DNA of 64,000 bases from Candidatus Nitrotoga sp. CP45. GTDB lineage: Bacteria > Pseudomonadota > Gammaproteobacteria > Burkholderiales > Gallionellaceae. Location of the stretch: the NCBI GenBank assembly GCA_945874105.1, contig CAMCFJ010000012.1:1-64000 (forward strand), in the 5' to 3' direction. The translations under genes and the position numbers were made by a program. Positions 1-64,000 of this stretch are shown here, piece by piece (positions within the stretch are counted from its first letter, which is position 1; every line of letters begins with the position of its first letter). The notes below the pieces were generated by a model, which was not told the DNA's origin, made no database searches, and saw nothing but the letters and a program-made list of their open reading frames with translations.

Positions 1-1
1 T

Positions 2-130
2 TAAAATACTTTTTTAAAGTTCATGAGACCCGGCCTTTGCAGAAATGACTGGTTTAAGCAAAATATGGCGCAACGTGGAAGTCTAACGCCATATCAGTTA
101 TATGAACACTTGCTGATAAAAAGTATTTTA
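2..130. repeat. Imperfect nested palindrome downstream of flhG
   Basis: The first 205 bases hold no gene that I can support. They contain nested inverted repeats: an outer 13-bp pair at 2-14 and 118-130 (TAAAATACTTTTT and its complement), and an inner 8-bp pair at 63-70 and 87-94 (ATATGGCG / CGCCATAT). A short TTCAT match lies between them. The fold sits just past the flhG stop on the minus strand, so it could act as an operon-end structure, or it could be a small mobile-element remnant. Nothing in the sequence decides between these. Confidence 0.4.
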
Positions 131-205
131 TAACGATGCCACATCAAAATGTTGTTTGATTTATAGAGATGCGCCTTATGAAATCCTCATTAATCTGCGT
201 GTGGC

Positions 206-1084
206 CTAATTCAGGGTGCTTACCTGTCGAATCAATCGCTGCATAATATGGGGCAGACCGCCTGACTCTTCGCTCTCAGCAGCGGGCAGCAACATAAGGT
301 TGCGTCCCAGTTCGCCAAATGCCAGCGCAGACTGTGCAGTCGGGAACACATCAAGAACCGGGCGGCATAATTGTGTCGCACGTTTGAGCTTTTCATCAAA
401 CGGAATATAACCTAGATATTCCACGCATACCTGTAAATGTTGGCGTGCTACCTTTGCCACATTGCCAAATACAAGACGTGCTGCCTTCTCATCGCACGCT
501 TTATTAACTACGATCCCAAAGCTCTGCCGCCCATCCTGCGCGGCCAAGCGTTTGATCAAAGCATAACTTTCAGTGATGGCAGAGGCGGTAGAGTTTAACA
601 CTAGCATTAGCGGCTGATTAGGTATCAAGCTGCCAGAAATATCCGGCTCCTTATATGTCGTTGCATCTACCAGTACAATATCAACCTCACTGGAAGCTTC
701 CGCCAAACTTTCCAGCAATTGCTCACGCTCCTGTGCACATAATGTTGGCAGGGCTTGTATGGCTCGTGCCACAGGTAGTATGCGTATATTCTGTGAGCCC
801 GCATGCAGCATGATCTCGTGCATCGTCTTTCCGTGCCGTACAGCATGCAACAAGTCATGATGTGACTTAAGTGCCAGCATTTTACTTACGTTGTTGTGCG
901 ATTGGCTCTCGTCCAGTATAAGCACCTCTTTGCCGGATCGCGCCAAGGCCGTAGCCAGATTCACCACTACACTGGTCGCACCGAAGCCAGTGCGGGCGGC
1001 AGCCACCGTGATCACACGCGTGGAAGCACGAACCAACAGACGGCGCAATCCTTCTGCTTGATCAGTTACGCGTTCAAGCTGCAT
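206..1084 (-). CDS. flhG: FlhG/FleN-like MinD-family flagellar number regulator
   Basis: This 292-residue ParA/MinD-type protein closes the flhB-flhA-flhF-flhG operon. FlhG proteins work with FlhF to control flagellar number and position at the inner face of the membrane. The fold is visible as the N-terminal beta strand and P-loop region, followed by VVVNLATALA and LILDES, and later VDIVLVDATTY at the Walker B-like position. The deviant Walker A is degenerate: residues 31-38 read RTGFGATS, where the family normally has KGG-x-GKT/S, so both lysines are missing. The start ATG lies inside the end of flhF (11-bp overlap), suggesting translational coupling. It lacks an obvious C-terminal amphipathic helix that I can define. 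Identity rests on fold plus neighbourhood; nucleotide hydrolysis is doubtful. Confidence 0.85.
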   Translation of the reverse strand: MQLERVTDQAEGLRRLLVRASTRVITVAAARTGFGATSVVVNLATALARSGKEVLILDESQSHNNVSKMLALKSHHDLLHAVRHGKTMHEIMLHAGSQNIRILPVARAIQALPTLCAQEREQLLESLAEASSEVDIVLVDATTYKEPDISGSLIPNQPLMLVLNSTASAITESYALIKRLAAQDGRQSFGIVVNKACDEKAARLVFGNVAKVARQHLQVCVEYLGYIPFDEKLKRATQLCRPVLDVFPTAQSALAFGELGRNLMLLPAAESEESGGLPHIMQRLIRQVSTLN

Positions 1085-2288
1085 ATTCCTCCCGCATTAC
1101 AGGTGCCGCACCTACTCCCGCCATCAGCGCAGGAAATTCCAGTTCATGCAAAGAGAATGGAGCCGCATTAGCAGATTGTTTGAAGGCGCGATGCAACAGA
1201 TATTCCATGTTCACTTCATGCAAGTCTTCCGGCACGCGTTGTCCGTTGGCAATGTAGTGTAATGTCAATTTGTGGCGCATTGCTACATCCAGCACCGTAC
1301 CAAAGGTTACCGCTTCATCCAGTTTCGTGGGGATGCAACCAATTACCCCCGCACCGTTGTACATGCACACCACATCATTCAGGGTGTCGCCGCTACTGGT
1401 GGCATTAAGCAACAACAGACGTTGCACTCCGGTAGCATTGAACATCTCGGCTTGCGCTGCCATGCGACTATCGCGTTGCCCCATACCGATGGTATCAATC
1501 AGTACCAAATGTTTTTGTTTCAGGCCGGACAAGGTGAGACGTAAATCTTCGGTATCGCGCACTGTATGCACTGACACACCCAGTATTTTGCCATAAATGC
1601 GCAATTGTTCATGCGCACCAATTCTGTAGCTGTCGGTGGTAAGTAATGCCACCTTGTCTGCACCATAGCGAACCACTGCACGTGCCGCCAACTTAGCCGT
1701 GGTGGTGGTTTTTCCAACGCCAGTGGGACCTACCAGTGCAACCACGCCGCCGCGCACGATTAAATCTTCATGCTTCGAGGCGATACGCAAGTTGTTCCCC
1801 AGCACTTGACGCACCCATTCCATATTGGCCGTAGCAGGCATTTTGTCTATCATCTGGCGTGACAGTGCTGGGCTAAATCCGGCATTCAGCAGATTGCGCA
1901 ACATACGTGTGCGTTTTGGGTCGCGTTGCTGCCTATCCGACCACGATAGACAGTCCATCTGTTCCTGCATCATATTACGCATGAACTTGATCTCACTGAG
2001 GATGCCTTGCTGCTCCAGTTGCATAGTAGAGATGGATGATATTGCAGGTTCCGCTTTAACTGCGACAGGCGCTCGCTCCTGCGTAATTATCGCTGCCCTG
2101 GCAGATATGGGGGCCGGTTGCCTGGATTCATCTGTCAACTGGGCAAATGCTGCACTGGCCAGCGCCACAATCTCGACCCCATCGTCCACCTTACGGTTGG
2201 ACAGGATAACCGCATCAGCGCCCATCTCAATGCGTATCAGCCGCAATGCTTCGCGTGAAGTTGTTGCCACAAATTTTTTCATGTTCAT
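1074..2288 (-). CDS. flhF: Flagellar SRP-like GTPase FlhF
   Basis: FlhF is the third SRP-family GTPase (with Ffh and FtsY) and selects the site of flagellar assembly at the cell pole. The 404-residue protein starts with the typical MKKFVATTSREALRLIR segment, has a low-complexity B region to about residue 120, and carries an NG GTPase domain from about 125. The G1 loop GPTGVGKT lies at 187-194, followed by TTDSYRIGAHEQL and the G3 segment LIDTIGMGQRD. The ATG at 2288 overlaps the flhA stop as ATGA and has AGGAGG six bases upstream inside the flhA end, so it is preferred over the in-frame ATG at 2282. It overlaps flhG by 11 bp. Confidence 0.96.
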   Translation of the reverse strand: MNMKKFVATTSREALRLIRIEMGADAVILSNRKVDDGVEIVALASAAFAQLTDESRQPAPISARAAIITQERAPVAVKAEPAISSISTMQLEQQGILSEIKFMRNMMQEQMDCLSWSDRQQRDPKRTRMLRNLLNAGFSPALSRQMIDKMPATANMEWVRQVLGNNLRIASKHEDLIVRGGVVALVGPTGVGKTTTTAKLAARAVVRYGADKVALLTTDSYRIGAHEQLRIYGKILGVSVHTVRDTEDLRLTLSGLKQKHLVLIDTIGMGQRDSRMAAQAEMFNATGVQRLLLLNATSSGDTLNDVVCMYNGAGVIGCIPTKLDEAVTFGTVLDVAMRHKLTLHYIANGQRVPEDLHEVNMEYLLHRAFKQSANAAPFSLHELEFPALMAGVGAAPVMREEYAA

Positions 2289-4369
2289 GCTCTACCTCCT
2301 ACCATTGAAGTTACCCGTACTGCCTTGAAGCCGGGCACTTCCTCATGCGAAATAACCTTGAGTTGCGGCAACGCACGTTTCAGGAAGCGTGCCAGCAAAT
2401 CGCGTAACTGTCCGGGTACCAACAGCACCGTGGGCAGCCCTAATTGTTCTTGCCGCTGTGCAGCAGTTCGCGCCTCTCGCAGAAGCGTATCGGCCAACCC
2501 GGGTTCGATAGCCAAATTGCTGCCGCCCGTCTGCATGGCCTGTATCAAGATATATTCCAGCTCTTTGTCTATGCCGATGACCTGCAATTCCTGCGTCGTG
2601 GGGTAGAACTGCTGCACGATGGCTGGCCCAAGCGCGACACGCACCAAGGCGGTAAGGTGGTGTGCATCCTGAGTCTGGGCGGCGCATTCCGCCAACGTTT
2701 CCAATATCGTACGCATGTCACGGATATGCATTCCTTCGTCGAGCAAGTTCTGCATCACCTTCTGCACTGTAGAAAGCGGGAGCAATTTAGGGATAAGATC
2801 TTCGGTCAACTTGGGTGACAGCTTGCTCAAATGATCGAACAATAGCTGTAATTCCTGTCGGCCCAGTAGTTCAGCGGAATGGGTTTGGATGAGATGGCTT
2901 AGATGGGTGGCGATAACCGTGCTGGCGTCAACCACCGTATAGCCCATGGACTGCGCCTGCTCGCGCATTGCCGTTTCAACCCATACAGCAGGCAGGCCGA
3001 AGGCCGGGTCATGCGTCTGATTTCCCGGTAACGTACCGCTGACGCTGCCGGGATTAATCGCCAGATGCATATTCGGGAAGGCATCGCCAGTACCAATTTC
3101 AACCCCCTTCAGGGTAATCCGGTAAGTATTTGGGCGCAGGTCAAGGTTGTCGCGGATATGCACTGCAGGCGGCAAGAATCCGATGTCATGTGTAAATTTC
3201 TTGCGGATACCCTTGATGCGTCGCAATAGGTCACCGTCCTGTGCCTTATCAACCAGCGCGATAAGACGATACCCGACTTCCAGTCCCAGTATGTCAACTT
3301 GCGACACATCTTCCCAGCTAGCCTCATTGGTTTCCACTGGTGGTGCCACAATACTTGCAGCTTCCGGCTTTTGCTCGACTGTCTTGTTGCGCTGCATGAT
3401 GAAATAAGCCAGACCGCCCAGAGCGCCAGCCAGCAACAAGAAAGAGAAGTGCGGCATGTTGGGAATCAGACCCAACATGCCGATGATACCCGCAGTTAAA
3501 AGCAGCACCTGTGGCTGGCTAAATAACTGCCCCACGATTTGCTGGCTGATATTCTCTTCAGTAGATACACGGCTTACCATCATGCCGGCAGCGGTAGAAA
3601 TAACAAGTGCCGGAATTTGCGCCACCAAACCATCGCCGATGGCTAGCAGGGTGTAGTTATTGGCGGCAGTAGCTATATCGAGGTTGTGTTGAAATACGCC
3701 GATTATCAATCCGCCGATGACATTGATAAAAATGATGATGATGCCCGCTACCGCATCGCCACGTACGAACTTGCTGGCTCCATCCATTGAGCCATAAAAA
3801 TCTGCTTCCTGCGAAATAACAGCACGCCGCCGCCGCGCCTCTTCTTCGCCAATCAGTCCGGCATTAAGGTCGGCGTCAATCGCCATCTGCTTGCCAGGCA
3901 TCGCATCCAATGTGAAGCGTGCTCCAACCTCAGCGATACGTCCTGCACCCTTGGTAATCACCACAAAGTTGATCACCACCAGAATGATGAACACTACTAT
4001 GCCGACTGCATAATTGCCGCCCACCAGGAAATGGCCGAATGCTTCAATCACCTTGCCCGCAGCTCCGGGGCCGGTATGGCCTTCCAGCAGCACCACACGA
4101 GTGGAAGCCACGTTGAGCGAAAGGCGCAGCAGTGTGGTAATCAGCAGAACGGTTGGGAATACGGCAAAATCCAGAATCTTGACGGTATGCATGCTCACCA
4201 GCAACACCATAACGGCCAGTGCAATATTGAAAGTGAACAAAATATCAAGCAGAAACGGCGGCAGCGGCAACACCATCATCGCCAGAATCATCACAATCAG
4301 CACTGGCCCAGCCATGCTGCGCAAATTAATACGCTTGATTAAATTTTGTATGGCTAATAAATCCATCAT
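2285..4369 (-). CDS. flhA: Flagellar type III export gate protein FlhA
   Basis: FlhA is the large export-gate subunit of the flagellar type III secretion apparatus. It forms a nonameric ring in the inner membrane and binds chaperone-substrate complexes through its cytoplasmic domain. The 694 residues fit the family length. About eight membrane segments fill residues 20-320, including the FHIPEP-family signature AEVGARFTLDAMPGKQ near 147-161. A charged linker and the soluble C-terminal domain follow from about 345. The first ATG at 4369 overlaps the flhB stop (ATGA); a second ATG directly follows and could be used instead. Overlap with both flhB and flhF indicates one transcript. Confidence 0.98.
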   Translation of the reverse strand: MMDLLAIQNLIKRINLRSMAGPVLIVMILAMMVLPLPPFLLDILFTFNIALAVMVLLVSMHTVKILDFAVFPTVLLITTLLRLSLNVASTRVVLLEGHTGPGAAGKVIEAFGHFLVGGNYAVGIVVFIILVVINFVVITKGAGRIAEVGARFTLDAMPGKQMAIDADLNAGLIGEEEARRRRAVISQEADFYGSMDGASKFVRGDAVAGIIIIFINVIGGLIIGVFQHNLDIATAANNYTLLAIGDGLVAQIPALVISTAAGMMVSRVSTEENISQQIVGQLFSQPQVLLLTAGIIGMLGLIPNMPHFSFLLLAGALGGLAYFIMQRNKTVEQKPEAASIVAPPVETNEASWEDVSQVDILGLEVGYRLIALVDKAQDGDLLRRIKGIRKKFTHDIGFLPPAVHIRDNLDLRPNTYRITLKGVEIGTGDAFPNMHLAINPGSVSGTLPGNQTHDPAFGLPAVWVETAMREQAQSMGYTVVDASTVIATHLSHLIQTHSAELLGRQELQLLFDHLSKLSPKLTEDLIPKLLPLSTVQKVMQNLLDEGMHIRDMRTILETLAECAAQTQDAHHLTALVRVALGPAIVQQFYPTTQELQVIGIDKELEYILIQAMQTGGSNLAIEPGLADTLLREARTAAQRQEQLGLPTVLLVPGQLRDLLARFLKRALPQLKVISHEEVPGFKAVRVTSMVGGRA

Positions 4370-5517
4370 ATAGAACCTTCTTCATCAGATGCCGGATCAA
4401 GTTGTGGTGGCACCGGCAAGTCATGTGGAGCATCCGGCATGGCACCACTCCCTTGGCGATAACGGCGCAATTGATAAACATAGGCCAATACTTCCGCTAC
4501 GGCGTTGTATAACGCTTCGGGGATGGCCTGCCCCAACTCGGTATGCTTGTGCAAGGCGCGCGCCAGAGGTGGCGCTTCAAGGATAGGCACATTATTCACT
4601 ATGGCAATTTCACGGATGCGTGCAGCAAGCAGATGGGAGCCTTTGGCCACCACGATAGGCGCGCCCATACCCTTTTCGCTATAACTCAATGCCACGGCGT
4701 AGTGTGTGGGGTTGGTCACCACCACGTCGGCAGTCGGAATGTTCGCCATCATGCGGCGGCGTGCCATTTCGCGCTGCATGCTGCGAATGCGTCCCTTAAC
4801 CTGTGGATCGCCCTCGGATTCCCTGGCCTCCTGACGCACCTCTTCCTTGGTCATCTTCAATTTTTTGTTGTGTTCCCACAACTGGAAGGGGACATCCACT
4901 GACGCAATCAGAAACATGCCAACCATAATAGTGACGAAGCTCATCCAAAGCAGATAGCCCAGATGAGGCAAAGAAGCAATTAACGGTTCCGCTATCAACA
5001 TCATCACCGAATCCTTGTTATGCCAGATAGCCCACGCACCTACCCCACCCACTACCAGCGATTTGGCGATAGCCTTGCCAAGTTCGACCAGGCTATTGAT
5101 CGAGAACATGCGGCTTAACCCTGCGATCGGATTGAGTTTTGCAAGGTTGGGTTGTAGTGGCTTCAAGCTGAATATCCAGCCATTAAGCAAGAGAGGGGAC
5201 AGCGCGGCAGTAACAAGCAGCAACAATAGAAATGGCAGAAATGTTAATAGAACTTCCAGCGATAGCGTGTGCAAGCGCGGCAATAATAAATCGGCATTGA
5301 AAGCCAGTGTGGTATCAAGAGTGAGACCGTCACGCAACAGCTTGGTAAGTTGCGCAGACAGCGTGGAACCCATCAGCCATAGCCCGGCACCACCTGCAAA
5401 CAGCACGGTAAAAGTAGACAATTCGCGCGAACGCGCTGCCTGACCTTCTTCACGGGCCTGATCCAGGCGCCGTTGTGAGGGTTGTTCCGTTTTTTCGAGA
5501 TCGCTGTCTTCTGCCAT
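4366..5517 (-). CDS. flhB: Flagellar export switch protein FlhB
   Basis: FlhB sits in the flagellar export gate and switches secretion from rod/hook to filament substrates after self-cleavage. The 383-residue protein opens with MAEDSDLEKTEQPSQRRLDQ, typical of the family. It has four membrane segments at roughly 38-58, 88-115, 143-165 and 185-210, then a cytoplasmic domain with the autocleavage motif NPTH at 269-272. The Pro/Asp-rich tail after about 355 is a variable extension. It is the first gene of the visible operon. GGAG lies about nine bases before the ATG. The promoter must be in the 341-bp gap upstream, but I could not identify it. Confidence 0.97.
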   Translation of the reverse strand: MAEDSDLEKTEQPSQRRLDQAREEGQAARSRELSTFTVLFAGGAGLWLMGSTLSAQLTKLLRDGLTLDTTLAFNADLLLPRLHTLSLEVLLTFLPFLLLLLVTAALSPLLLNGWIFSLKPLQPNLAKLNPIAGLSRMFSINSLVELGKAIAKSLVVGGVGAWAIWHNKDSVMMLIAEPLIASLPHLGYLLWMSFVTIMVGMFLIASVDVPFQLWEHNKKLKMTKEEVRQEARESEGDPQVKGRIRSMQREMARRRMMANIPTADVVVTNPTHYAVALSYSEKGMGAPIVVAKGSHLLAARIREIAIVNNVPILEAPPLARALHKHTELGQAIPEALYNAVAEVLAYVYQLRRYRQGSGAMPDAPHDLPVPPQLDPASDEEGSI

Positions 5518-5858
5518 GACTTATTACTCCACTGACCTATAGTGATTATCAGCAATCTGGAAGAACACAACACGACGAATAACGCGGGTTTTACCGTGTA
5601 TTTCACTCGCTGAATGAGCAGGGAAGCAAATATGTACAAGCTGTGAGGTGGGGCGGATTCAACTCAAAAGTGAATGTGATCAATAATTTTGGTAAAATGG
5701 AAAGTTGATATTTTTGATAAAAAATATGGGTGATCAATCCCCCTTTTAACTTTTGAAGTTGCTATGAATTTGTAGAAGAGAGAAGCACCTTGGACTATAT
5801 CCTTGCAATTTGACGTCATGCCAGTTAGGCATTTTCCCAGATAAGAAAGTGATTCATA
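5518..5858. other. Divergent intergenic region between flhB and an envelope-protein gene
   Basis: This 341-base AT-rich gap separates flhB (minus) from the plus-strand gene at 5859, so it should carry promoters for both. No convincing sigma-28 or sigma-54 site was found. GTGATCAAT occurs twice as a direct repeat (5676-5684 and 5730-5738), 54 bases apart, and could be a regulator site. AAGAAAG at about 5843-5849 is the likely ribosome binding site for the downstream gene. Confidence 0.4.
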
Positions 5859-6650
5859 ATGAAGCAGTTGGTTGAACTTAATTCCGAAATTCTATGGGTC
5901 AAGCACTACTCGAGCGTTGCGGTACTTGGTTTGTTTATATGGTGCATCACCTATTCAATTCCTGGCCATGCAGAATTTCTTGAGGGGAATGCGGCACTAA
6001 CCAGTTCGTCACCACACATTCCTGAGCCGATGTTGTTTGATTTAGTCAGACCATTGGGCGCAAAAAAAGGGGAATTGGAAGTGAATACATTAGCGCAAAA
6101 ACCTTTAAAAGGCGGTGCCGTGGAATGGGCGCCCGAGATTGAATACGCTTTTGCAGATAACTACGCAATTGAACTGGAGCTGCCTTTTGACAATTTAAAT
6201 CTTACAAATTATAAAGTTGCCTTGCAGGGTACATTAAGTAATCCACTTATCGTTGACATGATTCAAGGCTGGCAAGTGATCGGGAATAAAAACCGCAGCA
6301 CCGGGAAGTACTCTGCAGATGCTCTCTATATTAATGGTTATCGCCTATCTAGCACGTGGAGCACGCTCAATATGTTTGGTATAAGACGTACCGTAATGGG
6401 TGGTGATGGAAAAACCATAGCACTGATGAATAACAATCTGTTTTATGATTATTCGCAAAATATAACTTATGGTATTGAAATTAACAATGAAATTAATAAG
6501 GTAGGTCAGTGGAGTTATAGCTTTACGCCCCAAATTCACTTGGATTTAAACCACAATATAGCCTTGCAAACCGGCATTGGTTTCTCCAGGTTAAATGAAA
6601 ACAGGAGCGCGGAAAAATTATTCGCCACGCGTTTAAGTGTTGCCTTTTGA
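5859..6650 (+). CDS. Predicted outer-membrane/secreted beta-rich protein, family not recognised
   Basis: I cannot assign a function to this 263-residue protein. It has an N-terminal hydrophobic segment (about 18-36, AVLGLFIWCITYSIPGHA) followed by a plausible signal-peptidase site after GHA, so it is probably exported. The mature part is rich in alternating hydrophobic/polar stretches and ends in Phe (LFATRLSVAF), as outer-membrane beta-barrels do. Segments such as WAPEIEYAFADNYAIELELPF resemble metal-operon and MetA-type 'transporter' barrels, but the match is only by eye. It is a single-gene unit, divergent from flhB and convergent with the membrane protein at 6748. Nothing links it to the flagellar genes. 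Confidence 0.6.
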   Translation: MKQLVELNSEILWVKHYSSVAVLGLFIWCITYSIPGHAEFLEGNAALTSSSPHIPEPMLFDLVRPLGAKKGELEVNTLAQKPLKGGAVEWAPEIEYAFADNYAIELELPFDNLNLTNYKVALQGTLSNPLIVDMIQGWQVIGNKNRSTGKYSADALYINGYRLSSTWSTLNMFGIRRTVMGGDGKTIALMNNNLFYDYSQNITYGIEINNEINKVGQWSYSFTPQIHLDLNHNIALQTGIGFSRLNENRSAEKLFATRLSVAF

Positions 6651-6747
6651 CAATTGCCATTCGGTATTTGAGAAACCAATCATTTTAGTCAGCATATGCG
6701 CGGTCGTGTAGGGTGGGAAAAGTCGCGAGGTCTTCATCATGTCCCGA

Positions 6748-7563
6748 TTAAAAAGGTGGTGCGCCTGCCACACGCCAAGTTAGATATAGTGCTCCTGCCG
6801 CGCAGGACAAGGTAGTAATAGACAATAATAGCGATTGCAACCATAACCCCATTTTTTCGGGGACCGGAATTTTGGCAGCCAGTGGAATTATGGCCAGGAC
6901 AGGTAAGGCATACCAGGGTAATTGAGCGGTGAGCACTGCGAGGCAGCCAGTCAATCCGGCGATGAATGACAATGGCAGGGTAAAGCTACGCCCGCATGGC
7001 AATCGGCTATTAGATACAGCCTGAAGCAGCAGATAAGCGCTTGCCGCCGCACCCAGAGCTAAACCGAACTGGCCGAGCAGGGCAGAAGCACCAAACAACG
7101 CACACCCCCCAGTGCCCAGTCCTAGTGCCATGCCTGCACTTCCTGCGCGCACTGGTGATCCATGCAATGTATCCATCCAGAATATCAGCCAGCCTACATA
7201 CAATACGCAACCGCCACTCCAAAGCAACATATGCGTCATGTCCTGTTGTTGCAGGATGCGTAACGCCATCCACACTGTCGCGATACCGCCCGCTACAGCG
7301 AGTATCAAGCGTAGTGGGCGCCAATTGAACCGTAGTAGCGTTAAAGCAAGCAGTGCAGAGAGCAGGCCCAGCAGCACGATTTTGCGCGCAGAGGTGAGTG
7401 GATCAATGGAAAAATCACTCACCAAGTAAACAGTGACAGCAAACCCGGCAATGGCAGCCAAACCGCTTAAGCGTAAGCGCTGTAATAACTCTGCCACTAT
7501 CAGCGCGATGACGAAGGGAGCAAGACCACCCTGCACGGCGGGATGGTTCAGAAATTCTTGCAT
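6748..7563 (-). CDS. Uncharacterised multi-pass inner-membrane protein
   Basis: This 271-residue protein is almost entirely hydrophobic, with about eight predicted membrane helices, for example GLAPFVIALIVAELL near the start and LQSLLLSITTLSCAAGALYL near the end. Short polar loops contain no recognisable catalytic motif. I do not recognise the family. It is transcribed alone, converging on the 5859 gene and diverging from htpX. Alanine, leucine and glycine dominate the composition, which does not discriminate between transporter, channel or assembly factor. Confidence 0.65.
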   Translation of the reverse strand: MQEFLNHPAVQGGLAPFVIALIVAELLQRLRLSGLAAIAGFAVTVYLVSDFSIDPLTSARKIVLLGLLSALLALTLLRFNWRPLRLILAVAGGIATVWMALRILQQQDMTHMLLWSGGCVLYVGWLIFWMDTLHGSPVRAGSAGMALGLGTGGCALFGASALLGQFGLALGAAASAYLLLQAVSNSRLPCGRSFTLPLSFIAGLTGCLAVLTAQLPWYALPVLAIIPLAAKIPVPEKMGLWLQSLLLSITTLSCAAGALYLTWRVAGAPPF

Positions 7564-7671
7564 TTTATGCGCACAATGTTATTGATTCCTGATGACATTT
7601 AATTCTCCTATGGAATTTATTCGGCTGCGGCCGAGTCTATTTATAACGTAAATTTGCATTGGTGTGTACCC

Positions 7672-7696
7672 CTTGAAATGTTAGTTGCTACCCCAA
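7672..7696 (+). promoter_or_regulatory. Sigma-32 (RpoH) heat-shock promoter of htpX
   Basis: CTTGAAA at 7672-7678 and CCCCAA at 7691-7696 match the -35 and -10 elements of RpoH promoters. CTTGAA and CCCCAA are separated by 13 bases, within the family's usual range. The site lies about 70 bases before the htpX ATG, in the correct orientation. htpX is a known heat-shock gene in E. coli, so motif and gene agree. Transcription would start at about 7703. Confidence 0.85.
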
Positions 7697-7765
7697 CATT
7701 AAGCATCACGATATGCAAGGGTTATAAATTGCATCCCACATTTTTAGTTCAAGAGAGACATCTAT

Positions 7766-8641
7766 ATGAAACGAATTTTTCTGTTTATCCTGACCAATTT
7801 GGCTGTGCTTTTTGTCATCAGTATCACCTTGCGCTTGCTTGGCGTTGACAAAATATTGAATGAAAGTGGTGGCATCAATTTCAACGCTTTATTAGTCATG
7901 TCGGCGGTAATGGGTTTTGCTGGTTCGCTAATTTCGTTGTTCCTGTCCAAATGGTCGGCCAAAAGGATGGTTGGTGCACAGGTTATTACAAACCCGATTG
8001 ATCCTACTGAGCGCTGGCTGATGGAAACTGTGCACAATCAGGCTCAAGCTGCGGGAATCGGCATGCCTGAAGTCGCTATCTATGAAGCACCAGACGTAAA
8101 TGCTTTTGCTACCGGCTGGAACCGCAACAATGCACTAGTGGCGGTAAGTAGCGGATTGCTGCATAACATGAGCCGGGATGAGATAGAGGCTGTTCTAGCG
8201 CACGAGATCAGCCACGTTGCCAATGGCGACATGATAACGCTTGCGCTTATCCAGGGCGTAGTCAACACTTTTGTAATCTTTTTCTCCAGAATCATTGGCC
8301 ATCTAGTGGATCGTTTGGTGTTCAAGACTGAACGTGAAAATGGCCCAGCTTTCTGGGTCACTAGCATCATCGCACAAATGTTGCTGGGCATCCTGGCCAG
8401 CATGATCGTTATGTGGTTTTCGCGCCAGCGTGAATTTCGTGCCGATGCAGGTGGAGCAAACTTGGCTGGACGCAATAAGATGATCGCTGCATTGGAGAAG
8501 CTTAAAATCAATCACGAACAGGCTACTCTGCCCGAGCAGATGGCAGCGTTTGGAATTGCGGGTGGAGGTGGTTTTGGCAAGTTATTCAGTACTCACCCAT
8601 CTCTTGATGAGCGCATTGAGGCATTACACGCAGGGCGTTAA
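7766..8641 (+). CDS. htpX: Membrane zinc metalloprotease HtpX (M48B)
   Basis: HtpX degrades misfolded inner-membrane proteins together with FtsH. The 291-residue protein has two N-terminal membrane segments (about 4-24 and 42-62), then the zinc-binding HEISH motif at 146-150, a further hydrophobic pair around 156-215 and the downstream FRADAGG segment with the third zinc ligand region. The Gly-rich [22 protein letters not shown] tail is typical. Length and motif spacing match E. coli HtpX. GAGAGA about ten bases before the ATG serves as ribosome binding site. A strong RpoH-type promoter is present upstream, supporting heat-shock control. Confidence 0.97.
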
Positions 8642-8758
8642 GTTGACTGTGATTCTTCATTGAAACCAGTTAATAACATTTGCTCTGGCAAATATAGAAA
8701 GCGGTAGTTTATGTTGGATTTAATAAAATCGAGATTTGATCAGCACCAGAATGACTGA

Positions 8759-9709
8759 TTAATTTAGCGCGGGATTTTCTGATATCACCGGTACTGGTTG
8801 TTCCATTCTGTAAGGATTAAAAGAGGTGTCTGCAGTAATCACTGTTGCTGTTGGCTGCACACTAGACGCAGAATCATTCGATGCCAGCTGAGTTGTTGGT
8901 TGTTCCATGCTGTGCGACGAAACAGGCGTGCCAATTACTGCTGGCTGTGCATGTTCTTTCTTATCTTCGATTGAAGTTTTATTCGGCAGATCATTATTTT
9001 CCTCGTCATCGAACTTTTCACGCGGCGGATTGCCGTCATAAACCAAGCTTTGACGTTGTTGCAAATAGGCATCACGGATAAAGGCATAACGGTCAATTGC
9101 GGCCTCGTCCAATATTTTTTCCTGATCCAGTAGTCCGGCTCGGAGACTGATCATCCGTGTTACATACATTTCGTTGCGTGTGGGTATATCCGGAACTAAG
9201 CGAATGGGACTGGAATAGCTATCCACATACAAGCCGATGCTATCGCGAAAAGTTCTGGGGCCAAAGAATGGGAGGACGACGTAAGGCCCACTGTTAACGC
9301 CCCAAAAACCCAAAGTTTGACCGAAGTCTTCATTGTGTTTCTCAAGTCGATCAGTAATGTTGATGATGCCAAAAATACCAAACGTTGAGTTGAATAATAC
9401 CCGTGTGCCGTCGGATGCAGCTTGAGCAAATTTTAATTGCAGCAAGTCGTTTAAAGTGACAGTGATGTCATCCAGATTCGAGAAAAAGTTTCTCACCATG
9501 ACTTTTCCGGGCTCTGGTATTACGATGTTGTAGCCTTTCGCTACCGGTTTTAACACGGCTTTGTCCACCGCATCGTTAAATTTATACATGCTCCGATTAA
9601 ACGGTTCCAGCGGATCTTGCGGATTTTTTTCCCGATGAGTAGAAGCGCAGCCACCTAATGCAAGGCTGGCAAGCAATAAATAAATTCTAGTTGAGGACAT
9701 GAATATCAT
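8759..9709 (-). CDS. mlaA: Outer-membrane lipid asymmetry lipoprotein MlaA (VacJ)
   Basis: MlaA sits in the outer membrane and removes mislocalised phospholipids from the outer leaflet, passing them to periplasmic MlaC. The N-terminus has a lipoprotein signal with lipobox LGGC, followed by DPLEPFNRSMYKFNDAVDK, the family hallmark, and later GFWGVNSGPYVVLPFFGP and FGPRTFRDSIGLYVD. At 316 residues it is longer than E. coli MlaA because of a polar C-terminal extension after about 225 rich in Glu, Asn, Ser and Thr. An in-frame ATG at 9700 is an equally possible start; neither has a strong ribosome binding site. The gene is alone here, not in the mlaFEDCB operon, as is common in proteobacteria. 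Confidence 0.95.
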   Translation of the reverse strand: MIFMSSTRIYLLLASLALGGCASTHREKNPQDPLEPFNRSMYKFNDAVDKAVLKPVAKGYNIVIPEPGKVMVRNFFSNLDDITVTLNDLLQLKFAQAASDGTRVLFNSTFGIFGIINITDRLEKHNEDFGQTLGFWGVNSGPYVVLPFFGPRTFRDSIGLYVDSYSSPIRLVPDIPTRNEMYVTRMISLRAGLLDQEKILDEAAIDRYAFIRDAYLQQRQSLVYDGNPPREKFDDEENNDLPNKTSIEDKKEHAQPAVIGTPVSSHSMEQPTTQLASNDSASSVQPTATVITADTSFNPYRMEQPVPVISENPALN

Positions 9710-10127
9710 TTGGAAGTGAGTTTATTTTTGGCAATTATAGTCGTAATGCCGGAAGTCGCAAATATCTAGATTTTTGCTCAAGTAGCACCATCCGTTTGGA
9801 ATTTATTATCATCGTTACCTGTATGGAATTACAGTCATTTGAATGCTCCTGCCTGATCCCCTGATTCAAGCTGCATTATTGTATAACAATATCCTCAAAC
9901 CGCGTTTATTTTTGTGAATGCTAAATTATAGCAGCTGGAGTTGGTAACGTATTATGTTCGGCACATCTTTATTAAATATTAAGGTTTTTCCTGAAATCAA
10001 AATATGAAGTCTGCTTATTCACATCACAGAGCGATTATTTCGTGCTATCAGAAACAACGTTTATTACGCCACAGTGATCACCTTCATCTTGCACCATCTT
10101 TCAATCTTTGTTAAGGTTGGTCGCATA
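9710..10127. other. Divergent intergenic region between mlaA and the metal-uptake genes
   Basis: This stretch of about 420 bases is AT-rich and holds no supported gene. It must carry the mlaA promoter (minus) and the promoter of the DUF2946-like gene (plus). Its one clear structure is the 15-bp palindrome at 9877-9891, annotated separately. No mobile element or RNA gene was recognised. Confidence 0.5.
9877..9891. promoter_or_regulatory. 15-bp palindrome, candidate operator
   Basis: TATTGT-ATA-ACAATA is a perfect 6-3-6 inverted repeat about 235 bases upstream of the DUF2946-like gene and the ZnuD-like receptor. Zur boxes in proteobacteria have a TATAAC-containing palindromic core, and this site shares the TATAACA part. 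That makes zinc-dependent repression a possible reading, but the match is partial and the distance to the gene is large. Confidence 0.35.
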
Positions 10128-10463
10128 ATGAAATTTTCCCGAGCTATTTTCCCGCTGCTGCTTACCTTGTTGCTGCTTTTAGCCCAGCAAGGCGGAGCTA
10201 TGCATGCTCTGCACCATGCTCTTGCGGAGCAAGGTCAGGAGCATGACAAGCAGCATGACAAGCACACACCGCATTCATCGGCCTGCGGATATTGTGCGGC
10301 TTACACACAGCTGGGCGGCGTACTTGGCAGCTCTTCCCATTCTTTTTTAGTTATAGCTATTCCGAGCGGAACAGTACGGTTTAACACCATTACATTCCGT
10401 TCCAACCAACCCTTGGTCGCCGTTGCGCGCGGCCCGCCTGCTCTTCTCCTAGAAACCGTATAG
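10128..10463 (+). CDS. DUF2946-like small exported Cys/His protein
   Basis: This protein of 111 residues starts with a signal peptide (MKFSRAIFPLLLTLLLLLAQ) and then has a His-rich stretch (HALHHALAEQGQEHDKQHDK) followed by ACGYCAAYTQLGG. That CxxC segment after histidines is typical of DUF2946/CopL-like proteins found beside TonB-dependent metal receptors. A metal-binding or metal-sensing envelope role is inferred. ATG at 10128 is preferred over the in-frame ATG at 10074 because the signal peptide begins there. The gene lies 49 bases before the receptor gene, with a GC-rich hairpin (CCCCG/CGGGG, about 10467-10485) between them, so the two are probably one transcript. Confidence 0.7.
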   Translation: MKFSRAIFPLLLTLLLLLAQQGGAMHALHHALAEQGQEHDKQHDKHTPHSSACGYCAAYTQLGGVLGSSSHSFLVIAIPSGTVRFNTITFRSNQPLVAVARGPPALLLETV

Positions 10464-10512
10464 GAACGCCCCGTTTATCGCGGGGTTACGACATTCGTTT
10501 TGGAGAATTGCC

Positions 10513-13026
10513 ATGTCTAAGCACGTCATATTCTGCGCGGCGCTATTCACCCATGCCGCGACCAGGAAATCTGTTTACCTAATATCTTTGCTATTCTTGG
10601 CTTTCGCAGCATCCGCTAAAGCCAACGTGGCGGGTTCCGTGCTGAGCGTTATTTGCAACAATGAGGATCTGGGCGCCGAAGTGTTTATCAACGGTAAATT
10701 CAAGGGTAAATGTCCATTGGATTTATCTGTCCCTGCTGGCAAGTTGAAGTTGAAAGTTCGAAAGAAAGTGGATGCTTTTAGTGCTCGCCTTTTCGAGCAG
10801 GAAATCCGAGTGGGCAAAGGCGTGGACAAACATGTCAAAGTGCTATTAGGTGCGGCGCAACTTAACGCCAAAGGCAAGCAGCTCCAATCCAGGCGACTGA
10901 GCCTGGAGCAAGCCGAGATGAAGAAGCCAGGGAAAGATGGCAGGCACAAAACTGTGCCAATTCCAGCCGCCAACTTTGCCTTAACCAAGCTTGTCATTCC
11001 GCCGCCGGTCGTCGTTGCCGCCCCGGCCGTAATTAGCACTCCCGCCATTGTGTCGCCGCAGGTTGTGGTTAAGGAGCAAGCAGTAAATGAACCTGTTTTA
11101 TTGCCGCAGATTGTTGTTACTGCCAATCCGTTGGGAAGCGCCCTATTTGATCTCGTATCCCCGGTTTTAGTGCTGAGCGGAAAAGATTTATCGTTTCGAC
11201 AAGAGAGCACGTTAGGTGAAACGCTTTCCAAACTTCCAGGCATAAGCTCTACCTACTTTGGCCCGAATGCGAGCCGTCCCGTAATCCGCGGCCTCGATGG
11301 TGATCGCGTACGGATAATGCAGAACGGTGTTGGCATGCTCGATGTTTCGGCTTTGAGCCCCGACCATGCTACAACCGTAGACCCATTGGTGGTAGATCGG
11401 ATCGAAGTGGTGCGTGGCCCTGCAGCCCTGATGTATGGCGGTGCCGCAGTCGGAGGTGTCGTGAACACGCTCGACAACCGCATTCCCCAATCGTCTCTCG
11501 AAGGATTCACGGGCCGCGTTGAACCCCGGATTGGCGGTGCTGCCAACGAGCGTAGCGGTGCCGCCGTACTGGAAGCCGGCAATGGATTGGTTGCACTTCA
11601 CGCTGACGTTGCTTCACGCCGAACTGATGACCTCCGTATCCCCGGATTTGCACGATCAGACCGACAACGTGCCCTGGATGGCCCAGCAGTCGAACAGACT
11701 CAGGGACGCTTGATCAATAGCTCATCGAACAGCGACAGTGGCGCAGTGGGTGCCTCCCTCACGTTGGACAAGGGATATCTCGGCCTCTCATATAGCGACT
11801 TAAAAGCCAACTACGGTACCGTGGCGGAGCCGGACGTGCGCGTAGATATGAACAGCAAACGGTTAGGCGTGGCTGGAGAAGTGCGCGAGCTGGGCACGTT
11901 CATTCAGGGGGTGAAATTCAAATATGGCTATACCGATTATCTGCACAATGAGCTGGAGAATGGTGTCATTGCAACCACATTCAAAAACAAGGGGTATGAA
12001 TCACGGATAGACGCAACTCACGCCAAGCTGGGGCCATTCACCGGCGCCTTTGGAGTTCAGCTTTCAAATGTTGATTTCGCGGCGCTCGGCGCAGAGGCAT
12101 TCCTGCCGAAAGTCAATACCGACGCCAAAGCACTTTTCATTTATGAAGAAGCCGTATTCGGCAACATCAAGGTTACCGCAGGGGGTCGTAACGAACATAC
12201 CGCGGTAGAATCGGCCGGGGATAGCCCAACAACAACGCGCTTTGGTGCCGCCGAGACGCGCAAGTTCTCAGCCAGTAGCGGCGCCTTGGGCACGCTCTAC
12301 ACTTTCAATCAGAACATTGGCCTCGCTGCAAACCTTTCGCATACCGAGCGTGTGCCGACATACGCCGAGCTATTCGCGAATGGCAGGCATGTGGCAACTG
12401 GTCAGTTCGAGGTGGGTAATGCAACGCTTTCGAAGGAGAAATCAGACGGTGCTGATGTACAGCTGCGCTGGCGTTCTGGCCTGAATTCAGCAAGTATCAG
12501 CGGCTTCTACACACGCTTCCAGAACTACATTGCGTTGATCAAAAGCGGTCAGGAGCAGGAAGGGCTGACGGAGGCTTTATTTCGCGCGGTGAAGGCTGAG
12601 TTTCATGGTTTTGAGATGGAAGGAAAATTCCGGGTATATGAGGGAAATGGTAATCTCGACCTCAACCTGCGCGGCGACTATGTGCGGGCGAAGAACAGCG
12701 ACACGGGCGAGTCATTGCCGCGCATTTCCCCAATGCGTCTCGGCGCGGGGCTTGATTACCAGCTTGGCAAATTCAGTGCGAGGCTCGACGTTGCCCATTC
12801 TTTCAAGCAGGATCGAGTTGCAGAGAACGAACTACCCACCGATGGCTACACGCTGACCAACGCCGCGCTGAACTACCGATTTAAGGCACAAGCAGTAAAC
12901 TGGGATGCATACATCAAGGGCAATAATCTTTTCAATCGGGAAGCACGAGCGCATACATCGATTCTGAAGGAACTCGCCCCGCTACCGGGTCGCGGTTTTC
13001 TTATGGGTGTACGTGCTAATTTCTGA
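10513..13026 (+). CDS. ZnuD-like TonB-dependent receptor with N-terminal PEGA-like domain
   Basis: The protein imports a ligand, probably zinc or a metal complex, across the outer membrane using TonB energy. After a signal peptide (to about residue 38) comes an extra domain at about 42-115 (EVFINGKFKGKCPLDLSVPAG) that resembles PEGA repeats, then a Pro/Val-rich linker (about 150-195), and only then the TonB-box-like LPQIVVTAN. The plug contains GLDGDRVRIMQNGV, LSPDHATTVDPL and VRGPAALMYGGAAVGGVVN, all close to the ZnuD type. The barrel ends in Phe (GVRANF). At 837 residues it is longer than most ZnuD proteins because of the N-terminal domain. GGAG precedes the ATG. The neighbouring DUF2946-like gene supports metal uptake. 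The ligand is inferred. Confidence 0.88.
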   Translation: MSKHVIFCAALFTHAATRKSVYLISLLFLAFAASAKANVAGSVLSVICNNEDLGAEVFINGKFKGKCPLDLSVPAGKLKLKVRKKVDAFSARLFEQEIRVGKGVDKHVKVLLGAAQLNAKGKQLQSRRLSLEQAEMKKPGKDGRHKTVPIPAANFALTKLVIPPPVVVAAPAVISTPAIVSPQVVVKEQAVNEPVLLPQIVVTANPLGSALFDLVSPVLVLSGKDLSFRQESTLGETLSKLPGISSTYFGPNASRPVIRGLDGDRVRIMQNGVGMLDVSALSPDHATTVDPLVVDRIEVVRGPAALMYGGAAVGGVVNTLDNRIPQSSLEGFTGRVEPRIGGAANERSGAAVLEAGNGLVALHADVASRRTDDLRIPGFARSDRQRALDGPAVEQTQGRLINSSSNSDSGAVGASLTLDKGYLGLSYSDLKANYGTVAEPDVRVDMNSKRLGVAGEVRELGTFIQGVKFKYGYTDYLHNELENGVIATTFKNKGYESRIDATHAKLGPFTGAFGVQLSNVDFAALGAEAFLPKVNTDAKALFIYEEAVFGNIKVTAGGRNEHTAVESAGDSPTTTRFGAAETRKFSASSGALGTLYTFNQNIGLAANLSHTERVPTYAELFANGRHVATGQFEVGNATLSKEKSDGADVQLRWRSGLNSASISGFYTRFQNYIALIKSGQEQEGLTEALFRAVKAEFHGFEMEGKFRVYEGNGNLDLNLRGDYVRAKNSDTGESLPRISPMRLGAGLDYQLGKFSARLDVAHSFKQDRVAENELPTDGYTLTNAALNYRFKAQAVNWDAYIKGNNLFNREARAHTSILKELAPLPGRGFLMGVRANF

Positions 13027-13085
13027 GTTCTCTATATCAGAATCCATTTGACATCATGGGCATGATGATGCCGCATTCAACAGGG

Positions 13086-13102
13086 TGCGACATCTTGTCG
13101 CA
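13086..13102 (+). promoter_or_regulatory. Perfect palindrome TGCGACA-N3-TGTCGCA, candidate shared operator
   Basis: Seven-base arms around a TCT spacer form a perfect inverted repeat 67 bases upstream of the TonB receptor gene at 13170. Nearly the same site, in the same orientation to its gene, lies upstream of the outer-membrane gene that precedes the second Cys-rich propeller (34465-34481). Comparing 26 bases around both sites in gene orientation, I count 20 identical. The spacing and symmetry suit a dimeric regulator; a metal-responsive OmpR-type regulator is one possibility. It could also fold as a terminator for the preceding gene, but no T-run follows. Confidence 0.65.
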
Positions 13103-13169
13103 TTCCCAACCTTCTGCTTTTCCCCTAGAATTTCTTGGCTCGAATAGTAATTATTTCAGGGGATAAGTT

Positions 13170-15509
13170 ATGGAGGTACGCAGTAATAAAATCGGCTTTA
13201 TTGCCTTGAGTTTGTTGGCTATGTCAGTCAGCCAGTCAGCCCGTGCAAGTCATGCCATTGACACCGAAGATACGGTTAGTGAACAGTTGCCCGAGATCAC
13301 CGTAATTGCTGGGCCGACTAGCGCTGGACGCGTCCCCCCGATAGTTAAAAAATTCAAACTGCCGCAGACAACCGAAAGCACGACAGCTAAAAAAATCGCT
13401 GATACGGTCAATATTGTTGATACTGAAGATGCGGTCAAATATATGCCCAGCATTTTTGTGCGCAAACGCAACTATGGTGATACACAGCCGGTAATGGCGA
13501 CGCGTACATGGGGAGTCAATTCCAGCGCGCGTAGTCTGGTATATGCAGATGATGTCCTGCTATCTGCGCTTATTGCAAATAACAATACTATTGGTGCTCC
13601 CCGCTGGGGAATGGTGGCTCCAGAAGAAATCCAGCGTATAGATATAATGTACGGTCCATTTGCTGCGGCGTATCCCGGAAATTCAATGGGTGCAGTAATG
13701 CAAATTACAACCAGAATGCCTGACAAATTTGAAGGTTCAATCAGCCAGACTATGGCTTTCCAGAATTTTCAACAATACAAGACCAGCGACACTTACCGCA
13801 CCAGCCAGACTGCTGCCACTTTTGGAAATCGATCAGGTAATTTATCTTGGTGGATCAGTGCTAATCATATGGATAGTGACAGCCAGCCGCTAACCTATAT
13901 TACTCAAGGTCAAGCTGCTGCTGAACCAGTCGCTCCGGCCAACACCACGGGCCGGATTACTGCAAATAATAAAATTGGTTTGTTCGCCGATGTATTGGGG
14001 GCAGGTGGGCTGCTACATACGCAGATGGATAATGCAAAAGTCAAAGTCGCTTACGACTTGACCCCTGCGCTACGTGCAACGTACACCTTCGGTTATTGGC
14101 GTAATAATGCCCAGTCCAATGTACAAACGTATCTGACCAGTACGGCACCAGCAACCATCGGCCAAGCGACCTTCGGTGGCGTAGCCGGATTTGCTTCAAG
14201 CAACTATGAGCTGATTCAGGAACATACGATGCAAAGTCTTGCTTTGAAGTCTGACACCAAAGGTATGTTTGACTGGGAGGCGGTTGTCACCGATTACAGG
14301 ATAAGCCGAGATAAACAGAATTCGCCATCCGGGGTTGGTGCTCTAACTACTTTCTCGACAACAGGCAGAACTTCTCTGATGGATGGTACCGGTTGGTCGT
14401 CTGTTGATCTGAAGGGAATATGGCGACCTGGTGGCAACCATGAAGTTAGCTCCGGTATTCACAACGATCAATACAGCTTGGATAATCCAGTCTTTAACAC
14501 GTTCAACTGGACTATCCCCAATAGCTTCAATACTCCATTGACTATCAGTCGCGGTAAAACCCAGACCAATGCGCTATGGGTTCAGGATGTCTGGAAAATT
14601 TTACCGGCGCTCAAGGCAACTTTGGGGGGGCGTTATGAGGATTGGAAAGCATACGATGGCTATAACCTTAACGGGACAACCGAAGTTTTCCAGCCAAAGC
14701 TGACCTCAACAAATTTTTCTCCCAAGGCGTCACTCTCTTGGGTAGCTTCTGCAGACTGGGTGATAACGAACTCATTTGGACAGGCATACCGCTATCCGAC
14801 AGTTTCCGAGCTTTTCCAGAGTGTTAACACAGGGCCAACGGTTACCATACCCAATCCCAATTTACGGCCGGAAAAAGTACTGTCTGATGAGTTGGTATTT
14901 GAGCGGGCATTACAGGATGGGCGGTTCAGGATTTCACTGTTCCATGAGGAAGTTTCAAATGCAATAATTTCCCAGACCAGCCCTCTCGTTTCCGGTAGCG
15001 GCATTCCCTTCACCTTCACGATGAATGTAGACAAAATACGCAATCAGGGCATAGAGCTGGCCATGCAAAAAGACAATGCATTTATGCATGGATTGGAACT
15101 TTCCGGCAGTGTGACTTACGTTGACTCCAAGATTCTTGCAAACAACAGTTGGAAAAGTCCCGCTGCACCAGCTCCCCAAAACACGATCTCTGTTGGCAAA
15201 AGAGTGCCGTATATCCCCGACTGGAGGGCTACGCTGGTCGCGACTTACCGCCCGGATATGAAATGGGCGTATACCTTGGCGGGTCGCTACAGCGGGAAAC
15301 AGTATTCAACAATGGATAATACTGACACCACTTCAAATGTTTATGGATCGTTTGACAGTTTTGTTGTCATTGATGCCCATGCAAACTTTAAAGTGAACAA
15401 AAATTGGAACGCAGCAATGGGAATTGATAATATTAACAACTATAAATACACCCTTTTTCACCCATTTCCGCAGCGCACATTTGTTGCTAATCTGAAATAT
15501 AAATTTTAG
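13170..15509 (+). CDS. TonB-dependent outer-membrane receptor, ligand unknown
   Basis: This 779-residue receptor has a signal peptide ending near RASHA, a TonB-box-like LPEITVIAG (about 40-48), a plug domain with RSLVYADDVLLSA and YGPFAAAYPGNSMGAVMQI, and a long beta-barrel finishing in Phe (NLKYKF). The plug is unlike the ZnuD-type receptor just upstream, so this is a different subfamily. An AGGGG ribosome site lies before the ATG. The next genes encode a Cys-rich Asp-box propeller (90 bases on) and a thioredoxin-like protein, and I infer that all three work together. A perfect palindrome at 13086-13102 probably controls the unit. Copper or another thiophilic metal is a guess from the Cys-rich partner. 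Confidence 0.88.
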   Translation: MEVRSNKIGFIALSLLAMSVSQSARASHAIDTEDTVSEQLPEITVIAGPTSAGRVPPIVKKFKLPQTTESTTAKKIADTVNIVDTEDAVKYMPSIFVRKRNYGDTQPVMATRTWGVNSSARSLVYADDVLLSALIANNNTIGAPRWGMVAPEEIQRIDIMYGPFAAAYPGNSMGAVMQITTRMPDKFEGSISQTMAFQNFQQYKTSDTYRTSQTAATFGNRSGNLSWWISANHMDSDSQPLTYITQGQAAAEPVAPANTTGRITANNKIGLFADVLGAGGLLHTQMDNAKVKVAYDLTPALRATYTFGYWRNNAQSNVQTYLTSTAPATIGQATFGGVAGFASSNYELIQEHTMQSLALKSDTKGMFDWEAVVTDYRISRDKQNSPSGVGALTTFSTTGRTSLMDGTGWSSVDLKGIWRPGGNHEVSSGIHNDQYSLDNPVFNTFNWTIPNSFNTPLTISRGKTQTNALWVQDVWKILPALKATLGGRYEDWKAYDGYNLNGTTEVFQPKLTSTNFSPKASLSWVASADWVITNSFGQAYRYPTVSELFQSVNTGPTVTIPNPNLRPEKVLSDELVFERALQDGRFRISLFHEEVSNAIISQTSPLVSGSGIPFTFTMNVDKIRNQGIELAMQKDNAFMHGLELSGSVTYVDSKILANNSWKSPAAPAPQNTISVGKRVPYIPDWRATLVATYRPDMKWAYTLAGRYSGKQYSTMDNTDTTSNVYGSFDSFVVIDAHANFKVNKNWNAAMGIDNINNYKYTLFHPFPQRTFVANLKYKF

Positions 15510-15598
15510 AAAGTAATTCGTGAAATTTTCAAATAGTTTACATGTCTCGTCTCATAACGCAGCGATTGTTATAAGTTGCCGGATTCCTGGCTTGCAGC

Positions 15599-16882
15599 AT
15601 GAGTAATACAGTTATCGTGAGTTTCTGGATCCAGCGCCTGAGCGCGTGGCTGTTTGGTAATTGCCGTAGGGTCGGGTTGATTTCCTGTTTGGCAGTCAAT
15701 GGGATGTGCATGGCAGCAGACCATGCCGGTCATGGCTCCGCGCAGCCTCGTGATATGGCAAAGATATGGAAAGCTGCACTTTCCCGTCCGCCGCTTGCGG
15801 TCGCTACCACGTTTGATGCAAGCGGTAAGCTGTGGCAGGCATTCGTGAAAAACGGTCATGTTATGGTGAGTCAGTCTGACAATCAGGGAAAAACGTTTAG
15901 TACGCCAGTTCCAGTTAATTCAGAATCTGAGTTAGTGGCCGCAGTAGGCGAGAACCGTCCAAAAATTCTGGTGGGGAGCAATGGCAATATCTACATTTCC
16001 TACACCCTGAACCTGGAGACGCCTTTTGCCGGAAATATCCGTTTCAGCCGCTCGGTAGATGGAGGAAAGAGCTTTTCCGCACCTATTACGGTTAATAACA
16101 ATCTGGATCCCATAACCCACAGTTTTGATGCAATGGGTGTAAATGAGCGCGGTCAGGTTTACATCGTCTGGCTGGATAAGCGCGATATCTCGATAGCCAA
16201 AAAAAATGGGGAGAAATACAATGGGGTGGCGATCTATTACGCCATATCTGATGATGAAGGCAAAACTTTCCATGCCAACATCAAAGCCGCGGATCATTCC
16301 TGCGAATGCTGCCGCGTGTCGATGGCAATCGATAAGGATGGCACTCCGATTATCGTGTGGCGGCATATTTTCGAAAAGAACAAACGCGACCATGCCATGA
16401 TGCGGCTTGATGGTAAGTCTCAGCCTATCCGTCTAAGCTACGAAAACTGGGAAGTTGATGCCTGCCCTCATCATGGCCCAGCAGTATCCATAGCTAACGA
16501 CGGAAATTATCATTTCGTTTGGTTCAGCAACTCGACTGAACGACACGGGTTGTTTTATTCCTACGCTTCCGATCAAGGTAAGCATTTTTCTCGCCCATTA
16601 AATTTTGGAAACTTCCAGGCTCAAGCCTCACACCCGCATGTTTTGAGCTTAGGTCAACGCGTCTTCATCGTCTGGAAAGAATTTGATGGTATGGCTACCG
16701 GCATATATCTGATAAATTCCATTGATGGGGGTAATCTCTGGTCGACCCCCAAAAAAATTGCATCCACTACTGGCGCTTCAGATTATCCATTCCTGGTCAG
16801 TCATGGCGATAAAAATTATCTCTCCTGGAATACCGATAAAGAAGGCTATCGTCTCATTAATTTATCTGGAACCGCGCAATGA
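15599..16882 (+). CDS. Exported Asp-box (BNR/sialidase-like) propeller with CECC motif
   Basis: Automated pipelines would probably call this 427-residue protein an exo-alpha-sialidase, but I see no catalytic Arg triad and do not support that. It has a signal peptide (hydrophobic part about 25-40) and five Asp-boxes, such as SDNQGKTF (93-100) and SVDGGKSF (152-159), which mark beta-propeller blades. A cluster of cysteines, CECCR at 235-239, and CPHHGPA at 289-295 suggest a metal or redox site on the propeller. The paralogue at 31842-33251 shares both motifs and most of the C-terminal half. The gene follows a TonB receptor and overlaps the thioredoxin-like gene by 4 bp (ATGA). I infer periplasmic handling of a metal or metal complex. 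Confidence 0.8.
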   Translation: MSNTVIVSFWIQRLSAWLFGNCRRVGLISCLAVNGMCMAADHAGHGSAQPRDMAKIWKAALSRPPLAVATTFDASGKLWQAFVKNGHVMVSQSDNQGKTFSTPVPVNSESELVAAVGENRPKILVGSNGNIYISYTLNLETPFAGNIRFSRSVDGGKSFSAPITVNNNLDPITHSFDAMGVNERGQVYIVWLDKRDISIAKKNGEKYNGVAIYYAISDDEGKTFHANIKAADHSCECCRVSMAIDKDGTPIIVWRHIFEKNKRDHAMMRLDGKSQPIRLSYENWEVDACPHHGPAVSIANDGNYHFVWFSNSTERHGLFYSYASDQGKHFSRPLNFGNFQAQASHPHVLSLGQRVFIVWKEFDGMATGIYLINSIDGGNLWSTPKKIASTTGASDYPFLVSHGDKNYLSWNTDKEGYRLINLSGTAQ

Positions 16883-17385
16883 AATCGAGTGAAACAATAA
16901 TTATATGTCTGCTCGGTTTATCGCTATGCTTAAGCTCCGCTTGTTCTTCGGCGGCACAAATATCCCATCATTTTGTACGCGGCAGTTATCAGAAAATTGT
17001 TTCTGCCCGTGCGGGCAAACCTTTCATTGTCAGTTTATGGTCTCTCGACTGCACCTATTGCCGCGATGATATGGTGCTATTTGGTGAACTATCAAAAAAA
17101 TACCATGACCTCGACTTGGTGCTGATCTCCACCGATACCCCGGAACAAATAAAGGAAATTGAGCGTGCACTACTAAAATACCCTCTGAAGAAAGCCGAAT
17201 CCTGGATTTTTGCTGACAGTTTCGTTGAGCGCTTGCGTTATGAAGTGGATACGCAATGGTATGGAGAGCTCCCCCGCACTTATTTTTACGATGCGCAAGG
17301 GCATGCGTTAGCACTTAGCGGTAAGTTGGACTATGGCCAAATTGAGCGATGGATAAGCAAGAATCGTAAAGGAAAACATGTTTAA
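16879..17385 (+). CDS. TlpA/ResA-like periplasmic thioredoxin-fold protein
   Basis: This 168-residue protein has an N-terminal signal sequence with a Cys-rich end (LSLCLSSACSSAAQ) that may be a weak lipobox or a normal cleavage site. The thioredoxin-like domain has the redox pair CTYC at 58-61 and the cis-proline segment LPRTYFYD. Family members reduce or oxidise cysteines in exported proteins, including those of copper and haem sites. Its start overlaps the end of the Cys-rich propeller gene (ATGA), which makes the CECC cysteines of that protein a plausible substrate. It overlaps the following M48 lipoprotein gene by 8 bp, so transcription continues. Confidence 0.85.
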   Translation: MKSSETIIICLLGLSLCLSSACSSAAQISHHFVRGSYQKIVSARAGKPFIVSLWSLDCTYCRDDMVLFGELSKKYHDLDLVLISTDTPEQIKEIERALLKYPLKKAESWIFADSFVERLRYEVDTQWYGELPRTYFYDAQGHALALSGKLDYGQIERWISKNRKGKHV

Positions 17386-18193
17386 TAATGGGATTTATTC
17401 GGCAATATTTATCAGTTTGTCATTAGCTGCGCTTGGCGGATGCCAAACCACTACTTCTGGCGGTGCGGTTGGCGCACAGCGCTCTCAGCTCATGCTTGTT
17501 TCTTCGCAGAAGTTAGAGCAAATTGCCGATCAAAGCTATAGCAAGCTGAAGGCAGAAGCAGAACAAAAAGGGACACTGAATCAAGATCGCGCGATGTTGG
17601 AACGGTTGCTTGTGATTACCAACCGCATCAAACCACATACCGCAACATTCCGTTCTGATGCGCCAAGTTGGAAGTGGGAAGCCAATATCATTAGCGACAA
17701 GCAGCTCAACGCATTCTGCATGCCTGGCGGTAAAATTATTTTTTATTCAGGGCTGATCAATGAGCTAAAACTAACGGATGATGAAATCGCAGTCGTCTTG
17801 GGGCATGAGGTTGCGCATGCCTTGCGCGAACACTCTCGTGAACAGGTATCTCAGGCACTTGCTGCCAATACCGCAATTAATGTTGGTGCCGCATTGCTAG
17901 GTTTAAGTGGAGGTACAGCTGATCTGGTTGGTGCTGGATATCAGGCATTAATCGCGACCAGATTCAGCCGTACTGACGAGACTGAGGCTGATCGCATTGG
18001 TCTGGAACTGAGTGCACGAGCAGGCTACGACCCACGCGCAGGCGTTACGTTGTGGCGAAAAATGATGCAGAGCAAAGGTGGTCAACGCTCACCTGAGTTT
18101 CTGAGTAGCCATCCAGCTGACTCAACTCGTATTCGTCAGATTGAAATGTTGTTGCCAACTGTCCTGCCCCTTTACGAAGCTACGCGTAGATAA
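17378..18193 (+). CDS. M48 family metalloprotease lipoprotein
   Basis: The 271-residue protein carries a lipoprotein signal with lipobox LGGC (19-22), then a peptidase M48 domain with zinc motif HEVAH at 143-147, the ETEADRIGLE segment supplying the third ligand, and the closing FLSSHPADSTRI. This matches the LoiP/YcaL class of periplasmic lipoprotein metalloproteases, which act on envelope proteins. BepA-type TPR repeats are absent. The ATG lies 8 bp inside the thioredoxin-like gene, so the two are coupled. Whether it belongs functionally to the TonB-propeller unit or is carried along in the transcript is unclear. Confidence 0.9.
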   Translation: MFNNGIYSAIFISLSLAALGGCQTTTSGGAVGAQRSQLMLVSSQKLEQIADQSYSKLKAEAEQKGTLNQDRAMLERLLVITNRIKPHTATFRSDAPSWKWEANIISDKQLNAFCMPGGKIIFYSGLINELKLTDDEIAVVLGHEVAHALREHSREQVSQALAANTAINVGAALLGLSGGTADLVGAGYQALIATRFSRTDETEADRIGLELSARAGYDPRAGVTLWRKMMQSKGGQRSPEFLSSHPADSTRIRQIEMLLPTVLPLYEATRR

Positions 18194-18270
18194 CCAGCTC
18201 TCATCAAAATTATTCGCCATGGGTTTCGGGTAGAATGAACATTTTTTCCAAATTCATTTAAAGGCATCTA

Positions 18271-18999
18271 ATGTACAAAATCGCACCCAGCATTATTTCT
18301 GCCAATTTCGCCAAGCTTGGCGAAGAAATCGTCAATGTCCTCGCTGCGGGCGCAGACATTATTCACATAGAAGTGATGAATAAGCACTTCGTGCCAACGT
18401 TCAGAAATGGTTCGAAGGCATGCGCGGCCATCCGTCCTATTACTGAAGCGCCGATCGAGATACACCTGACGAGTGGGTACAATGTAGACAATTCATTGAA
18501 AGACCTTGTACCAGAGTACGCCAAGGCTGGCGCAAACATTATTACTTTTCATCCTGAAGCAGTTGATCGGGATCCTTATAATCTGCCGTCCTTCGAAAAT
18601 ATCGACCGGATCATTGATTTAATCCACGAACATGGCTGCAAAGCCGGGTTGGCATTCAATGCTGGCACGCCTTTTAGCTACCTCGACCATGTCATAAGCA
18701 AGATCGACGTTGTCTTGGTCATGTCTAAACAGACTGGCTTAATCATTGGCCAGAAATTTATTCCTGAGGCGCTTAACAAGGTGCGCATGGCTCGCAAAAA
18801 AATAAATGACAGCGGGCGCAACATCGTCCTGGAAGTCCACGGTGACGTCAATTTAGGCAATATCGCAGAAGTTGCTACGGCGGGTGCCGACACTTTTGTG
18901 ATCGGCTCTGCTTTGTACGAAGCGGGCAATGAGACTGACCCAAACCGCTACGATTCCATTATCGCTGCCCTGCGCGCAGAGCTTGCCAAGGTTGGTTAA
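18271..18999 (+). CDS. Ribulose-phosphate 3-epimerase-like protein with altered active site
   Basis: The 242-residue TIM-barrel protein clearly belongs to the Rpe family: MYKIAPSIISANFAKLG at the start, HFVP, ITFHPEA and GADTFVIGSALYEAG follow the canonical order. Rpe interconverts ribulose-5-P and xylulose-5-P using a metal held by two His and two Asp. Here the expected ligands read His32, Glu34 (usually Asp), His65 and His190 (usually Asp; EVHGD replaces EVDGG). The usual VMDGHF is VMNKHF, and the phosphate-side loop MSVNPGFGGQ is MSKQTGLIIGQ. It may be a paralogue with another substrate or metal, or inactive. AAAGGC precedes the ATG. It stands alone before a terminator. Confidence 0.75.
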   Translation: MYKIAPSIISANFAKLGEEIVNVLAAGADIIHIEVMNKHFVPTFRNGSKACAAIRPITEAPIEIHLTSGYNVDNSLKDLVPEYAKAGANIITFHPEAVDRDPYNLPSFENIDRIIDLIHEHGCKAGLAFNAGTPFSYLDHVISKIDVVLVMSKQTGLIIGQKFIPEALNKVRMARKKINDSGRNIVLEVHGDVNLGNIAEVATAGADTFVIGSALYEAGNETDPNRYDSIIAALRAELAKVG

Positions 19000-19061
19000 T
19001 AAATGCTGCTAGCGTGTCTCTCGCATAGAGTTTCGCTATTTTAATCTTTGCGGGTTCAATT

Positions 19062-19080
19062 CCCCGCCCGAGGGGCGGGG
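19062..19080. terminator. GC-rich hairpin between convergent genes
   Basis: CCCCGCCC-GAG-GGGCGGGG is a perfect 8-bp stem with a 3-base loop, between the ends of the Rpe-like gene (plus) and smpB (minus). The T-run on either side is weak (TGCTTTATT on plus). It most likely terminates both genes. Confidence 0.7.
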
Positions 19081-19093
19081 TGCTTTATTGCAG

Positions 19094-19543
19094 TTAACTG
19101 CGCGATTTTTTCATTGCTTGCTGAGCCTCGCGTGAGGCATCGCGTTCACGCTCGGTGTCACGTTTGTCGTGTTGCTTTTTCCCTTTCGCAAGGCCGATAT
19201 CCAGTTTGACGAGGCTGCCTTTAAAGTGCATGTTCAACGGCATGAGAGTGTAGCCAGCGCGCTGCACTTTGCTGATCAACTTGTATATTTCAGCTGCATG
19301 CAACAGTAGTTTGCGCGTGCGAATGGGATCAGGATAGATATGCGTGGAAGCGGTAGTCAGTGGGCTGATGTGGGAGCCGAATAGATACAGGGCGTCATCT
19401 TTCACCGTAATATAGGCTTCCTTGAGATTGGCGCGTCCGGCGCGGATTGCTTTGACTTCCCAGCCTTCCAGCATGATGCCAGCCTCGTAGCGGTCTTCGA
19501 TGAAGTAGTCGTGGTATGCTTTTTTGTTTTGAACTATGCTCAT
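19094..19543 (-). CDS. smpB: SsrA-binding protein SmpB
   Basis: SmpB binds tmRNA and delivers it to stalled ribosomes in trans-translation. The 149-residue protein has the usual landmarks: [31 protein letters not shown] at the start (shown here in part), [21 protein letters not shown] in the middle, and the basic tail ([16 protein letters not shown]) that enters the ribosome. It is divergent from ratA, an arrangement also seen in E. coli. No tmRNA gene was recognised in the window. Confidence 0.97.
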
Positions 19544-19585
19544 AATCTGTATATTCTACCAGCTTTGCATGGACGTACTGCTAGA

Positions 19586-20035
19586 GTGGCCTTAGTCGAA
19601 AAATCAGTATTGGTTCCCTACAGCGCGAAGCAGATGTTCGTTCTGGTGGATGATGTGGCGGATTATCCGCAGTTTTTGCCGTGGTGCGGCGGAGCCAGTG
19701 TCATCTCGATGGATGGTGATACCGTACATGCGACAGTGCATATCAATTATCACCATATTAAGCAGAGTTTTACCACTGAGAATGTGCGTCAATTTCCTCA
19801 TCACATTGACATCACACTGAAGGATGGACCGTTCAAACACCTTGACGGTGATTGGCATTTCTTACCTCTTTCCGAATCTGCCTGTAAAATAGAATTCAAA
19901 TTGCATTACGAATTTTCCAATAAGTTACTGGAAAAAGTGTTTGGTCCCGTTTTTCATTATATTGCCAATAGTTTTGTGGATGCATTTGTTCATCGTGCAG
20001 AAAAGATTTATTCAGGAAATAAGAGTCCGGATTAG
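19586..20035 (+). CDS. ratA: RatA-like START/SRPBCC protein (CoQ-binding family)
   Basis: The protein of about 149 residues belongs to the RatA/CoQ10 START-domain family, which includes E. coli RatA, reported to block 70S ribosome formation, and Coq10-type ubiquinone chaperones. The signature VPYSAKQMFVLVDDVADYPQFLPWC lies at the N-terminus (given here in part as ADYPQFLPWC), and LKDGPFKHLDGDWHF is near the middle. I start it at GTG 19586, where homology begins (VALVEKS). The longer reading from ATG 19511 would overlap smpB on the other strand and adds no recognisable sequence. RatB, the usual neighbour in E. coli, is absent. Confidence 0.87.
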   Translation: MALVEKSVLVPYSAKQMFVLVDDVADYPQFLPWCGGASVISMDGDTVHATVHINYHHIKQSFTTENVRQFPHHIDITLKDGPFKHLDGDWHFLPLSESACKIEFKLHYEFSNKLLEKVFGPVFHYIANSFVDAFVHRAEKIYSGNKSPD

Positions 20036-20110
20036 TATTGCAATTCGCCTGTTAGCCAATTAAATGAAAATTCATCTGTGCGTCAAGGCGGGGTTTACTT
20101 AGGGTTACAA

Positions 20111-21037
20111 ATGTTAGATTACGACTTGCATTGTCATTCAACTGTTTCGGACGGATTGTTGACGCCCACTGAATTGGTTGCGCGCGCGGCTGAACGGGGA
20201 GTGAAGTTTCTTGCGTTGACTGACCATGACGATATCTCTGGTTTGGCTGAGGCAGCAGCTGCCGCTACACAGCACGGTATGCAATTTATCAACGGAGTGG
20301 AAATTTCAGTAACCTGGCGCAGCTACACCCTGCATATTATTGGTTTACGTATTGATCCGGCATATAAACCGCTGGCGGAAGGTCTACGCACAATTCGTAG
20401 TGGGCGTGGGGCACGTGCGGAGCTGATGGCTGAGTCACTGGCCAGGAGCGGCATTAGTGGGGCGCTGGCAGGCGCTTATCAATATGCGGATAACCAAGGC
20501 ATTATTGGGCGCACACACTTCGCTCGATTTTTGGTCGAGAGTGGCTACTGCAAGGATGTACGTAGCGTGTTCAAGAATTATCTGGTCAAGGGTAAACCTG
20601 GATATGTGGCACACCAATGGGCTTCGTTGCCGGACGCAGTCAGCTGGATATGCGGCAGTGGTGGTGTCGCCGTGGTGGCGCATCCGGGTCGTTATACTGT
20701 GGCACGTAAAGGTATGGGACAGAAGACCTTGCGCGAATTGCTGAGTGAATTTATCGAGTTGGGTGGGCAGGGAATCGAGGTGGTGTGTGGTAGCCACACG
20801 CCAGAGCAATATTCCGAGTTTGCCCGTTATGCTAATGAGTTTAATTTGCTGGCTTCGTGTGGTTCGGATTTTCATGGGCCAGGTGAAAGCTATCGGGACT
20901 TGGGTCGTTTGCCTGATTTTCCATTGGACTGCCGTCCCGTGTGGCTGGCGTGGGAAGCTGATCCATCTTCGTCTTCAGAAACTCTGCTCACCTCTTCAGG
21001 GGTGGAACGAGGAGAAGCGGAGAAAATTAACCGCTAA
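20111..21037 (+). CDS. PHP-domain phosphoesterase (RNase AM / YciV-TrpH family)
   Basis: The PHP-domain protein of about 308 residues has the metal-binding motif HCHSTVSDG at the N-terminus, LTDHDDISG, NGVEISV, a central VVAHPGRY and a final CGSDFHGPGE, in the order seen in YciV/TrpH. E. coli members remove 3' phosphates from nucleoside bisphosphates and trim 5' ends of rRNA. ATG at 20111 is chosen over the GTG at 20078, because homology starts with MLDYDLHCHS. It sits just before the YciO-like gene (2-base gap) and an M50 protease and trpS, an operon order common in betaproteobacteria. Confidence 0.9.
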   Translation: MLDYDLHCHSTVSDGLLTPTELVARAAERGVKFLALTDHDDISGLAEAAAAATQHGMQFINGVEISVTWRSYTLHIIGLRIDPAYKPLAEGLRTIRSGRGARAELMAESLARSGISGALAGAYQYADNQGIIGRTHFARFLVESGYCKDVRSVFKNYLVKGKPGYVAHQWASLPDAVSWICGSGGVAVVAHPGRYTVARKGMGQKTLRELLSEFIELGGQGIEVVCGSHTPEQYSEFARYANEFNLLASCGSDFHGPGESYRDLGRLPDFPLDCRPVWLAWEADPSSSSETLLTSSGVERGEAEKINR

Positions 21038-21039
21038 CC

Positions 21040-21669
21040 ATGTCACAATTTTTCACTATTCACCCAGCAAATCCACAGCCGCGACTGATTAAACAAGCCG
21101 CCGATTTAGTGCGTAATGGCGCGGTAATTGCTTACCCTACTGATTCCTGCTACGCCTTGGGTTGTCATCTTGGTGACAAGGACGCAGTGGCACGCATTCG
21201 CCAAATACGCGGCGTGGATGACAAGCATCACATGACGATGGTTTGTCGTGATTTGTCCGAGCTAGCCCGTTATGCGCGGGTGGATAATGTGCAATTTCGA
21301 TTGCTGAAAAACAATACGCCGGGCAGTTATACATTTATTCTGGAAGCCACCAAGGAAGTTCCCAAGCGCCTGCAACATCCCAAACGCAGCACGATCGGTG
21401 TTCGCATCCCCGATCATCCGGTGGCATTGGCGCTGCTGGAAGAGCTGGGTGAGCCACTGATAAGTTCTACCTTGATTTTGCCAAATGAGGAGTTTGCAAT
21501 GAATGATGCTGAACAGATTCGCGACCTGTTACAGCATCAAATTGATCTGGTTATGGATGGTGGCGCGGTGGGATTAGACCCGACCACGGTAATCGACCTA
21601 ACCAAGGATATACCTGTAGTGGTACGGTTCGGCAAGGGTGATGTTTCACCATTTTTAATTGAGAAATAA
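21040..21669 (+). CDS. Sua5/YciO/YrdC family protein (YciO-type)
   Basis: The 209-residue protein has the YrdC fold: AVIAYPTDSCYALGCHL and later KRSTIGVRIPDHPVALALLEELGEP, then VDLVMDGGAVGLDPTTVIDL. YrdC/Sua5 proteins make threonylcarbamoyl-AMP for the t6A37 tRNA modification; the YciO subgroup, which this resembles in length and context, has a related but less certain role. It is translated between the PHP phosphoesterase (2-base gap) and the M50 protease (7-base gap), so all four genes to trpS probably form one operon. Confidence 0.88.
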   Translation: MSQFFTIHPANPQPRLIKQAADLVRNGAVIAYPTDSCYALGCHLGDKDAVARIRQIRGVDDKHHMTMVCRDLSELARYARVDNVQFRLLKNNTPGSYTFILEATKEVPKRLQHPKRSTIGVRIPDHPVALALLEELGEPLISSTLILPNEEFAMNDAEQIRDLLQHQIDLVMDGGAVGLDPTTVIDLTKDIPVVVRFGKGDVSPFLIEK

Positions 21670-21676
21670 ATAACAC

Positions 21677-22324
21677 ATGCAGATCGACCAATTGATACAA
21701 ACCATTGCCATTGCGGCGATTCCGATTTTATTTGCAATTACCTTGCATGAGGCGGCGCATGGTTATGTGGCGCGGCATTTCGGTGATATGACGGCTTATC
21801 AGCAGGGGCGTATCAGCTTGAATCCCATCCGTCACATTGATCTTGTCGGTACTATCCTGTTACCGATGCTGACATTATGGATGGGCGGAATCTTGTTCGG
21901 TTGGGCAAAACCGGTGCCTGTGAACTTTGCCGCTCTGCGCCGTCCCAAGCAAGACATGCTTTGGGTTGCACTAGCCGGTCCGCTTGCCAACCTGTTCATG
22001 GCGCTATTGTGGGCGGCACTGGCCAAGCTGGCATTGACATTGCCGGCAAATTATTTCGCCGCGCCATTGTTGGGAATGGCGCAGATCGGAATTAAAATAA
22101 ACGTCGTGCTAATGGTGCTTAATTTACTGCCACTGCCGCCTCTGGATGGCGGTCGTATGGCCGTCAGCCTGCTGCCGTATCGGCAGGCTTCCATGCTGGC
22201 AAGAATTGAACCCTACGGTATGTTCATACTGATTTTTTTGGCCGTTTCGCCTGTTCTCATCTGGATATTGGGCCCGCCTGTAACCGGGCTTATCCAGTTA
22301 ATTAATTCTATTTTTGGACTGTAA
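21677..22324 (+). CDS. Site-2 protease family (M50) membrane metalloprotease
   Basis: The 215-residue polytopic protein has the zinc motif HEAAH at 24-28 inside the first membrane segment and the second conserved motif NLLPLPPLDGG at 149-159, which brings the third ligand Asp. These define site-2 proteases that cleave within membranes. No PDZ domain is present, which places it in the short, YwhC-like subgroup of unknown substrate. Five to six membrane helices are visible. Gene order with YciO-like and trpS is frequent in betaproteobacteria. Confidence 0.92.
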   Translation: MQIDQLIQTIAIAAIPILFAITLHEAAHGYVARHFGDMTAYQQGRISLNPIRHIDLVGTILLPMLTLWMGGILFGWAKPVPVNFAALRRPKQDMLWVALAGPLANLFMALLWAALAKLALTLPANYFAAPLLGMAQIGIKINVVLMVLNLLPLPPLDGGRMAVSLLPYRQASMLARIEPYGMFILIFLAVSPVLIWILGPPVTGLIQLINSIFGL

Positions 22325-22334
22325 AGTAAAAACT

Positions 22335-23537
22335 ATGCATGTTGATCGAGTGTTATCAGGAATGAGGCCCACGGGTAGCCTGCATCTTGGGCATTACCAT
22401 GGCGTGTTGAAAAACTGGGTGCAGATGCAGCAACAATATGAGTGCTTATTTTTTGTTGCTGATTGGCATGCGCTGACCACGCATTATGATACCCCTCAGA
22501 TTATTGAACAAAGCGTATGGGATATGGTCATTGACTGGCTGGCTGTGGGAGTTGATCCAGCTCGAGCCACGCTGTTCATCCAATCCAAGGTGCCAGAGCA
22601 CGCTGAATTACACCTGTTGCTATCCATGATTACACCGCGTGGGTGGCTGGAACGTGTGCCAACCTATAAAGACCAGCAGGAGAAACTGTCAGAGAAGGAT
22701 TTAAGCACATATGGATTCCTCGGCTATCCGCTATTGCAAAGTGCGGATATCCTCATTTACCGCGCCACGCAAGTGCCAGTAGGTGAAGATCAGGTGCCAC
22801 ACATCGAGTTCACGCGCGAAATTGCACGTCGTTTTAACCACATTTATGGGCGCGAATCGGGTTTCGAGGAAAAAGCAAAAGCTGCCATCAAGCAACTGGG
22901 GGGCAAGAAAGCAAAGCTGTATGGCGAGTTGCGTACTCGTTATCAGGAGCAAGGTGATGGCGAGGCGCTGCAGTCTGCCAAACTCCTGCTCGACGAACAG
23001 CAGAACCTGAGCATGGGTGATCGCGAGCGTCTACTCGGCTATCTTGAAGGCGGTGGGAAAATGATTTTATTCGAACCGCAAGCCATGCTCACTGCTGCTT
23101 CGAAAATGCCCGGACTGGACGGGCAGAAAATGTCAAAATCCTACAACAACACAATCAGTCTGCGCGAGGACGAAGCCAGTGTGACCAAGAAAATTCGCAC
23201 CATGCCGACCGACCCGGCGCGTATACGTCGTACCGATGTTGGAAATCCGGATAAATGTCCTGTATGGCAGTTGCATCAGGTATATTCCAACGAAGATACC
23301 CAGAATTGGGTACAACAAGGCTGTAGGAGCGCGCACATGGGCTGTATCGAATGCAAACAGCCGGTGATAGATGCAGTATTGGCTGAACAAAATCCCATGC
23401 GCGAGCGTGCCCAGCTCTATCTGGATGATCCCACGCTGGTGCGCAACATCATCTCTGATGGTTGCGAGAAAGCACGCAAGCTGGCGGCCGAGACCATGCG
23501 CGACGTGCGTGAGGCGATGGGTCTGAAGTACAGCTAA
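22335..23537 (+). CDS. trpS: Tryptophanyl-tRNA synthetase
   Basis: This class I synthetase charges tRNA-Trp. The N-terminus MHVDRVLSGMRPTGSLHLGH contains the HIGH-type motif HLGH, and KMSKS appears intact in GQKMSKSYNN. An extra segment between about 185 and 245 (KKAKLYGELRTRYQEQGDGE and following) lengthens the protein to 400 residues compared with about 334 in E. coli; similar insertions occur in betaproteobacterial TrpS. The ATG at 22335 is preferred over an upstream in-frame TTG at 22314, which lies inside the protease gene. Confidence 0.96.
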   Translation: MHVDRVLSGMRPTGSLHLGHYHGVLKNWVQMQQQYECLFFVADWHALTTHYDTPQIIEQSVWDMVIDWLAVGVDPARATLFIQSKVPEHAELHLLLSMITPRGWLERVPTYKDQQEKLSEKDLSTYGFLGYPLLQSADILIYRATQVPVGEDQVPHIEFTREIARRFNHIYGRESGFEEKAKAAIKQLGGKKAKLYGELRTRYQEQGDGEALQSAKLLLDEQQNLSMGDRERLLGYLEGGGKMILFEPQAMLTAASKMPGLDGQKMSKSYNNTISLREDEASVTKKIRTMPTDPARIRRTDVGNPDKCPVWQLHQVYSNEDTQNWVQQGCRSAHMGCIECKQPVIDAVLAEQNPMRERAQLYLDDPTLVRNIISDGCEKARKLAAETMRDVREAMGLKYS

Positions 23538-23593
23538 ACAGCTAAACAGGATGACGCATTGCGCCTAACTTATTGTAGGTGCCGGCATAACAG

Positions 23594-24406
23594 GTGAATA
23601 CTTTGGAGCAGTCTCCAGGCAACACGCACAGCGTTCATATCCATGGCCAACCGCTGCTGGAGATGCCACATGATCTTTATATTCCGCCGGATGCGTTGGA
23701 AATTATTCTTGAGGCTTTCCAGGGGCCGCTGGATTTGTTGCTGTACCTGATCCGCAAGCACAATTTGGATGTGCTCGATATTCCGATGGCACAGCTGACG
23801 CAGCAATACATGGCCTACATCGAGATCATGCAGCACAACCGCTTGGAATTGGCCGCCGAATATTTGCTAATGGCGGCGGTGCTGATTGAGATTAAATCAC
23901 GCATGTTGCTGCCGAGGTCGTCCAAGCTTGTGGATGCGGGAGAGGAAGATCCACGTGTCGAGCTGATGCGTCGTTTGCTGGAATACGAACAGATGAAGCT
24001 GGCCGGGCAGAAGCTGAACGAATTGCCGCAGGCCGGACGTGATTTCGAGCTCGTTCAAGTCCTGATCGAACGTGTTGAAGAGCAGCGATTACCGAATATT
24101 TCTGTGGAAGATTTACGTCAAGCCTGGCTCGCGCTGCTGGTGCGCGCAAAGCTGAATACTCATCACAGAGTGCGGCGCGAGGAGCTTTCGGTGCGCGAAC
24201 AAATGACACGTGTGTTGCGCCAGTTGCGGCACGGCGAGTTCGAAGCATTTGAGAATCTGTTTGAAGCGAGCGGTGGCATTGCAACTCTGGTGGTGACTTT
24301 TATTGCAATTCTGGAGTTGGCCAAGGAATCATTGGTCGAAATTACACAAACCGAATCATTGGGGAAAATTTATGTCCGGGCAAGCCGTAGCCTTACCGCT
24401 GAGTGA
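23594..24406 (+). CDS. scpA: Condensin-associated kleisin ScpA
   Basis: ScpA bridges the SMC head domains and, with ScpB, forms the bacterial condensin that organises the chromosome. The 270-residue protein has the signature FQGPLDLLLYLIRKHNLDVLDIPMAQLTQQY at about 40-70 (given here in part as FQGPLDLLLYLIRK), then ELAAEYLLMAAVLIEIKSRMLL (in part) and a C-terminal winged helix. The start is GTG 23594; the first 35 residues are variable. It overlaps the scpB start by 35 bases, a sign of translational coupling. Confidence 0.95.
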   Translation: MNTLEQSPGNTHSVHIHGQPLLEMPHDLYIPPDALEIILEAFQGPLDLLLYLIRKHNLDVLDIPMAQLTQQYMAYIEIMQHNRLELAAEYLLMAAVLIEIKSRMLLPRSSKLVDAGEEDPRVELMRRLLEYEQMKLAGQKLNELPQAGRDFELVQVLIERVEEQRLPNISVEDLRQAWLALLVRAKLNTHHRVRREELSVREQMTRVLRQLRHGEFEAFENLFEASGGIATLVVTFIAILELAKESLVEITQTESLGKIYVRASRSLTAE

Positions 24407-24962
24407 CGAAGTTGCCGCCCACATTGACGCGGTGCAACTCAAGAAAATATTGGAAGTTGCGTTGCTGACTTCCCCAGAACCACTGTCTCTGGCGGAGCTG
24501 AAAAAACTTAGCGATGTGCCGGTAGAAAATAATCTTATAGAAAAAATGCTGGAACAATTGGCGCAGGAATATGCAGGCAGAGGCGTGGAACTCAACCGAG
24601 TGGCGAACGGTTGGCGGTTTCGCGCATGTCCTGAGATGCAGCCTTATTTGGATCGCCTCAATCCACAAAAACCGCCGCGCTATTCGCGCGCGGTTATGGA
24701 AACTCTCGCAATTATCGTTTACCGTCAACCCGTAACGCGTGGCGATATCGAAGAGATTCGCGGGGTAGCAGTATCCTCACAAATTTTGAAAACCCTGGAA
24801 GCGCGTGGCTGGATAGATATAATCGGCACGCGCGATACACCTGGTAAACCAGAATTGTTCGCTACCACCAAACAACTGCTGGACGACCTTAACCTGCGCT
24901 CGTTGCAGGAACTACCGCCACTGGAAGAAATGAGCAGTCTGCTGGAGCACGATGAGGCATGA
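24372..24962 (+). CDS. scpB: Condensin-associated winged-helix protein ScpB
   Basis: ScpB binds the middle of ScpA as a dimer. The 196-residue protein has two winged-helix domains; the conserved core reads SRAVMETLAIIVYRQPVTRG and later GWIDIIGTRDTPGKPELF. The ATG at 24372 (MSGQAVALP) with GGGGAAA just upstream is taken as the start, rather than the ATG at 24303, which lies deep in scpA. The smc gene is not in the window. Confidence 0.95.
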   Translation: MSGQAVALPLSDEVAAHIDAVQLKKILEVALLTSPEPLSLAELKKLSDVPVENNLIEKMLEQLAQEYAGRGVELNRVANGWRFRACPEMQPYLDRLNPQKPPRYSRAVMETLAIIVYRQPVTRGDIEEIRGVAVSSQILKTLEARGWIDIIGTRDTPGKPELFATTKQLLDDLNLRSLQELPPLEEMSSLLEHDEA

Positions 24963-24983
24963 ATTTTGAGTGCAAGCTGAACC

Positions 24984-25763
24984 ATGAAATACATCAGTTC
25001 GCACAGCAATCCTTTCTTTAAAGAACTGCTCAAGCTGGCCAGTTCAGCACGGCAACGCCAAAAGGCGCAGCAGACTTTATTGGAAGGCGCACATCTACTT
25101 CAGGCTTATCATGCATACGGCAGCCAACAGCCGCAGCACCTGTTTGTGACAGAGGCGGCGGTGCAAAACCGCGAAGTGGCGGCGTTATTGAAAAAATTTC
25201 CTGATGTGCCGCTATCTCAATTGGACGATAGCTTGTTTGCTGAACTGTCCGAGCTCAAAACTCCCAGCTGTATTCTCGCTCTTGTTGAAATACCTCGAAT
25301 CCCAATCCCAGCAGTGCATAGCGGCTTTTGTTTGCTGCTGGAAGACATCCAGGATCCTGGCAATCTTGGCTCCATATTGCGTTCCGCTGCTGCAGCAGGT
25401 TGCGATGCAGTATTTTTGTCCAGGAATTGCGCCGATGCATGGTCGCCCAAAGTGCTGCGGGCCGGGATGGGTGGACATTTTGTGTTAAGCATCCATGAGT
25501 CAACTGATTTGCTCGCTATGGTTACTGCATTTCAAGGGGAAGTTTTTGCCACTGTAGTGGGTGCAAAGAGCAATCTGTATGACTGCGATCTTCATGGCAA
25601 CATTGCCTTCGCGTTTGGAAATGAGGGAGCCGGGCTGTCAGAAAGCTTGCTGGCAATAATCAGCCAACACATCACCATCCCTATGCCTGGGCGCAGCGAA
25701 TCATTAAATGTTGCTGCGGCCACGGCAGTATGTCTGTTCGAAGCAGTACGGCAACGCAGATAA
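24984..25763 (+). CDS. TrmH/SpoU family RNA 2'-O-ribose methyltransferase
   Basis: The 259-residue SPOUT enzyme has an N-terminal substrate-binding domain (LEGAHLLQAY near residue 34) and the trefoil-knot catalytic domain with the three SpoU motifs: LEDIQDPGNLGSILRSAAAAG, AFAFGNEGAGLSES and ITIPMPGRSESLNVAAATAV (each given in part by its core). The likely substrate is a ribose 2'-OH in rRNA or tRNA; the exact position cannot be read from the sequence. It begins 21 bases after scpB and may be co-transcribed. Confidence 0.92.
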   Translation: MKYISSHSNPFFKELLKLASSARQRQKAQQTLLEGAHLLQAYHAYGSQQPQHLFVTEAAVQNREVAALLKKFPDVPLSQLDDSLFAELSELKTPSCILALVEIPRIPIPAVHSGFCLLLEDIQDPGNLGSILRSAAAAGCDAVFLSRNCADAWSPKVLRAGMGGHFVLSIHESTDLLAMVTAFQGEVFATVVGAKSNLYDCDLHGNIAFAFGNEGAGLSESLLAIISQHITIPMPGRSESLNVAAATAVCLFEAVRQRR

Positions 25764-25952
25764 TCTTTGATCTCAAAATTACCGGTAAATATCAAGCGGA
25801 TTGTTGGTTGGAAATCTACTCCAGAAGAAGTTGAATGGAGGTACTTTTGCAGCCCGCGCTTTATGGAGTTGCGATGTGCAGCTTGATTTGCTCAATTTGG
25901 GTTGTTATAGTGAAAACGGTTTATGGCGCTTCATAACGAAAGGAAAAATAAA

Positions 25953-26282
25953 ATGAATATGCTAGGAGCAACAACCTCAACAGTGGATGTTTCCAAAGAA
26001 AAACTAATGGACGACTTGAGAGCAGTGGTAGTAGATGCTGAAGAACTGCTGAAGGCGACTGCCAATCAGACCGGGGAACGTATCGCGGCGGCACGCGCCA
26101 GGGCAGGAGATTCATTGCAAGCAGCCAAGACTCGGCTTTCCAATGCACAAGTGGCGGTTATGGAAAAAACCCGGGCTGTCGCCACGGCCACGGATGAATA
26201 CGTACATGTTAATCCATGGCAGGCCATAGGAATTGCTGCAGCTGTCGGCATTCTCCTCGGCGCAGTTATTTCCCGTCGTTGA
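25953..26282 (+). CDS. DUF883 (YqjD/ElaB/YgaM) membrane-anchored protein
   Basis: This small protein (109 residues) has a long amphipathic helix rich in Ala, Lys and Glu, and a C-terminal membrane segment (VNPWQAIGIAAAVGILLGAVISRR) that defines the YqjD/ElaB family. In E. coli these tail-anchored proteins bind ribosomes at the inner membrane in stationary phase. ATG at 25953 follows a good GAAAGGA site; the in-frame ATG at 25923 lies upstream of it. It heads a yqjD-yqjE-yqjK-like trio. Confidence 0.9.
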   Translation: MNMLGATTSTVDVSKEKLMDDLRAVVVDAEELLKATANQTGERIAAARARAGDSLQAAKTRLSNAQVAVMEKTRAVATATDEYVHVNPWQAIGIAAAVGILLGAVISRR

Positions 26283-26290
26283 GTCCGTTG

Positions 26291-26698
26291 ATGAGTCCTG
26301 AATCGCAGGATTCCGTTTCAGGCCAACAAACCGGGCTGATGGGTTCACTGAAAACGCTGGCGGCCACATTGGTTGGGATAGGTTGCACGAGATTAGAGCT
26401 CCTTTCCAGCGAGATAGAAGAGCAACGGGTGTGGCTAAGTTCCATGCTGTTGTGGACTTTGATTTCTCTGTTTTGTGCCGCTGTGGGTATCGTGCTGGTT
26501 GCGATATTGCTGGTAGTTGTTTTTTGGGATACCTACCGTTTGTTGACCTTGTTCATATTGGTGTTCGTGTTTGTGCTGGGGGCAATTATTTCTTCGCAGG
26601 TAGCACTTGGCAAAGCTCGAGCTAAACCCAAGCTGTTTTCTACCAGCCTTGTGGAGTTGTCCAAAGATCATGAACAGTTAACTCCCCCGTCCATATGA
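26291..26698 (+). CDS. YqjE-like (phage holin family/DUF1469) membrane protein
   Basis: The 135-residue protein has two adjacent membrane helices (about residues 54-75 and 82-105) after an N-terminal LKTLAATLVGIGCTRLELLS segment, characteristic of YqjE. The holin family name is historical and no phage is present. The function is unknown. The ATG at 26291 lies 8 bases after the DUF883 gene, and its stop overlaps the next start. Confidence 0.87.
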   Translation: MSPESQDSVSGQQTGLMGSLKTLAATLVGIGCTRLELLSSEIEEQRVWLSSMLLWTLISLFCAAVGIVLVAILLVVVFWDTYRLLTLFILVFVFVLGAIISSQVALGKARAKPKLFSTSLVELSKDHEQLTPPSI

Positions 26699-26985
26699 AC
26701 GCGGAATTGATCAGAGTAGCGGAACGCAAAGCCTCGCTGGTGTCCAAAATAGGGCGCCAGCGCACAGAGCTGGCTCAGATTTTGGAACCTTGGCACGAGC
26801 CTTTAGCGATAGCAGACAAAGGCTTGCTGGCGATACGTTATCTTAAATGTCATCCAGTATTGCTGGTGGGATTAGCAATAGTTTCAGTTGTACTACGCCC
26901 AAAATTTTCGACTAAATGGTTCCAGCGCGGGTGGATGGTATGGAATATGGCGCTTGCAGTGAAGCGCGGACTGTCTGGCTTGTGA
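26695..26985 (+). CDS. YqjK-like small protein
   Basis: This 96-residue basic protein has a helical N-terminus (ELIRVAERKASLVSKIGRQR), a hydrophobic segment near 60-75 (HPVLLVGLAIVSVVLRP) and a WMVWNMALAVKRGL tail, as in YqjK. It overlaps the yqjE-like gene by 4 bases (ATGA), completing the trio also found in enterobacteria and betaproteobacteria. The function is not known. Confidence 0.82.
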   Translation: MNAELIRVAERKASLVSKIGRQRTELAQILEPWHEPLAIADKGLLAIRYLKCHPVLLVGLAIVSVVLRPKFSTKWFQRGWMVWNMALAVKRGLSGL

Positions 26986-27135
26986 ACAAACGTTCTTGGG
27001 AGTTTTGAGGAAAGCTCAAGAGCGGTTACGGTTTGGATCTTTGATTCGCTCATCTTTCATAGGTGACGCTAAGCCAACTGCTGAAGATGCGGTTATTTTG
27101 CAAGAAAATGAGTAATATTTATTATTCTGACTTCC

Positions 27136-28941
27136 ATGCGCAAACTCGCACTGAACCTCATCCAAAAGCATAAGCGCCAGTTACTTTCGACTGGCAAAAT
27201 TGCTGCTATCGTTTTTCTTGTTTTCAGCGCACTTCTCTTTTTTGTCGGACCACCCATCGTCAAATCATTTGTAGCCAAAAAAATTGGCGAGGAAATTGGA
27301 CGCAAGGTTGATTTCGGCGCAGTCAACATTAACCCCTTTGCGCTGTCAGCAACGATACGCAACATTGCCATCTACGAAGCGGGTCAACAACAGGAAAAGA
27401 CTCTCGCGATAGATGAACTTTACGTGGATGTCTCACTGGCTAGCGTTGGCCGTTTTGCACCCGTAATCAATGAAATTCGAGTTACTCAACCGGTCGTGCG
27501 CGTCATCCGCATCGGAGAAAATAACTTTAATTTTTCAGACATAATCAACACAATTCTCGCCAAACCAAAAGCTAGCGATGAGCCCGCACGTTTCTCGCTC
27601 AACAATATTCACATCCATCAAGGCCGCATTGACTACGACGACCGTGTGCTGAAATCACGTCACACCATTTCCGAGTTAGATCTGTTTATTCCATTTATTT
27701 CAAACCTGCCGCACGATGTCGAGATTTTTATTTCCCCAGCGTTCAGCGCAAAGGTAGATGGCACGCCACTCGCTATCAAGGCTAAATCCAAGCCGTTTAC
27801 TACGTCACGTGACACTTCAGTGCAGATCAACCTAGACGGCCTGTCGCTGCCGGCGTATATGCCATTTGTGCCAGTGCAGCTAAAGTTTAAATTGGCCTCA
27901 GCCTTGCTGGATACCCGCCTGAATGTCGATTTCCAACAAAACGCTAGCACGAAAAATATCGTCATCAGCGGTGATGCCAGCGTCCGTAAATTGCAGCTAC
28001 AGGAAAAATCGGGAGTACCGTTGGTGCAATGGGACAAGCTATCGGTAGCGCTGGATCGTGTGGAGCCGTTTAACAATCTGGTGAGATTGCGCGAAATCAA
28101 ACTGGAAAGACCGGATCTGCAAGTGCAGCGGCTGCAGGATGGCTCGCTCAATCTTTTGCATGCATTTGAGTTGCCCGCTACAGCTCAGAAAGACAATGTC
28201 AGCAACAGCGCAAGCGCAACGCCAAGCAGTCAGCCCGCCACTGCCAAGCCCAAGCCATTTATCTTTTCGCTCGCCAGTGCCGAGATTATGAATGGACGCA
28301 TAAACTGGCAAGATGCCACTACCGACCCTGCGTTTGGGCCTGCCGCGCTGATGATCAAACGACTGGATGCCAGCCTGTCCAAATTCAGCACGGAAGGTAA
28401 TACACCAGCAAATCTAAATATCAAATTAGAAACCGAGGCAGGTGAGATCTTGAGTCATCAGGGATCGCTCATGCTCAACGGCAATTCTATGCAAGGCGAT
28501 TTGCAAATCACAGCCCTGCAGCCACAACACTTGCGGCCATACTTTGCCCCGGCTTTTGCCGCCGGACTGGAAGATACGCTGCTGGATGCCAAACTACCGT
28601 ATCAACTGACTTGGCCGGAAACTGGCGTAAATCTGGTGCTCACCAATGCCAGTGCCCACCTGCGCAACCTGCAAGTGAAGCTGCCAAAAGAAAAGGACAG
28701 CAGCATCACTGCCAAAGATGTCTCGCTTGATGGCTTTCAGTTTGACCTCGCCAAACAAATTGCCGCGCTCGATGGCATAGTCGTTGATACTGCCAAAATA
28801 AAAATCAAGCGCAACGCAACAGGTGAAGTCGATTTAATGGCGATGCTTGCAGGCAATCGCCATGCAACTAAAAAAACCACGACTAATCCTGGCACACCTG
28901 CCAAGCACAGTGCTTGGCAGGCATCATTGAAGCAACTTTAA
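27136..28941 (+). CDS. DUF748 / AsmA-like envelope protein, N-terminal part, cut by in-frame TAA
   Basis: The first 601 codons of a large DUF748 protein. An N-terminal membrane segment (about 18-42) is followed by KKIGEEIGRKVDFGAVNINPFALSATIRNIAIYE (core VNINPFALS), typical of this AsmA-related family, whose proteins are thought to help lipid or outer-membrane homeostasis in the periplasm. The frame ends at a single TAA (28939-28941) in the middle of conserved sequence: translation resumes in the same frame as IEQSDIQFSDAKV and runs on to 30933. The normal product would be about 1265 residues. The gene is thus interrupted by one nonsense codon, or the two halves are made separately. A sequencing error would also explain it. 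Confidence 0.8.
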   Translation: MRKLALNLIQKHKRQLLSTGKIAAIVFLVFSALLFFVGPPIVKSFVAKKIGEEIGRKVDFGAVNINPFALSATIRNIAIYEAGQQQEKTLAIDELYVDVSLASVGRFAPVINEIRVTQPVVRVIRIGENNFNFSDIINTILAKPKASDEPARFSLNNIHIHQGRIDYDDRVLKSRHTISELDLFIPFISNLPHDVEIFISPAFSAKVDGTPLAIKAKSKPFTTSRDTSVQINLDGLSLPAYMPFVPVQLKFKLASALLDTRLNVDFQQNASTKNIVISGDASVRKLQLQEKSGVPLVQWDKLSVALDRVEPFNNLVRLREIKLERPDLQVQRLQDGSLNLLHAFELPATAQKDNVSNSASATPSSQPATAKPKPFIFSLASAEIMNGRINWQDATTDPAFGPAALMIKRLDASLSKFSTEGNTPANLNIKLETEAGEILSHQGSLMLNGNSMQGDLQITALQPQHLRPYFAPAFAAGLEDTLLDAKLPYQLTWPETGVNLVLTNASAHLRNLQVKLPKEKDSSITAKDVSLDGFQFDLAKQIAALDGIVVDTAKIKIKRNATGEVDLMAMLAGNRHATKKTTTNPGTPAKHSAWQASLKQL

Positions 28942-28977
28942 ATCGAGCAATCCGATATTCAGTTTAGTGACGCAAAG

Positions 28978-30933
28978 GTGGCACCCCAAAATGGGGGCAA
29001 GCCTGCCGTGCAGCAACTGAGTAACGTAGACCTCACACTTGAAAATATCGCCTTGATGACGGAAGCGGCCACTGCAACTCCTTCGCCGCTGACCCTCAAG
29101 CTGAGCCACAACAAGCGGGGCAATCTGAATGCCAATGGCAACCTGACATTACGTCCGTTCGGCGTTAATCTTAAAATCGACAGCAAAAAACTTGCTGTAA
29201 CGGCATTCCAGCCGTATTTCGCAGATCAGATCAACGCCGTTTTTACCGACGGCAACCTTAGTACCAAGGGCAAGCTGATGGTGCAACTACCTGAGCATAA
29301 TCCGCTACGCGCTAGCTATGTTGGCTCAATCAACTTGGCCGATATCCATACGTTGGACAAAATCAATGGCGATGACTTCATGCGTTGGAAATCGTTGTAC
29401 ATCGGCGATATCAACACACAAATCAACACGCAGAAAAATCCCTTGGCAGTATCGCTAGGCAATATTGCGCTTTCCGATTTTTATGCACGGGTTATTGTCA
29501 ATGCCGACGGGCACATTAATCTACAGGATATCGCAACAAAAAATGGGCAGGGACAACCCACCTCCACCAGCCTGACACAAACGACACCCGCAACAGAGAA
29601 TGCATCGGAAGTTGCTGCTGTTGAATTACCTGCGTCAACTGTTACTGCGTCAGCAAATGTGGCTGCGTCGAAAGTGGCTTCTGCCGTTGCCCCAGCGCAG
29701 TCGGCAGGCGAAGCGCCGGTCATTCAAAATGCAAGTGTCAAACCATTAATACGCATTGGACAAATTACGTTGCAAGGCGGCAATATCTATTTTTCCGACA
29801 ACTTCATCAAGCCCAACTACAGTGCCAACCTGACTGGTCTGACCGGTTCGGTTTCAAAGGTTGCGTCTGACGACCCCACACCAGCCGACCTCGTCATGAA
29901 TGGCAAAATTGACGATGATGCCACGTTGGAAATAATCGGTAAGATCAACCCGCTAGGCGCTCAATTATTTCTTGATTTGGCCGCCAAAGCTCGCGGCATA
30001 GAGCTGACTCGTTTGACTCCCTATGCTGCAAAATATGCGGGCTATTCGATCACCAAAGGTAAGCTGTCAGTAGATGTGAAATATCATATCGAGAATGGCC
30101 ACTTGAATGCCAAGAACAACATATTTCTCGATCAGCTAACCTTTGGCGAAAAGGTGAACAGCCCGGATGCGCTCAAATTGCCAGTGCTACTTGCGGTCGC
30201 ACTGTTGAAAAATAGCCGTGGTGAAATCGACATCAACCTGCCGATTTCCGGTTCGTTATCCGACCCTAAATTCAGAATCGGCGGCATTATTTTCAAGGTC
30301 TTCATTAACCTGATAACCAAGGCCATCATCTCGCCGTTCTCGCTGCTGGCCTCAGCATTTGGCGGCGGCGATGAACTGGGTTATGTAGAATTCGCCCCCG
30401 GTATAAGCAGCCTGACGGCGGAGGCACAAGCCAAGCTCGCCACACTGGCCAAAGCGCTTAATGATAAGCCTGCGCTTAAACTGGAAATCATGGGCCGTGT
30501 CGACCCTGTCACCGATCGCGATGGCGCCCGCCGTGCCTATGTCACGCAAAAAATAAAGGCGCAAAAATTTCGCAGCCTGAAATCTGATGGCGCTTCCGTA
30601 AACCTGGAGGAGGTGACTGTCACTCCTGAGGAATACCCAAAATTCCTGGAGCAAGCCTACAAGGCAGAAAAGTTTTCAAAGCCGCGAAATTTTATCGGCA
30701 TACTAAAATCGCTGCCGCCGAAAGAAATGGAAAACCTGATGATCGTAAACGCACCGATCGGCGATAACGAATTGAAGGCTTTAGCTGAAAGCCGCGCATT
30801 GTTGGTCAAGCGACATCTGGAAGAGCAAGGTAAAGTGGCGAACGGACGAATGTTCCTGGTGGCACCCAAGCTGACGGTAGAAGGCATCAAGGATAAGGGC
30901 AAGCCTAACCGTGTCGATTTCACGTTGAAGTGA
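28978..30933 (+). CDS. DUF748 / AsmA-like protein, C-terminal part
   Basis: This is the same-frame continuation of the gene starting at 27136, beyond the TAA at 28939-28941. The GTG at 28978 is the first usable start but has no good ribosome site and no signal peptide, so independent export would fail. The sequence holds the second DUF748 region (GVNLKIDSKKLAVTAFQPYF, then GKINPLGAQLFLDLAAKARG, each in part), a Ser/Thr/Ala-rich linker, and an OmpA-like segment (LKLEIMGRVDPVTDRDGAR) near residue 500. Codon use and reading frame show no further damage, which argues that the lesion is recent. Confidence 0.75.
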   Translation: MAPQNGGKPAVQQLSNVDLTLENIALMTEAATATPSPLTLKLSHNKRGNLNANGNLTLRPFGVNLKIDSKKLAVTAFQPYFADQINAVFTDGNLSTKGKLMVQLPEHNPLRASYVGSINLADIHTLDKINGDDFMRWKSLYIGDINTQINTQKNPLAVSLGNIALSDFYARVIVNADGHINLQDIATKNGQGQPTSTSLTQTTPATENASEVAAVELPASTVTASANVAASKVASAVAPAQSAGEAPVIQNASVKPLIRIGQITLQGGNIYFSDNFIKPNYSANLTGLTGSVSKVASDDPTPADLVMNGKIDDDATLEIIGKINPLGAQLFLDLAAKARGIELTRLTPYAAKYAGYSITKGKLSVDVKYHIENGHLNAKNNIFLDQLTFGEKVNSPDALKLPVLLAVALLKNSRGEIDINLPISGSLSDPKFRIGGIIFKVFINLITKAIISPFSLLASAFGGGDELGYVEFAPGISSLTAEAQAKLATLAKALNDKPALKLEIMGRVDPVTDRDGARRAYVTQKIKAQKFRSLKSDGASVNLEEVTVTPEEYPKFLEQAYKAEKFSKPRNFIGILKSLPPKEMENLMIVNAPIGDNELKALAESRALLVKRHLEEQGKVANGRMFLVAPKLTVEGIKDKGKPNRVDFTLK

Positions 30934-31248
30934 TACTTAAAGCCCGGCCATGCTAGGTTTTAAACTGACTTGTTTCATTTACTTGCATTGCATTTACAGG
31001 TTACTTCAGGTTCTTGCAGGTTGCCGCCAGTCTATGCCGCATCGGAACATCGGTAACTCATGTGTTTATCCTGTGTGTTGGGCTTCATGACATTGGGTTG
31101 ACGCCACACTTCAAAACCATACAATCCCCATAGGTTCCCTTCTCCAGTGGTTCAGTCCACGAGGTTTATCCGCCGCCAATAAGGTCGCGTGTTTAACAGG
31201 TTTAGGGGAGGGCGGCAGATAAACGCTATTCGTTAGAGCACACAGCAT
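30934..31248. other. Intergenic region with a dispersed repeat
   Basis: No gene is visible in these 315 bases. Three short CAGGTT direct repeats lie at about 30997-31020. The stretch 31085-31138 is a repeat shared with 43764-43816 and is annotated separately. The promoter of the YdjM-like gene should lie in the last 100 bases. Confidence 0.5.
31085..31138 (+). repeat. Dispersed 53-54 bp repeat, copy A
   Basis: TCATGACATTGG and TTGACGCCACACTTCAAAACC, followed by CCCATAGG, recur in the same order at 43764-43816, 12.6 kb away, with one indel and a few substitutions. Both copies lie in intergenic DNA immediately before accessory-type genes (a YdjM-like gene here, a broken mazF there). I do not recognise the repeat as a known insertion-sequence end or integron site. 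Confidence 0.65.
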
Positions 31249-31749
31249 ATGCCCTTCACTCCCTTTCACTTTGGCCCTGGAGCAGCATTTTGTGCTGTGG
31301 CACCCAAGCAAGTTAGTTTCTTGGCGTTCTGCGCTGCAAATATTCTTATTGACGTGGAGCCGCTGTACTTCATGGCCACTCAGCAGTTTCCATTGCATCG
31401 CTTCTTCCACACCTATGTTGGCGCATCCGTCATTCTGTTGTCGATCTTTGCGCTGTTCATTGGTGCGCTGAAATTAGCATCGGTTGTACCCTTGCCAAAT
31501 GTGTTCTGTTGGAAGCAGCTTACAATTCTTCCGGTAGTTGCCGGGGCTGCACTAGGCAGCTATTCCCATATCGTGCTCGATAGTCTAATGCACAGTGACA
31601 TTCGGCCATTTGCACCGATGAGTGAAGCCAATCCACTCTTGGGTGCAGTGTCACTCAGCGCCTTGCATTGGTCGTGCCTTGCCGCCGGTGCTGTAGGACT
31701 CATCGTCGTTGGTATCCGCAGGGCGCTCTGTAATGAAAATGCGCTCTAA
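31249..31749 (+). CDS. YdjM-like membrane-bound metal-dependent hydrolase
   Basis: This 166-residue membrane protein begins MPFTPFHFGPGAAF and contains HRFFHTYVG and a later SHIVLDSLMHSDIRPF, the His/Asp pattern of the YdjM/DUF457-DUF4184 group of putative membrane metal-dependent hydrolases. Four membrane helices are likely. In E. coli ydjM is LexA-controlled, but I see no LexA box here. The gene stands alone after a dispersed repeat, which suggests an acquired segment. The activity is unproven for the family. Confidence 0.7.
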   Translation: MPFTPFHFGPGAAFCAVAPKQVSFLAFCAANILIDVEPLYFMATQQFPLHRFFHTYVGASVILLSIFALFIGALKLASVVPLPNVFCWKQLTILPVVAGAALGSYSHIVLDSLMHSDIRPFAPMSEANPLLGAVSLSALHWSCLAAGAVGLIVVGIRRALCNENAL

Positions 31750-31841
31750 CCCAGCCGCCCCTGCGTCAGGCTAGTTTTAACTATGAGGCGTGGAGGTGCC
31801 AAAAGCGGCACTATGCTCACCATATCGTAAACTCGTATATT

Positions 31842-33251
31842 TCAATCCAGCGGAATTAACCGATAACCTTCATGCTTGCTGTTCCACGACACGAAAACAC
31901 CTTGGGCATTGCTTAATAAAAACGGAAAGTCAGTTCCACTTGCACTTTCTGCGATTGATTTGGCAGGCGACCAGGTTTGCCCCCCATCGGTTGACTGCAT
32001 TACCAGAAGTTGCGTTTTGGTGCCGTCATACTCAGTCCAGGTCAGGATGACATGCTTCCCCTGAGCCAGGATATCAGGATGACTAGGCAGTTTTTTCGGT
32101 GTGCCGAACGACAGCGGAACTGAGAAATTTTGCCCCCGGTCGGATGAATAGGCATAGAACAAACCTTGGCGCGCGCTGCCTTGCGTAAACCAGGCAATAT
32201 GGTAGCGACCATCGTCAGAAATGGAAATCGCAGGCCCATGTTCAGGACAGCCCTTGATCTTCCAGTCGTCAAAGGTGACGCGCCACGATAGCGGTTCTTT
32301 GCCATCAGTTTGCGTTCTGGAAAGACCATGATCGTGGATGCCGCCTGGATAAATGAAACGCGCGAATAAAACAGGCTGGCCATCATTGTCAAAAGCAGTG
32401 GCTATGCGGCAACATTCGCAAAGGGTGTCGGAGAATTTTCGGTTGATGTAATTTTGACTATTTTGGCCGTCAATGGTGGTGTAATAAACCGCGTTACCAA
32501 GTTGTCTCCAGTCGGTGCGGTCGCGTTCGTCAAGCCAGAAGACATAAGCTTGACCGGATGAATTTAAAACCAGCCGACCCTGAAATGAATTAGCTTCGGA
32601 GGCTTGGTTGCTCAACGTTTTTGGCGTTGAAAAACTGCGGCCATTATTGGTGGAGGTGCTGAAATATACGGCTACTGGCTGAGCGCCTTCAGCCGAATAG
32701 ATGACAGAAATTTTTCCGCTGCGATCCACGACGATGCCAGTCCGATTTTCACCGCTCACTTTGATGCGCTGTGATTCCTTGTTGATACGCACAGGCGCAC
32801 TGAAGGTCTTGCCCAGGTCAGTTGAATAATCAACATAGACATGCCATTTGTCTGGCACGACTCGCCATAAACGGTTATCGGGACCGAAAGCGGCGGTAAC
32901 GTACAGGCTCCCGCCCTGAGGACGGCGTTTTGAATCGGTTGTGCCGGCCTTAGCATCATCATGGTGGGCATAACTAGCTGCGCTAAATGCCATTGTGCCG
33001 AGCAGCAACAGGAAACCGAGCAGCCGACCACTGCTCAGTGAGACGCGCTCAATAAACCAGTCTGAAGCTTTAGGGCAATGCTGAACAAGTCCCTCCGTTC
33101 GGGCTGAGCCTGTCGAAGCGATTTGCAACTTATTGATGTGCAAGGAGTGCGTTTCGACAAGCTCAACGCGAACGGACTTGTTCAACGTAGCCTTAGTATT
33201 ATTTATGCAAACGGTTTTTCCGGTAATCGAATAATCAGGCAAAGTTGTCAT
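31842..33251 (-). CDS. Second CECC-type Asp-box (BNR) propeller protein
   Basis: This 469-residue paralogue of the 15599 gene shares CECCR (278-282), CPEHGPA (335-341), the segment YHIAWF, and the closing SWN....GYRLI. Asp-boxes include STDLGKTF (143-150) and STDGGQTW near the C-terminus. The export signal lies unusually deep, at about residues 75-95 (RLLGFLLLLGTMAFSAASYA), because roughly 35 residues before it are encoded by a palindromic dispersed repeat (33082-33184). TTG codons inside the repeat are possible later starts; no strong ribosome site decides. It follows the outer-membrane gene at 33297 after 45 bases and is presumably co-transcribed with it. Catalytic sialidase residues are not apparent. 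Confidence 0.78.
   Translation of the reverse strand: MTTLPDYSITGKTVCINNTKATLNKSVRVELVETHSLHINKLQIASTGSARTEGLVQHCPKASDWFIERVSLSSGRLLGFLLLLGTMAFSAASYAHHDDAKAGTTDSKRRPQGGSLYVTAAFGPDNRLWRVVPDKWHVYVDYSTDLGKTFSAPVRINKESQRIKVSGENRTGIVVDRSGKISVIYSAEGAQPVAVYFSTSTNNGRSFSTPKTLSNQASEANSFQGRLVLNSSGQAYVFWLDERDRTDWRQLGNAVYYTTIDGQNSQNYINRKFSDTLCECCRIATAFDNDGQPVLFARFIYPGGIHDHGLSRTQTDGKEPLSWRVTFDDWKIKGCPEHGPAISISDDGRYHIAWFTQGSARQGLFYAYSSDRGQNFSVPLSFGTPKKLPSHPDILAQGKHVILTWTEYDGTKTQLLVMQSTDGGQTWSPAKSIAESASGTDFPFLLSNAQGVFVSWNSKHEGYRLIPLD
33082..33184. repeat. MITE-like palindromic repeat inside the propeller gene's 5' end
   Basis: Arms of about 37 bases face each other: TGAACAAGTCC, CCGTTCG and GCCTGTCGAAGC on the left, and GCGTTTCGACAAGC, CGAACGGACTTGTTCA on the right. 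The TTCGACAAGCTCAGC-like core belongs to a family of dispersed intergenic repeats; a single arm also occurs at 40052-40076. Here it lies in the open reading frame and is translated through without a stop, upstream of the signal peptide. Confidence 0.75.
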
Positions 33252-33296
33252 TAATAATCAGTCCGGAATCTGCAATGGTCGCTGCTTTAAGAGGCG

Positions 33297-34325
33297 TTAA
33301 AATACAAATACAAAACGATAAGTAACCCGGTAGTCGGGTGGTGTTTGATAGCCGTTTAAGTTTTTGACTATCGGTGTGCCTATCGACAATGCGGTATTCC
33401 AATTCTTGCCGCCAGAATATCTTATTCCTGGCGAGAGATAAATGATATTGCTACCCGAGTTTGGATCAGTCAGGCCAGCAGTTTTTTGACGATCCTGCCA
33501 CTGACCATTTAGCTCCAAAATGCCCGTCCACGAGGAATTGTTGCTACCGACGAATAGGTTATTTCTGGCCATGCCAACGAAAGCATAAGAAAGTGCGACA
33601 TTGTAGTCAAACGTATCGCCGAGATTGGTATGTTGCACCCCGTTAGTTGCCACCGTGTAGAGGATACTGCTATCCAACGAGACCTTTCCCATGGCGCGAG
33701 TAAAGGAAAAACCGGCAGCAGGATTCCATGCGCCGCCGCTGGGCTGAGAGTGTGTTTCAAGATTTTCATTGTCGCCGTGGTGGCCGACAGTTTGGACGTT
33801 GGTTGTGCCTGGGGTAGTGAGGGCTACGACTAGTGATAAATGGTTTAGATTGTCTTCGGTATGAAAAAAACGATATTGACTGAACAGGGAGGCGCCGCCA
33901 AATCCACCTGGGTCTCCTTGACTAAGAACTTCATTGCCATGTTCACTGGGTGAGCGCAGGTCAAAGCGCTGCACGTAAGGAAGTCTGATACCCAACGTCC
34001 AGTTATCGCTCACACCATAGGCCGCAAATATGGACGGAATGAAAAGTGATTTTAGACTGTGAACATCACCATGGGCATCGTCGATAGCATTATTTTTCAG
34101 ACCAAGTAGTCTGGAATCTGAAGGAGTGTCAAAACCAGTAAATTGGGCGATCAGACCACCTGCCCACATACCGACAGGAAGCGTGATGCCGCTTTGAGTG
34201 ATAATTGGCGATGCGGTACCAATGCCGAAACCCATGGAGCCATGATCGGCCCGAGCGGTATTGCTGTAAATGGCGAATGCTGATGCTAAATACATCACCA
34301 GCGGAATTTTTTTCGAAAGACTCAT
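33297..34325 (-). CDS. Predicted outer-membrane channel (MetA-like/'transporter' family)
   Basis: The 342-residue protein has a signal peptide (MSLSKKIPLVMYLASAFAIYSNTARA) and a beta-rich mature chain ending in aromatic FVFVF, as outer-membrane barrels do. Segments such as WTLGIRLPYVQRFDL and FGGASLFSQYRF match the MetA-pathway/'transporter' barrels often found in metal or aromatic-compound operons. Several His-rich loops (DDAHGDVH, GHHGDNENLETH) could bind metal. It is first in a two-gene unit with the CECC propeller, mirroring the TonB receptor-propeller pair at 13-17 kb, and a matching palindrome lies 139 bases upstream. The substrate is unknown. Confidence 0.75.
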   Translation of the reverse strand: MSLSKKIPLVMYLASAFAIYSNTARADHGSMGFGIGTASPIITQSGITLPVGMWAGGLIAQFTGFDTPSDSRLLGLKNNAIDDAHGDVHSLKSLFIPSIFAAYGVSDNWTLGIRLPYVQRFDLRSPSEHGNEVLSQGDPGGFGGASLFSQYRFFHTEDNLNHLSLVVALTTPGTTNVQTVGHHGDNENLETHSQPSGGAWNPAAGFSFTRAMGKVSLDSSILYTVATNGVQHTNLGDTFDYNVALSYAFVGMARNNLFVGSNNSSWTGILELNGQWQDRQKTAGLTDPNSGSNIIYLSPGIRYSGGKNWNTALSIGTPIVKNLNGYQTPPDYRVTYRFVFVF

Positions 34326-34464
34326 AACTTATCCTTGTGATTTATAGTGTCGGAATGCCAATTACTCATTGAACAGACATTCATGAATCCGTATTGCTTA
34401 GTAAGCCTATGCCTGCATTTGCACAGCAGGGCTAGAGAGTAACTCAGTTCATCAAGCGTGAAAA

Positions 34465-34481
34465 TGCGGCAAATTGTCGCA
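34465..34481 (-). promoter_or_regulatory. Palindrome matching the 13086 operator, second copy
   Basis: On the plus strand the site reads TGCGGCA-AAT-TGTCGCA; on the minus strand, the direction of the gene it precedes, TGCGACA-N3-TGCCGCA. It matches the perfect palindrome upstream of the 13170 TonB receptor, including flanking GG before and TT after. It lies 139 bases before the outer-membrane gene that leads the second propeller unit. One arm mismatch is present. Confidence 0.6.
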
Positions 34482-34602
34482 CCATGTGATTCAGGTGGCA
34501 GGAGGAACAGTTCGCGTGCCAGCTTGGCTTCAGGCTTTACATCCGAAGCTGTAAGAAATGGGTGCTGTTGTACGACAGTACTGTTGTGGCAAAAATTTTA
34601 TG

Positions 34603-34780
34603 ATAAACCCAGATAATCCATTAGATGCTGATTCGCGTGATATGACGACGCATTCCCCCCTTTGCAAAAGGGGGGCTAGGGGGGATTTGAGCGTTGCGGG
34701 GACACAAAAATCCCCCTCAGTCCCCCTTTTGCAAAGGGGGAGGCTGGTTAAATTGCCTAATGGATTATCCGGGATAAATA
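34603..34780. mobile_element. Composite inverted-repeat (MITE-like) element
   Basis: An outer pair, GATAATCCATTAG at 34612-34624 and its complement at 34757-34769 with similar flanks, encloses an inner pair of about 37-base arms at 34651-34688 and 34706-34743. The inner arms consist of CCCCCTTTGCAAAAGGGGG-type sequence with an AGGGGGGATTT tail. No transposase is present. The nested symmetry and the lack of coding potential fit a non-autonomous element or repeat cluster. G-runs may also form stable RNA structure. Confidence 0.65.
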
Positions 34781-34846
34781 CAATGGAAAATATGATCTTG
34801 TTAATGTTCAATTTTGAACTAAATTTCCGTTGAGCGAGGCTGCGAA

Positions 34847-35974
34847 ATGGTTTGTTTGATCATGGCCGGCTGCGGACACGCGCAACTCAGCGTGCTCAAA
34901 GCACTTGCCCAAAAGCCATTGGGCGTTGATGCGGTGCTGATTACCCCCAGCCCTTACCAAATTTATTCCGGCATGTTGCCGGGATGGATGGCCGGACATT
35001 ACAGCTTGTCGGAATGCCGGATTGATCTGCGCCCGCTGGCAGAATCCGCCGGGGCACGCCTGATCCTTGCCCAAGTCGTTGGAATAGATGCCATGCGGCG
35101 CCGGGTCTCGCTCTCAGATGGCACCCACCTCGATTACGATGGTTTGTCACTCGATGTGGGTAGCGAGGCCGATTTATCATTGTTGGAAGCAGCGGGGGAG
35201 CGTTTGCTGCCGATTAAGCCGCTGGGGAATTTTGTAAATCGCTGGCCCGCTATCCTCAACGCTGCATCGCAACAGGATAATTACCGGCTCGTGGTGGTCG
35301 GCGGCGGCGCGGCTGGCGTTGAGCTGGCATTTGCCGCGCAATATGCTTTTGCCACGCAGCGATGCAAGCAAGCTTCAGTTGCGTTGGTCGCTTCGGAGAG
35401 CGGCATCTTGCCGGGCCATGCGAGCGGAGTAAAGCACCGCGCCCGTGCGCTGTTGGAGCAGCGCGGCATCACGCTGGTTCAGGCGCAGGCAGTGGGTACC
35501 TCGGAAGGGGTCGCGCTTTCCAACGGGCAATCCCTGTCTGCAGATTGCATCATTGCGGCGACCGGCGCGCGTCCACCCGCTTGGCTGCTCAACTCCGATC
35601 TCGCGCTGGATGAGCAGGGCTACATCCTCGTGGATGCGCAGCACCGAAGCGTCTCCCACCCCAACGTATTTGCTGCCGGAGATGTGTGCGTGCGCGGTGA
35701 CATTCAGCTTGCGCATTCGGGCGTACACGCGGTATTTGCTGGGCCAGTATTGGCGCACAACCTGATCGCCGCCATCAACGGACACGCACTTGAAAGCTAC
35801 CGGCCGCGCAAAAAATCCTTGTACTTGCTGGCGACCGGCCCGAAGCACGCCATCGCCTCCTGGGGCGCGTTCAGCGCGCAAGGCCACTGGGTGTGGGTTT
35901 GGAAGAACTGGATCGATCGCCGTTTCATGCACAAGCATGGCGTATTGAATCAGGCACTCAAGGAGACAGCATGA
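34847..35974 (+). CDS. NDH-2-like FAD/NAD(P) oxidoreductase
   Basis: This 375-residue flavoprotein has a first dinucleotide motif at the very start (MAGCGHAQLSVLKAL, GxGH form), a second at about 147 (VVVGGGAAGVELA), and the FAD-closing NVFAAGDV near 280. It resembles type II NADH dehydrogenases and the flavin domain fused to SelD in some bacteria; no SelD domain is present. A cytoplasmic or membrane-peripheral electron-transfer role is inferred. Its stop overlaps the start of an ECF sigma gene (ATGA), so the enzyme is co-expressed with that sigma and its anti-sigma factor. Confidence 0.85.
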   Translation: MVCLIMAGCGHAQLSVLKALAQKPLGVDAVLITPSPYQIYSGMLPGWMAGHYSLSECRIDLRPLAESAGARLILAQVVGIDAMRRRVSLSDGTHLDYDGLSLDVGSEADLSLLEAAGERLLPIKPLGNFVNRWPAILNAASQQDNYRLVVVGGGAAGVELAFAAQYAFATQRCKQASVALVASESGILPGHASGVKHRARALLEQRGITLVQAQAVGTSEGVALSNGQSLSADCIIAATGARPPAWLLNSDLALDEQGYILVDAQHRSVSHPNVFAAGDVCVRGDIQLAHSGVHAVFAGPVLAHNLIAAINGHALESYRPRKKSLYLLATGPKHAIASWGAFSAQGHWVWVWKNWIDRRFMHKHGVLNQALKETA

Positions 35975-36591
35975 CCCGCTTTTTAAATAGCGCCGAAAAT
36001 CTGCTGGCTGATGCTGCATTTCTGGAAGATATTCGCAGACAGATGATCAAGTTCGCCACGCTTCAGCTCGGAGACGGCCACTTGGCAGAAGACGCAGTAC
36101 AGGAAGCATTGATCGGTGCGTTGAAGAACGCATCTTCATTTGGTGGGCGTGCCGCACTCAAGACTTGGATATTTGCCATTCTGAAAAACAAGATCGCGGA
36201 TACGCTGCGATACAAGCAACGGGTGGTGAATGCGAGCAGCTTGTTGCGCGAGGAAGATGAGGACGAAGATCTTTCTGAATTGTTATTCGACCGTAAAGGC
36301 CACTGGCAGCAAGATGAACGACCAGTAGCGTGGGGCAATCCCGAAGCATCACTGCGCGAGACGCATTTCTGGAGCATGTTTGAAGCATGTCTGGAACGCT
36401 TGCCGCCCAAGCAGGCGCGGGTGTTCATGATGCGCGAATTTATCGAGCTGGAAGTCGATGAGATTTGTGCCGCCGTGGATTTGACCATTAGCAATCTACA
36501 TGTGCTGTTACATCGCTCGCGTCTGCGTTTGCGCGAGTGCATCGAAAACAAATGGTACCTGCAAGGAGAGCGAAAAAATGCATTGCCGTAA
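35971..36591 (+). CDS. ECF-type RNA polymerase sigma factor
   Basis: The 206-residue protein has a sigma region 2 (DAVQEALIGALKNASSFGGR, then LKTWIFAILKNKIADTLR) and a region 4 helix-turn-helix near 155-190 (LPPKQARVFMMREFIELEVD, then LHVLLHRSRLRLRECI). An acidic linker (REEDEDEDLSELL) lies between. It redirects RNA polymerase to a stress regulon. The ATG at 35971 overlaps the flavoprotein stop; the ORF extends upstream to 35893, but that part is inside the flavoprotein gene. Its own stop overlaps the zinc anti-sigma gene by 14 bases. Confidence 0.93.
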   Translation: MTRFLNSAENLLADAAFLEDIRRQMIKFATLQLGDGHLAEDAVQEALIGALKNASSFGGRAALKTWIFAILKNKIADTLRYKQRVVNASSLLREEDEDEDLSELLFDRKGHWQQDERPVAWGNPEASLRETHFWSMFEACLERLPPKQARVFMMREFIELEVDEICAAVDLTISNLHVLLHRSRLRLRECIENKWYLQGERKNALP

Positions 36592-36766
36592 CGCTACGCG
36601 TCTGATGTCCGAGGCGCAAGAACGACCCCTCTCGATCACTGAGCGAATCTCACTGAAGCTGCATCTGATCATGTGCAGCGGCTGCCACAATTTTAAAGAT
36701 CAGATGACTATGCTCAGATTGATGACGCGTGCTTATGTGAAGAGAAAAAATGAGCACCATGAATGA
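36578..36766 (+). CDS. Zinc-finger anti-sigma factor (ZAS/zf-HC2), minimal
   Basis: This protein of only 62 residues carries the ZAS pattern His29-x3-Cys33-x2-Cys36 (LHLIMCSGCHNF), plus His2/Cys3 near the N-terminus as possible extra ligands. ZAS proteins hold their ECF sigma factor and release it when the zinc thiolates are oxidised or when another signal arrives. No membrane helix is present, so this one is soluble and probably senses a cytoplasmic signal. It overlaps the sigma gene by 14 bases and is the last gene of the flavoprotein-sigma-anti-sigma operon. Confidence 0.85.
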   Translation: MHCRNATRLMSEAQERPLSITERISLKLHLIMCSGCHNFKDQMTMLRLMTRAYVKRKNEHHE

Positions 36767-36786
36767 AAAATGGCAATTTTAAAAAC

Positions 36787-36811
36787 GAAAAAAGGGTAGC
36801 GTCACCTTTTT
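36787..36811. terminator. Rho-independent terminator between the sigma operon and katG
   Basis: AAAAAAGG and CCTTTTTT pair around a 9-base loop, with further T residues to 36813 on the plus strand and a matching A/T run on the other side. The structure can stop both the anti-sigma gene (plus) and katG (minus), which converge here. Confidence 0.6.
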
Positions 36812-36857
36812 TTTCTCATCCCATGAGCTTTCGAGTCCATTATTTATTCCATCAGCA

Positions 36858-39140
<2,283 letters not shown>

Positions 39141-39322
39141 TTAACTTCTTCAACTGAATTTTTGCAACTACTGCAAGTTACATTTCATCGCTGACGGACT
39201 TGCAGAATTATTTGATTTGTTAAAGGCAAATTTAATCACCAAGACTGAAATATTTCGATGATGTGAGGCATGATAAAAGCAATAGTAAAGTTGGTCAGTG
39301 CGGTACCGAACACAACATCAAT

Positions 39323-39376
39323 GGGTCAAATCTTGACGCAACGTTAGGCCGGATTCGTAATGTCAAGATTTGCCCC
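39323..39376. repeat. Inverted repeat resembling REP/RAYT-associated ends
   Basis: GGGTCAAATCTTGAC at 39323-39337 and GTCAAGATTTGCCCC at 39362-39376 pair with one mismatch around 24 bases. GTCAAGATTTGACCC-type repeats are often found flanking IS200-like REP transposase genes; none is present here. A remnant or non-autonomous copy is likely. Confidence 0.55.
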
Positions 39377-39503
39377 TTGAATATGAGTTCTCGACACTAC
39401 TTGATGAGGGAGGGCAGGTGAGAGCCTGTTCGCTACACTACCGTTTTTTTTCTGGCGCGAAATGGGCGGATGCGCTGTCGATGAATGGCCGGTCAGTGAT
39501 TAC

Positions 39504-39998
39504 TTACGGGTTCTTGGAGCTCTTCGCTAGCTGCTGGCTAAACGCGACATATTCGTCAATCAGCTGGCTTAGCCCGGCTTTGTCGCTATCAGTCGGGTTC
39601 GGAACAGCAGCGAGACTGTCGATCCGCCGCGACAAGCTGTCCAACTGTTGAAAGCGGCTACCGAATTCGGCGTATTGCAGCTTCGTTATTGCGCAGCTAT
39701 TAGACCTGGCCACTACAACTTTCCTGAATTTGTTCGCCTGCTGCAAGGCATCAGATAAAGTTGTAAGTTGCGTCGGATTCAGTTTCCCAGACAGCCTTCC
39801 CTTTTCCGCAATGCTGGCTTCAAACCCGGCAGAGTTAGCCCAATATTTGGTGGTGAATTTATCGATACTTACAGGATTGCGCATACCGTCATTACACTGC
39901 ACCGCAGGAGCGAGATTGTCCTTGAAGTAAAAAGAAAGTATTGCCATCAGGGCAGCCCCGACGATAACCAGAGCCACTGTCTTGGTACTGTTGTTCAT
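39504..39998 (-). CDS. Hypothetical membrane-anchored protein
   Basis: I do not recognise this 164-residue protein. It has one N-terminal membrane segment (TVALVIVGAALMAILSFYF, about 6-24) and a soluble helical part with two cysteines (VQCNDG, SNSCAIT) that could form a disulfide in the periplasm. The C-terminal half (GSRFQQLDSLSRRIDSLAAV) is likely coiled. It is transcribed alone, downstream of the nemA-like gene but 196 bases away. Confidence 0.65.
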   Translation of the reverse strand: MNNSTKTVALVIVGAALMAILSFYFKDNLAPAVQCNDGMRNPVSIDKFTTKYWANSAGFEASIAEKGRLSGKLNPTQLTTLSDALQQANKFRKVVVARSNSCAITKLQYAEFGSRFQQLDSLSRRIDSLAAVPNPTDSDKAGLSQLIDEYVAFSQQLAKSSKNP

Positions 39999-40051
39999 GC
40001 TTGACCCTTATATTCAGTAGAATTGGTTGCGGAATGTGAATGGTTTCTTAT

Positions 40052-40076
40052 GCTTCGACAAGCTCAGCACGAACGG
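40052..40076 (+). repeat. Single-arm copy of the TTCGACAAGCTCAGC repeat
   Basis: GCTTCGACAAGCTCAGC followed by ACGAACGG is a clean copy of one arm of the palindromic element at 33082-33184. It lies between the hypothetical gene at 39504 and the ene-reductase gene. This repeat family is widely dispersed in bacterial genomes, usually in intergenic DNA. Confidence 0.65.
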
Positions 40077-40194
40077 TAGTCAAGCTCAATTCGGCCGGAT
40101 CAATATCAAACAAAATATGTTGGTCAGAGCCGAATCATAAGATAGCAGCTAAAAATAGAATAGCAGACTAGCAGCAATGGCTCCGGCATAGTCA

Positions 40195-41262
40195 TTAATA
40201 GTCGGTGTAACCTTTTTCTCCCGGTGTGTAAAAGGTACTGGAGTCCGGTGAAACCAAGGGGCTATTGTTGCGCAGTTTTTCCACCAGATCGGGATTGGAG
40301 ATGAATGGGCGGCCGAATGCGACGAGGTCGCCACGTTGTAAATCGAGATCGGCGTTCGCCCGAGCCAAATCATAGCCACCTGACAAAATGTATTTCCCTT
40401 TGAACGCGGCACGTATCTTTGCCTTCAACGCTGGGCTAACTTCCGGTGCGCCCTGCGAGCTGTGATCCACGATGTGGATATACACCAAACCGATGCTGTT
40501 TAATTCGGCGATCAACTGTTCGTACAGTGCATCCATTTCAGCATCGGGAGTCATACCATTGAAAACACTGTAAGGTGAGATGCGCATGCCGACGTGATCT
40601 GCACCGATAGCAGCGGCAACAGCCTTGGCAACTTCCACGGCGAAGCGGATGCGATTTTCAATACTGCCGCCCCAGCGGTCAGTGCGCTGGTTAGAAGCGG
40701 TGTTAAGAAATTGATCGATTAAATAGCTGTTTGCCCCATGCAACTCGACACCATCAAATCCGGCTTCCATCGCGCGCCTTGAAGCATTTACATACTCAGC
40801 GATGGCCTGAGCAATATCGGCTTCATTCATTGCGGTGGGCACAGGATGCGGCTGCATTCCATTGCTGTCCGTCCACATTTCACCCGGCGCGGCAATGGCG
40901 GAAGGCGCGATCACCTTGGCATCTGCTGGCATGTTAGCGGGATGGCTGACCCGTCCGGTGTGCATCAGTTGCGCAAATATCTTGCCACCTGCCTGATGCA
41001 CTCTGTCCGTCACTCGCTGCCAGCCTTGCACTTGCGCGTCGTTAAATAGTCCGGGGATGCGCGCATAGCCGAGTCCATTCGGTGAAGGCGATGTACCTTC
41101 TGTGATGATGAGTCCGGCTCCGGCGCGCAGCCGGTAATATTTTTCCATCAGTTCGTTTGGCACATTGCCGACGGCGCGACAACGCGTCAGTGGCGCCATG
41201 ACGATGCGGTTTTTCAGCTGTAGTTTGCCTAGTGTGGTGGGGGTGAGCAAGGTAGTGGTCAT
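40195..41262 (-). CDS. nemA: Old yellow enzyme family ene-reductase (NemA-like)
   Basis: The 355-residue FMN-binding TIM barrel reduces activated C=C bonds, nitro groups or nitrate esters with NAD(P)H. Landmarks are LKNRIVMAPLTRCRA at the N-terminus, the substrate-binding His/Asn in ELHGANSYLIDQFL, SNQRTDRWGGS and AFGRPFISNPDL near the end, all as in NemA/OYE. It is the last gene of a minus-strand set with pirin and an FMN reductase. In E. coli nemA responds to electrophiles through NemR; here a LysR gene is divergent instead. Confidence 0.93.
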   Translation of the reverse strand: MTTTLLTPTTLGKLQLKNRIVMAPLTRCRAVGNVPNELMEKYYRLRAGAGLIITEGTSPSPNGLGYARIPGLFNDAQVQGWQRVTDRVHQAGGKIFAQLMHTGRVSHPANMPADAKVIAPSAIAAPGEMWTDSNGMQPHPVPTAMNEADIAQAIAEYVNASRRAMEAGFDGVELHGANSYLIDQFLNTASNQRTDRWGGSIENRIRFAVEVAKAVAAAIGADHVGMRISPYSVFNGMTPDAEMDALYEQLIAELNSIGLVYIHIVDHSSQGAPEVSPALKAKIRAAFKGKYILSGGYDLARANADLDLQRGDLVAFGRPFISNPDLVEKLRNNSPLVSPDSSTFYTPGEKGYTDY

Positions 41263-41302
41263 ATTATTTTTCCTTTTTTTATGGAATAGAAAAACTTGAA
41301 AC

Positions 41303-42169
41303 CTATATAAAGCGCCCGTTGCGGAAATCGTCCATCGCTTGATGGATCTCTTCCTGCGTGTTCATCACGAACGGCCCGTACTGCACGATCGGTTCGTTGA
41401 GCGGTTTGCCGGCGATCATAATCAGCCGCGCATCTTCAGTCGCTGTGAGTATCACGCCATCGGCTTCCGCTGTGTTGCTCAAGATACCCATGCGATGCGA
41501 TTCTACCAGCGTGTCACCAACCCTCACCGTGCCGCGATAGACGTAAATGAAAGCGTTATGCGTGTCAGGCAATGCCGTCGAAAACGAAGTGCCCGCAGGC
41601 ATGTGAATGTCCAGATACATTGGTTCGGTATCTTCGCGTGTAACAGCGCCCGCCACGCCGTTGCTGGTTCCGGCAATCACTCGCACGGTAACGTTTTCTG
41701 CCGTTACATATTCTGGGATTTCCTGGCTTGCGATGTCGCGATACCACGGCTCGGCCATCTTGCGCTTCGCGGGCAGGTTGAGCCACAGCTGAAAACCTTC
41801 CATCACGCCGTCTTTTTGCTCGGGAATCTCAGAATGAATGATGCCGCGACCAGCGGTCATCCACTGAACGTCACCATTTTTCAGCAGCCCCTCGTGTCCT
41901 GCATTATCTCGATGTCGCATATGTCCGGACAGCATATAGGTTATTGTCTCGAAACCACGATGCGGGTGATCCGGGAAGCCCGCGATGTAGTCGTTCGGGT
42001 TATCGCTGCCGAATGCATCCAGCATCAAAAATGGATCAAGGCGCTGATGCAGCTTGCCGGTAAGCACACGGGTCAACTTCACGCCTGCGCCATCCGAAGT
42101 GGCAACGCCTTCGATGATGCGGTCGACGCCGCGCGACTGGTGAAGTGCGATGGGTTTGATGGTATTCAT
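41303..42169 (-). CDS. Pirin family bicupin protein
   Basis: The 288-residue protein has the pirin N-terminal cupin with the metal-binding segment FPDHPHRGFETITYMLSG (His residues for Fe), followed by HRDNAGHEGLLKNGDVQWMT and GRGIIHSEIP (each in part), and a second cupin domain after about 170. Bacterial pirins include quercetin 2,3-dioxygenases and redox regulators. It lies between the ene-reductase and FMN reductase genes in the same direction, suggesting a shared role in electrophile or quinone stress. Confidence 0.92.
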   Translation of the reverse strand: MNTIKPIALHQSRGVDRIIEGVATSDGAGVKLTRVLTGKLHQRLDPFLMLDAFGSDNPNDYIAGFPDHPHRGFETITYMLSGHMRHRDNAGHEGLLKNGDVQWMTAGRGIIHSEIPEQKDGVMEGFQLWLNLPAKRKMAEPWYRDIASQEIPEYVTAENVTVRVIAGTSNGVAGAVTREDTEPMYLDIHMPAGTSFSTALPDTHNAFIYVYRGTVRVGDTLVESHRMGILSNTAEADGVILTATEDARLIMIAGKPLNEPIVQYGPFVMNTQEEIHQAMDDFRNGRFI

Positions 42170-42204
42170 GTTGGCTCCTCTATTTAAAGAATGTAAGCGT
42201 TGAA

Positions 42205-42747
42205 TCAGGCAGCTGGTGGCGGCTCCCTTAGTTGGTTTACTGCTTCGATTAATTTAGTCTTTAATTCTTCATTTTTAAGCATGCCACGCTCGACATCAAA
42301 ATTCTCGTAAAAACTCGGAATAGACAGACTGGCTTTAACATGGCCCGAAAAAAATGGTACCGAAGTTGTCGCTGCAGCCAATACACTTGCCCCACCGCGC
42401 GCACCGGGTGATGTAGAAAGCAAGACCAGTGGCTTATCCTGAAATACCTTTGGACCAATGCGCGAACACCAATCAAACAGGTTTTTATAAGCTGCACTGT
42501 AGGAGCCATTGTGCTCGGCAAAAGAAATCATCACAGCGTCACTGGATGCCACTTTTGACAAGAACGCTCTGGCCAATTCTGGATGACCAAGCTCCTCTTC
42601 TTTATCCACACTGAACAATGGCAACTCGTAATCATTCAAATCCAGTACCTCAACCTCAGCACCCTCTATCAGGCTGGATGCATAGGTCACCAATTGTTTA
42701 TTGATGGATTTCTTGCTACTGCTGGCTGCGAAAGCTAATAATTTCAT
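42205..42747 (-). CDS. NADPH-dependent FMN/quinone reductase
   Basis: The 180-residue flavodoxin-fold protein starts MKLLAFAASSSKKSINKQL, with the phosphate-binding loop, and carries the conserved EHNGSYSAAYKNLFDWCSR segment (core EHNGSY) typical of the NADPH-dependent FMN reductase family (ChrR/YieF, azoreductase-like). The ATG at 42747 has GGGTGAG just upstream; the in-frame ATG at 42762 is less likely. It is first in the pirin and nemA-like unit and divergent from the LysR regulator, with about 90 bases between them. Confidence 0.9.
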   Translation of the reverse strand: MKLLAFAASSSKKSINKQLVTYASSLIEGAEVEVLDLNDYELPLFSVDKEEELGHPELARAFLSKVASSDAVMISFAEHNGSYSAAYKNLFDWCSRIGPKVFQDKPLVLLSTSPGARGGASVLAAATTSVPFFSGHVKASLSIPSFYENFDVERGMLKNEELKTKLIEAVNQLREPPPAA

Positions 42748-42828
42748 TATGTACTCACCCAATGTCTGAAAGTGAGTGCATCATAGACGGCTCACCAAAA
42801 TAGATAAAGCCATTAAACTGGGATAGAC

Positions 42829-42846
42829 TGTTCCACAAATGGAACA
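42829..42846. promoter_or_regulatory. Palindrome over the LysR gene start codon
   Basis: TGTTCCA-CAAA-TGGAACA is an 18-base inverted repeat that contains the start codon of the LysR gene (42839-42841). LysR regulators commonly bind such dyads (T-N11-A type) between their own gene and a divergent target operon. Binding here would repress the regulator's own expression. Confidence 0.5.
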
Positions 42847-43744
42847 AAAAAATATCTCCGCTGACGACTACATCCTGTTCGCCGCCATCGTCGAACAAGA
42901 AAGTTTGGTGCGCGCAGCAGAACACCTCGGCATGCCCAAAGCCACCGTTTCCCGCCGCTTGATGAATCTTGAAGCAGCACTTGGGCAGCGACTGTTGTTG
43001 CGCACTACTCGCCGCCTCACACTCACCGACTTTGGGCAGGAATTTCTTGATCATTGCCGACGCGTTGCAGAAGAAGTTTCTACCACGCAAGATTTCTTGC
43101 GCAGTCAGGATGTGCAGCCGCGCGGACGCTTGCGCGTCTCCATGCCGGGCGACTATGCTAGACACTATTTCTCGCGCGCCATTGCTACCTTCATCGAAAT
43201 CTATGCCGAGATACAACTTGATCTTGATCTGACTTCCAGACGTGTTGATCTGATCGGCGAACGCTTCGATCTTGCCATTCGAATGGGTGCGCTGGAAAAC
43301 GACTCCACACTGGTGGCACGCAAGATAGACGAGCTTGATTTCGGCCTTTACGCCAGCCCCATCTATCTCGCACTTCATGCCGCACCGCAGCATCCTGATG
43401 AGCTGGAACATCATGCGGCGGTTCGTTTGCTCTCGGCACGAGGCAGCGCCGTCCCATGGAAACTAATACGTGGCAAGGATGTTTGGGAAGGCGTTCCACC
43501 CGGGCGGCTTACCTTGAATTCACCTGACATGATCCAGCAGCTATTGCTGGATGGCGCGGGTATCGGTGCGTTACCGGATTATTTCGTGGCAGAAGACGTG
43601 CGCCACAAACGTTTGGTGCGGATATTACCGAAATGGTGTCTTCCCGCCGTCCCCGCCTGGGCAGTGCTGCCCATGCGCCGTTACCTGCCCGCCAAGACGC
43701 GAGCCTTTCTTGCGCATCTTGAGCAGTTCATGGAGAAAAGATGA
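42839..43744 (+). CDS. LysR family transcriptional regulator
   Basis: The 301-residue protein has the N-terminal winged helix (FAAIVEQESLVRAAEHLGMPKATVSRRLMNLE; core EHLGMPKATVSRRL) and a periplasmic-binding-like effector domain from about 90. It is transcribed divergently from the FMN reductase, pirin and nemA-like genes and probably regulates them in response to an electrophile, quinone or similar ligand. A palindrome covers its own start codon. Confidence 0.93.
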   Translation: MEQKNISADDYILFAAIVEQESLVRAAEHLGMPKATVSRRLMNLEAALGQRLLLRTTRRLTLTDFGQEFLDHCRRVAEEVSTTQDFLRSQDVQPRGRLRVSMPGDYARHYFSRAIATFIEIYAEIQLDLDLTSRRVDLIGERFDLAIRMGALENDSTLVARKIDELDFGLYASPIYLALHAAPQHPDELEHHAAVRLLSARGSAVPWKLIRGKDVWEGVPPGRLTLNSPDMIQQLLLDGAGIGALPDYFVAEDVRHKRLVRILPKWCLPAVPAWAVLPMRRYLPAKTRAFLAHLEQFMEKR

Positions 43745-43763
43745 TTGAGGAAAACATCGATGC

Positions 43764-43816
43764 TCATGACATTGGTTGACGCCACACTTCAAAACCTTAC
43801 ACTTCCCATAGGATCC
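43764..43816 (+). repeat. Dispersed 53-54 bp repeat, copy B
   Basis: This matches 31085-31138 with one single-base gap and about five substitutions: TCATGACATTGG, TTGACGCCACACTTCAAAACC and CCCATAGG are shared. It ends 34 bases before the mazF-like reading frame. Its function is not known. Confidence 0.65.
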
Positions 43817-43850
43817 GCTCTCTATCCTGCCCCATTCAAGAAGTCTGGTA

Positions 43851-44179
43851 ATGGTGCGGCGTTTTGTTCCGGATGCAGGTGATATCGCTTGGCTGGAATT
43901 CTCACCGCAAGTTGGGCACGAACAGGCGGGATATAGACCCGCATTGGCGCTTAGTCCTGCTGCCTATAACAGCAAAACCGGAACAATGGAGTGCTGCCCG
44001 ATGACCAATCAAATTGAAGGTTATCCCTTCGAAGTCATAAACCATGCGGACGGTTTCTTCTGTCTGATCAAGTCAAAAATCTCGACTGGCGTACACATAA
44101 AGCTACACCTAAAGGCAAAGCATCGGCTGATGAACTGGATGAGGTGTGCGCTAAAATTTTCGTGTTGCCGGGAATCTAG
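43851..44179 (+). pseudogene. mazF: Frameshifted MazF/PemK-like toxin gene
   Basis: MazF toxins are sequence-specific endoribonucleases. The first frame reads MVRRFVPDAGDIAWLEFSPQ (core) then GHEQAGYRPALALSPAAYNSKTG and GYPFEV, matching MazF well. After about 44050 the match moves to another frame: SDQVKNLDWRTHKATPKG, then ADELDEVCAKIFVLPGI and a stop at 44177-44179. One missing base around 44050-44070 explains both halves; in the original frame translation runs on to 44201 as unrelated sequence. The catalytic N-terminal region is intact, but the product should be inactive or altered. No intact mazE antitoxin gene is visible upstream, as expected for a decaying toxin-antitoxin locus. Confidence 0.82.
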
Positions 44180-44327
44180 CGTGGTAGCCCGGTTGGGCTG
44201 ATTTACAGGATGAACACATGTGTTACGTGACACTTAAATCCTAATAATCCCACTTGCGGTAAAATGATTCTTTGCCACTAGCGGGCGCCTTGTTTCTCCC
44301 TTACTGAATATATCCGGAATACTGTAC

Positions 44328-45938
44328 ATGTTGCGATTGACTGAAGTTAAGCTTCCTTTAAACCACCCTGATGATGATCTCAAGACCGCGCTTCTAAAAC
44401 GGTTGGGTATTTGTGCGGATGAGCTCATTGGCTATGCAATATTTCGCCGCAGCTATGATGCCCGCAAGCCATCCGCTATCGTCTTTACGTATACGCTGGA
44501 TGTGGAGGTCAAGAACGAAGCTGCGCTGCTTCAATGCTTGCAAGGCGATAAGCATATCTCACTCACACCCGATACAAGCTACCATTTTGTAACTCATGCG
44601 CCGGCCAAGCCGGTATCTCGTCCAATCGTGATTGGTACCGGTCCGTGTGGAATATTTGCGGCTCTGATTTTGGCGCAAATGGGTTTCTGTCCGATTGTTC
44701 TGGAGCGTGGGAAAGCCGTGCGCGAGCGCACCAAAGACACTTTCGGTCTGTGGCGGCAAGGCAAACTCAATCCAGAATCCAACGTGCAGTTTGGTGAAGG
44801 GGGCGCGGGAACATTTTCTGACGGTAAACTGCACAGCCAAATTAAAGACCCCAAACACTACGGTCGCAAGGTGCTTACTGAATTCGTCAAGGCGGGTGCG
44901 CCAGAGGAAATTCTTTACGTGAGCAAGCCACACATTGGCACGTTTCGGCTGGTGGGGATGGTGGAAGAAATGCGCGCGAGTATTGAAGCCCTCGGCGGAG
45001 AAATTCGTTTTCAGAGCAAGGTTGAAGATATCGTTATTGACAACGGACAAGTCCGGGGAGTGGTGCTGGGTAGTGGCGAACTCATTGCCAGTGATCATGT
45101 TGTGCTTGCTGTTGGGCACAGTGCGCGCGATACCTTCCACATGTTGTATCAGCGCGGCGTATATATGGAGGCCAAACCATTCTCCATAGGTTTTCGCATC
45201 GAACATCCGCAACCGCTAATTGATCGTTGCCGCTTTGGTAAGAACGCTGGTAACCCTCTGCTGGGCGCGGCCGATTACAAACTGGTGCATCACTGTGACA
45301 ATGGCCGTTCAGTCTACAGTTTCTGCATGTGTCCGGGCGGCACCGTGGTCGCAGCAGCTTCCGAGGAAGGCCGCGTCGTTACCAACGGCATGAGCCAATA
45401 TTCGCGCAACGAGCGCAATGCCAATAGCGGGATTGTTGTGGGCATTACCCCCGCTGATTATCCTGGAGATCCATTGGCTGGCATCGAGTTACAACGGTAC
45501 TGGGAAGCACGCGCCTTCGAGTTGGGCGGCAGCAATTACCAAGCACCGGCACAAAAAGTGGGTGATTTTCTCGCAGGCCGACCCTCGACCACGCTTGGGT
45601 CTGTTGTGCCGTCGTACGCACCGGGTGTTCACCTATGTGATCTATCTTCGTCACTGCCGGATTACGCTATTGCAGCGATACGAGAAGCTATCCCAGCATT
45701 CGATAAACAGCTTAAAGGGTTTGCCATGCTTGATGCCGTGCTTACTGGCGTGGAAACACGAACTTCGTCCCCCGTTCGCATCAAGCGTCGCGAAGATTTT
45801 CAAAGCCTGAATACTTCAGGACTCTATCCGGCAGGGGAGGGCGCGGGTTATGCTGGCGGCATACTTTCCGCTGCAGTGGACGGCATACAGGTCGCTGAAG
45901 CCGTGGCATTGAGCATGACCCAGCATGGCAAATGCTGA
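44328..45938 (+). CDS. Uncharacterised FAD-dependent dehydrogenase (COG2509)
   Basis: The 536-residue protein starts with a small domain (MLRLTEVKLPLNHPDDDLK, about 1-95), then the FAD motif IVIGTGPCGIFAALILAQMG near 100, and QFGEGGAGTFSDGKLHSQIK (core) that marks the COG2509 flavoproteins. The closing YPAGEGAGYAGGILSAAVDG binds FAD. A fumarate reductase-like fold is expected, but the substrate is unknown. It is transcribed alone, with about 150 bases of gene-free DNA upstream. Confidence 0.9.
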   Translation: MLRLTEVKLPLNHPDDDLKTALLKRLGICADELIGYAIFRRSYDARKPSAIVFTYTLDVEVKNEAALLQCLQGDKHISLTPDTSYHFVTHAPAKPVSRPIVIGTGPCGIFAALILAQMGFCPIVLERGKAVRERTKDTFGLWRQGKLNPESNVQFGEGGAGTFSDGKLHSQIKDPKHYGRKVLTEFVKAGAPEEILYVSKPHIGTFRLVGMVEEMRASIEALGGEIRFQSKVEDIVIDNGQVRGVVLGSGELIASDHVVLAVGHSARDTFHMLYQRGVYMEAKPFSIGFRIEHPQPLIDRCRFGKNAGNPLLGAADYKLVHHCDNGRSVYSFCMCPGGTVVAAASEEGRVVTNGMSQYSRNERNANSGIVVGITPADYPGDPLAGIELQRYWEARAFELGGSNYQAPAQKVGDFLAGRPSTTLGSVVPSYAPGVHLCDLSSSLPDYAIAAIREAIPAFDKQLKGFAMLDAVLTGVETRTSSPVRIKRREDFQSLNTSGLYPAGEGAGYAGGILSAAVDGIQVAEAVALSMTQHGKC

Positions 45939-46128
45939 AGGGAAAAATATGAAATTTCATTCATACAATTTCATGATATCAGTGAGCTTTACATGTTATT
46001 GCTGTGCAATATCCCTGCTACAATTCTTTTGTCCAGCTTGCAAAGTTCCATACGTCCATCAAGCGAATTCATGAATGCTCAGAGACCACCGTGATTCAAG
46101 ACACATGCGCATTCCAAACGGACTATAA

Positions 46129-47664
46129 ATGAACCTGCTTAAAGCTCTTGGTACCATAGGCAGCTTTACGCTGGCTTCGCGCATACTTGGCATAACCCGC
46201 GATATATTAGTTGCGCGCGTTTTCGGCGCAGGCATGGCGACCGATGCTTTCTTCGTCGCCTTCAAGCTGCCCAACCTGTTGCGCCGCTTGTTCGCGGAAG
46301 GGGCATTCTCCCAAGCCTTCGTGCCAATTCTGGGTGAATATAAAAACCGCCGAGGGCATGAGGAAACCAAGCTGTTGGTTGATCATGTCACCACATTGCT
46401 GGCAATCATCCTGTTCATCGTTACGCTCATCGGCATAATTGCTGCGCCTATTTTGATCTACATTAGTGCGCCGGGTTTCTCAGCAACGCCGGGGAAATTT
46501 GATCTTACCGTCCAGCTGCTGCGCATTTCCTCACCCTACATATTTTTCATTTCGCTGGTCGCCGTGGCGTCGGGGATACTCAATACCTACAATAAATTTT
46601 GGGTGCCTGCCTTCACCCCTATTCTGCTCAACTTGTGTTTTATCGGCGCTGCGCTGTGGCTGGCTCCGTATTTTGATCCGCCTATCATGGCGCTGGCATG
46701 GGCGGTGTTCGTAGCCGGGTTTGTCCAGCTTGCATTCCAGCTGCCATTTCTGAAGAAAATCGGCATGCTGCCAACCCTGCGCCTCAACCTGAAAGATGCG
46801 GGCGTGTGGCGCATCATCAAGCAGATGGGGCCGGCGGTATTCGGTGTATCGATCAGCCAGATCAGCCTTATCATTAACACCATCTTCGCCTCGTTTCTGG
46901 TGGCGGGCAGCGTATCCTGGCTTTATTACGCCGACCGCTTGATGGAGTTTCCATCCGGCTTGCTGGGTGCGACAATTGCCACCATTCTGCTGCCATCGCT
47001 ATCCAAACATCACGCCGATGGCAATCCGGCAGAGTATTCCAAGCTGCTCGACTGGGGGTTACGCCTGACCTTCATGCTGACATTGCCCGCAGCACTTGCG
47101 TTAGGCATGATTGCGGTGCCACTGCTGGCAACCTTCTTTCAGCATGGCGCATTTACTGTGCACGACGTGCTTATGTCGCGCAACGCGCTGGTCGGTTACA
47201 GCGTCGGTCTGATTGGCATCCTCGCGGTGAAGGTGCTGGCGCCGGGTTTTTATGCGCGTCAGGACATCAGAACCCCAGTGAATATCGGCATCATCACCTT
47301 GCTTGCTACCCAAGCGATGAATCTGCTGTTCATCGGTTGGCTTCAACATGCAGGGTTGGCGCTGGCCATCGGCCTTGGTTCCTGCCTTAACTCCGCCATT
47401 CTGTTTTACCTGCTGCGCAAGCGTGACATTTACCAACCTGAACCTGGCTGGGGTAAGTTTCTCGCCAAGCTGGGTGTGGCAATGCTGATGCTGGGATTGA
47501 CGCTCTGGTTTGGTATGGGGAGTGAACAAAGCTGGCTCACTAGCGGCGGTTGGATGCGTATCTGGCGATTAACTGGATTGGTAGTGATGGGCATGACGGT
47601 GTATTTCGCCGTGCTGTGGTTGCTCGGTTTTCGGCTTAAAGATTTTTCAAGGCGCGGAGCATAA
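46129..47664 (+). CDS. murJ: Lipid II flippase MurJ
   Basis: MurJ moves the peptidoglycan precursor lipid II across the inner membrane. The 511-residue protein has about 14 membrane helices and the family landmarks LGITRDILVARVFGAGMATDAFFVAFKLPNLLRRLFAEGAFSQAFVP (core RVFGAGMATDAFFVAFKLPN) at the N-terminus, with the conserved charged residues of the MOP superfamily. YADRLMEFPSGLLG lies near residue 265. In many betaproteobacteria rpsT is the divergent neighbour; it is not here. Confidence 0.96.
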   Translation: MNLLKALGTIGSFTLASRILGITRDILVARVFGAGMATDAFFVAFKLPNLLRRLFAEGAFSQAFVPILGEYKNRRGHEETKLLVDHVTTLLAIILFIVTLIGIIAAPILIYISAPGFSATPGKFDLTVQLLRISSPYIFFISLVAVASGILNTYNKFWVPAFTPILLNLCFIGAALWLAPYFDPPIMALAWAVFVAGFVQLAFQLPFLKKIGMLPTLRLNLKDAGVWRIIKQMGPAVFGVSISQISLIINTIFASFLVAGSVSWLYYADRLMEFPSGLLGATIATILLPSLSKHHADGNPAEYSKLLDWGLRLTFMLTLPAALALGMIAVPLLATFFQHGAFTVHDVLMSRNALVGYSVGLIGILAVKVLAPGFYARQDIRTPVNIGIITLLATQAMNLLFIGWLQHAGLALAIGLGSCLNSAILFYLLRKRDIYQPEPGWGKFLAKLGVAMLMLGLTLWFGMGSEQSWLTSGGWMRIWRLTGLVVMGMTVYFAVLWLLGFRLKDFSRRGA

Positions 47665-47699
47665 ATAAGACATTTGCATGAAATATTGAAGGGACACGA

Positions 47700-48710
47700 A
47701 TGACGAATCTTGTTTTTGAGCTGGTTATGATGCTCTTTATCATTCTTGCAGCCTCTGAACTCTTTACAAATGCATTAGAGCACCTTGGAGAGAAACTAAA
47801 AATATCGGAAGGCGTGACAGGCTCCGTGTTCGCTGCCATCGGAACGGCCTTGCCCGAAACAATGGTTCCACTGCTCGCATTGTTCGCTGGTACAAATAAC
47901 ATCAGCATTAACGAAGAAATTGGTGTCGGCGCTATTCTGGGCGCACCGCTAATGTTATCGACACTCTCGACCTGCCTTATGGCATTTGCCATTCTTCATC
48001 GGCGTGGAGTCAATGGCCATGTGCGGCCGGAACGCAGCGGTTTCATACGTGATCTAAATTTCTTTCTTTTCGCTTTCATTCTCGCCGCGGTGGCTATGTA
48101 CATTCCGCAGGAGGCGCGCACCCTCCGAGGCGCGCTAAGTATTGCACTGGTTCTCACCTATTTCGTTTACATCATGCTTACGTTGCGTGCCTCGGAAATG
48201 CTGGTCAAAGACGGACATGGTACTGCGGCCGAGGGCAAGATGTTCTTTGCCAAGCTTGGATTGCCGACTAATCTATGGACTATTTTGCTGCAACTGGGAA
48301 TCGGGTTGGCTCTGCTGATTTTTGGTGCCAAGGGGTTCATCCATGGTATCGAGGGCACTTCGCATATCTTGGGTATTTCTGCATTGCTACTGTCCCTGCT
48401 TATTATCCCGATAGCGACCGAGCTTCCCGAAAAAGTAAACAGTATTTTATGGATTCGACGTGGTAAAGATACGCTGGCTTTCGGGAACATTACCGGGGCG
48501 ATGGTGTTCCAAGGAACACTGTTACCCGCTATTGGAATTATGCTCACACCTTGGCAACCGCGTATAGAAGTGTTGACCGGTGTACTTGTCACCTTGGTCG
48601 CCGCTGCGTGGCTCCGGTTCCATGCGCGATCAGGCGGATTGCCGGTGTGGACGCTGCTGGTAAATGGCGGCCTATACGTTATCTTCCTCACGATCACGTT
48701 GTCGCGATAG
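47700..48710 (+). CDS. Sodium/calcium exchanger family protein
   Basis: The 336-residue protein has about ten membrane helices and two inverted alpha repeats. The first reads GSVFAAIGTALPETMVPLLAL and the second LLSLLIIPIATELPEKVNSI (cores GTALPET and ATELPEK), the pattern of the YrbG/CaxA branch of cation/Ca exchangers. The acidic Glu in each repeat that binds the cation is present. It lies 35 bases after murJ and just before dmeF in the same direction, forming a possible cation-homeostasis pair with it. Confidence 0.87.
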   Translation: MTNLVFELVMMLFIILAASELFTNALEHLGEKLKISEGVTGSVFAAIGTALPETMVPLLALFAGTNNISINEEIGVGAILGAPLMLSTLSTCLMAFAILHRRGVNGHVRPERSGFIRDLNFFLFAFILAAVAMYIPQEARTLRGALSIALVLTYFVYIMLTLRASEMLVKDGHGTAAEGKMFFAKLGLPTNLWTILLQLGIGLALLIFGAKGFIHGIEGTSHILGISALLLSLLIIPIATELPEKVNSILWIRRGKDTLAFGNITGAMVFQGTLLPAIGIMLTPWQPRIEVLTGVLVTLVAAAWLRFHARSGGLPVWTLLVNGGLYVIFLTITLSR

Positions 48711-48727
48711 GGCAATAATAATCAGCT

Positions 48728-49699
48728 ATGCAGACCCGTAACCAGCCATCTTGTTCTCATAATCGCGTCTTTGACGAAGGCCGTCTCGCAGCCGAGCGTG
48801 GCACACGCTTGGTCATGTGGATAACTATCGCCATGATGGTCGTGGAAATCATATCGGGCTGGTGGTTTAATTCGATGGCATTGTTGGCAGATGGCTGGCA
48901 CATGAGCTCTCATGCTGTGGCCATTGGCTTGAGCGCCTTTGCATACGCAGCAGCTCGGCACTATGCCCAAGATTCACGTTTCACATTTGGCACATGGAAA
49001 ATTGAAGTGCTGAGCGGATTCACAAGCGCAATTTTTCTCCTGGGCATTGCCATGATGATGGTTTATAGCTCAGTGGAGCGTATTTTTTCACCACAGCCGA
49101 TTCACTATCTGGAAGCGATGATTGTCGCGGCTATTGGTCTTGCCGTAAATGTTGTTTGCGCAATGATTCTTGGTCAAGCACATGATCACCATAACCATAA
49201 CGAACAACACGAGAATCACGAGAATCACGAGCATCACGAGCATCCGCATCATCATGATCTCAACCTGAAGTCAGCATATTTGCATGTGATCGCCGACGCA
49301 GCTACGTCAGTGCTCGCCATCATTGCCCTGGCAGGTGGTTGGGCCTATGGCTGGTCTTGGTTGGACCCGGCTATCGGGATTGTCGGTGCGGTATTAGTAG
49401 CAATTTGGTCCAGGAATCTGATCATTGTGACTGGTACAGTACTGCTCGACCGTGAGATGGATCATCCTGTTGTGGACAAAATCAGGCAGGCCATAGAATC
49501 AGGGTCGGCAACAGTCGATACACAAATTACTGATCTTCACGTCTGGCGCGTCGGTACGCGAGCATATTCCTGTGCGCTAAGCGTCGATACCAACGACAAA
49601 ACATTGACACCTCGGCGCGTGCATAATCAGCTCACCCAACATGAGGAAATTGTCCACGCTACCATCGAAATTCATCATGTGAGTAATGTAAGGGAGTGA
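48728..49699 (+). CDS. dmeF: CDF cation efflux protein, DmeF-like (Co/Ni)
   Basis: This 323-residue cation diffusion facilitator exports divalent metals in exchange for protons. LLADGWHMSSHAVAIGLSAF (core ADGWHMSSHA) in the second helix pair is the signature of the DmeF branch, which handles Co and Ni. Six helices and a C-terminal cytoplasmic domain follow the usual plan. A loop at about 155-180 is extremely His-rich (HDHHNHNEQHENHENHEHHE), with near-perfect short repeats (GAGAATCAC-like units in DNA), and probably collects metal ions. No dmeR regulator gene is adjacent. Confidence 0.92.
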   Translation: MQTRNQPSCSHNRVFDEGRLAAERGTRLVMWITIAMMVVEIISGWWFNSMALLADGWHMSSHAVAIGLSAFAYAAARHYAQDSRFTFGTWKIEVLSGFTSAIFLLGIAMMMVYSSVERIFSPQPIHYLEAMIVAAIGLAVNVVCAMILGQAHDHHNHNEQHENHENHEHHEHPHHHDLNLKSAYLHVIADAATSVLAIIALAGGWAYGWSWLDPAIGIVGAVLVAIWSRNLIIVTGTVLLDREMDHPVVDKIRQAIESGSATVDTQITDLHVWRVGTRAYSCALSVDTNDKTLTPRRVHNQLTQHEEIVHATIEIHHVSNVRE

Positions 49700-49774
49700 A
49701 CAAGGACAGTGTGGCGAAAGCAGCTGATATCCAGCGCCAGATTGCTAAATTACAAATAATCCGTTTGGACTGAC

Positions 49775-49812
49775 CCTTCGACTTTTCTCAGGACTGAAGG
49801 CTTTGTCGAAGG
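49775..49812. repeat. Hairpin repeat related to the TTCGAC family
   Basis: CCTTCGAC (49775-49782) pairs with GTCGAAGG (49805-49812) around 22 bases in the 241-base gap between dmeF and the HD-GYP gene. A further degenerate arm, GGTTCGACAGGCTCTGG, lies at about 49835-49851. The element resembles the repeats at 33082 and 40052. It may also terminate dmeF or the convergent HD-GYP gene. Confidence 0.55.
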
Positions 49813-49940
49813 CCAGTATTGGCGCGGGACTAGCGGTTCGACAGGCTCTGGTGGAACAACTAAGTATTGACTAAGCACGATAATTCCGTGCCAAGTCACT
49901 ACTTAACCGCGAACGGTAATGGTTTTGCTGGAACGCACCA

Positions 49941-51155
49941 CTAAACACCCATAATTTCGTTTAAATCAAATCCCCATTGCAGCGGGTTTTCTATATTAGT
50001 AATGCTGTCTTGAGATTTTGACAGGTCGATAATTTCCTGCACAATTTGCGCGATAGACCGGGTTGAGAAAAATACTTTCACTATGGGCTTGGTCAAACTT
50101 TTCTTCGATTGGTCAGTCACGACACCTAGGCGGCCGGATTTCAGCTTAAGCAAGGTGCCAGTTGGATAAATGCCGACCGTTTTAACGAAGGCATGAAAGA
50201 TGACCTCGTCGAAATGCCCGTTTTTCCATTCTGCCATTTTGCGGATGGATTCCGCAGGTTCCCATCCTTGTTTATAGCTGCGATTTGAAGTGATTGCATC
50301 ATATACGTCACATACCGCACCCATACGCGCAAATACAGTTAACGCCTCACCGGATAATTTGTCTGGATAGCCCATACCATCCATGCGCTCGTGATGATGC
50401 CGACAGACATCCAATATAAAATCGTGTACCTCACTAGATTCCTTGAGAAATTCCCATCCTTTTAGCGGATGCATTTTAACGATATTGAACTCTTCATCCG
50501 TCAATTTCCCTGGCTTGTTGAGCACCTCGTCGGGGATAAAAATTTTGCCGATATCATGGAGCAATCCGGCAATGCCAGCTTGTTGTAGCTCAGCGTCTTT
50601 CAGTCCCAGCTGCCGCCCCAATGCAACCATCAGGACGCAGACGGCGATAGAATGCAAATAGGTATAGTCGTCTGCATTTTTTAATCGGGACAAACATATC
50701 AATGCAGAGGAATTGCGTGCTATCGATTGGATTATTTCATTTACCAGCGATACCGCACCATCAAGCTGGAGTGCATTACCCATGCGTACATCTTTGAATA
50801 TGGAGACAACCGCCTTCTTTGCATTGGTGTGTATTTTTTTTGCTGCAAATAACTCGGTCTGCAAAGACACGAGCGCTGTAGTTTTTTGTGGAGTTTTATC
50901 GATCTTCTTAAGTTCACTTTCGACCTTGAGCTCCTCTCCTTTTTTCGAAAGTGTTTTCACATCGGCACTGACACCCAAACCTAAGCTAGTGTCTATCCAT
51001 ATTTCGTCCACCCCACAATTTTTGAGGGTGTTGAGGTCTTTTTCGTCAGTCAGCTTGAATGAACGTTTCCAAAAAGGATGCTGCATCCAACTGCCGCAGA
51101 CCTCTTGGATATACATGCCTAAGCGGACGTCTTTAACTTTTATTTTTTTTAGCAT
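49941..51155 (-). CDS. HD-GYP domain cyclic-di-GMP phosphodiesterase with DUF3391
   Basis: The 404-residue protein has an N-terminal DUF3391 domain (KKIKVKDVRLGMYIQEVCGS at the start) and an HD-GYP domain from about 150, with the metal motif LLHDIGKIFIPDEVLNKPGK (core HDIGK), HHHERMDGMGYPDKLSG (the HERxDGxGYP motif intact) and DVYDAITSNRSYK. HD-GYP enzymes hydrolyse c-di-GMP and so favour motility over attachment. No membrane segment is visible. The gene is alone between dmeF (convergent) and pgi (same strand, 37 bases upstream). Confidence 0.93.
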   Translation of the reverse strand: MLKKIKVKDVRLGMYIQEVCGSWMQHPFWKRSFKLTDEKDLNTLKNCGVDEIWIDTSLGLGVSADVKTLSKKGEELKVESELKKIDKTPQKTTALVSLQTELFAAKKIHTNAKKAVVSIFKDVRMGNALQLDGAVSLVNEIIQSIARNSSALICLSRLKNADDYTYLHSIAVCVLMVALGRQLGLKDAELQQAGIAGLLHDIGKIFIPDEVLNKPGKLTDEEFNIVKMHPLKGWEFLKESSEVHDFILDVCRHHHERMDGMGYPDKLSGEALTVFARMGAVCDVYDAITSNRSYKQGWEPAESIRKMAEWKNGHFDEVIFHAFVKTVGIYPTGTLLKLKSGRLGVVTDQSKKSLTKPIVKVFFSTRSIAQIVQEIIDLSKSQDSITNIENPLQWGFDLNEIMGV

Positions 51156-51192
51156 AACTTGATTATGGCTGAATATTTCTACAGTTTAATAA

Positions 51193-52836
51193 CTAAACTT
51201 GGCGTGCGTGAAAGTGATTGATCAAGCCATTAGTTGATGAGTCATGCGCAAAAACGTGCTCTTTCCTTTGAAGTTCAGGTAGTAATTTACCGGCAAGTTG
51301 CTTGCCGAATTCAACGCCCCACTGGTCAAAAGCATTGATGTCCCAGATTACGCTTTGCACAAACACTTTATGTTCGTAAAGGGCAACCAGCATTCCCATC
51401 GTGTATGGATCTAGCTGATCAAATAATAATGTATTGGTTGGGCGGTTGCCCGGAAATACTTTGTAAGGCAACAGCGCTTCCAGCGCTGCGCCATTTAGGC
51501 CTTGCAGTTCAAGTTCAGCACGCGCCTCCACAGTAGTTTTACCTAGCATTAATGCCTCAGTCTGTGCAAAGCAATTTGCCAATAATATGGAATGGTGTTC
51601 GCCTATGGGGTTGTGGCTGGAAATTGGCGCGAGGAAATCGGCAGGCACCATGCGCGTGCCTTGGTGTATCAGTTGATAGAAGGAGTGCTGGCCGTTGGTA
51701 CCAGGTTCGCCCCAAGTTACCATGCTGGTGGCATAGTCCACAACCTGCCCATTGCGGTCTACGCGTTTACCATTGCTTTCCATTTCCAGCTGTTGCAGAT
51801 ACGCGGGGAAGTGTTGCAGATATTGATCGTAGGGAAGGATGGCATATGAAGCTGCACCAAAAAAATTGGTGTACCAGATGCCAAGTATTCCCAGTATTAC
51901 CGGCATGTTGCGCTCCAGAGGAGTTTCACGAAAGTGCTTGTCCATGGCATGAGCACCGGCAAGCAGGCGTTCAAAATTGTCTATGCCAATATAAAGAGCA
52001 ATGGGTAAACCTATAGCCGACCACAACGAGTAACGGCCGCCAACCCAATCCCAGAATTCAAACACATTTTCCGGGTCAATGCCAAATTTGGATGTTTCAG
52101 CGAGGTTGGTCGAGACCGCAACGAAATGCTTGCCGACAGCCTCGTCAGCGCCCAAATGTTTAACCAGCCAGTCGCGTGCGGAATGGGCATTGGTAAGTGT
52201 TTCCAGTGTGGTAAATGTTTTTGAGCTTATTATAAAAAGAGTGGTTTCTGGATCGAGACGTTTCAATATTTCTGCCAAGTCCGTAGCATCCACATTAGAA
52301 ACGAAATGAACGTTCAATTGCGCGCTGCCATAAGGCTTGAGTGCCTCGCTGACCATAAGCGGTCCTAAAGCGGAACCACCGATGCCGATATTGACCACGT
52401 CCTGAAATGGTTTGCCGGTATGCCCACAGAACGTTCCATTGCGCACCGCTTCGGAAAAGTGGCGGATATGATCCAGTACGCGATGTACGTCCGGCACAAC
52501 ATCTTTGCCGTCTACATATACCGAAGTGCCTCGGGGAGCGCGCAATGCAGTGTGCAACGCCGCACGCTGTTCGCTAGTATTGATTTTGTTGCCATTGAAC
52601 ATGCGAGCAATCCAGTCATCCAGCTTTGACTGGCGTGCAAGGTTCAACAACAGTGTGAGTGTTTCTGCGGTAATGAGATTCTTTGAGTAATCCAGTAACA
52701 GGCCATCCAATTGCAAAGAGAATCTGTCGAAACGTTTCGGGTCATCGCAAAACATCTCGCGCATGGTCTGCTGGCTTATAACTGTTTGATGAGCTGTTAA
52801 AGCTTGCCAAGCTGGCGAATGGACTAGAGTCGACAT
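51193..52836 (-). CDS. pgi: Glucose-6-phosphate isomerase
   Basis: Pgi interconverts glucose-6-P and fructose-6-P. The 547-residue protein carries the motifs [32 protein letters not shown] and [20 protein letters not shown] (second family signature), with the catalytic Glu, His and Lys segments [15 protein letters not shown] and [20 protein letters not shown] (in part). It opens the glycogen region and supplies glucose-6-P from gluconeogenic flux. It is on the same strand as glgB, 150 bases downstream of it. Confidence 0.97.
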
Positions 52837-52986
52837 AGTTATCTTAATATTATTGATTGAACATTTACACTATTGCCAGAATATTTTTCTGCGTCATTCT
52901 CGCAATGATGAGAATGATGCATTTATTTCAATAAATTACAAAGGTCAATAAAAGGCAATAAGGCGTATGTAACTTTAGTTTTATGT

Positions 52987-55185
52987 TCATGCCGGCGTTA
53001 GCATAATGCCTGCGAGCGGCGGTAATTCTATCTCGACTGAATAGGGTTGCCCCATCCAGGGCAGGGATGTGGCATGAAGCTCACTAGAGTTTCCGAGATT
53101 GCCGCCGCCATAATAGTGTGAATCGCTGTTGAAAATTTCCCGATACGCACAATCAAATGGAACGCCGATGCGGTAGCGGTGACGTGGAACCGGGGTGAAA
53201 TTAAAGGCAACTACAACTGTTTCGTTATTTCGCCCACGGCGCAAAAAAGAAAGCAGCGAATGTTCGGCGTCCTGACAATCAATCCAGGAGAAACCATCTT
53301 GTCCGAAGTCCTGTTCATACAAGGCCGGCAAGTTACGGTACAGATGATTCAAGTCGCGCACCAAGCTTTGTATGCCCCGATGCGGCTCCAAGCCGAGCTG
53401 CCACCATTCAAGTTCCCAGCTCGATCTCCATTCTCGTCCTTGGCCGAATTCATTGCCCATAAAGTTGAGCTTCTTGCCCGGGCTCGTCATTTGATAAGTA
53501 AGTAATAGCCGCAGGTTGGCAAATTTCTGCCAGCTATCGCCGGGCATCTTGTCGAGTAGCGAACCCTTGCCATGTACTACCTCATCATGTGAAAACGGCA
53601 GCATGAAATTTTCGCTATAAGCATAAAGTTGACTAAAGGTAAGTTGATTAAGGTGATAGCGGCGATGAATGGGATCTAACTCCATGAAGCTAAGTGTGTC
53701 ATTCATCCAGCCCATGTTCCACTTCATGGAAAAGCCGAGCCCGCCAAGATACACCGGGCGGGAAACTCCAGGCCATGAGGTGGATTCCTCGGCTAGCGTC
53801 AATGCACCAGGGAATACGTCATGTACCATGATGTTAAGTTCGCGCAAGAACTCAATGGCCTCGAGATTTTCCCGTCCGCCATATTTGTTCGGTAGCCATT
53901 CACCTTCCTTACGCGAATAATCGAGATACAACATTGAAGCCACCGCATCAACACGCAGGCCATCGAAATGAAATTGCGACAGCCAGTAATGCGCACTCGA
54001 CAACAAAAAGCTTTTCACCTCATTTCGACCATAGTTAAAAATGTGCGTACCCCAGTCCTGATGGAAGCCGAGGCGCGGATCTTCGTGTTCATATAGCGCG
54101 GTGCCGTCAAAATACGCCAGCGCAAACGCGTCCTGCGGGAAATGCGCTGGCACCCAGTCGAGCAGCACGCCAATTCCGGCCTGATGACAGTTATCTACAA
54201 AATGGCATAAATCATCAGGGGATCCGAAGCGACTGGTCGCGGCAAAATAGCCAGTCGCTTGATAACCCCATGATTCGTCGAGCGGATGCTCTGAAACAGG
54301 CATGAGTTCAACGTGGGTATAGCCCATGTCATTGAGATAGGGAACAAGATTTTCAGCCAGCTCGCGATAGGTATAAAAACTCCCGTCCGGGTGACGCTTC
54401 CATGATCCCGCATGAATTTCGTAGATATTGAGAGGGGCGTGCAGCCAGTCCCATTTGCTGCGCTGCTCCATCCATTCTGCATCCTGCCACGTGTGGTGGA
54501 TAGCAGATCCAGCGCGAGCAGCAGTGCCAGGCCGTAATTCAAATGCGTTGGCATAGGGGTCAGTTTTGACCAGCAAGGTACCGGCGTGATTGCGTATCTC
54601 AAATTTGTACAACATGCCTTGTTCAATTTCCGGGATGAATAACTCCCACACGCCGCTTGAACCATGCGCCGCCATCGGATGGACGCGACCATCCCAGCGG
54701 TTAAATTCGCCTATCACGCTGATTCGTTCGGCATTGGGTGCCCACACTGCAAAACGAACTCCCTGAATGCCGTTAATTTGCATTGCACGTGAGCCCAGTA
54801 CACGATAGGCCTGATGCAATTTTCCTTCGTTGAAAAGGTGTAGATCGAAGTCGGAAATTTGTGGTGCAAAGGCGTAACAATCATGCACCAAACACTCAAT
54901 ACCGTTGCTTAGCCCCGATCCGTTTTCCTTGATGCGCAGACTATAGGGATGGCGCGGTTCTTCGCTACCATGCCATTCGAATAAACCGTCTGGATGAACG
55001 CGTTCCAGCGCTTCGCTGCCAAGCGCAGTTTTCAGCCAAATTTCACTTGCGTGAGGGTTGAATACCCGCACTACATATTTTTCATTTTCCTGATGTGGGC
55101 CAAGATAAGCGAAGGGATTATGCAATCGCCCTTGCAACAATAATTCAGCACGCGGATCAGGTTTGATGCGAAGATTCTTTCTCAT
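52987..55185 (-). CDS. glgB: Glycogen branching enzyme GlgB (GH13)
   Basis: GlgB cuts alpha-1,4 chains and reattaches them by alpha-1,6 bonds. The 732-residue protein has two N-terminal CBM48-like domains (about 15-230), then the GH13 barrel with [15 protein letters not shown], the nucleophile Asp in [16 protein letters not shown], the acid Glu in [13 protein letters not shown] and [17 protein letters not shown] (cores), and a beta-sandwich C-terminus. The length equals that of E. coli GlgB. It is divergent from glgC across an intergenic gap of about 95 bases that should carry both promoters. Confidence 0.97.
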
Positions 55186-55280
55186 GGTGAGGTGATTATA
55201 ACCACAATTAAGACTCGGCTATAATTACAATCTGATACAGTTCTGGACAAGATTCTAAATCTACGACAATGAGGGGAATC

Positions 55281-56561
55281 ATGCCGCTACCTGAAAAACT
55301 ACGTTTCGTGAGTTCGATAACTAAAAGCACTTACGCCATGATTCTGGCAGGAGGGCGCGGCTCTCGTCTGCATCAACTTACGGATTGGCGAGCCAAACCT
55401 GCGGTGCCATTTGGCGGCAAGTTTCGCATTATCGATTTTGTGCTGTCAAACTGCGTGAATTCCGGCATCAGACGGATAGGTGTTGCGACGCAATACAAAT
55501 CACACAGCTTGATCCAGCATATTCAGCGCGGCTGGAGTTTCCTGAATGGCCAGTTCGGTGAATTCATTGACGTGCTGCCGGCTCAGCAAAGAATAGAGGA
55601 AATGTGGTATCGGGGCACGGCCGATGCGGTATTCCAAAACCTGGATATCATGCGCGCAACCAATCCCGATTACGTGCTGATATTGGCGGGCGATCACGTC
55701 TACAAGATGGACTACGGCAAGCTCCTCGCTTTCCATGTGGAAAAGCAGGCCGATATGACTGTTGCCTGTATCGAAGTTCCTATCAAAGATGCTAGTGGAT
55801 TCGGCGTAATGGGTGTGGATAGGGAATCACGAGTAGTTAATTTTAATGAAAAGCCTGATCACCCCACTCCGATTCCGGGAAACCCTGATCTGGCGTTGGC
55901 CAGCATGGGTGTGTATGTGTTTAACACCAACTTTCTATACGAACAATTGGTGCGGGACGCAGATGATAAGAATTCCAGCCATGATTTCGGTAAGGACATC
56001 ATCCCGCATTTGGTCTCCGCTAACTACCGCGTGTTTGCGCAGAGCTTTGAAGAAAGCTGTGTAAATCTGAATGGCGAAGTACCCTATTGGCGAGACGTGG
56101 GAACTATAGACGCTTACTGGGAAGCTAATATGGAACTAACCAAGGTCACTCCTGCCCTTAATATGTATGATCAGGAATGGCCAATCTGGACGTATCAGGA
56201 ACAATTACCACCGGCCAAATTTGTATTCGATGATACTACTCGCCGTGGCATGGCTGTGGATTCTTTAGTGTCGGGAGGCTGCATCATCAGCGGCGCTTGC
56301 GTGCGTAATTCGCTGCTATTCTCTAACGTGCACGTTCACAGTTACAGTAATGTCGAGGATTCGGTAATTTTGCCCAACGTAAAGGTGTCACGCAATGTAA
56401 CGCTCAAGCGCGTAGTGGTGGACAAAGGTTGCGTAATCCCGGAAGGTTTGACCGCCGGGATAAACCGTGAGGAAGATGCGAGGCGTTTTTTTGTAAGTGA
56501 GAACGGCATTACACTAATCACACCCGACATGCTGGGCCAGGAAGTGCACCGCGTGCGTTAA
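55281..56561 (+). CDS. glgC: Glucose-1-phosphate adenylyltransferase GlgC
   Basis: GlgC makes ADP-glucose, the committed step of bacterial glycogen synthesis. The 426-residue protein has the nucleotide-binding start [20 protein letters not shown], then [19 protein letters not shown], the substrate segment [12 protein letters not shown] and a C-terminal left-handed beta-helix. The ATG at 55281 follows GAGGGG and is preferred over the in-frame ATG at 55269. No glgA (synthase) gene follows; two GH57 enzymes come next, in the same direction. Confidence 0.97.
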
Positions 56562-56598
56562 GCCAAGCTCTATTCATATTTAATTAAGTAAAATTTTC

Positions 56599-58317
56599 AT
56601 GTCCAAGCCCCTCGATTTAGTTTTTCTCTGGCACATGCACCAGCCAGACTATCGCGATCATGCCAGTGGTGATTTCTTGTTGCCGTGGGTTTATCTGCAC
56701 GCGATCAAGGATTACACCGACATGGCTTTTCATCTGGAACAACATCCCCAGGTGAAGGCGATAGTGAATTTCGTGCCGGTTTTGCTGGATCAACTGGAAG
56801 ATTACGAACAGCAGTTCGCCACCGGCCACATACGCGACCCGCTCTTGCGACTGCTGGCGCGTGAGAACCTTAATGACCTGAACGCAGCGGAACGTGATCT
56901 GATTCTGATGAGTTGTTTTCGCAGTAATCATCATAGTATGGTCGCGCCGTATCAGGCCTACAAGCGTCTGTCCGACTTGTACAAAATGCTCGAGCCCGGC
57001 GGCACTACAGAGCTTGCCTATCTATCGGGACAATATTTTGCCGACTTGCTGACCTGGTATCACTTGGCGTGGTGCGGCGAAAGCGTGCGCCGCGAACACG
57101 ACTTGGTTATTCGCCTGATGAGTAAGGATGAAGGCTTTAATTATGCCGAGCGCAAGTGGTTATTTGATCTGATCGGACAAGTCATTACCGGCATTATTCC
57201 GCGCTATCGCAAGTTGGCTGATAGCGGTCAAATCGAACTTTCCACGACACCTCATTACCATCCGCTTGCGCCGTTGTTGCTGGATATCAATAGTGCGCGC
57301 GAAAGCACACCGGATATCAGTTTGCCGCAATCAAAATGCTATTCCGGCGGAAAATCACGTGTCCAGGCGCATCTTCTTTCTGCCCAAAAAAGTCACCTGG
57401 CACGCTTTGGCGTCACTCCACAAGGTATTTGGCCGGCAGAAGGTGCGGTTTCAACCGCGTTACTGGAAGTGTTTGCTGCGCAAAAATGCCGCTGGACGGC
57501 GAGTGGGGAAGGTGTGCTGGCCAACAGCTTGCGCACAGTTGAGCATTACGTGCCTGAGCGCGCCCAATATCTCTATCGCCCCTATCATTTACAAGGTGCG
57601 GCAAGTGAAGTGCGCTGTTTTTTTCGGGATGACCGCTTATCCGATTTGATCGGCTTTGAATATTCGCGCTGGAATGGCAAGGATGCCGCGTTGCACTTTG
57701 TTTCCCAACTTGAAGCAATTGCACAACACGCACCTGAAGGCGAAACGCCGGTAGTCAGCGTGATTCTCGATGGTGAAAACGCCTGGGAATATTATCCATA
57801 TAACGGCTATCATTTCTTTACCGATTTGTATTCTGCGTTACAAGCACACTCGGCTATCAGCACCACGACCTATAGTAGTTATCTGGATCGGCTTGATGCT
57901 GCTGAAGGAAACCAACAGCTTGCCAAGGAAGGAGAGTTGCCGCGTCTCGTTGCCGGTAGTTGGGTGTACGGTGATTTCTCCACCTGGATTGGCTCGCCCG
58001 ACAAGAACCGTGCTTGGGATTTGTTGTGCATAGCGAAACAAAATTATGACTTGGTGGTGGCAAGCGACCGCTTGAACGAAGCAGAGCGCTTGCTTGCCGA
58101 AAAACAGTTGGCTTCATGCGAAAGTTCCGATTGGTTCTGGTGGTTTGGTGATTACAATCCTGCCCATGCAGTGGAAAGTTTTGATCGCCTCTATCGCAGC
58201 AATTTAATGCAGTTATATCGTTGCTTGAAATTACCTGTTCCGGCCAACTTGAATTCTCCAATCAGCCAGGGTGGTGGTTCAGCTGAAGCAGGTGGTACGA
58301 TGCGCCGCGGTTCTTGA
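56599..58317 (+). CDS. GH57 family glycoside hydrolase (amylase/amylopullulanase type)
   Basis: The 572-residue protein shows GH57 region 1 at its start (FLWHMHQPDYRDHASG), region 3 with the nucleophile Glu in GIWPAEGAVSTALLEVF, and region 4 with the catalytic Asp in VILDGENAWEYYPYNGY. GH57 enzymes act on alpha-glucans such as glycogen. The subtype cannot be fixed from sequence alone. It starts 37 bases after glgC and is followed by a second GH57 gene, so storage polymer making and processing are clustered. Confidence 0.9.
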   Translation: MSKPLDLVFLWHMHQPDYRDHASGDFLLPWVYLHAIKDYTDMAFHLEQHPQVKAIVNFVPVLLDQLEDYEQQFATGHIRDPLLRLLARENLNDLNAAERDLILMSCFRSNHHSMVAPYQAYKRLSDLYKMLEPGGTTELAYLSGQYFADLLTWYHLAWCGESVRREHDLVIRLMSKDEGFNYAERKWLFDLIGQVITGIIPRYRKLADSGQIELSTTPHYHPLAPLLLDINSARESTPDISLPQSKCYSGGKSRVQAHLLSAQKSHLARFGVTPQGIWPAEGAVSTALLEVFAAQKCRWTASGEGVLANSLRTVEHYVPERAQYLYRPYHLQGAASEVRCFFRDDRLSDLIGFEYSRWNGKDAALHFVSQLEAIAQHAPEGETPVVSVILDGENAWEYYPYNGYHFFTDLYSALQAHSAISTTTYSSYLDRLDAAEGNQQLAKEGELPRLVAGSWVYGDFSTWIGSPDKNRAWDLLCIAKQNYDLVVASDRLNEAERLLAEKQLASCESSDWFWWFGDYNPAHAVESFDRLYRSNLMQLYRCLKLPVPANLNSPISQGGGSAEAGGTMRRGS

Positions 58318-58428
58318 TGGCGCACCCGCATTTGTCTGGCGGCTAATATCAGCCCACGGCATATCAGTCGTAGCTCATATTTTTTGTGATATCTCGATGT
58401 CATTGGCAATTAACACAGAGTCCGAAAA

Positions 58429-60453
58429 ATGAAAACACACGAAACAGTTTCCTTGCTTTTTGGCGTCCATGCTCATCAGCCGGTGGGCAACTTCCCGGAA
58501 GTGGTGGACGACGCGCATCAGCGGTGCTACAAGCCTTTTCTGCATATCTTGCATCGCTACCCCGAGTTTCGTTTTGCCGCACATTTCAGCGGCTGGTTGC
58601 TCGATTACCTATTTAATAAATATCCGCAAGATATGGCTTTACTCACTGAAATGGTACAACGCGGCCAAGTCGAGATGTTCGGTGGCGGGGATACCGAGCC
58701 GGTTCTGGCGGTTATTCCCAACCGCGATCGTATCGGACAGATCGTCAGGTTATCTGACAAACTGGAAGCCAGAATGGGCACCAGGGCAGAAGGTGCATGG
58801 TTAACCGAACGCGTGTGGGAGGCAACGGTAGTGCCTGCCTTATCAGATTCAAAAATCAAGTACGTTACAGTAGATGATTACCACTTCTTGTGCAGCGGCA
58901 AGCGCATTGAAGAATTGAATGGCTATTTCACCACCGAAGAGGACGGCCGCAAACTCGACCTGTTTCCCATTTCCGAGGCGTTACGCTACCGCATGCCGTT
59001 TTCTCCGGCGCATGAAGTGGTGGCCTATTTGGAAAGCTTGACACGTACCGACATGCAAGCTTCAGCCGTGTATTTCGATGACATTGAAAAATTCGGCATC
59101 TGGCCGGAAACTTACGAGTGGGTTTATGAAAAAGGCTGGCTGGAAGATTTCATTCGTGGGGTGTTGGCTTCATCGAAAATAACCACACAAACATATCGCG
59201 ATTATCACGCAAGTGAAAAAACGCGCGGCATTGTATATCTGCCTACCACCTCCTACATCGAAATGAACGAGTGGACTTTGCCGGTGGCTGCAGCACATAC
59301 GTATGCCGATTTGGTCCACACGGAAAAAGCAAGCGGCCATTACGAAGAGCGCAAGGCATTTCTGCGCGGCGGCATCTGGAAGAATTTCTTCACACGCTAT
59401 CCCGAATCGAACTGGATGCACAAGCGCATGTTAGGGTTATCTGAGCGTTTGAATTCCCTGCCGGAGGAGAAGCGCACACTTGAGATGCTTGACGAACTTT
59501 ATATTGCGCAAGCCAACGACGCATACTGGCATGGCTTGTTTGGCGGGTTGTATCTGCCACACCTGCGCCGTGCAGTTTACGGTGCCATCGTCAAGCTGGA
59601 ATCTTTACTGGACAAGGTTCTTCCACGTGCAGCTTGTATTTGCACCGATGCTGACAGTGATGGCTACGATGAAATTTTTCTGCATAACGCAATGCTGCAA
59701 GCGGTCGTGAAACTTGACGGCAGCGCCAGCATATTCGAACTTGATTCGTATCAATTGCACCACAACTTCGGCGATACCCTGCGCCGCCAGTTGGAGCATT
59801 ATTTCCGTAAAATTGAATCCAGCCAATCCACGCAGTCGCATGAAGGTAGTGGTATTGTTTCGGCGCATGATCGCGTGGCTTTCAAGCATGAAATCACTGC
59901 GGAAAATTTGATGGCAGATAGTCATGCACAGACCTTATTTCGCGATTTATTTCTGCTGGATGACGAAGAAGTTGAGCTTGCTTATGAACTGGTCGAAACG
60001 AACTCAGAAAGTTTATTATTTCGCACCGAATTTGGTGGCAAAACCATACAAAAACGCATTAGCCTGAATGCTAACTGCCTATCCGTTAATTACACTTTCG
60101 ATAGCGCATTACAAGGAAGTTTTCTCACACGTATTGCATTGGCGATGCCGAGTTGTGATGGTTATGCCGGCCGGTATATCCAGAATAAAAAAATTCTCAG
60201 CGGTTTTGGCAGTGAGATTGAATTGACTGACATGAATGGCTTGGTGCTTGATGACGGTGTACTAGGCGGAAATTTAGTGCTGAATAACAACCATCCGATC
60301 CAGTTACGAGGTATGCCATATTTCACGGTTTCGCAATCCGAAGCCGGATTCGAAAAAATTATGCAGGCGGTAATGCTCACCCTGCAATGGCCGCTTTCAC
60401 AAAATGAAATGAGCATTAGGTTGACCATAAATTCGGGCAATGTGGTGCTGTAA
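58429..60453 (+). CDS. GH57 4-alpha-glucanotransferase-like enzyme (with DUF1925/DUF1926)
   Basis: The 674-residue protein resembles the Thermococcus 4-alpha-glucanotransferase: region 1 LLFGVHAHQPVGNFPEV, GQVEMFGGGDTEPVLAVIPN, region 3 GAWLTERVWEATVVPAL with the nucleophile Glu, region 4 VTVDDYHFLCSG with the catalytic Asp, and C-terminal DUF1925 and DUF1926 sandwich domains (about 310-670). It would rearrange alpha-1,4 chains or shorten glycogen. It lies 111 bases after the other GH57 gene. The pair differs strongly in sequence, so it did not arise from a recent duplication. Confidence 0.92.
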   Translation: MKTHETVSLLFGVHAHQPVGNFPEVVDDAHQRCYKPFLHILHRYPEFRFAAHFSGWLLDYLFNKYPQDMALLTEMVQRGQVEMFGGGDTEPVLAVIPNRDRIGQIVRLSDKLEARMGTRAEGAWLTERVWEATVVPALSDSKIKYVTVDDYHFLCSGKRIEELNGYFTTEEDGRKLDLFPISEALRYRMPFSPAHEVVAYLESLTRTDMQASAVYFDDIEKFGIWPETYEWVYEKGWLEDFIRGVLASSKITTQTYRDYHASEKTRGIVYLPTTSYIEMNEWTLPVAAAHTYADLVHTEKASGHYEERKAFLRGGIWKNFFTRYPESNWMHKRMLGLSERLNSLPEEKRTLEMLDELYIAQANDAYWHGLFGGLYLPHLRRAVYGAIVKLESLLDKVLPRAACICTDADSDGYDEIFLHNAMLQAVVKLDGSASIFELDSYQLHHNFGDTLRRQLEHYFRKIESSQSTQSHEGSGIVSAHDRVAFKHEITAENLMADSHAQTLFRDLFLLDDEEVELAYELVETNSESLLFRTEFGGKTIQKRISLNANCLSVNYTFDSALQGSFLTRIALAMPSCDGYAGRYIQNKKILSGFGSEIELTDMNGLVLDDGVLGGNLVLNNNHPIQLRGMPYFTVSQSEAGFEKIMQAVMLTLQWPLSQNEMSIRLTINSGNVVL

Positions 60454-60527
60454 TTAGAGCGATGTTGCAATTGCCTATTAGCCATTGAACTATGGACGTT
60501 ATGTATTGAAGGCTGTCGAATCCTCTT

Positions 60528-61217
60528 ATGAAAAATATTTTGCAATGGACATTGCTCGTCGCATTACTGTGCACTATGTCCGCATGGGCAGTGCCGCAAC
60601 AAAGCCATGCCGAAATACGGGAGATCGTTACCGCTTTCGTGCACGAACAAACACTTACCCTGCCGGGCCAAGTTATCATCACAGTGCATGAGATTGACCG
60701 GCGCATCTCGCTACCAGCCTGTTCAGCGCTGGAAGCATTTCTTCCTCCTGGCGGACAGCTGCTGGGCAACAGTACGGTAGGCGTCCGCTGCACTACTAAA
60801 ATGCAGAAATGGTCACTGTTCGTGCCAGTGCAAATTAAAGTGAGTGTGAATCTGCTCATCGCCAGTACCCCACTGCAACAAGGGCATGTGCTACGCGCCG
60901 AAGATATTGGAAACCAGAAAAGTGAGTTAGCTCAAACAGGTATTCTCACCGACCCTTTGCAAGCCATAGGCAAAGTACTTAAATACAGTGTTGGGGCAGG
61001 GCAAGTGTTAAAGCAGGATATGCTGCGCGCGCCCTACGCAGTAAGGCAGGGGCAGATCGTAAAAATTCAGGTTGAAAGACAAGGCTTCAAAATTAACGCT
61101 GATGGTCAAGCATTAAATAACGCGGCGGAAGGGCAAGCCGTGCAGGTCAAAACCTCATCCAATCAGGTCGTGAGCGGTATAGTGCAGCCGGATGGAACAG
61201 TAAATATCCGGCCCTAG
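60528..61217 (+). CDS. flgA: Flagellar P-ring assembly chaperone FlgA
   Basis: FlgA is a periplasmic chaperone needed to polymerise FlgI into the P-ring. The 229-residue protein has a signal peptide (LLVALLCTMSAWAVPQQSHA), an N-terminal domain with paired cysteines (LPACSALEAFLPPGG, GVRCTTKMQKW), and a SAF domain (ASTPLQQGHVLRAEDIG) with a C-terminal PYAVRQGQIVKI segment. Elsewhere flgA sits next to flgB or flgMN; here it stands alone between glycogen genes and an intergenic repeat, far from the flhBAFG operon. Confidence 0.95.
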   Translation: MKNILQWTLLVALLCTMSAWAVPQQSHAEIREIVTAFVHEQTLTLPGQVIITVHEIDRRISLPACSALEAFLPPGGQLLGNSTVGVRCTTKMQKWSLFVPVQIKVSVNLLIASTPLQQGHVLRAEDIGNQKSELAQTGILTDPLQAIGKVLKYSVGAGQVLKQDMLRAPYAVRQGQIVKIQVERQGFKINADGQALNNAAEGQAVQVKTSSNQVVSGIVQPDGTVNIRP

Positions 61218-61300
61218 AATCGTAAATCGTAAATAACGAAACATATTTTTTTGGATTTACACGCAGCATGGCAGTTGAGTTGCGGAAATTACCCGCTCCC

Positions 61301-61376
61301 TAACCCTCTCCCCTAAACGGGAGAGGGGACGATCACCCTCTCTCCCGCTTGCGGGAGAGAGTTGGAGAGAGGGTTG
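61301..61376. repeat. Double-hairpin intergenic repeat
   Basis: Two hairpins follow one another: CCCTCTCCC / GGGAGAGGG at 61304-61327 with a 6-base loop, and CTCTCTCCCGC / GCGGGAGAGAG at 61338-61361 with a TT loop. Flanking TAACCCTC and GAGGGTTGG pair as an outer stem. This is a common type of dispersed intergenic repeat in proteobacteria. It lies between the convergent flgA and the minus-strand gene at 61493 and may terminate transcription from both sides. The rest of the 275-base gap (61218-61492) holds nothing I recognise. Confidence 0.7.
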
Positions 61377-61492
61377 GCATAACTGAGCATCACACCATGC
61401 AACGTATGTTTCTCAATTAACAGGTCGTGATACTAGCAGTTAATGGGATGTCCGACAGGCTGCCAAAACATCATTAATTTCCAGGCAATATA

Positions 61493-61795
61493 TCATTCGT
61501 CTTTGTCCAATTCTGCATCCCATCCCATGTTACGGGCGGTATTGATAGCTTGCGCGTAAAAATTCGCATGTTTTTCACGCAGATCTTCCGGCAGTCGGCT
61601 GGGCAAGTGAGCGTAGGAATCCCAGGCAGCATAAACCTGTTCGTATAAATTTTGCATTCGCGAAGCATCCCAGCCTGCACAGGTTTCTGTTTCGGGCAAG
61701 ATACCGAATACCCAGGCATCGCGCACAACGCGTCCTAAATGGGTTAATCCGCCCTGAGCGTCATTGTCGACGCCGACATAGAGTTGTATTGTCAT
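61493..61795 (-). CDS. Small hypothetical protein of the cbbO operon
   Basis: This acidic, Trp- and Asp-rich protein of 100 residues has no signal peptide or membrane helix. I do not recognise a domain; the middle is probably helical (RMQNLYEQVYAAWDSYAHLP). Its start overlaps the cbbO stop by 4 bases, so it is translated with cbbO. A role with the Rubisco activase system is inferred only from that coupling. Confidence 0.75.
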   Translation of the reverse strand: MTIQLYVGVDNDAQGGLTHLGRVVRDAWVFGILPETETCAGWDASRMQNLYEQVYAAWDSYAHLPSRLPEDLREKHANFYAQAINTARNMGWDAELDKDE

Positions 61796-64000
61796 CGTGT
61801 AAGTCCTGCATAAAGTGCGGGTAATTTCTCTGGAAGCCGTTCTACATGGTCTAACACAATGTAGTTTTTGGCTCCGAAAATCCGCGAAACGTATTGATCT
61901 GCTCTCGGGTCGAGTGAAATGCAGAATGTGGTCACGCCGGAACGGGCCATTTCTTCCACGGCTTTTTTGGTGTCGAAACGTAAATACTGTGGGTCACGTA
62001 CATCTATGTCCGCCGGCTCGCCGTCGGTAATCAGCAGCAACAATTTTTTGGCAGATTTCTGCAATTTCAGGTAATGCCCGGCGTGGCGTACAGCGGCTCC
62101 CATGCGGGTGGAAAACTGCCCTTTCATGCCGGCCAAACGAGATTTCGGAATTTCATTGTAAGGCTGATCGAAATCCTTGAAGCGAGAATATTCCACTTTG
62201 TGACGGCCATCCGAGAAAAAACCGTGAATCGCGAAGGGGTCACCGATTTTGTTGATTGCGTCCGCAAGCAACACGGTGGCCTGTCGTTGTAAATCAAGAA
62301 TACTGTATTCTTGCCCGGCCACTTTCTCGTTGGTCGACTCGGATAAATCCAGCAGCACCATCACCGAAATGTCGCGCACCTTACGTATTGAGCGCATCAT
62401 GATGCGCTGATCAGGTTGCTGTCCCATGCGAATATCGATCATGGCCCGAATGGCGGCATTTATATCAACCTCGTCTCCATCTTCCAGCTTGCGGACGCGC
62501 GTTACTCCTTGCGGTTGCAGGGCATCCAGCAGAAATTTCAAGCGGTTTATAGTTCTCTTGTGTTGCAGGGTGATATCGTTAATCAGTTGCAAATCGCCAG
62601 CCTTCGGCCGCTTTTCCAGCACGGTAACCCAGGAAGGACGTTCAAGCTGTATCTGATAGTCCCATTCCGAATAATAGTAAGGCTCGGACACAGGCTCTTT
62701 GCCTTCCAGTTCATTGAATGACTTTCCCATGTCTTCGTAGGGAAATAGTTCAGTGTCCAGAACCCAAATTTCTTCCGCATCGTCGCCGGCATTTTCTACT
62801 TCGACTTCGTTGGCTAGCTCAACCGCACTGACATATTTGCGAACCTGCTTGGGAGCGTTATATCCAGCTGCCATTGCCTTATCGAAATCAAATTCTTCGA
62901 ATTCCCAAAGGTAACGATTGTCGTCACGATAAGGCGTAGTGAGTAAATCGCTGCGGGGAGCAAAGGCAATATGCCTGGCCATGAATTCATGCGCCAGCTG
63001 TACCCCGATATCCCAGGAAATCTGGTTCGTATCGAGGCGCTCGGCAGCCGTTTTGAACAATATCCGTCCCTGATTTATCCAGGGATCATCGTCATGATAG
63101 GTGTCATCCAGTAAAGCGCGTGCCAGACGATTAAGAAAATCCCCGGCAGTGTTGCCCTGATCGGAAGTGATAGTGTGGAATTGCGCCCACAAATGCTTGA
63201 GTCCGGGGAACTTGCTCACAGCCAGTGTTTCAACGCGTGCATCCTCGATCACGCTGATAACCGCCATCTGCCAGGGATTAAGCGCTTCGGCTGAGATCGG
63301 ATCGCTGGTATAGACAATGTGAGCAGCGCAATGCGCAGCGGCAGCGCGGTAAACTTCCAAGCCGGGTAATTTGGTTTCGCCCACGATGAAATCGTCATAA
63401 GCATCCGGTATATGCAGGAGATAGCCCTCGATAAAAGGCCGGTAGCCTTCCCGTGTCTCGAAGTCGCCGGATGTGGGTTTCATGAAAAAGTCGCGCGCCC
63501 ACAATGCGCGCAGGTACATGTTGATACGACGCTGAACATCAATAAACAGCGTGCCTTTTCGTTCCTTCTGCAGCATGGCCAGTGATTCTTTGGATTGCAG
63601 GCTGAAATAGCTGGCCTGCTCCGGATAGTTGGTGCGGTAAGCATGCGCGCCCCACAGTGCCCAGCGCCTTAATCCGCCCAGAGTGAGCTGACTAAACAGT
63701 ATTTCCAGGTTTTCGAGCATTGGCCGCATACCGCGCGGTGCCTGAGACACAAGAGTATTAAGGAATTGCAGGTAGGAACGGAACAAGGCTTCGTCGCCGA
63801 GGCGATTGGCCGCTGTGGGTGCCGTGCTGAGAACCAGTTCGATTACTGCGCCGGAGGTTTTGGAGGCCATTGCCAGCGAATCTTGCACCAGATCGAGTAT
63901 GACATCCTCACCGATCTCTTTCGCTACTAGCGGCGCATGGTCGATCCAAGTGGCAACCAGGCTGTCGCCCTTGCCCAAACTCTTCAGCGCGGAGGCTCCC
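61792..64000 (-). CDS. cbbO: CbbO-type Rubisco activase subunit (VWA domain), 5' end outside window
   Basis: CbbO works with the AAA+ protein CbbQ to remove inhibitory sugar phosphates from Rubisco; the related NorD serves nitric oxide reductase. At least 735 codons are present and the frame stays open to the window edge (no stop before 64000), so the true start lies beyond; the TTG at 63978 is not convincing. The C-terminal von Willebrand A domain has a full MIDAS start, LLDLSESTN (DxSxS), then LLLLITDGEPADIDVRD (in part) near the end. The long N-terminal part is helical. The length and the long N-terminal region favour CbbO over NorD, but cbbQ and Rubisco genes would have to be seen upstream to settle it. 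Confidence 0.85.
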   Translation of the reverse strand, partial: GASALKSLGKGDSLVATWIDHAPLVAKEIGEDVILDLVQDSLAMASKTSGAVIELVLSTAPTAANRLGDEALFRSYLQFLNTLVSQAPRGMRPMLENLEILFSQLTLGGLRRWALWGAHAYRTNYPEQASYFSLQSKESLAMLQKERKGTLFIDVQRRINMYLRALWARDFFMKPTSGDFETREGYRPFIEGYLLHIPDAYDDFIVGETKLPGLEVYRAAAAHCAAHIVYTSDPISAEALNPWQMAVISVIEDARVETLAVSKFPGLKHLWAQFHTITSDQGNTAGDFLNRLARALLDDTYHDDDPWINQGRILFKTAAERLDTNQISWDIGVQLAHEFMARHIAFAPRSDLLTTPYRDDNRYLWEFEEFDFDKAMAAGYNAPKQVRKYVSAVELANEVEVENAGDDAEEIWVLDTELFPYEDMGKSFNELEGKEPVSEPYYYSEWDYQIQLERPSWVTVLEKRPKAGDLQLINDITLQHKRTINRLKFLLDALQPQGVTRVRKLEDGDEVDINAAIRAMIDIRMGQQPDQRIMMRSIRKVRDISVMVLLDLSESTNEKVAGQEYSILDLQRQATVLLADAINKIGDPFAIHGFFSDGRHKVEYSRFKDFDQPYNEIPKSRLAGMKGQFSTRMGAAVRHAGHYLKLQKSAKKLLLLITDGEPADIDVRDPQYLRFDTKKAVEEMARSGVTTFCISLDPRADQYVSRIFGAKNYIVLDHVERLPEKLPALYAGLTR

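Follow-up and report, generated by a model that had tools for sequence, protein, structure and literature searches.

The window, by which we mean the whole 64-kb (64,000-nucleotide) stretch of DNA that was analysed, comes from a nitrite-oxidising bacterium of the genus Nitrotoga and holds two gene units, each headed by a gene for an outer-membrane protein or probable barrel and followed by a gene for a BNR-repeat propeller. A short palindrome lies ahead of each unit. The features concerned are:

13086..13102, plus strand: operator 1, TGCGACATCTTGTCGCA, a perfect 7-3-7 palindrome, TGCGACA-N3-TGTCGCA
13103..13108, plus strand: weak -35-like hexamer TTCCCA abutting operator 1 (sequence; similar hexamers in orthologues)
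13126..13131, plus strand: -10-like hexamer TAGAAT, 23 bases past operator 1 (sequence; orthologues)
13170..15509, plus strand: first gene of unit 1, a TonB-dependent receptor of 779 aa (PF00593, PF07715)
15599..16882, plus strand: propeller 1, BNR repeats with CECCR and CPxxGP motifs (PF13088; alignment; AlphaFold and Foldseek)
16879..17385, plus strand: TlpA-like thioredoxin-fold protein, probable last gene of unit 1 (PF00578, barely over the cut-off)
31842..33251, minus strand: propeller 2, a paralogue of propeller 1 (PF13088)
33297..34325, minus strand: first gene of unit 2, a probable outer-membrane barrel protein of 342 aa (barrel from reading of the sequence)
34436..34441, minus strand: poor -10-like hexamer TACTCT, likewise 23 bases past operator 2, with 3/6 consensus bases (sequence; orthologues)
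34459..34464, minus strand: weak -35-like hexamer TTTTCA abutting operator 2 (sequence; orthologues)
34465..34481, minus strand: operator 2, TGCGACAATTTGCCGCA (TGCGACA-N3-TGCCGCA), one mismatch from the palindrome

Re-reading of the window confirmed the sequences and coordinates that a first-pass annotation had given for both sites, along with their distances to the barrel genes, 67 bases for operator 1 (13103-13169, ATG at 13170) and 139 bases for operator 2 (34464-34326, ATG at 34325). The likeness claimed for the flanks also stands, with a corrected count of 21/26 identities in the best 26-base register instead of 20/26. As had been remarked, the 64-kb window contains no third copy at up to two mismatches. 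The whole 2.5 Mb genome contains three sites with at most one mismatch, namely operators 1 and 2 and one on contig 7 inside a coding gene, a ribonuclease E/G-like ORF named by reading. Sites at up to two mismatches carry no signal in this genome, because 16 were found against 19 for a reversed-pattern control, and a scan of the window alone at up to three mismatches returned six against 4.38 expected, which is not significant. The significance of the sites therefore derives from comparative evidence rather than from counts within the window alone.

The two units had been described as paralogous, which holds for the propellers (37-39% identity) and fails for the barrel genes, between which there is no similarity (best E 0.20); shared ancestry of both barrel genes was rejected on this score. 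The 342-aa protein of unit 2 is without a Pfam or NCBIfam match. Its candidacy as a relative of a Cys-rich outer-membrane family (E 0.004 over 39 residues) was not convincing. The NCBIfam TlpA score of the last product of unit 1 falls far under the cut-off. An AlphaFold model of propeller 1 has a mean pLDDT of 81 and, in a Foldseek comparison with the PDB, matches propeller lectins and sialidases, with query TM values of 0.42-0.60 among the 50 matches listed. Alignment of the propellers reveals invariant cysteines at positions 235, 237, 238 and 289 with a histidine nearby, residues that would suit a putative metal or disulfide site. The propeller family with CECCR and CPxxGP motifs is known to Pfam only as BNR repeats.

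Several other elements surround the two units. Directly upstream of operator 1 lies a second TonB-dependent receptor gene carrying a PEGA segment (10513-13026, plus strand), whose product is closest to ZnuD at 355 bits, far under the cut-off of 950. Repeated CCCCCTTTGCAAAAGGGGG-like inverted repeats that resemble a REP-type element occupy 34640-34750, in the interval that separates the small barrel gene from the next one, and at 35893-39137 a catalase-peroxidase gene adjoins one for an ECF-type sigma factor.

Propeller relatives occur in 36 of 120 genomes of the family, from which we compared 40 regions, 34 around propeller 1 and six around propeller 2. Of the 34, 28 have a site upstream of propeller 1 that departs from the palindrome at no more than one base (the exceptions being L061, L064, L072, L074, L075 and L082, with L064 holding 0.75 kb upstream only), and it is kept also where the window's receptor has no match above 80 bits, as in L057. 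Around propeller 2, five of six regions have a site with 0-2 mismatches and the sixth ends short of that point. A set of 80 named loci, kept from 423 relatives and overlapping the family set, was searched over 4.5 kb upstream. Sites with at most one mismatch were found at 34 of the 51 nearest loci (L185-L235, mostly Nitrosomonadales), at 5/14 intermediate loci (L236-L249, mostly gammaproteobacterial) and at none of the 15 most distant, Methylobacter-like loci (L250-L264; 14 Methylococcales and one gammaproteobacterium); the misses include truncated loci, since some loci end early. By comparison, 299 permuted palindromes gave means of 0.03, 0.007 and 0.02 in the nearest, intermediate and distant sets and never more than one.

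The 120 family genomes contain 107 exact copies of the palindrome, spread over 63 of them, and a single copy of the reversed pattern, so this is not the common, randomly placed motif that the first-pass annotation had set against its own proposal. All 107 sites were inspected, 14 of them in the propeller regions compared above and the other 93 as the family sites described below. That the two palindromes are chance occurrences without function would agree with the near-expected number of sites in the window at up to three mismatches and with the genome-wide two-mismatch count, which does not exceed its control. The 107 to 1 ratio, the conserved place ahead of related operons and the fixed distance to a -10 hexamer described below nevertheless leave this idea a negligible probability.

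RegA is a redox and oxygen regulator, and the regulator of both sites is most likely RegA, a member of the ActR/PrrA/RegA family. Both operators fit the inverted repeat GCGNC-N5-GNCGC of the published RegA, PrrA and RegR motifs, and that they are an inverted repeat of one family supports the earlier suggestion that a single, presumably dimeric, regulator serves both loci. The genome carries regB and regA on contig 24 (33460-35288). Its RegA combines a receiver with a Fis-type helix-turn-helix (PF00072 and PF02954), and its helix-turn-helix shares the stretch LNMHRRTLQR, residue for residue, with PrrA (1UMQ) and chain 3RQI. RegB was taken as the best of 16 kinase-like matches in a family-HMM search; it carries GGTTNPF, fitting GGXXNPF, which part of an earlier report gives as the RegB quinone-binding motif (PMC8191878), and a cysteine within TRCKNTL that is a putative counterpart of the redox Cys265 of Rhodobacter capsulatus. 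NCBIfam scores of both proteins are under the curated cut-offs (200 against 250 bits for RegA, 245 against 350 for RegB).

OmpR-type winged-helix response regulators generally bind direct repeats, a feature absent from both sites, which are inverted repeats. The first-pass annotation had entertained a metal-responsive regulator of this type, and the metal-linked gene content in relatives would be in keeping with one. The evidence instead favours RegA, a response regulator whose helix-turn-helix is of the Fis type and to which the inverted repeats are suited, and the co-occurrence of the site with RegA, both order-wide and within families, further disfavours an OmpR-type protein; we consider it very improbable.

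Since RegA is near-universal in the family (113 of 120 genomes), co-occurrence there is uninformative, and the test was made across the order in a sample of 200 genomes. Eighty-six of these counted as RegA-positive at E 1e-40 or better, although incomplete genomes may hide RegA. The exact site is present in 43/86 RegA-positive and 3/114 RegA-negative genomes (Fisher p 4e-16); the reversed control, itself slightly commoner in RegA-positive genomes, is present in 8 and 3, respectively (p 0.04). Within the 17 families holding both kinds of genome, the exact site occurs in 16 of 36 RegA-positive and 2 of 42 RegA-negative members (permutation p 0.0013). The RegA-negative genomes with a site are G260, G291 and G307, and the other four sampled members of the genus of G307 all have RegA.

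The site is also frequent beside the regulator's own genes. At least 15 sites in the order-wide sample lie within 2.5 kb of regA against about 0.14 expected, a figure that assumed 78 sites and 3.0 Mb per genome (the table sums to 77 sites, 74 of them in RegA-positive genomes). Fourteen are upstream of regA, 11 of them at 1.26-1.49 kb, which should be the expected place of the regB promoter, and one is 25 bases past the regA end (G196). Direct reading of the gene after the site, confined to the family, placed 12 of the 93 family sites beside regB, and an operator at regBA, beside regB or upstream of regA, recurs in relatives from several genera and families. Six distant loci (L229, L231, L237, L239, L241 and L246) have regBA adjoining the propeller operon, upstream of the propeller genes and pointing away from them. 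Operators with 0-2 mismatches stand just ahead of regB in five of the six, while in L229 close sites occur only beyond the propeller. ExbB-like, TonB-like and receptor-like ORFs, named by reading, lie on the other side in L239 and L241; in L237 the receptor was not resolved by ORF picking. In L197 the propeller operon is followed, after a double operator, by another regA that is truncated where the contig stops. The genome's own regBA region (contig 24:33460-35288) has no site at up to three mismatches, so autoregulation through this operator seems absent here.

These distributions also bear on whether the palindrome is bound by some other dimeric protein, such as a dedicated copper sensor, that would control regBA as well and so make the link to RegA indirect. 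Half of the RegA-positive genomes (43/86) are without the exact site, and many identifiable neighbours of the family sites are copper or respiratory genes, both of which would be compatible with such a protein. The motif nonetheless fits the published RegA, PrrA and RegR boxes, the site follows the presence of RegA also inside families, and distant lineages, examined for regBA alone among regulators, have it next to the propeller operon. A regulator other than RegA thus appears improbable, if less so than one of the OmpR type.

Downstream of the operators the spacing is regular. Across the 39 site-bearing propeller loci, the hexamer that starts exactly 23 bases past the operator resembles TATAAT, with a mean of 4.03/6 matches, and 74% of the loci have at least 4/6 at this offset; the average over all offsets is 1.82. 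The counterpart of TAGAAT is TATAAT in most Nitrotoga orthologues shown, and the -10-like hexamer of unit 2 is TATTCT in L068 and L071. Hexamers abutting the operator (TTCTCA, TTCCCA, TTTTCA) lie 17 bases ahead of the -10, at the -35 position, which would place the operator centre at about -44. When the flanks of the 93 family sites were pooled over both directions (182 flanks), the peak again fell at 22-23 and was weaker (2.24 and 2.18/6 against 1.57). The second-best -10 offset among these 39 loci, 38, equals 23 + 15. Overlapping double operators, 15 bases apart with a common central CG, occur in L187 (8189-8220), L232 (3677-3708), L239 (1934-1965), L241 (1825-1856) and L197 (8016-8047); the one in L187 precedes a flavohaemoglobin-like ORF and the one in L232 a TonB-receptor-like ORF, both named by reading.

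Computation shows the sites and how they are conserved, the distances to the promoter hexamers, the co-occurrence with RegA across genomes and the recurrent position beside regBA; binding by RegA, activation as opposed to repression, the signal and the copper theme are inferred. In the proposed mechanism, the RegA dimer of the RegB/RegA redox two-component system would bind the inverted repeat GCGAC-N5-GTCGC through its Fis-type helix-turn-helix and sit just upstream of a weak -35 and a -10, centred at about -44, where it would recruit RNA polymerase as a class II activator. A change in the quinone pool, oxygen or copper state would be the trigger, and both operons, one for the TonB receptor, propeller and TlpA-like protein and one for the outer-membrane protein and propeller, would be switched on jointly. 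We assign a probability of about 0.86 to this reading of both sites as RegA operators.

The same promoter architecture bears on the direction of control. A weak -35 with a conserved -10 is the usual look of an activator-dependent promoter, and in these loci the -35 hexamers are weak and the -10 is conserved at fixed spacing. RegA might instead act as a repressor that occludes the -35 region, so that the genes are released rather than activated; the operator does abut the -35-like hexamer, and part of the R. capsulatus literature describes RegA as repressing some genes and activating others (PMC5359404). Set against the promoter features just described, repression seems unlikely, and RegA as activator is the reading we follow below.

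Some published work on RegA in other bacteria speaks against the assignment. According to part of PMC5506826, RegA of At. ferrooxidans did not fit these motifs. Excerpts of a Methylomonas study report no appreciable RegA binding in ChIP at tbdr and tonB promoters, whose expression fell in a regA mutant (PMC13274454). A search of the open-access literature, several parts of which were swamped by unrelated word matches, returned neither a paper naming the exact palindrome as a RegA operator nor a report of RegA control of these loci, a weak negative.

A metal or redox target set, as the first-pass annotation anticipated, is supported in relatives by the genes beside the 93 family sites. Reference proteins for this census were chosen from the same sites, with up to two labels per site, and the census is therefore descriptive and not a test. 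It labelled 73 of the 93 sites and left 20 without a label. Labels were Cys-rich outer-membrane proteins (17), TonB-dependent receptors (14), RegB (12), PCu(A)C (9), an FtsX-type operon (5), two-domain multicopper oxidases (4 plus 1), cytochrome c (4), MutL (4), Csp1-like proteins, lipoproteins, cytochrome c' and a membrane-protein fragment (3 each), TonB and OEP (2 each), and one each of propeller, SCO, NosZ, COX1 and cytochrome bd. At nine of the 73 labelled sites every label (FtsX-type, MutL, membrane-protein fragment, OEP, lipoprotein) is silent on copper and redox, and a further 16 carry nothing informative apart from the Cys-rich outer-membrane protein. Representatives were checked for PCuAC, SCO1-SenC, COX1, cytochrome bd, TonB and cytochrome c'. 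NosZ and Csp1 (L091, L103) score over the NCBIfam cut-off; the L088 multicopper oxidase stays under the one for nitrite reductase, and four of the receptors checked resemble models for copper, haem and zinc receptors at scores far under the cut-off. Together these neighbours suggest a redox/copper regulon, with copper as a putative common theme drawn from the company of neighbouring genes.

The label met most often beside the operator is that of an outer-membrane protein whose N-terminus is rich in Cys (L089, L090, L097, L102, L105, L107, L113, L157, L170, L174, L180, L278 and L292), and in some of these loci a TlpA-like protein comes next.

Nitrotoga fabula has been reported, in a source consulted in part, to have a cbb3-type heme-copper oxidase (PMC6050957). 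A broader interpretation, which we offer as possible with the odds somewhat against it, is that RegB/RegA in Nitrotoga and many relatives would have been specialised into an oxygen- and copper-gated switch for a self-contained outer-membrane copper capture machine, made up of a TonB receptor or small barrel, the new Cys-rich propeller family and a TlpA-like protein, which would deliver copper to cbb3 oxidase and other copper enzymes. The regulon would have shrunk in this genome to essentially two propeller operons, and in gammaproteobacterial lineages the circuit (regBA, ExbB-like, TonB-like, receptor and propeller) would form one locus.

The analysis offers a candidate regulator, and a setting in redox, oxygen and perhaps copper, for two orphan operons whose propeller family is uncharacterised. 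It also supplies a sharp operator and promoter spacing for RegA in these Betaproteobacteria, for which the portions of earlier work consulted give loose motifs or none, and so strict a motif would let one predict from sequence which genes RegA controls in nitrite- and iron-oxidising Gallionellaceae. The link that RegB/RegA may make between oxygen sensing and copper supply also becomes directly testable.

Comparison with known systems extends to the regulator protein. Part of the literature on R. capsulatus RegA describes copper binding and a copper/oxygen-driven disulfide formed by Cys156 (PMC9147068). We checked 30 family RegA proteins (L126-L155), 16 from the genus of the window and 14 from others. 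All 16 same-genus loci resemble R. capsulatus in having a cysteine just ahead of the helix-turn-helix, whereas 13 of the 14 other-genus proteins differ from it in having none there (L140 has the cysteine). Some of the genomes without this cysteine have the operator, so the residue is not needed for the regulon; copper/oxygen gating of RegA in Nitrotoga is plausible by analogy and would not be essential for the regulon.

The operators themselves were compared with the RegA motif of R. capsulatus (SSGNVRDNHYSNCSS), the PrrA motif YSCGGC(5)GWCRMA of R. sphaeroides and the RegR box of Bradyrhizobium (GNGRCRTTNNGNCGC), all as given in part of PMC5506826. Across site and strand, a scripted comparison gave 0-2 mismatches to PrrA and 1-2 to RegR. 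PrrA sites share the half-sites and 5-base spacing of the operators; operator 2 matches the PrrA motif without mismatch on one strand, opposite to the RegA-motif strand, and is its single exact match in the 64 kb, while for operator 1 the count is one mismatch whichever strand is read. RegR has the same core, with one mismatch at best per operator, and its lone exact match in the window lies outside both operators. Operators 1 and 2 both match the R. capsulatus RegA box with no mismatch, although a match to this motif alone is weak evidence because the motif is loose, with 31 matches in the 64-kb window. Unlike that box, the operators described here are near-perfect 7-3-7 palindromes that are rare in the genome and keep a constant spacing to a -10-like hexamer.
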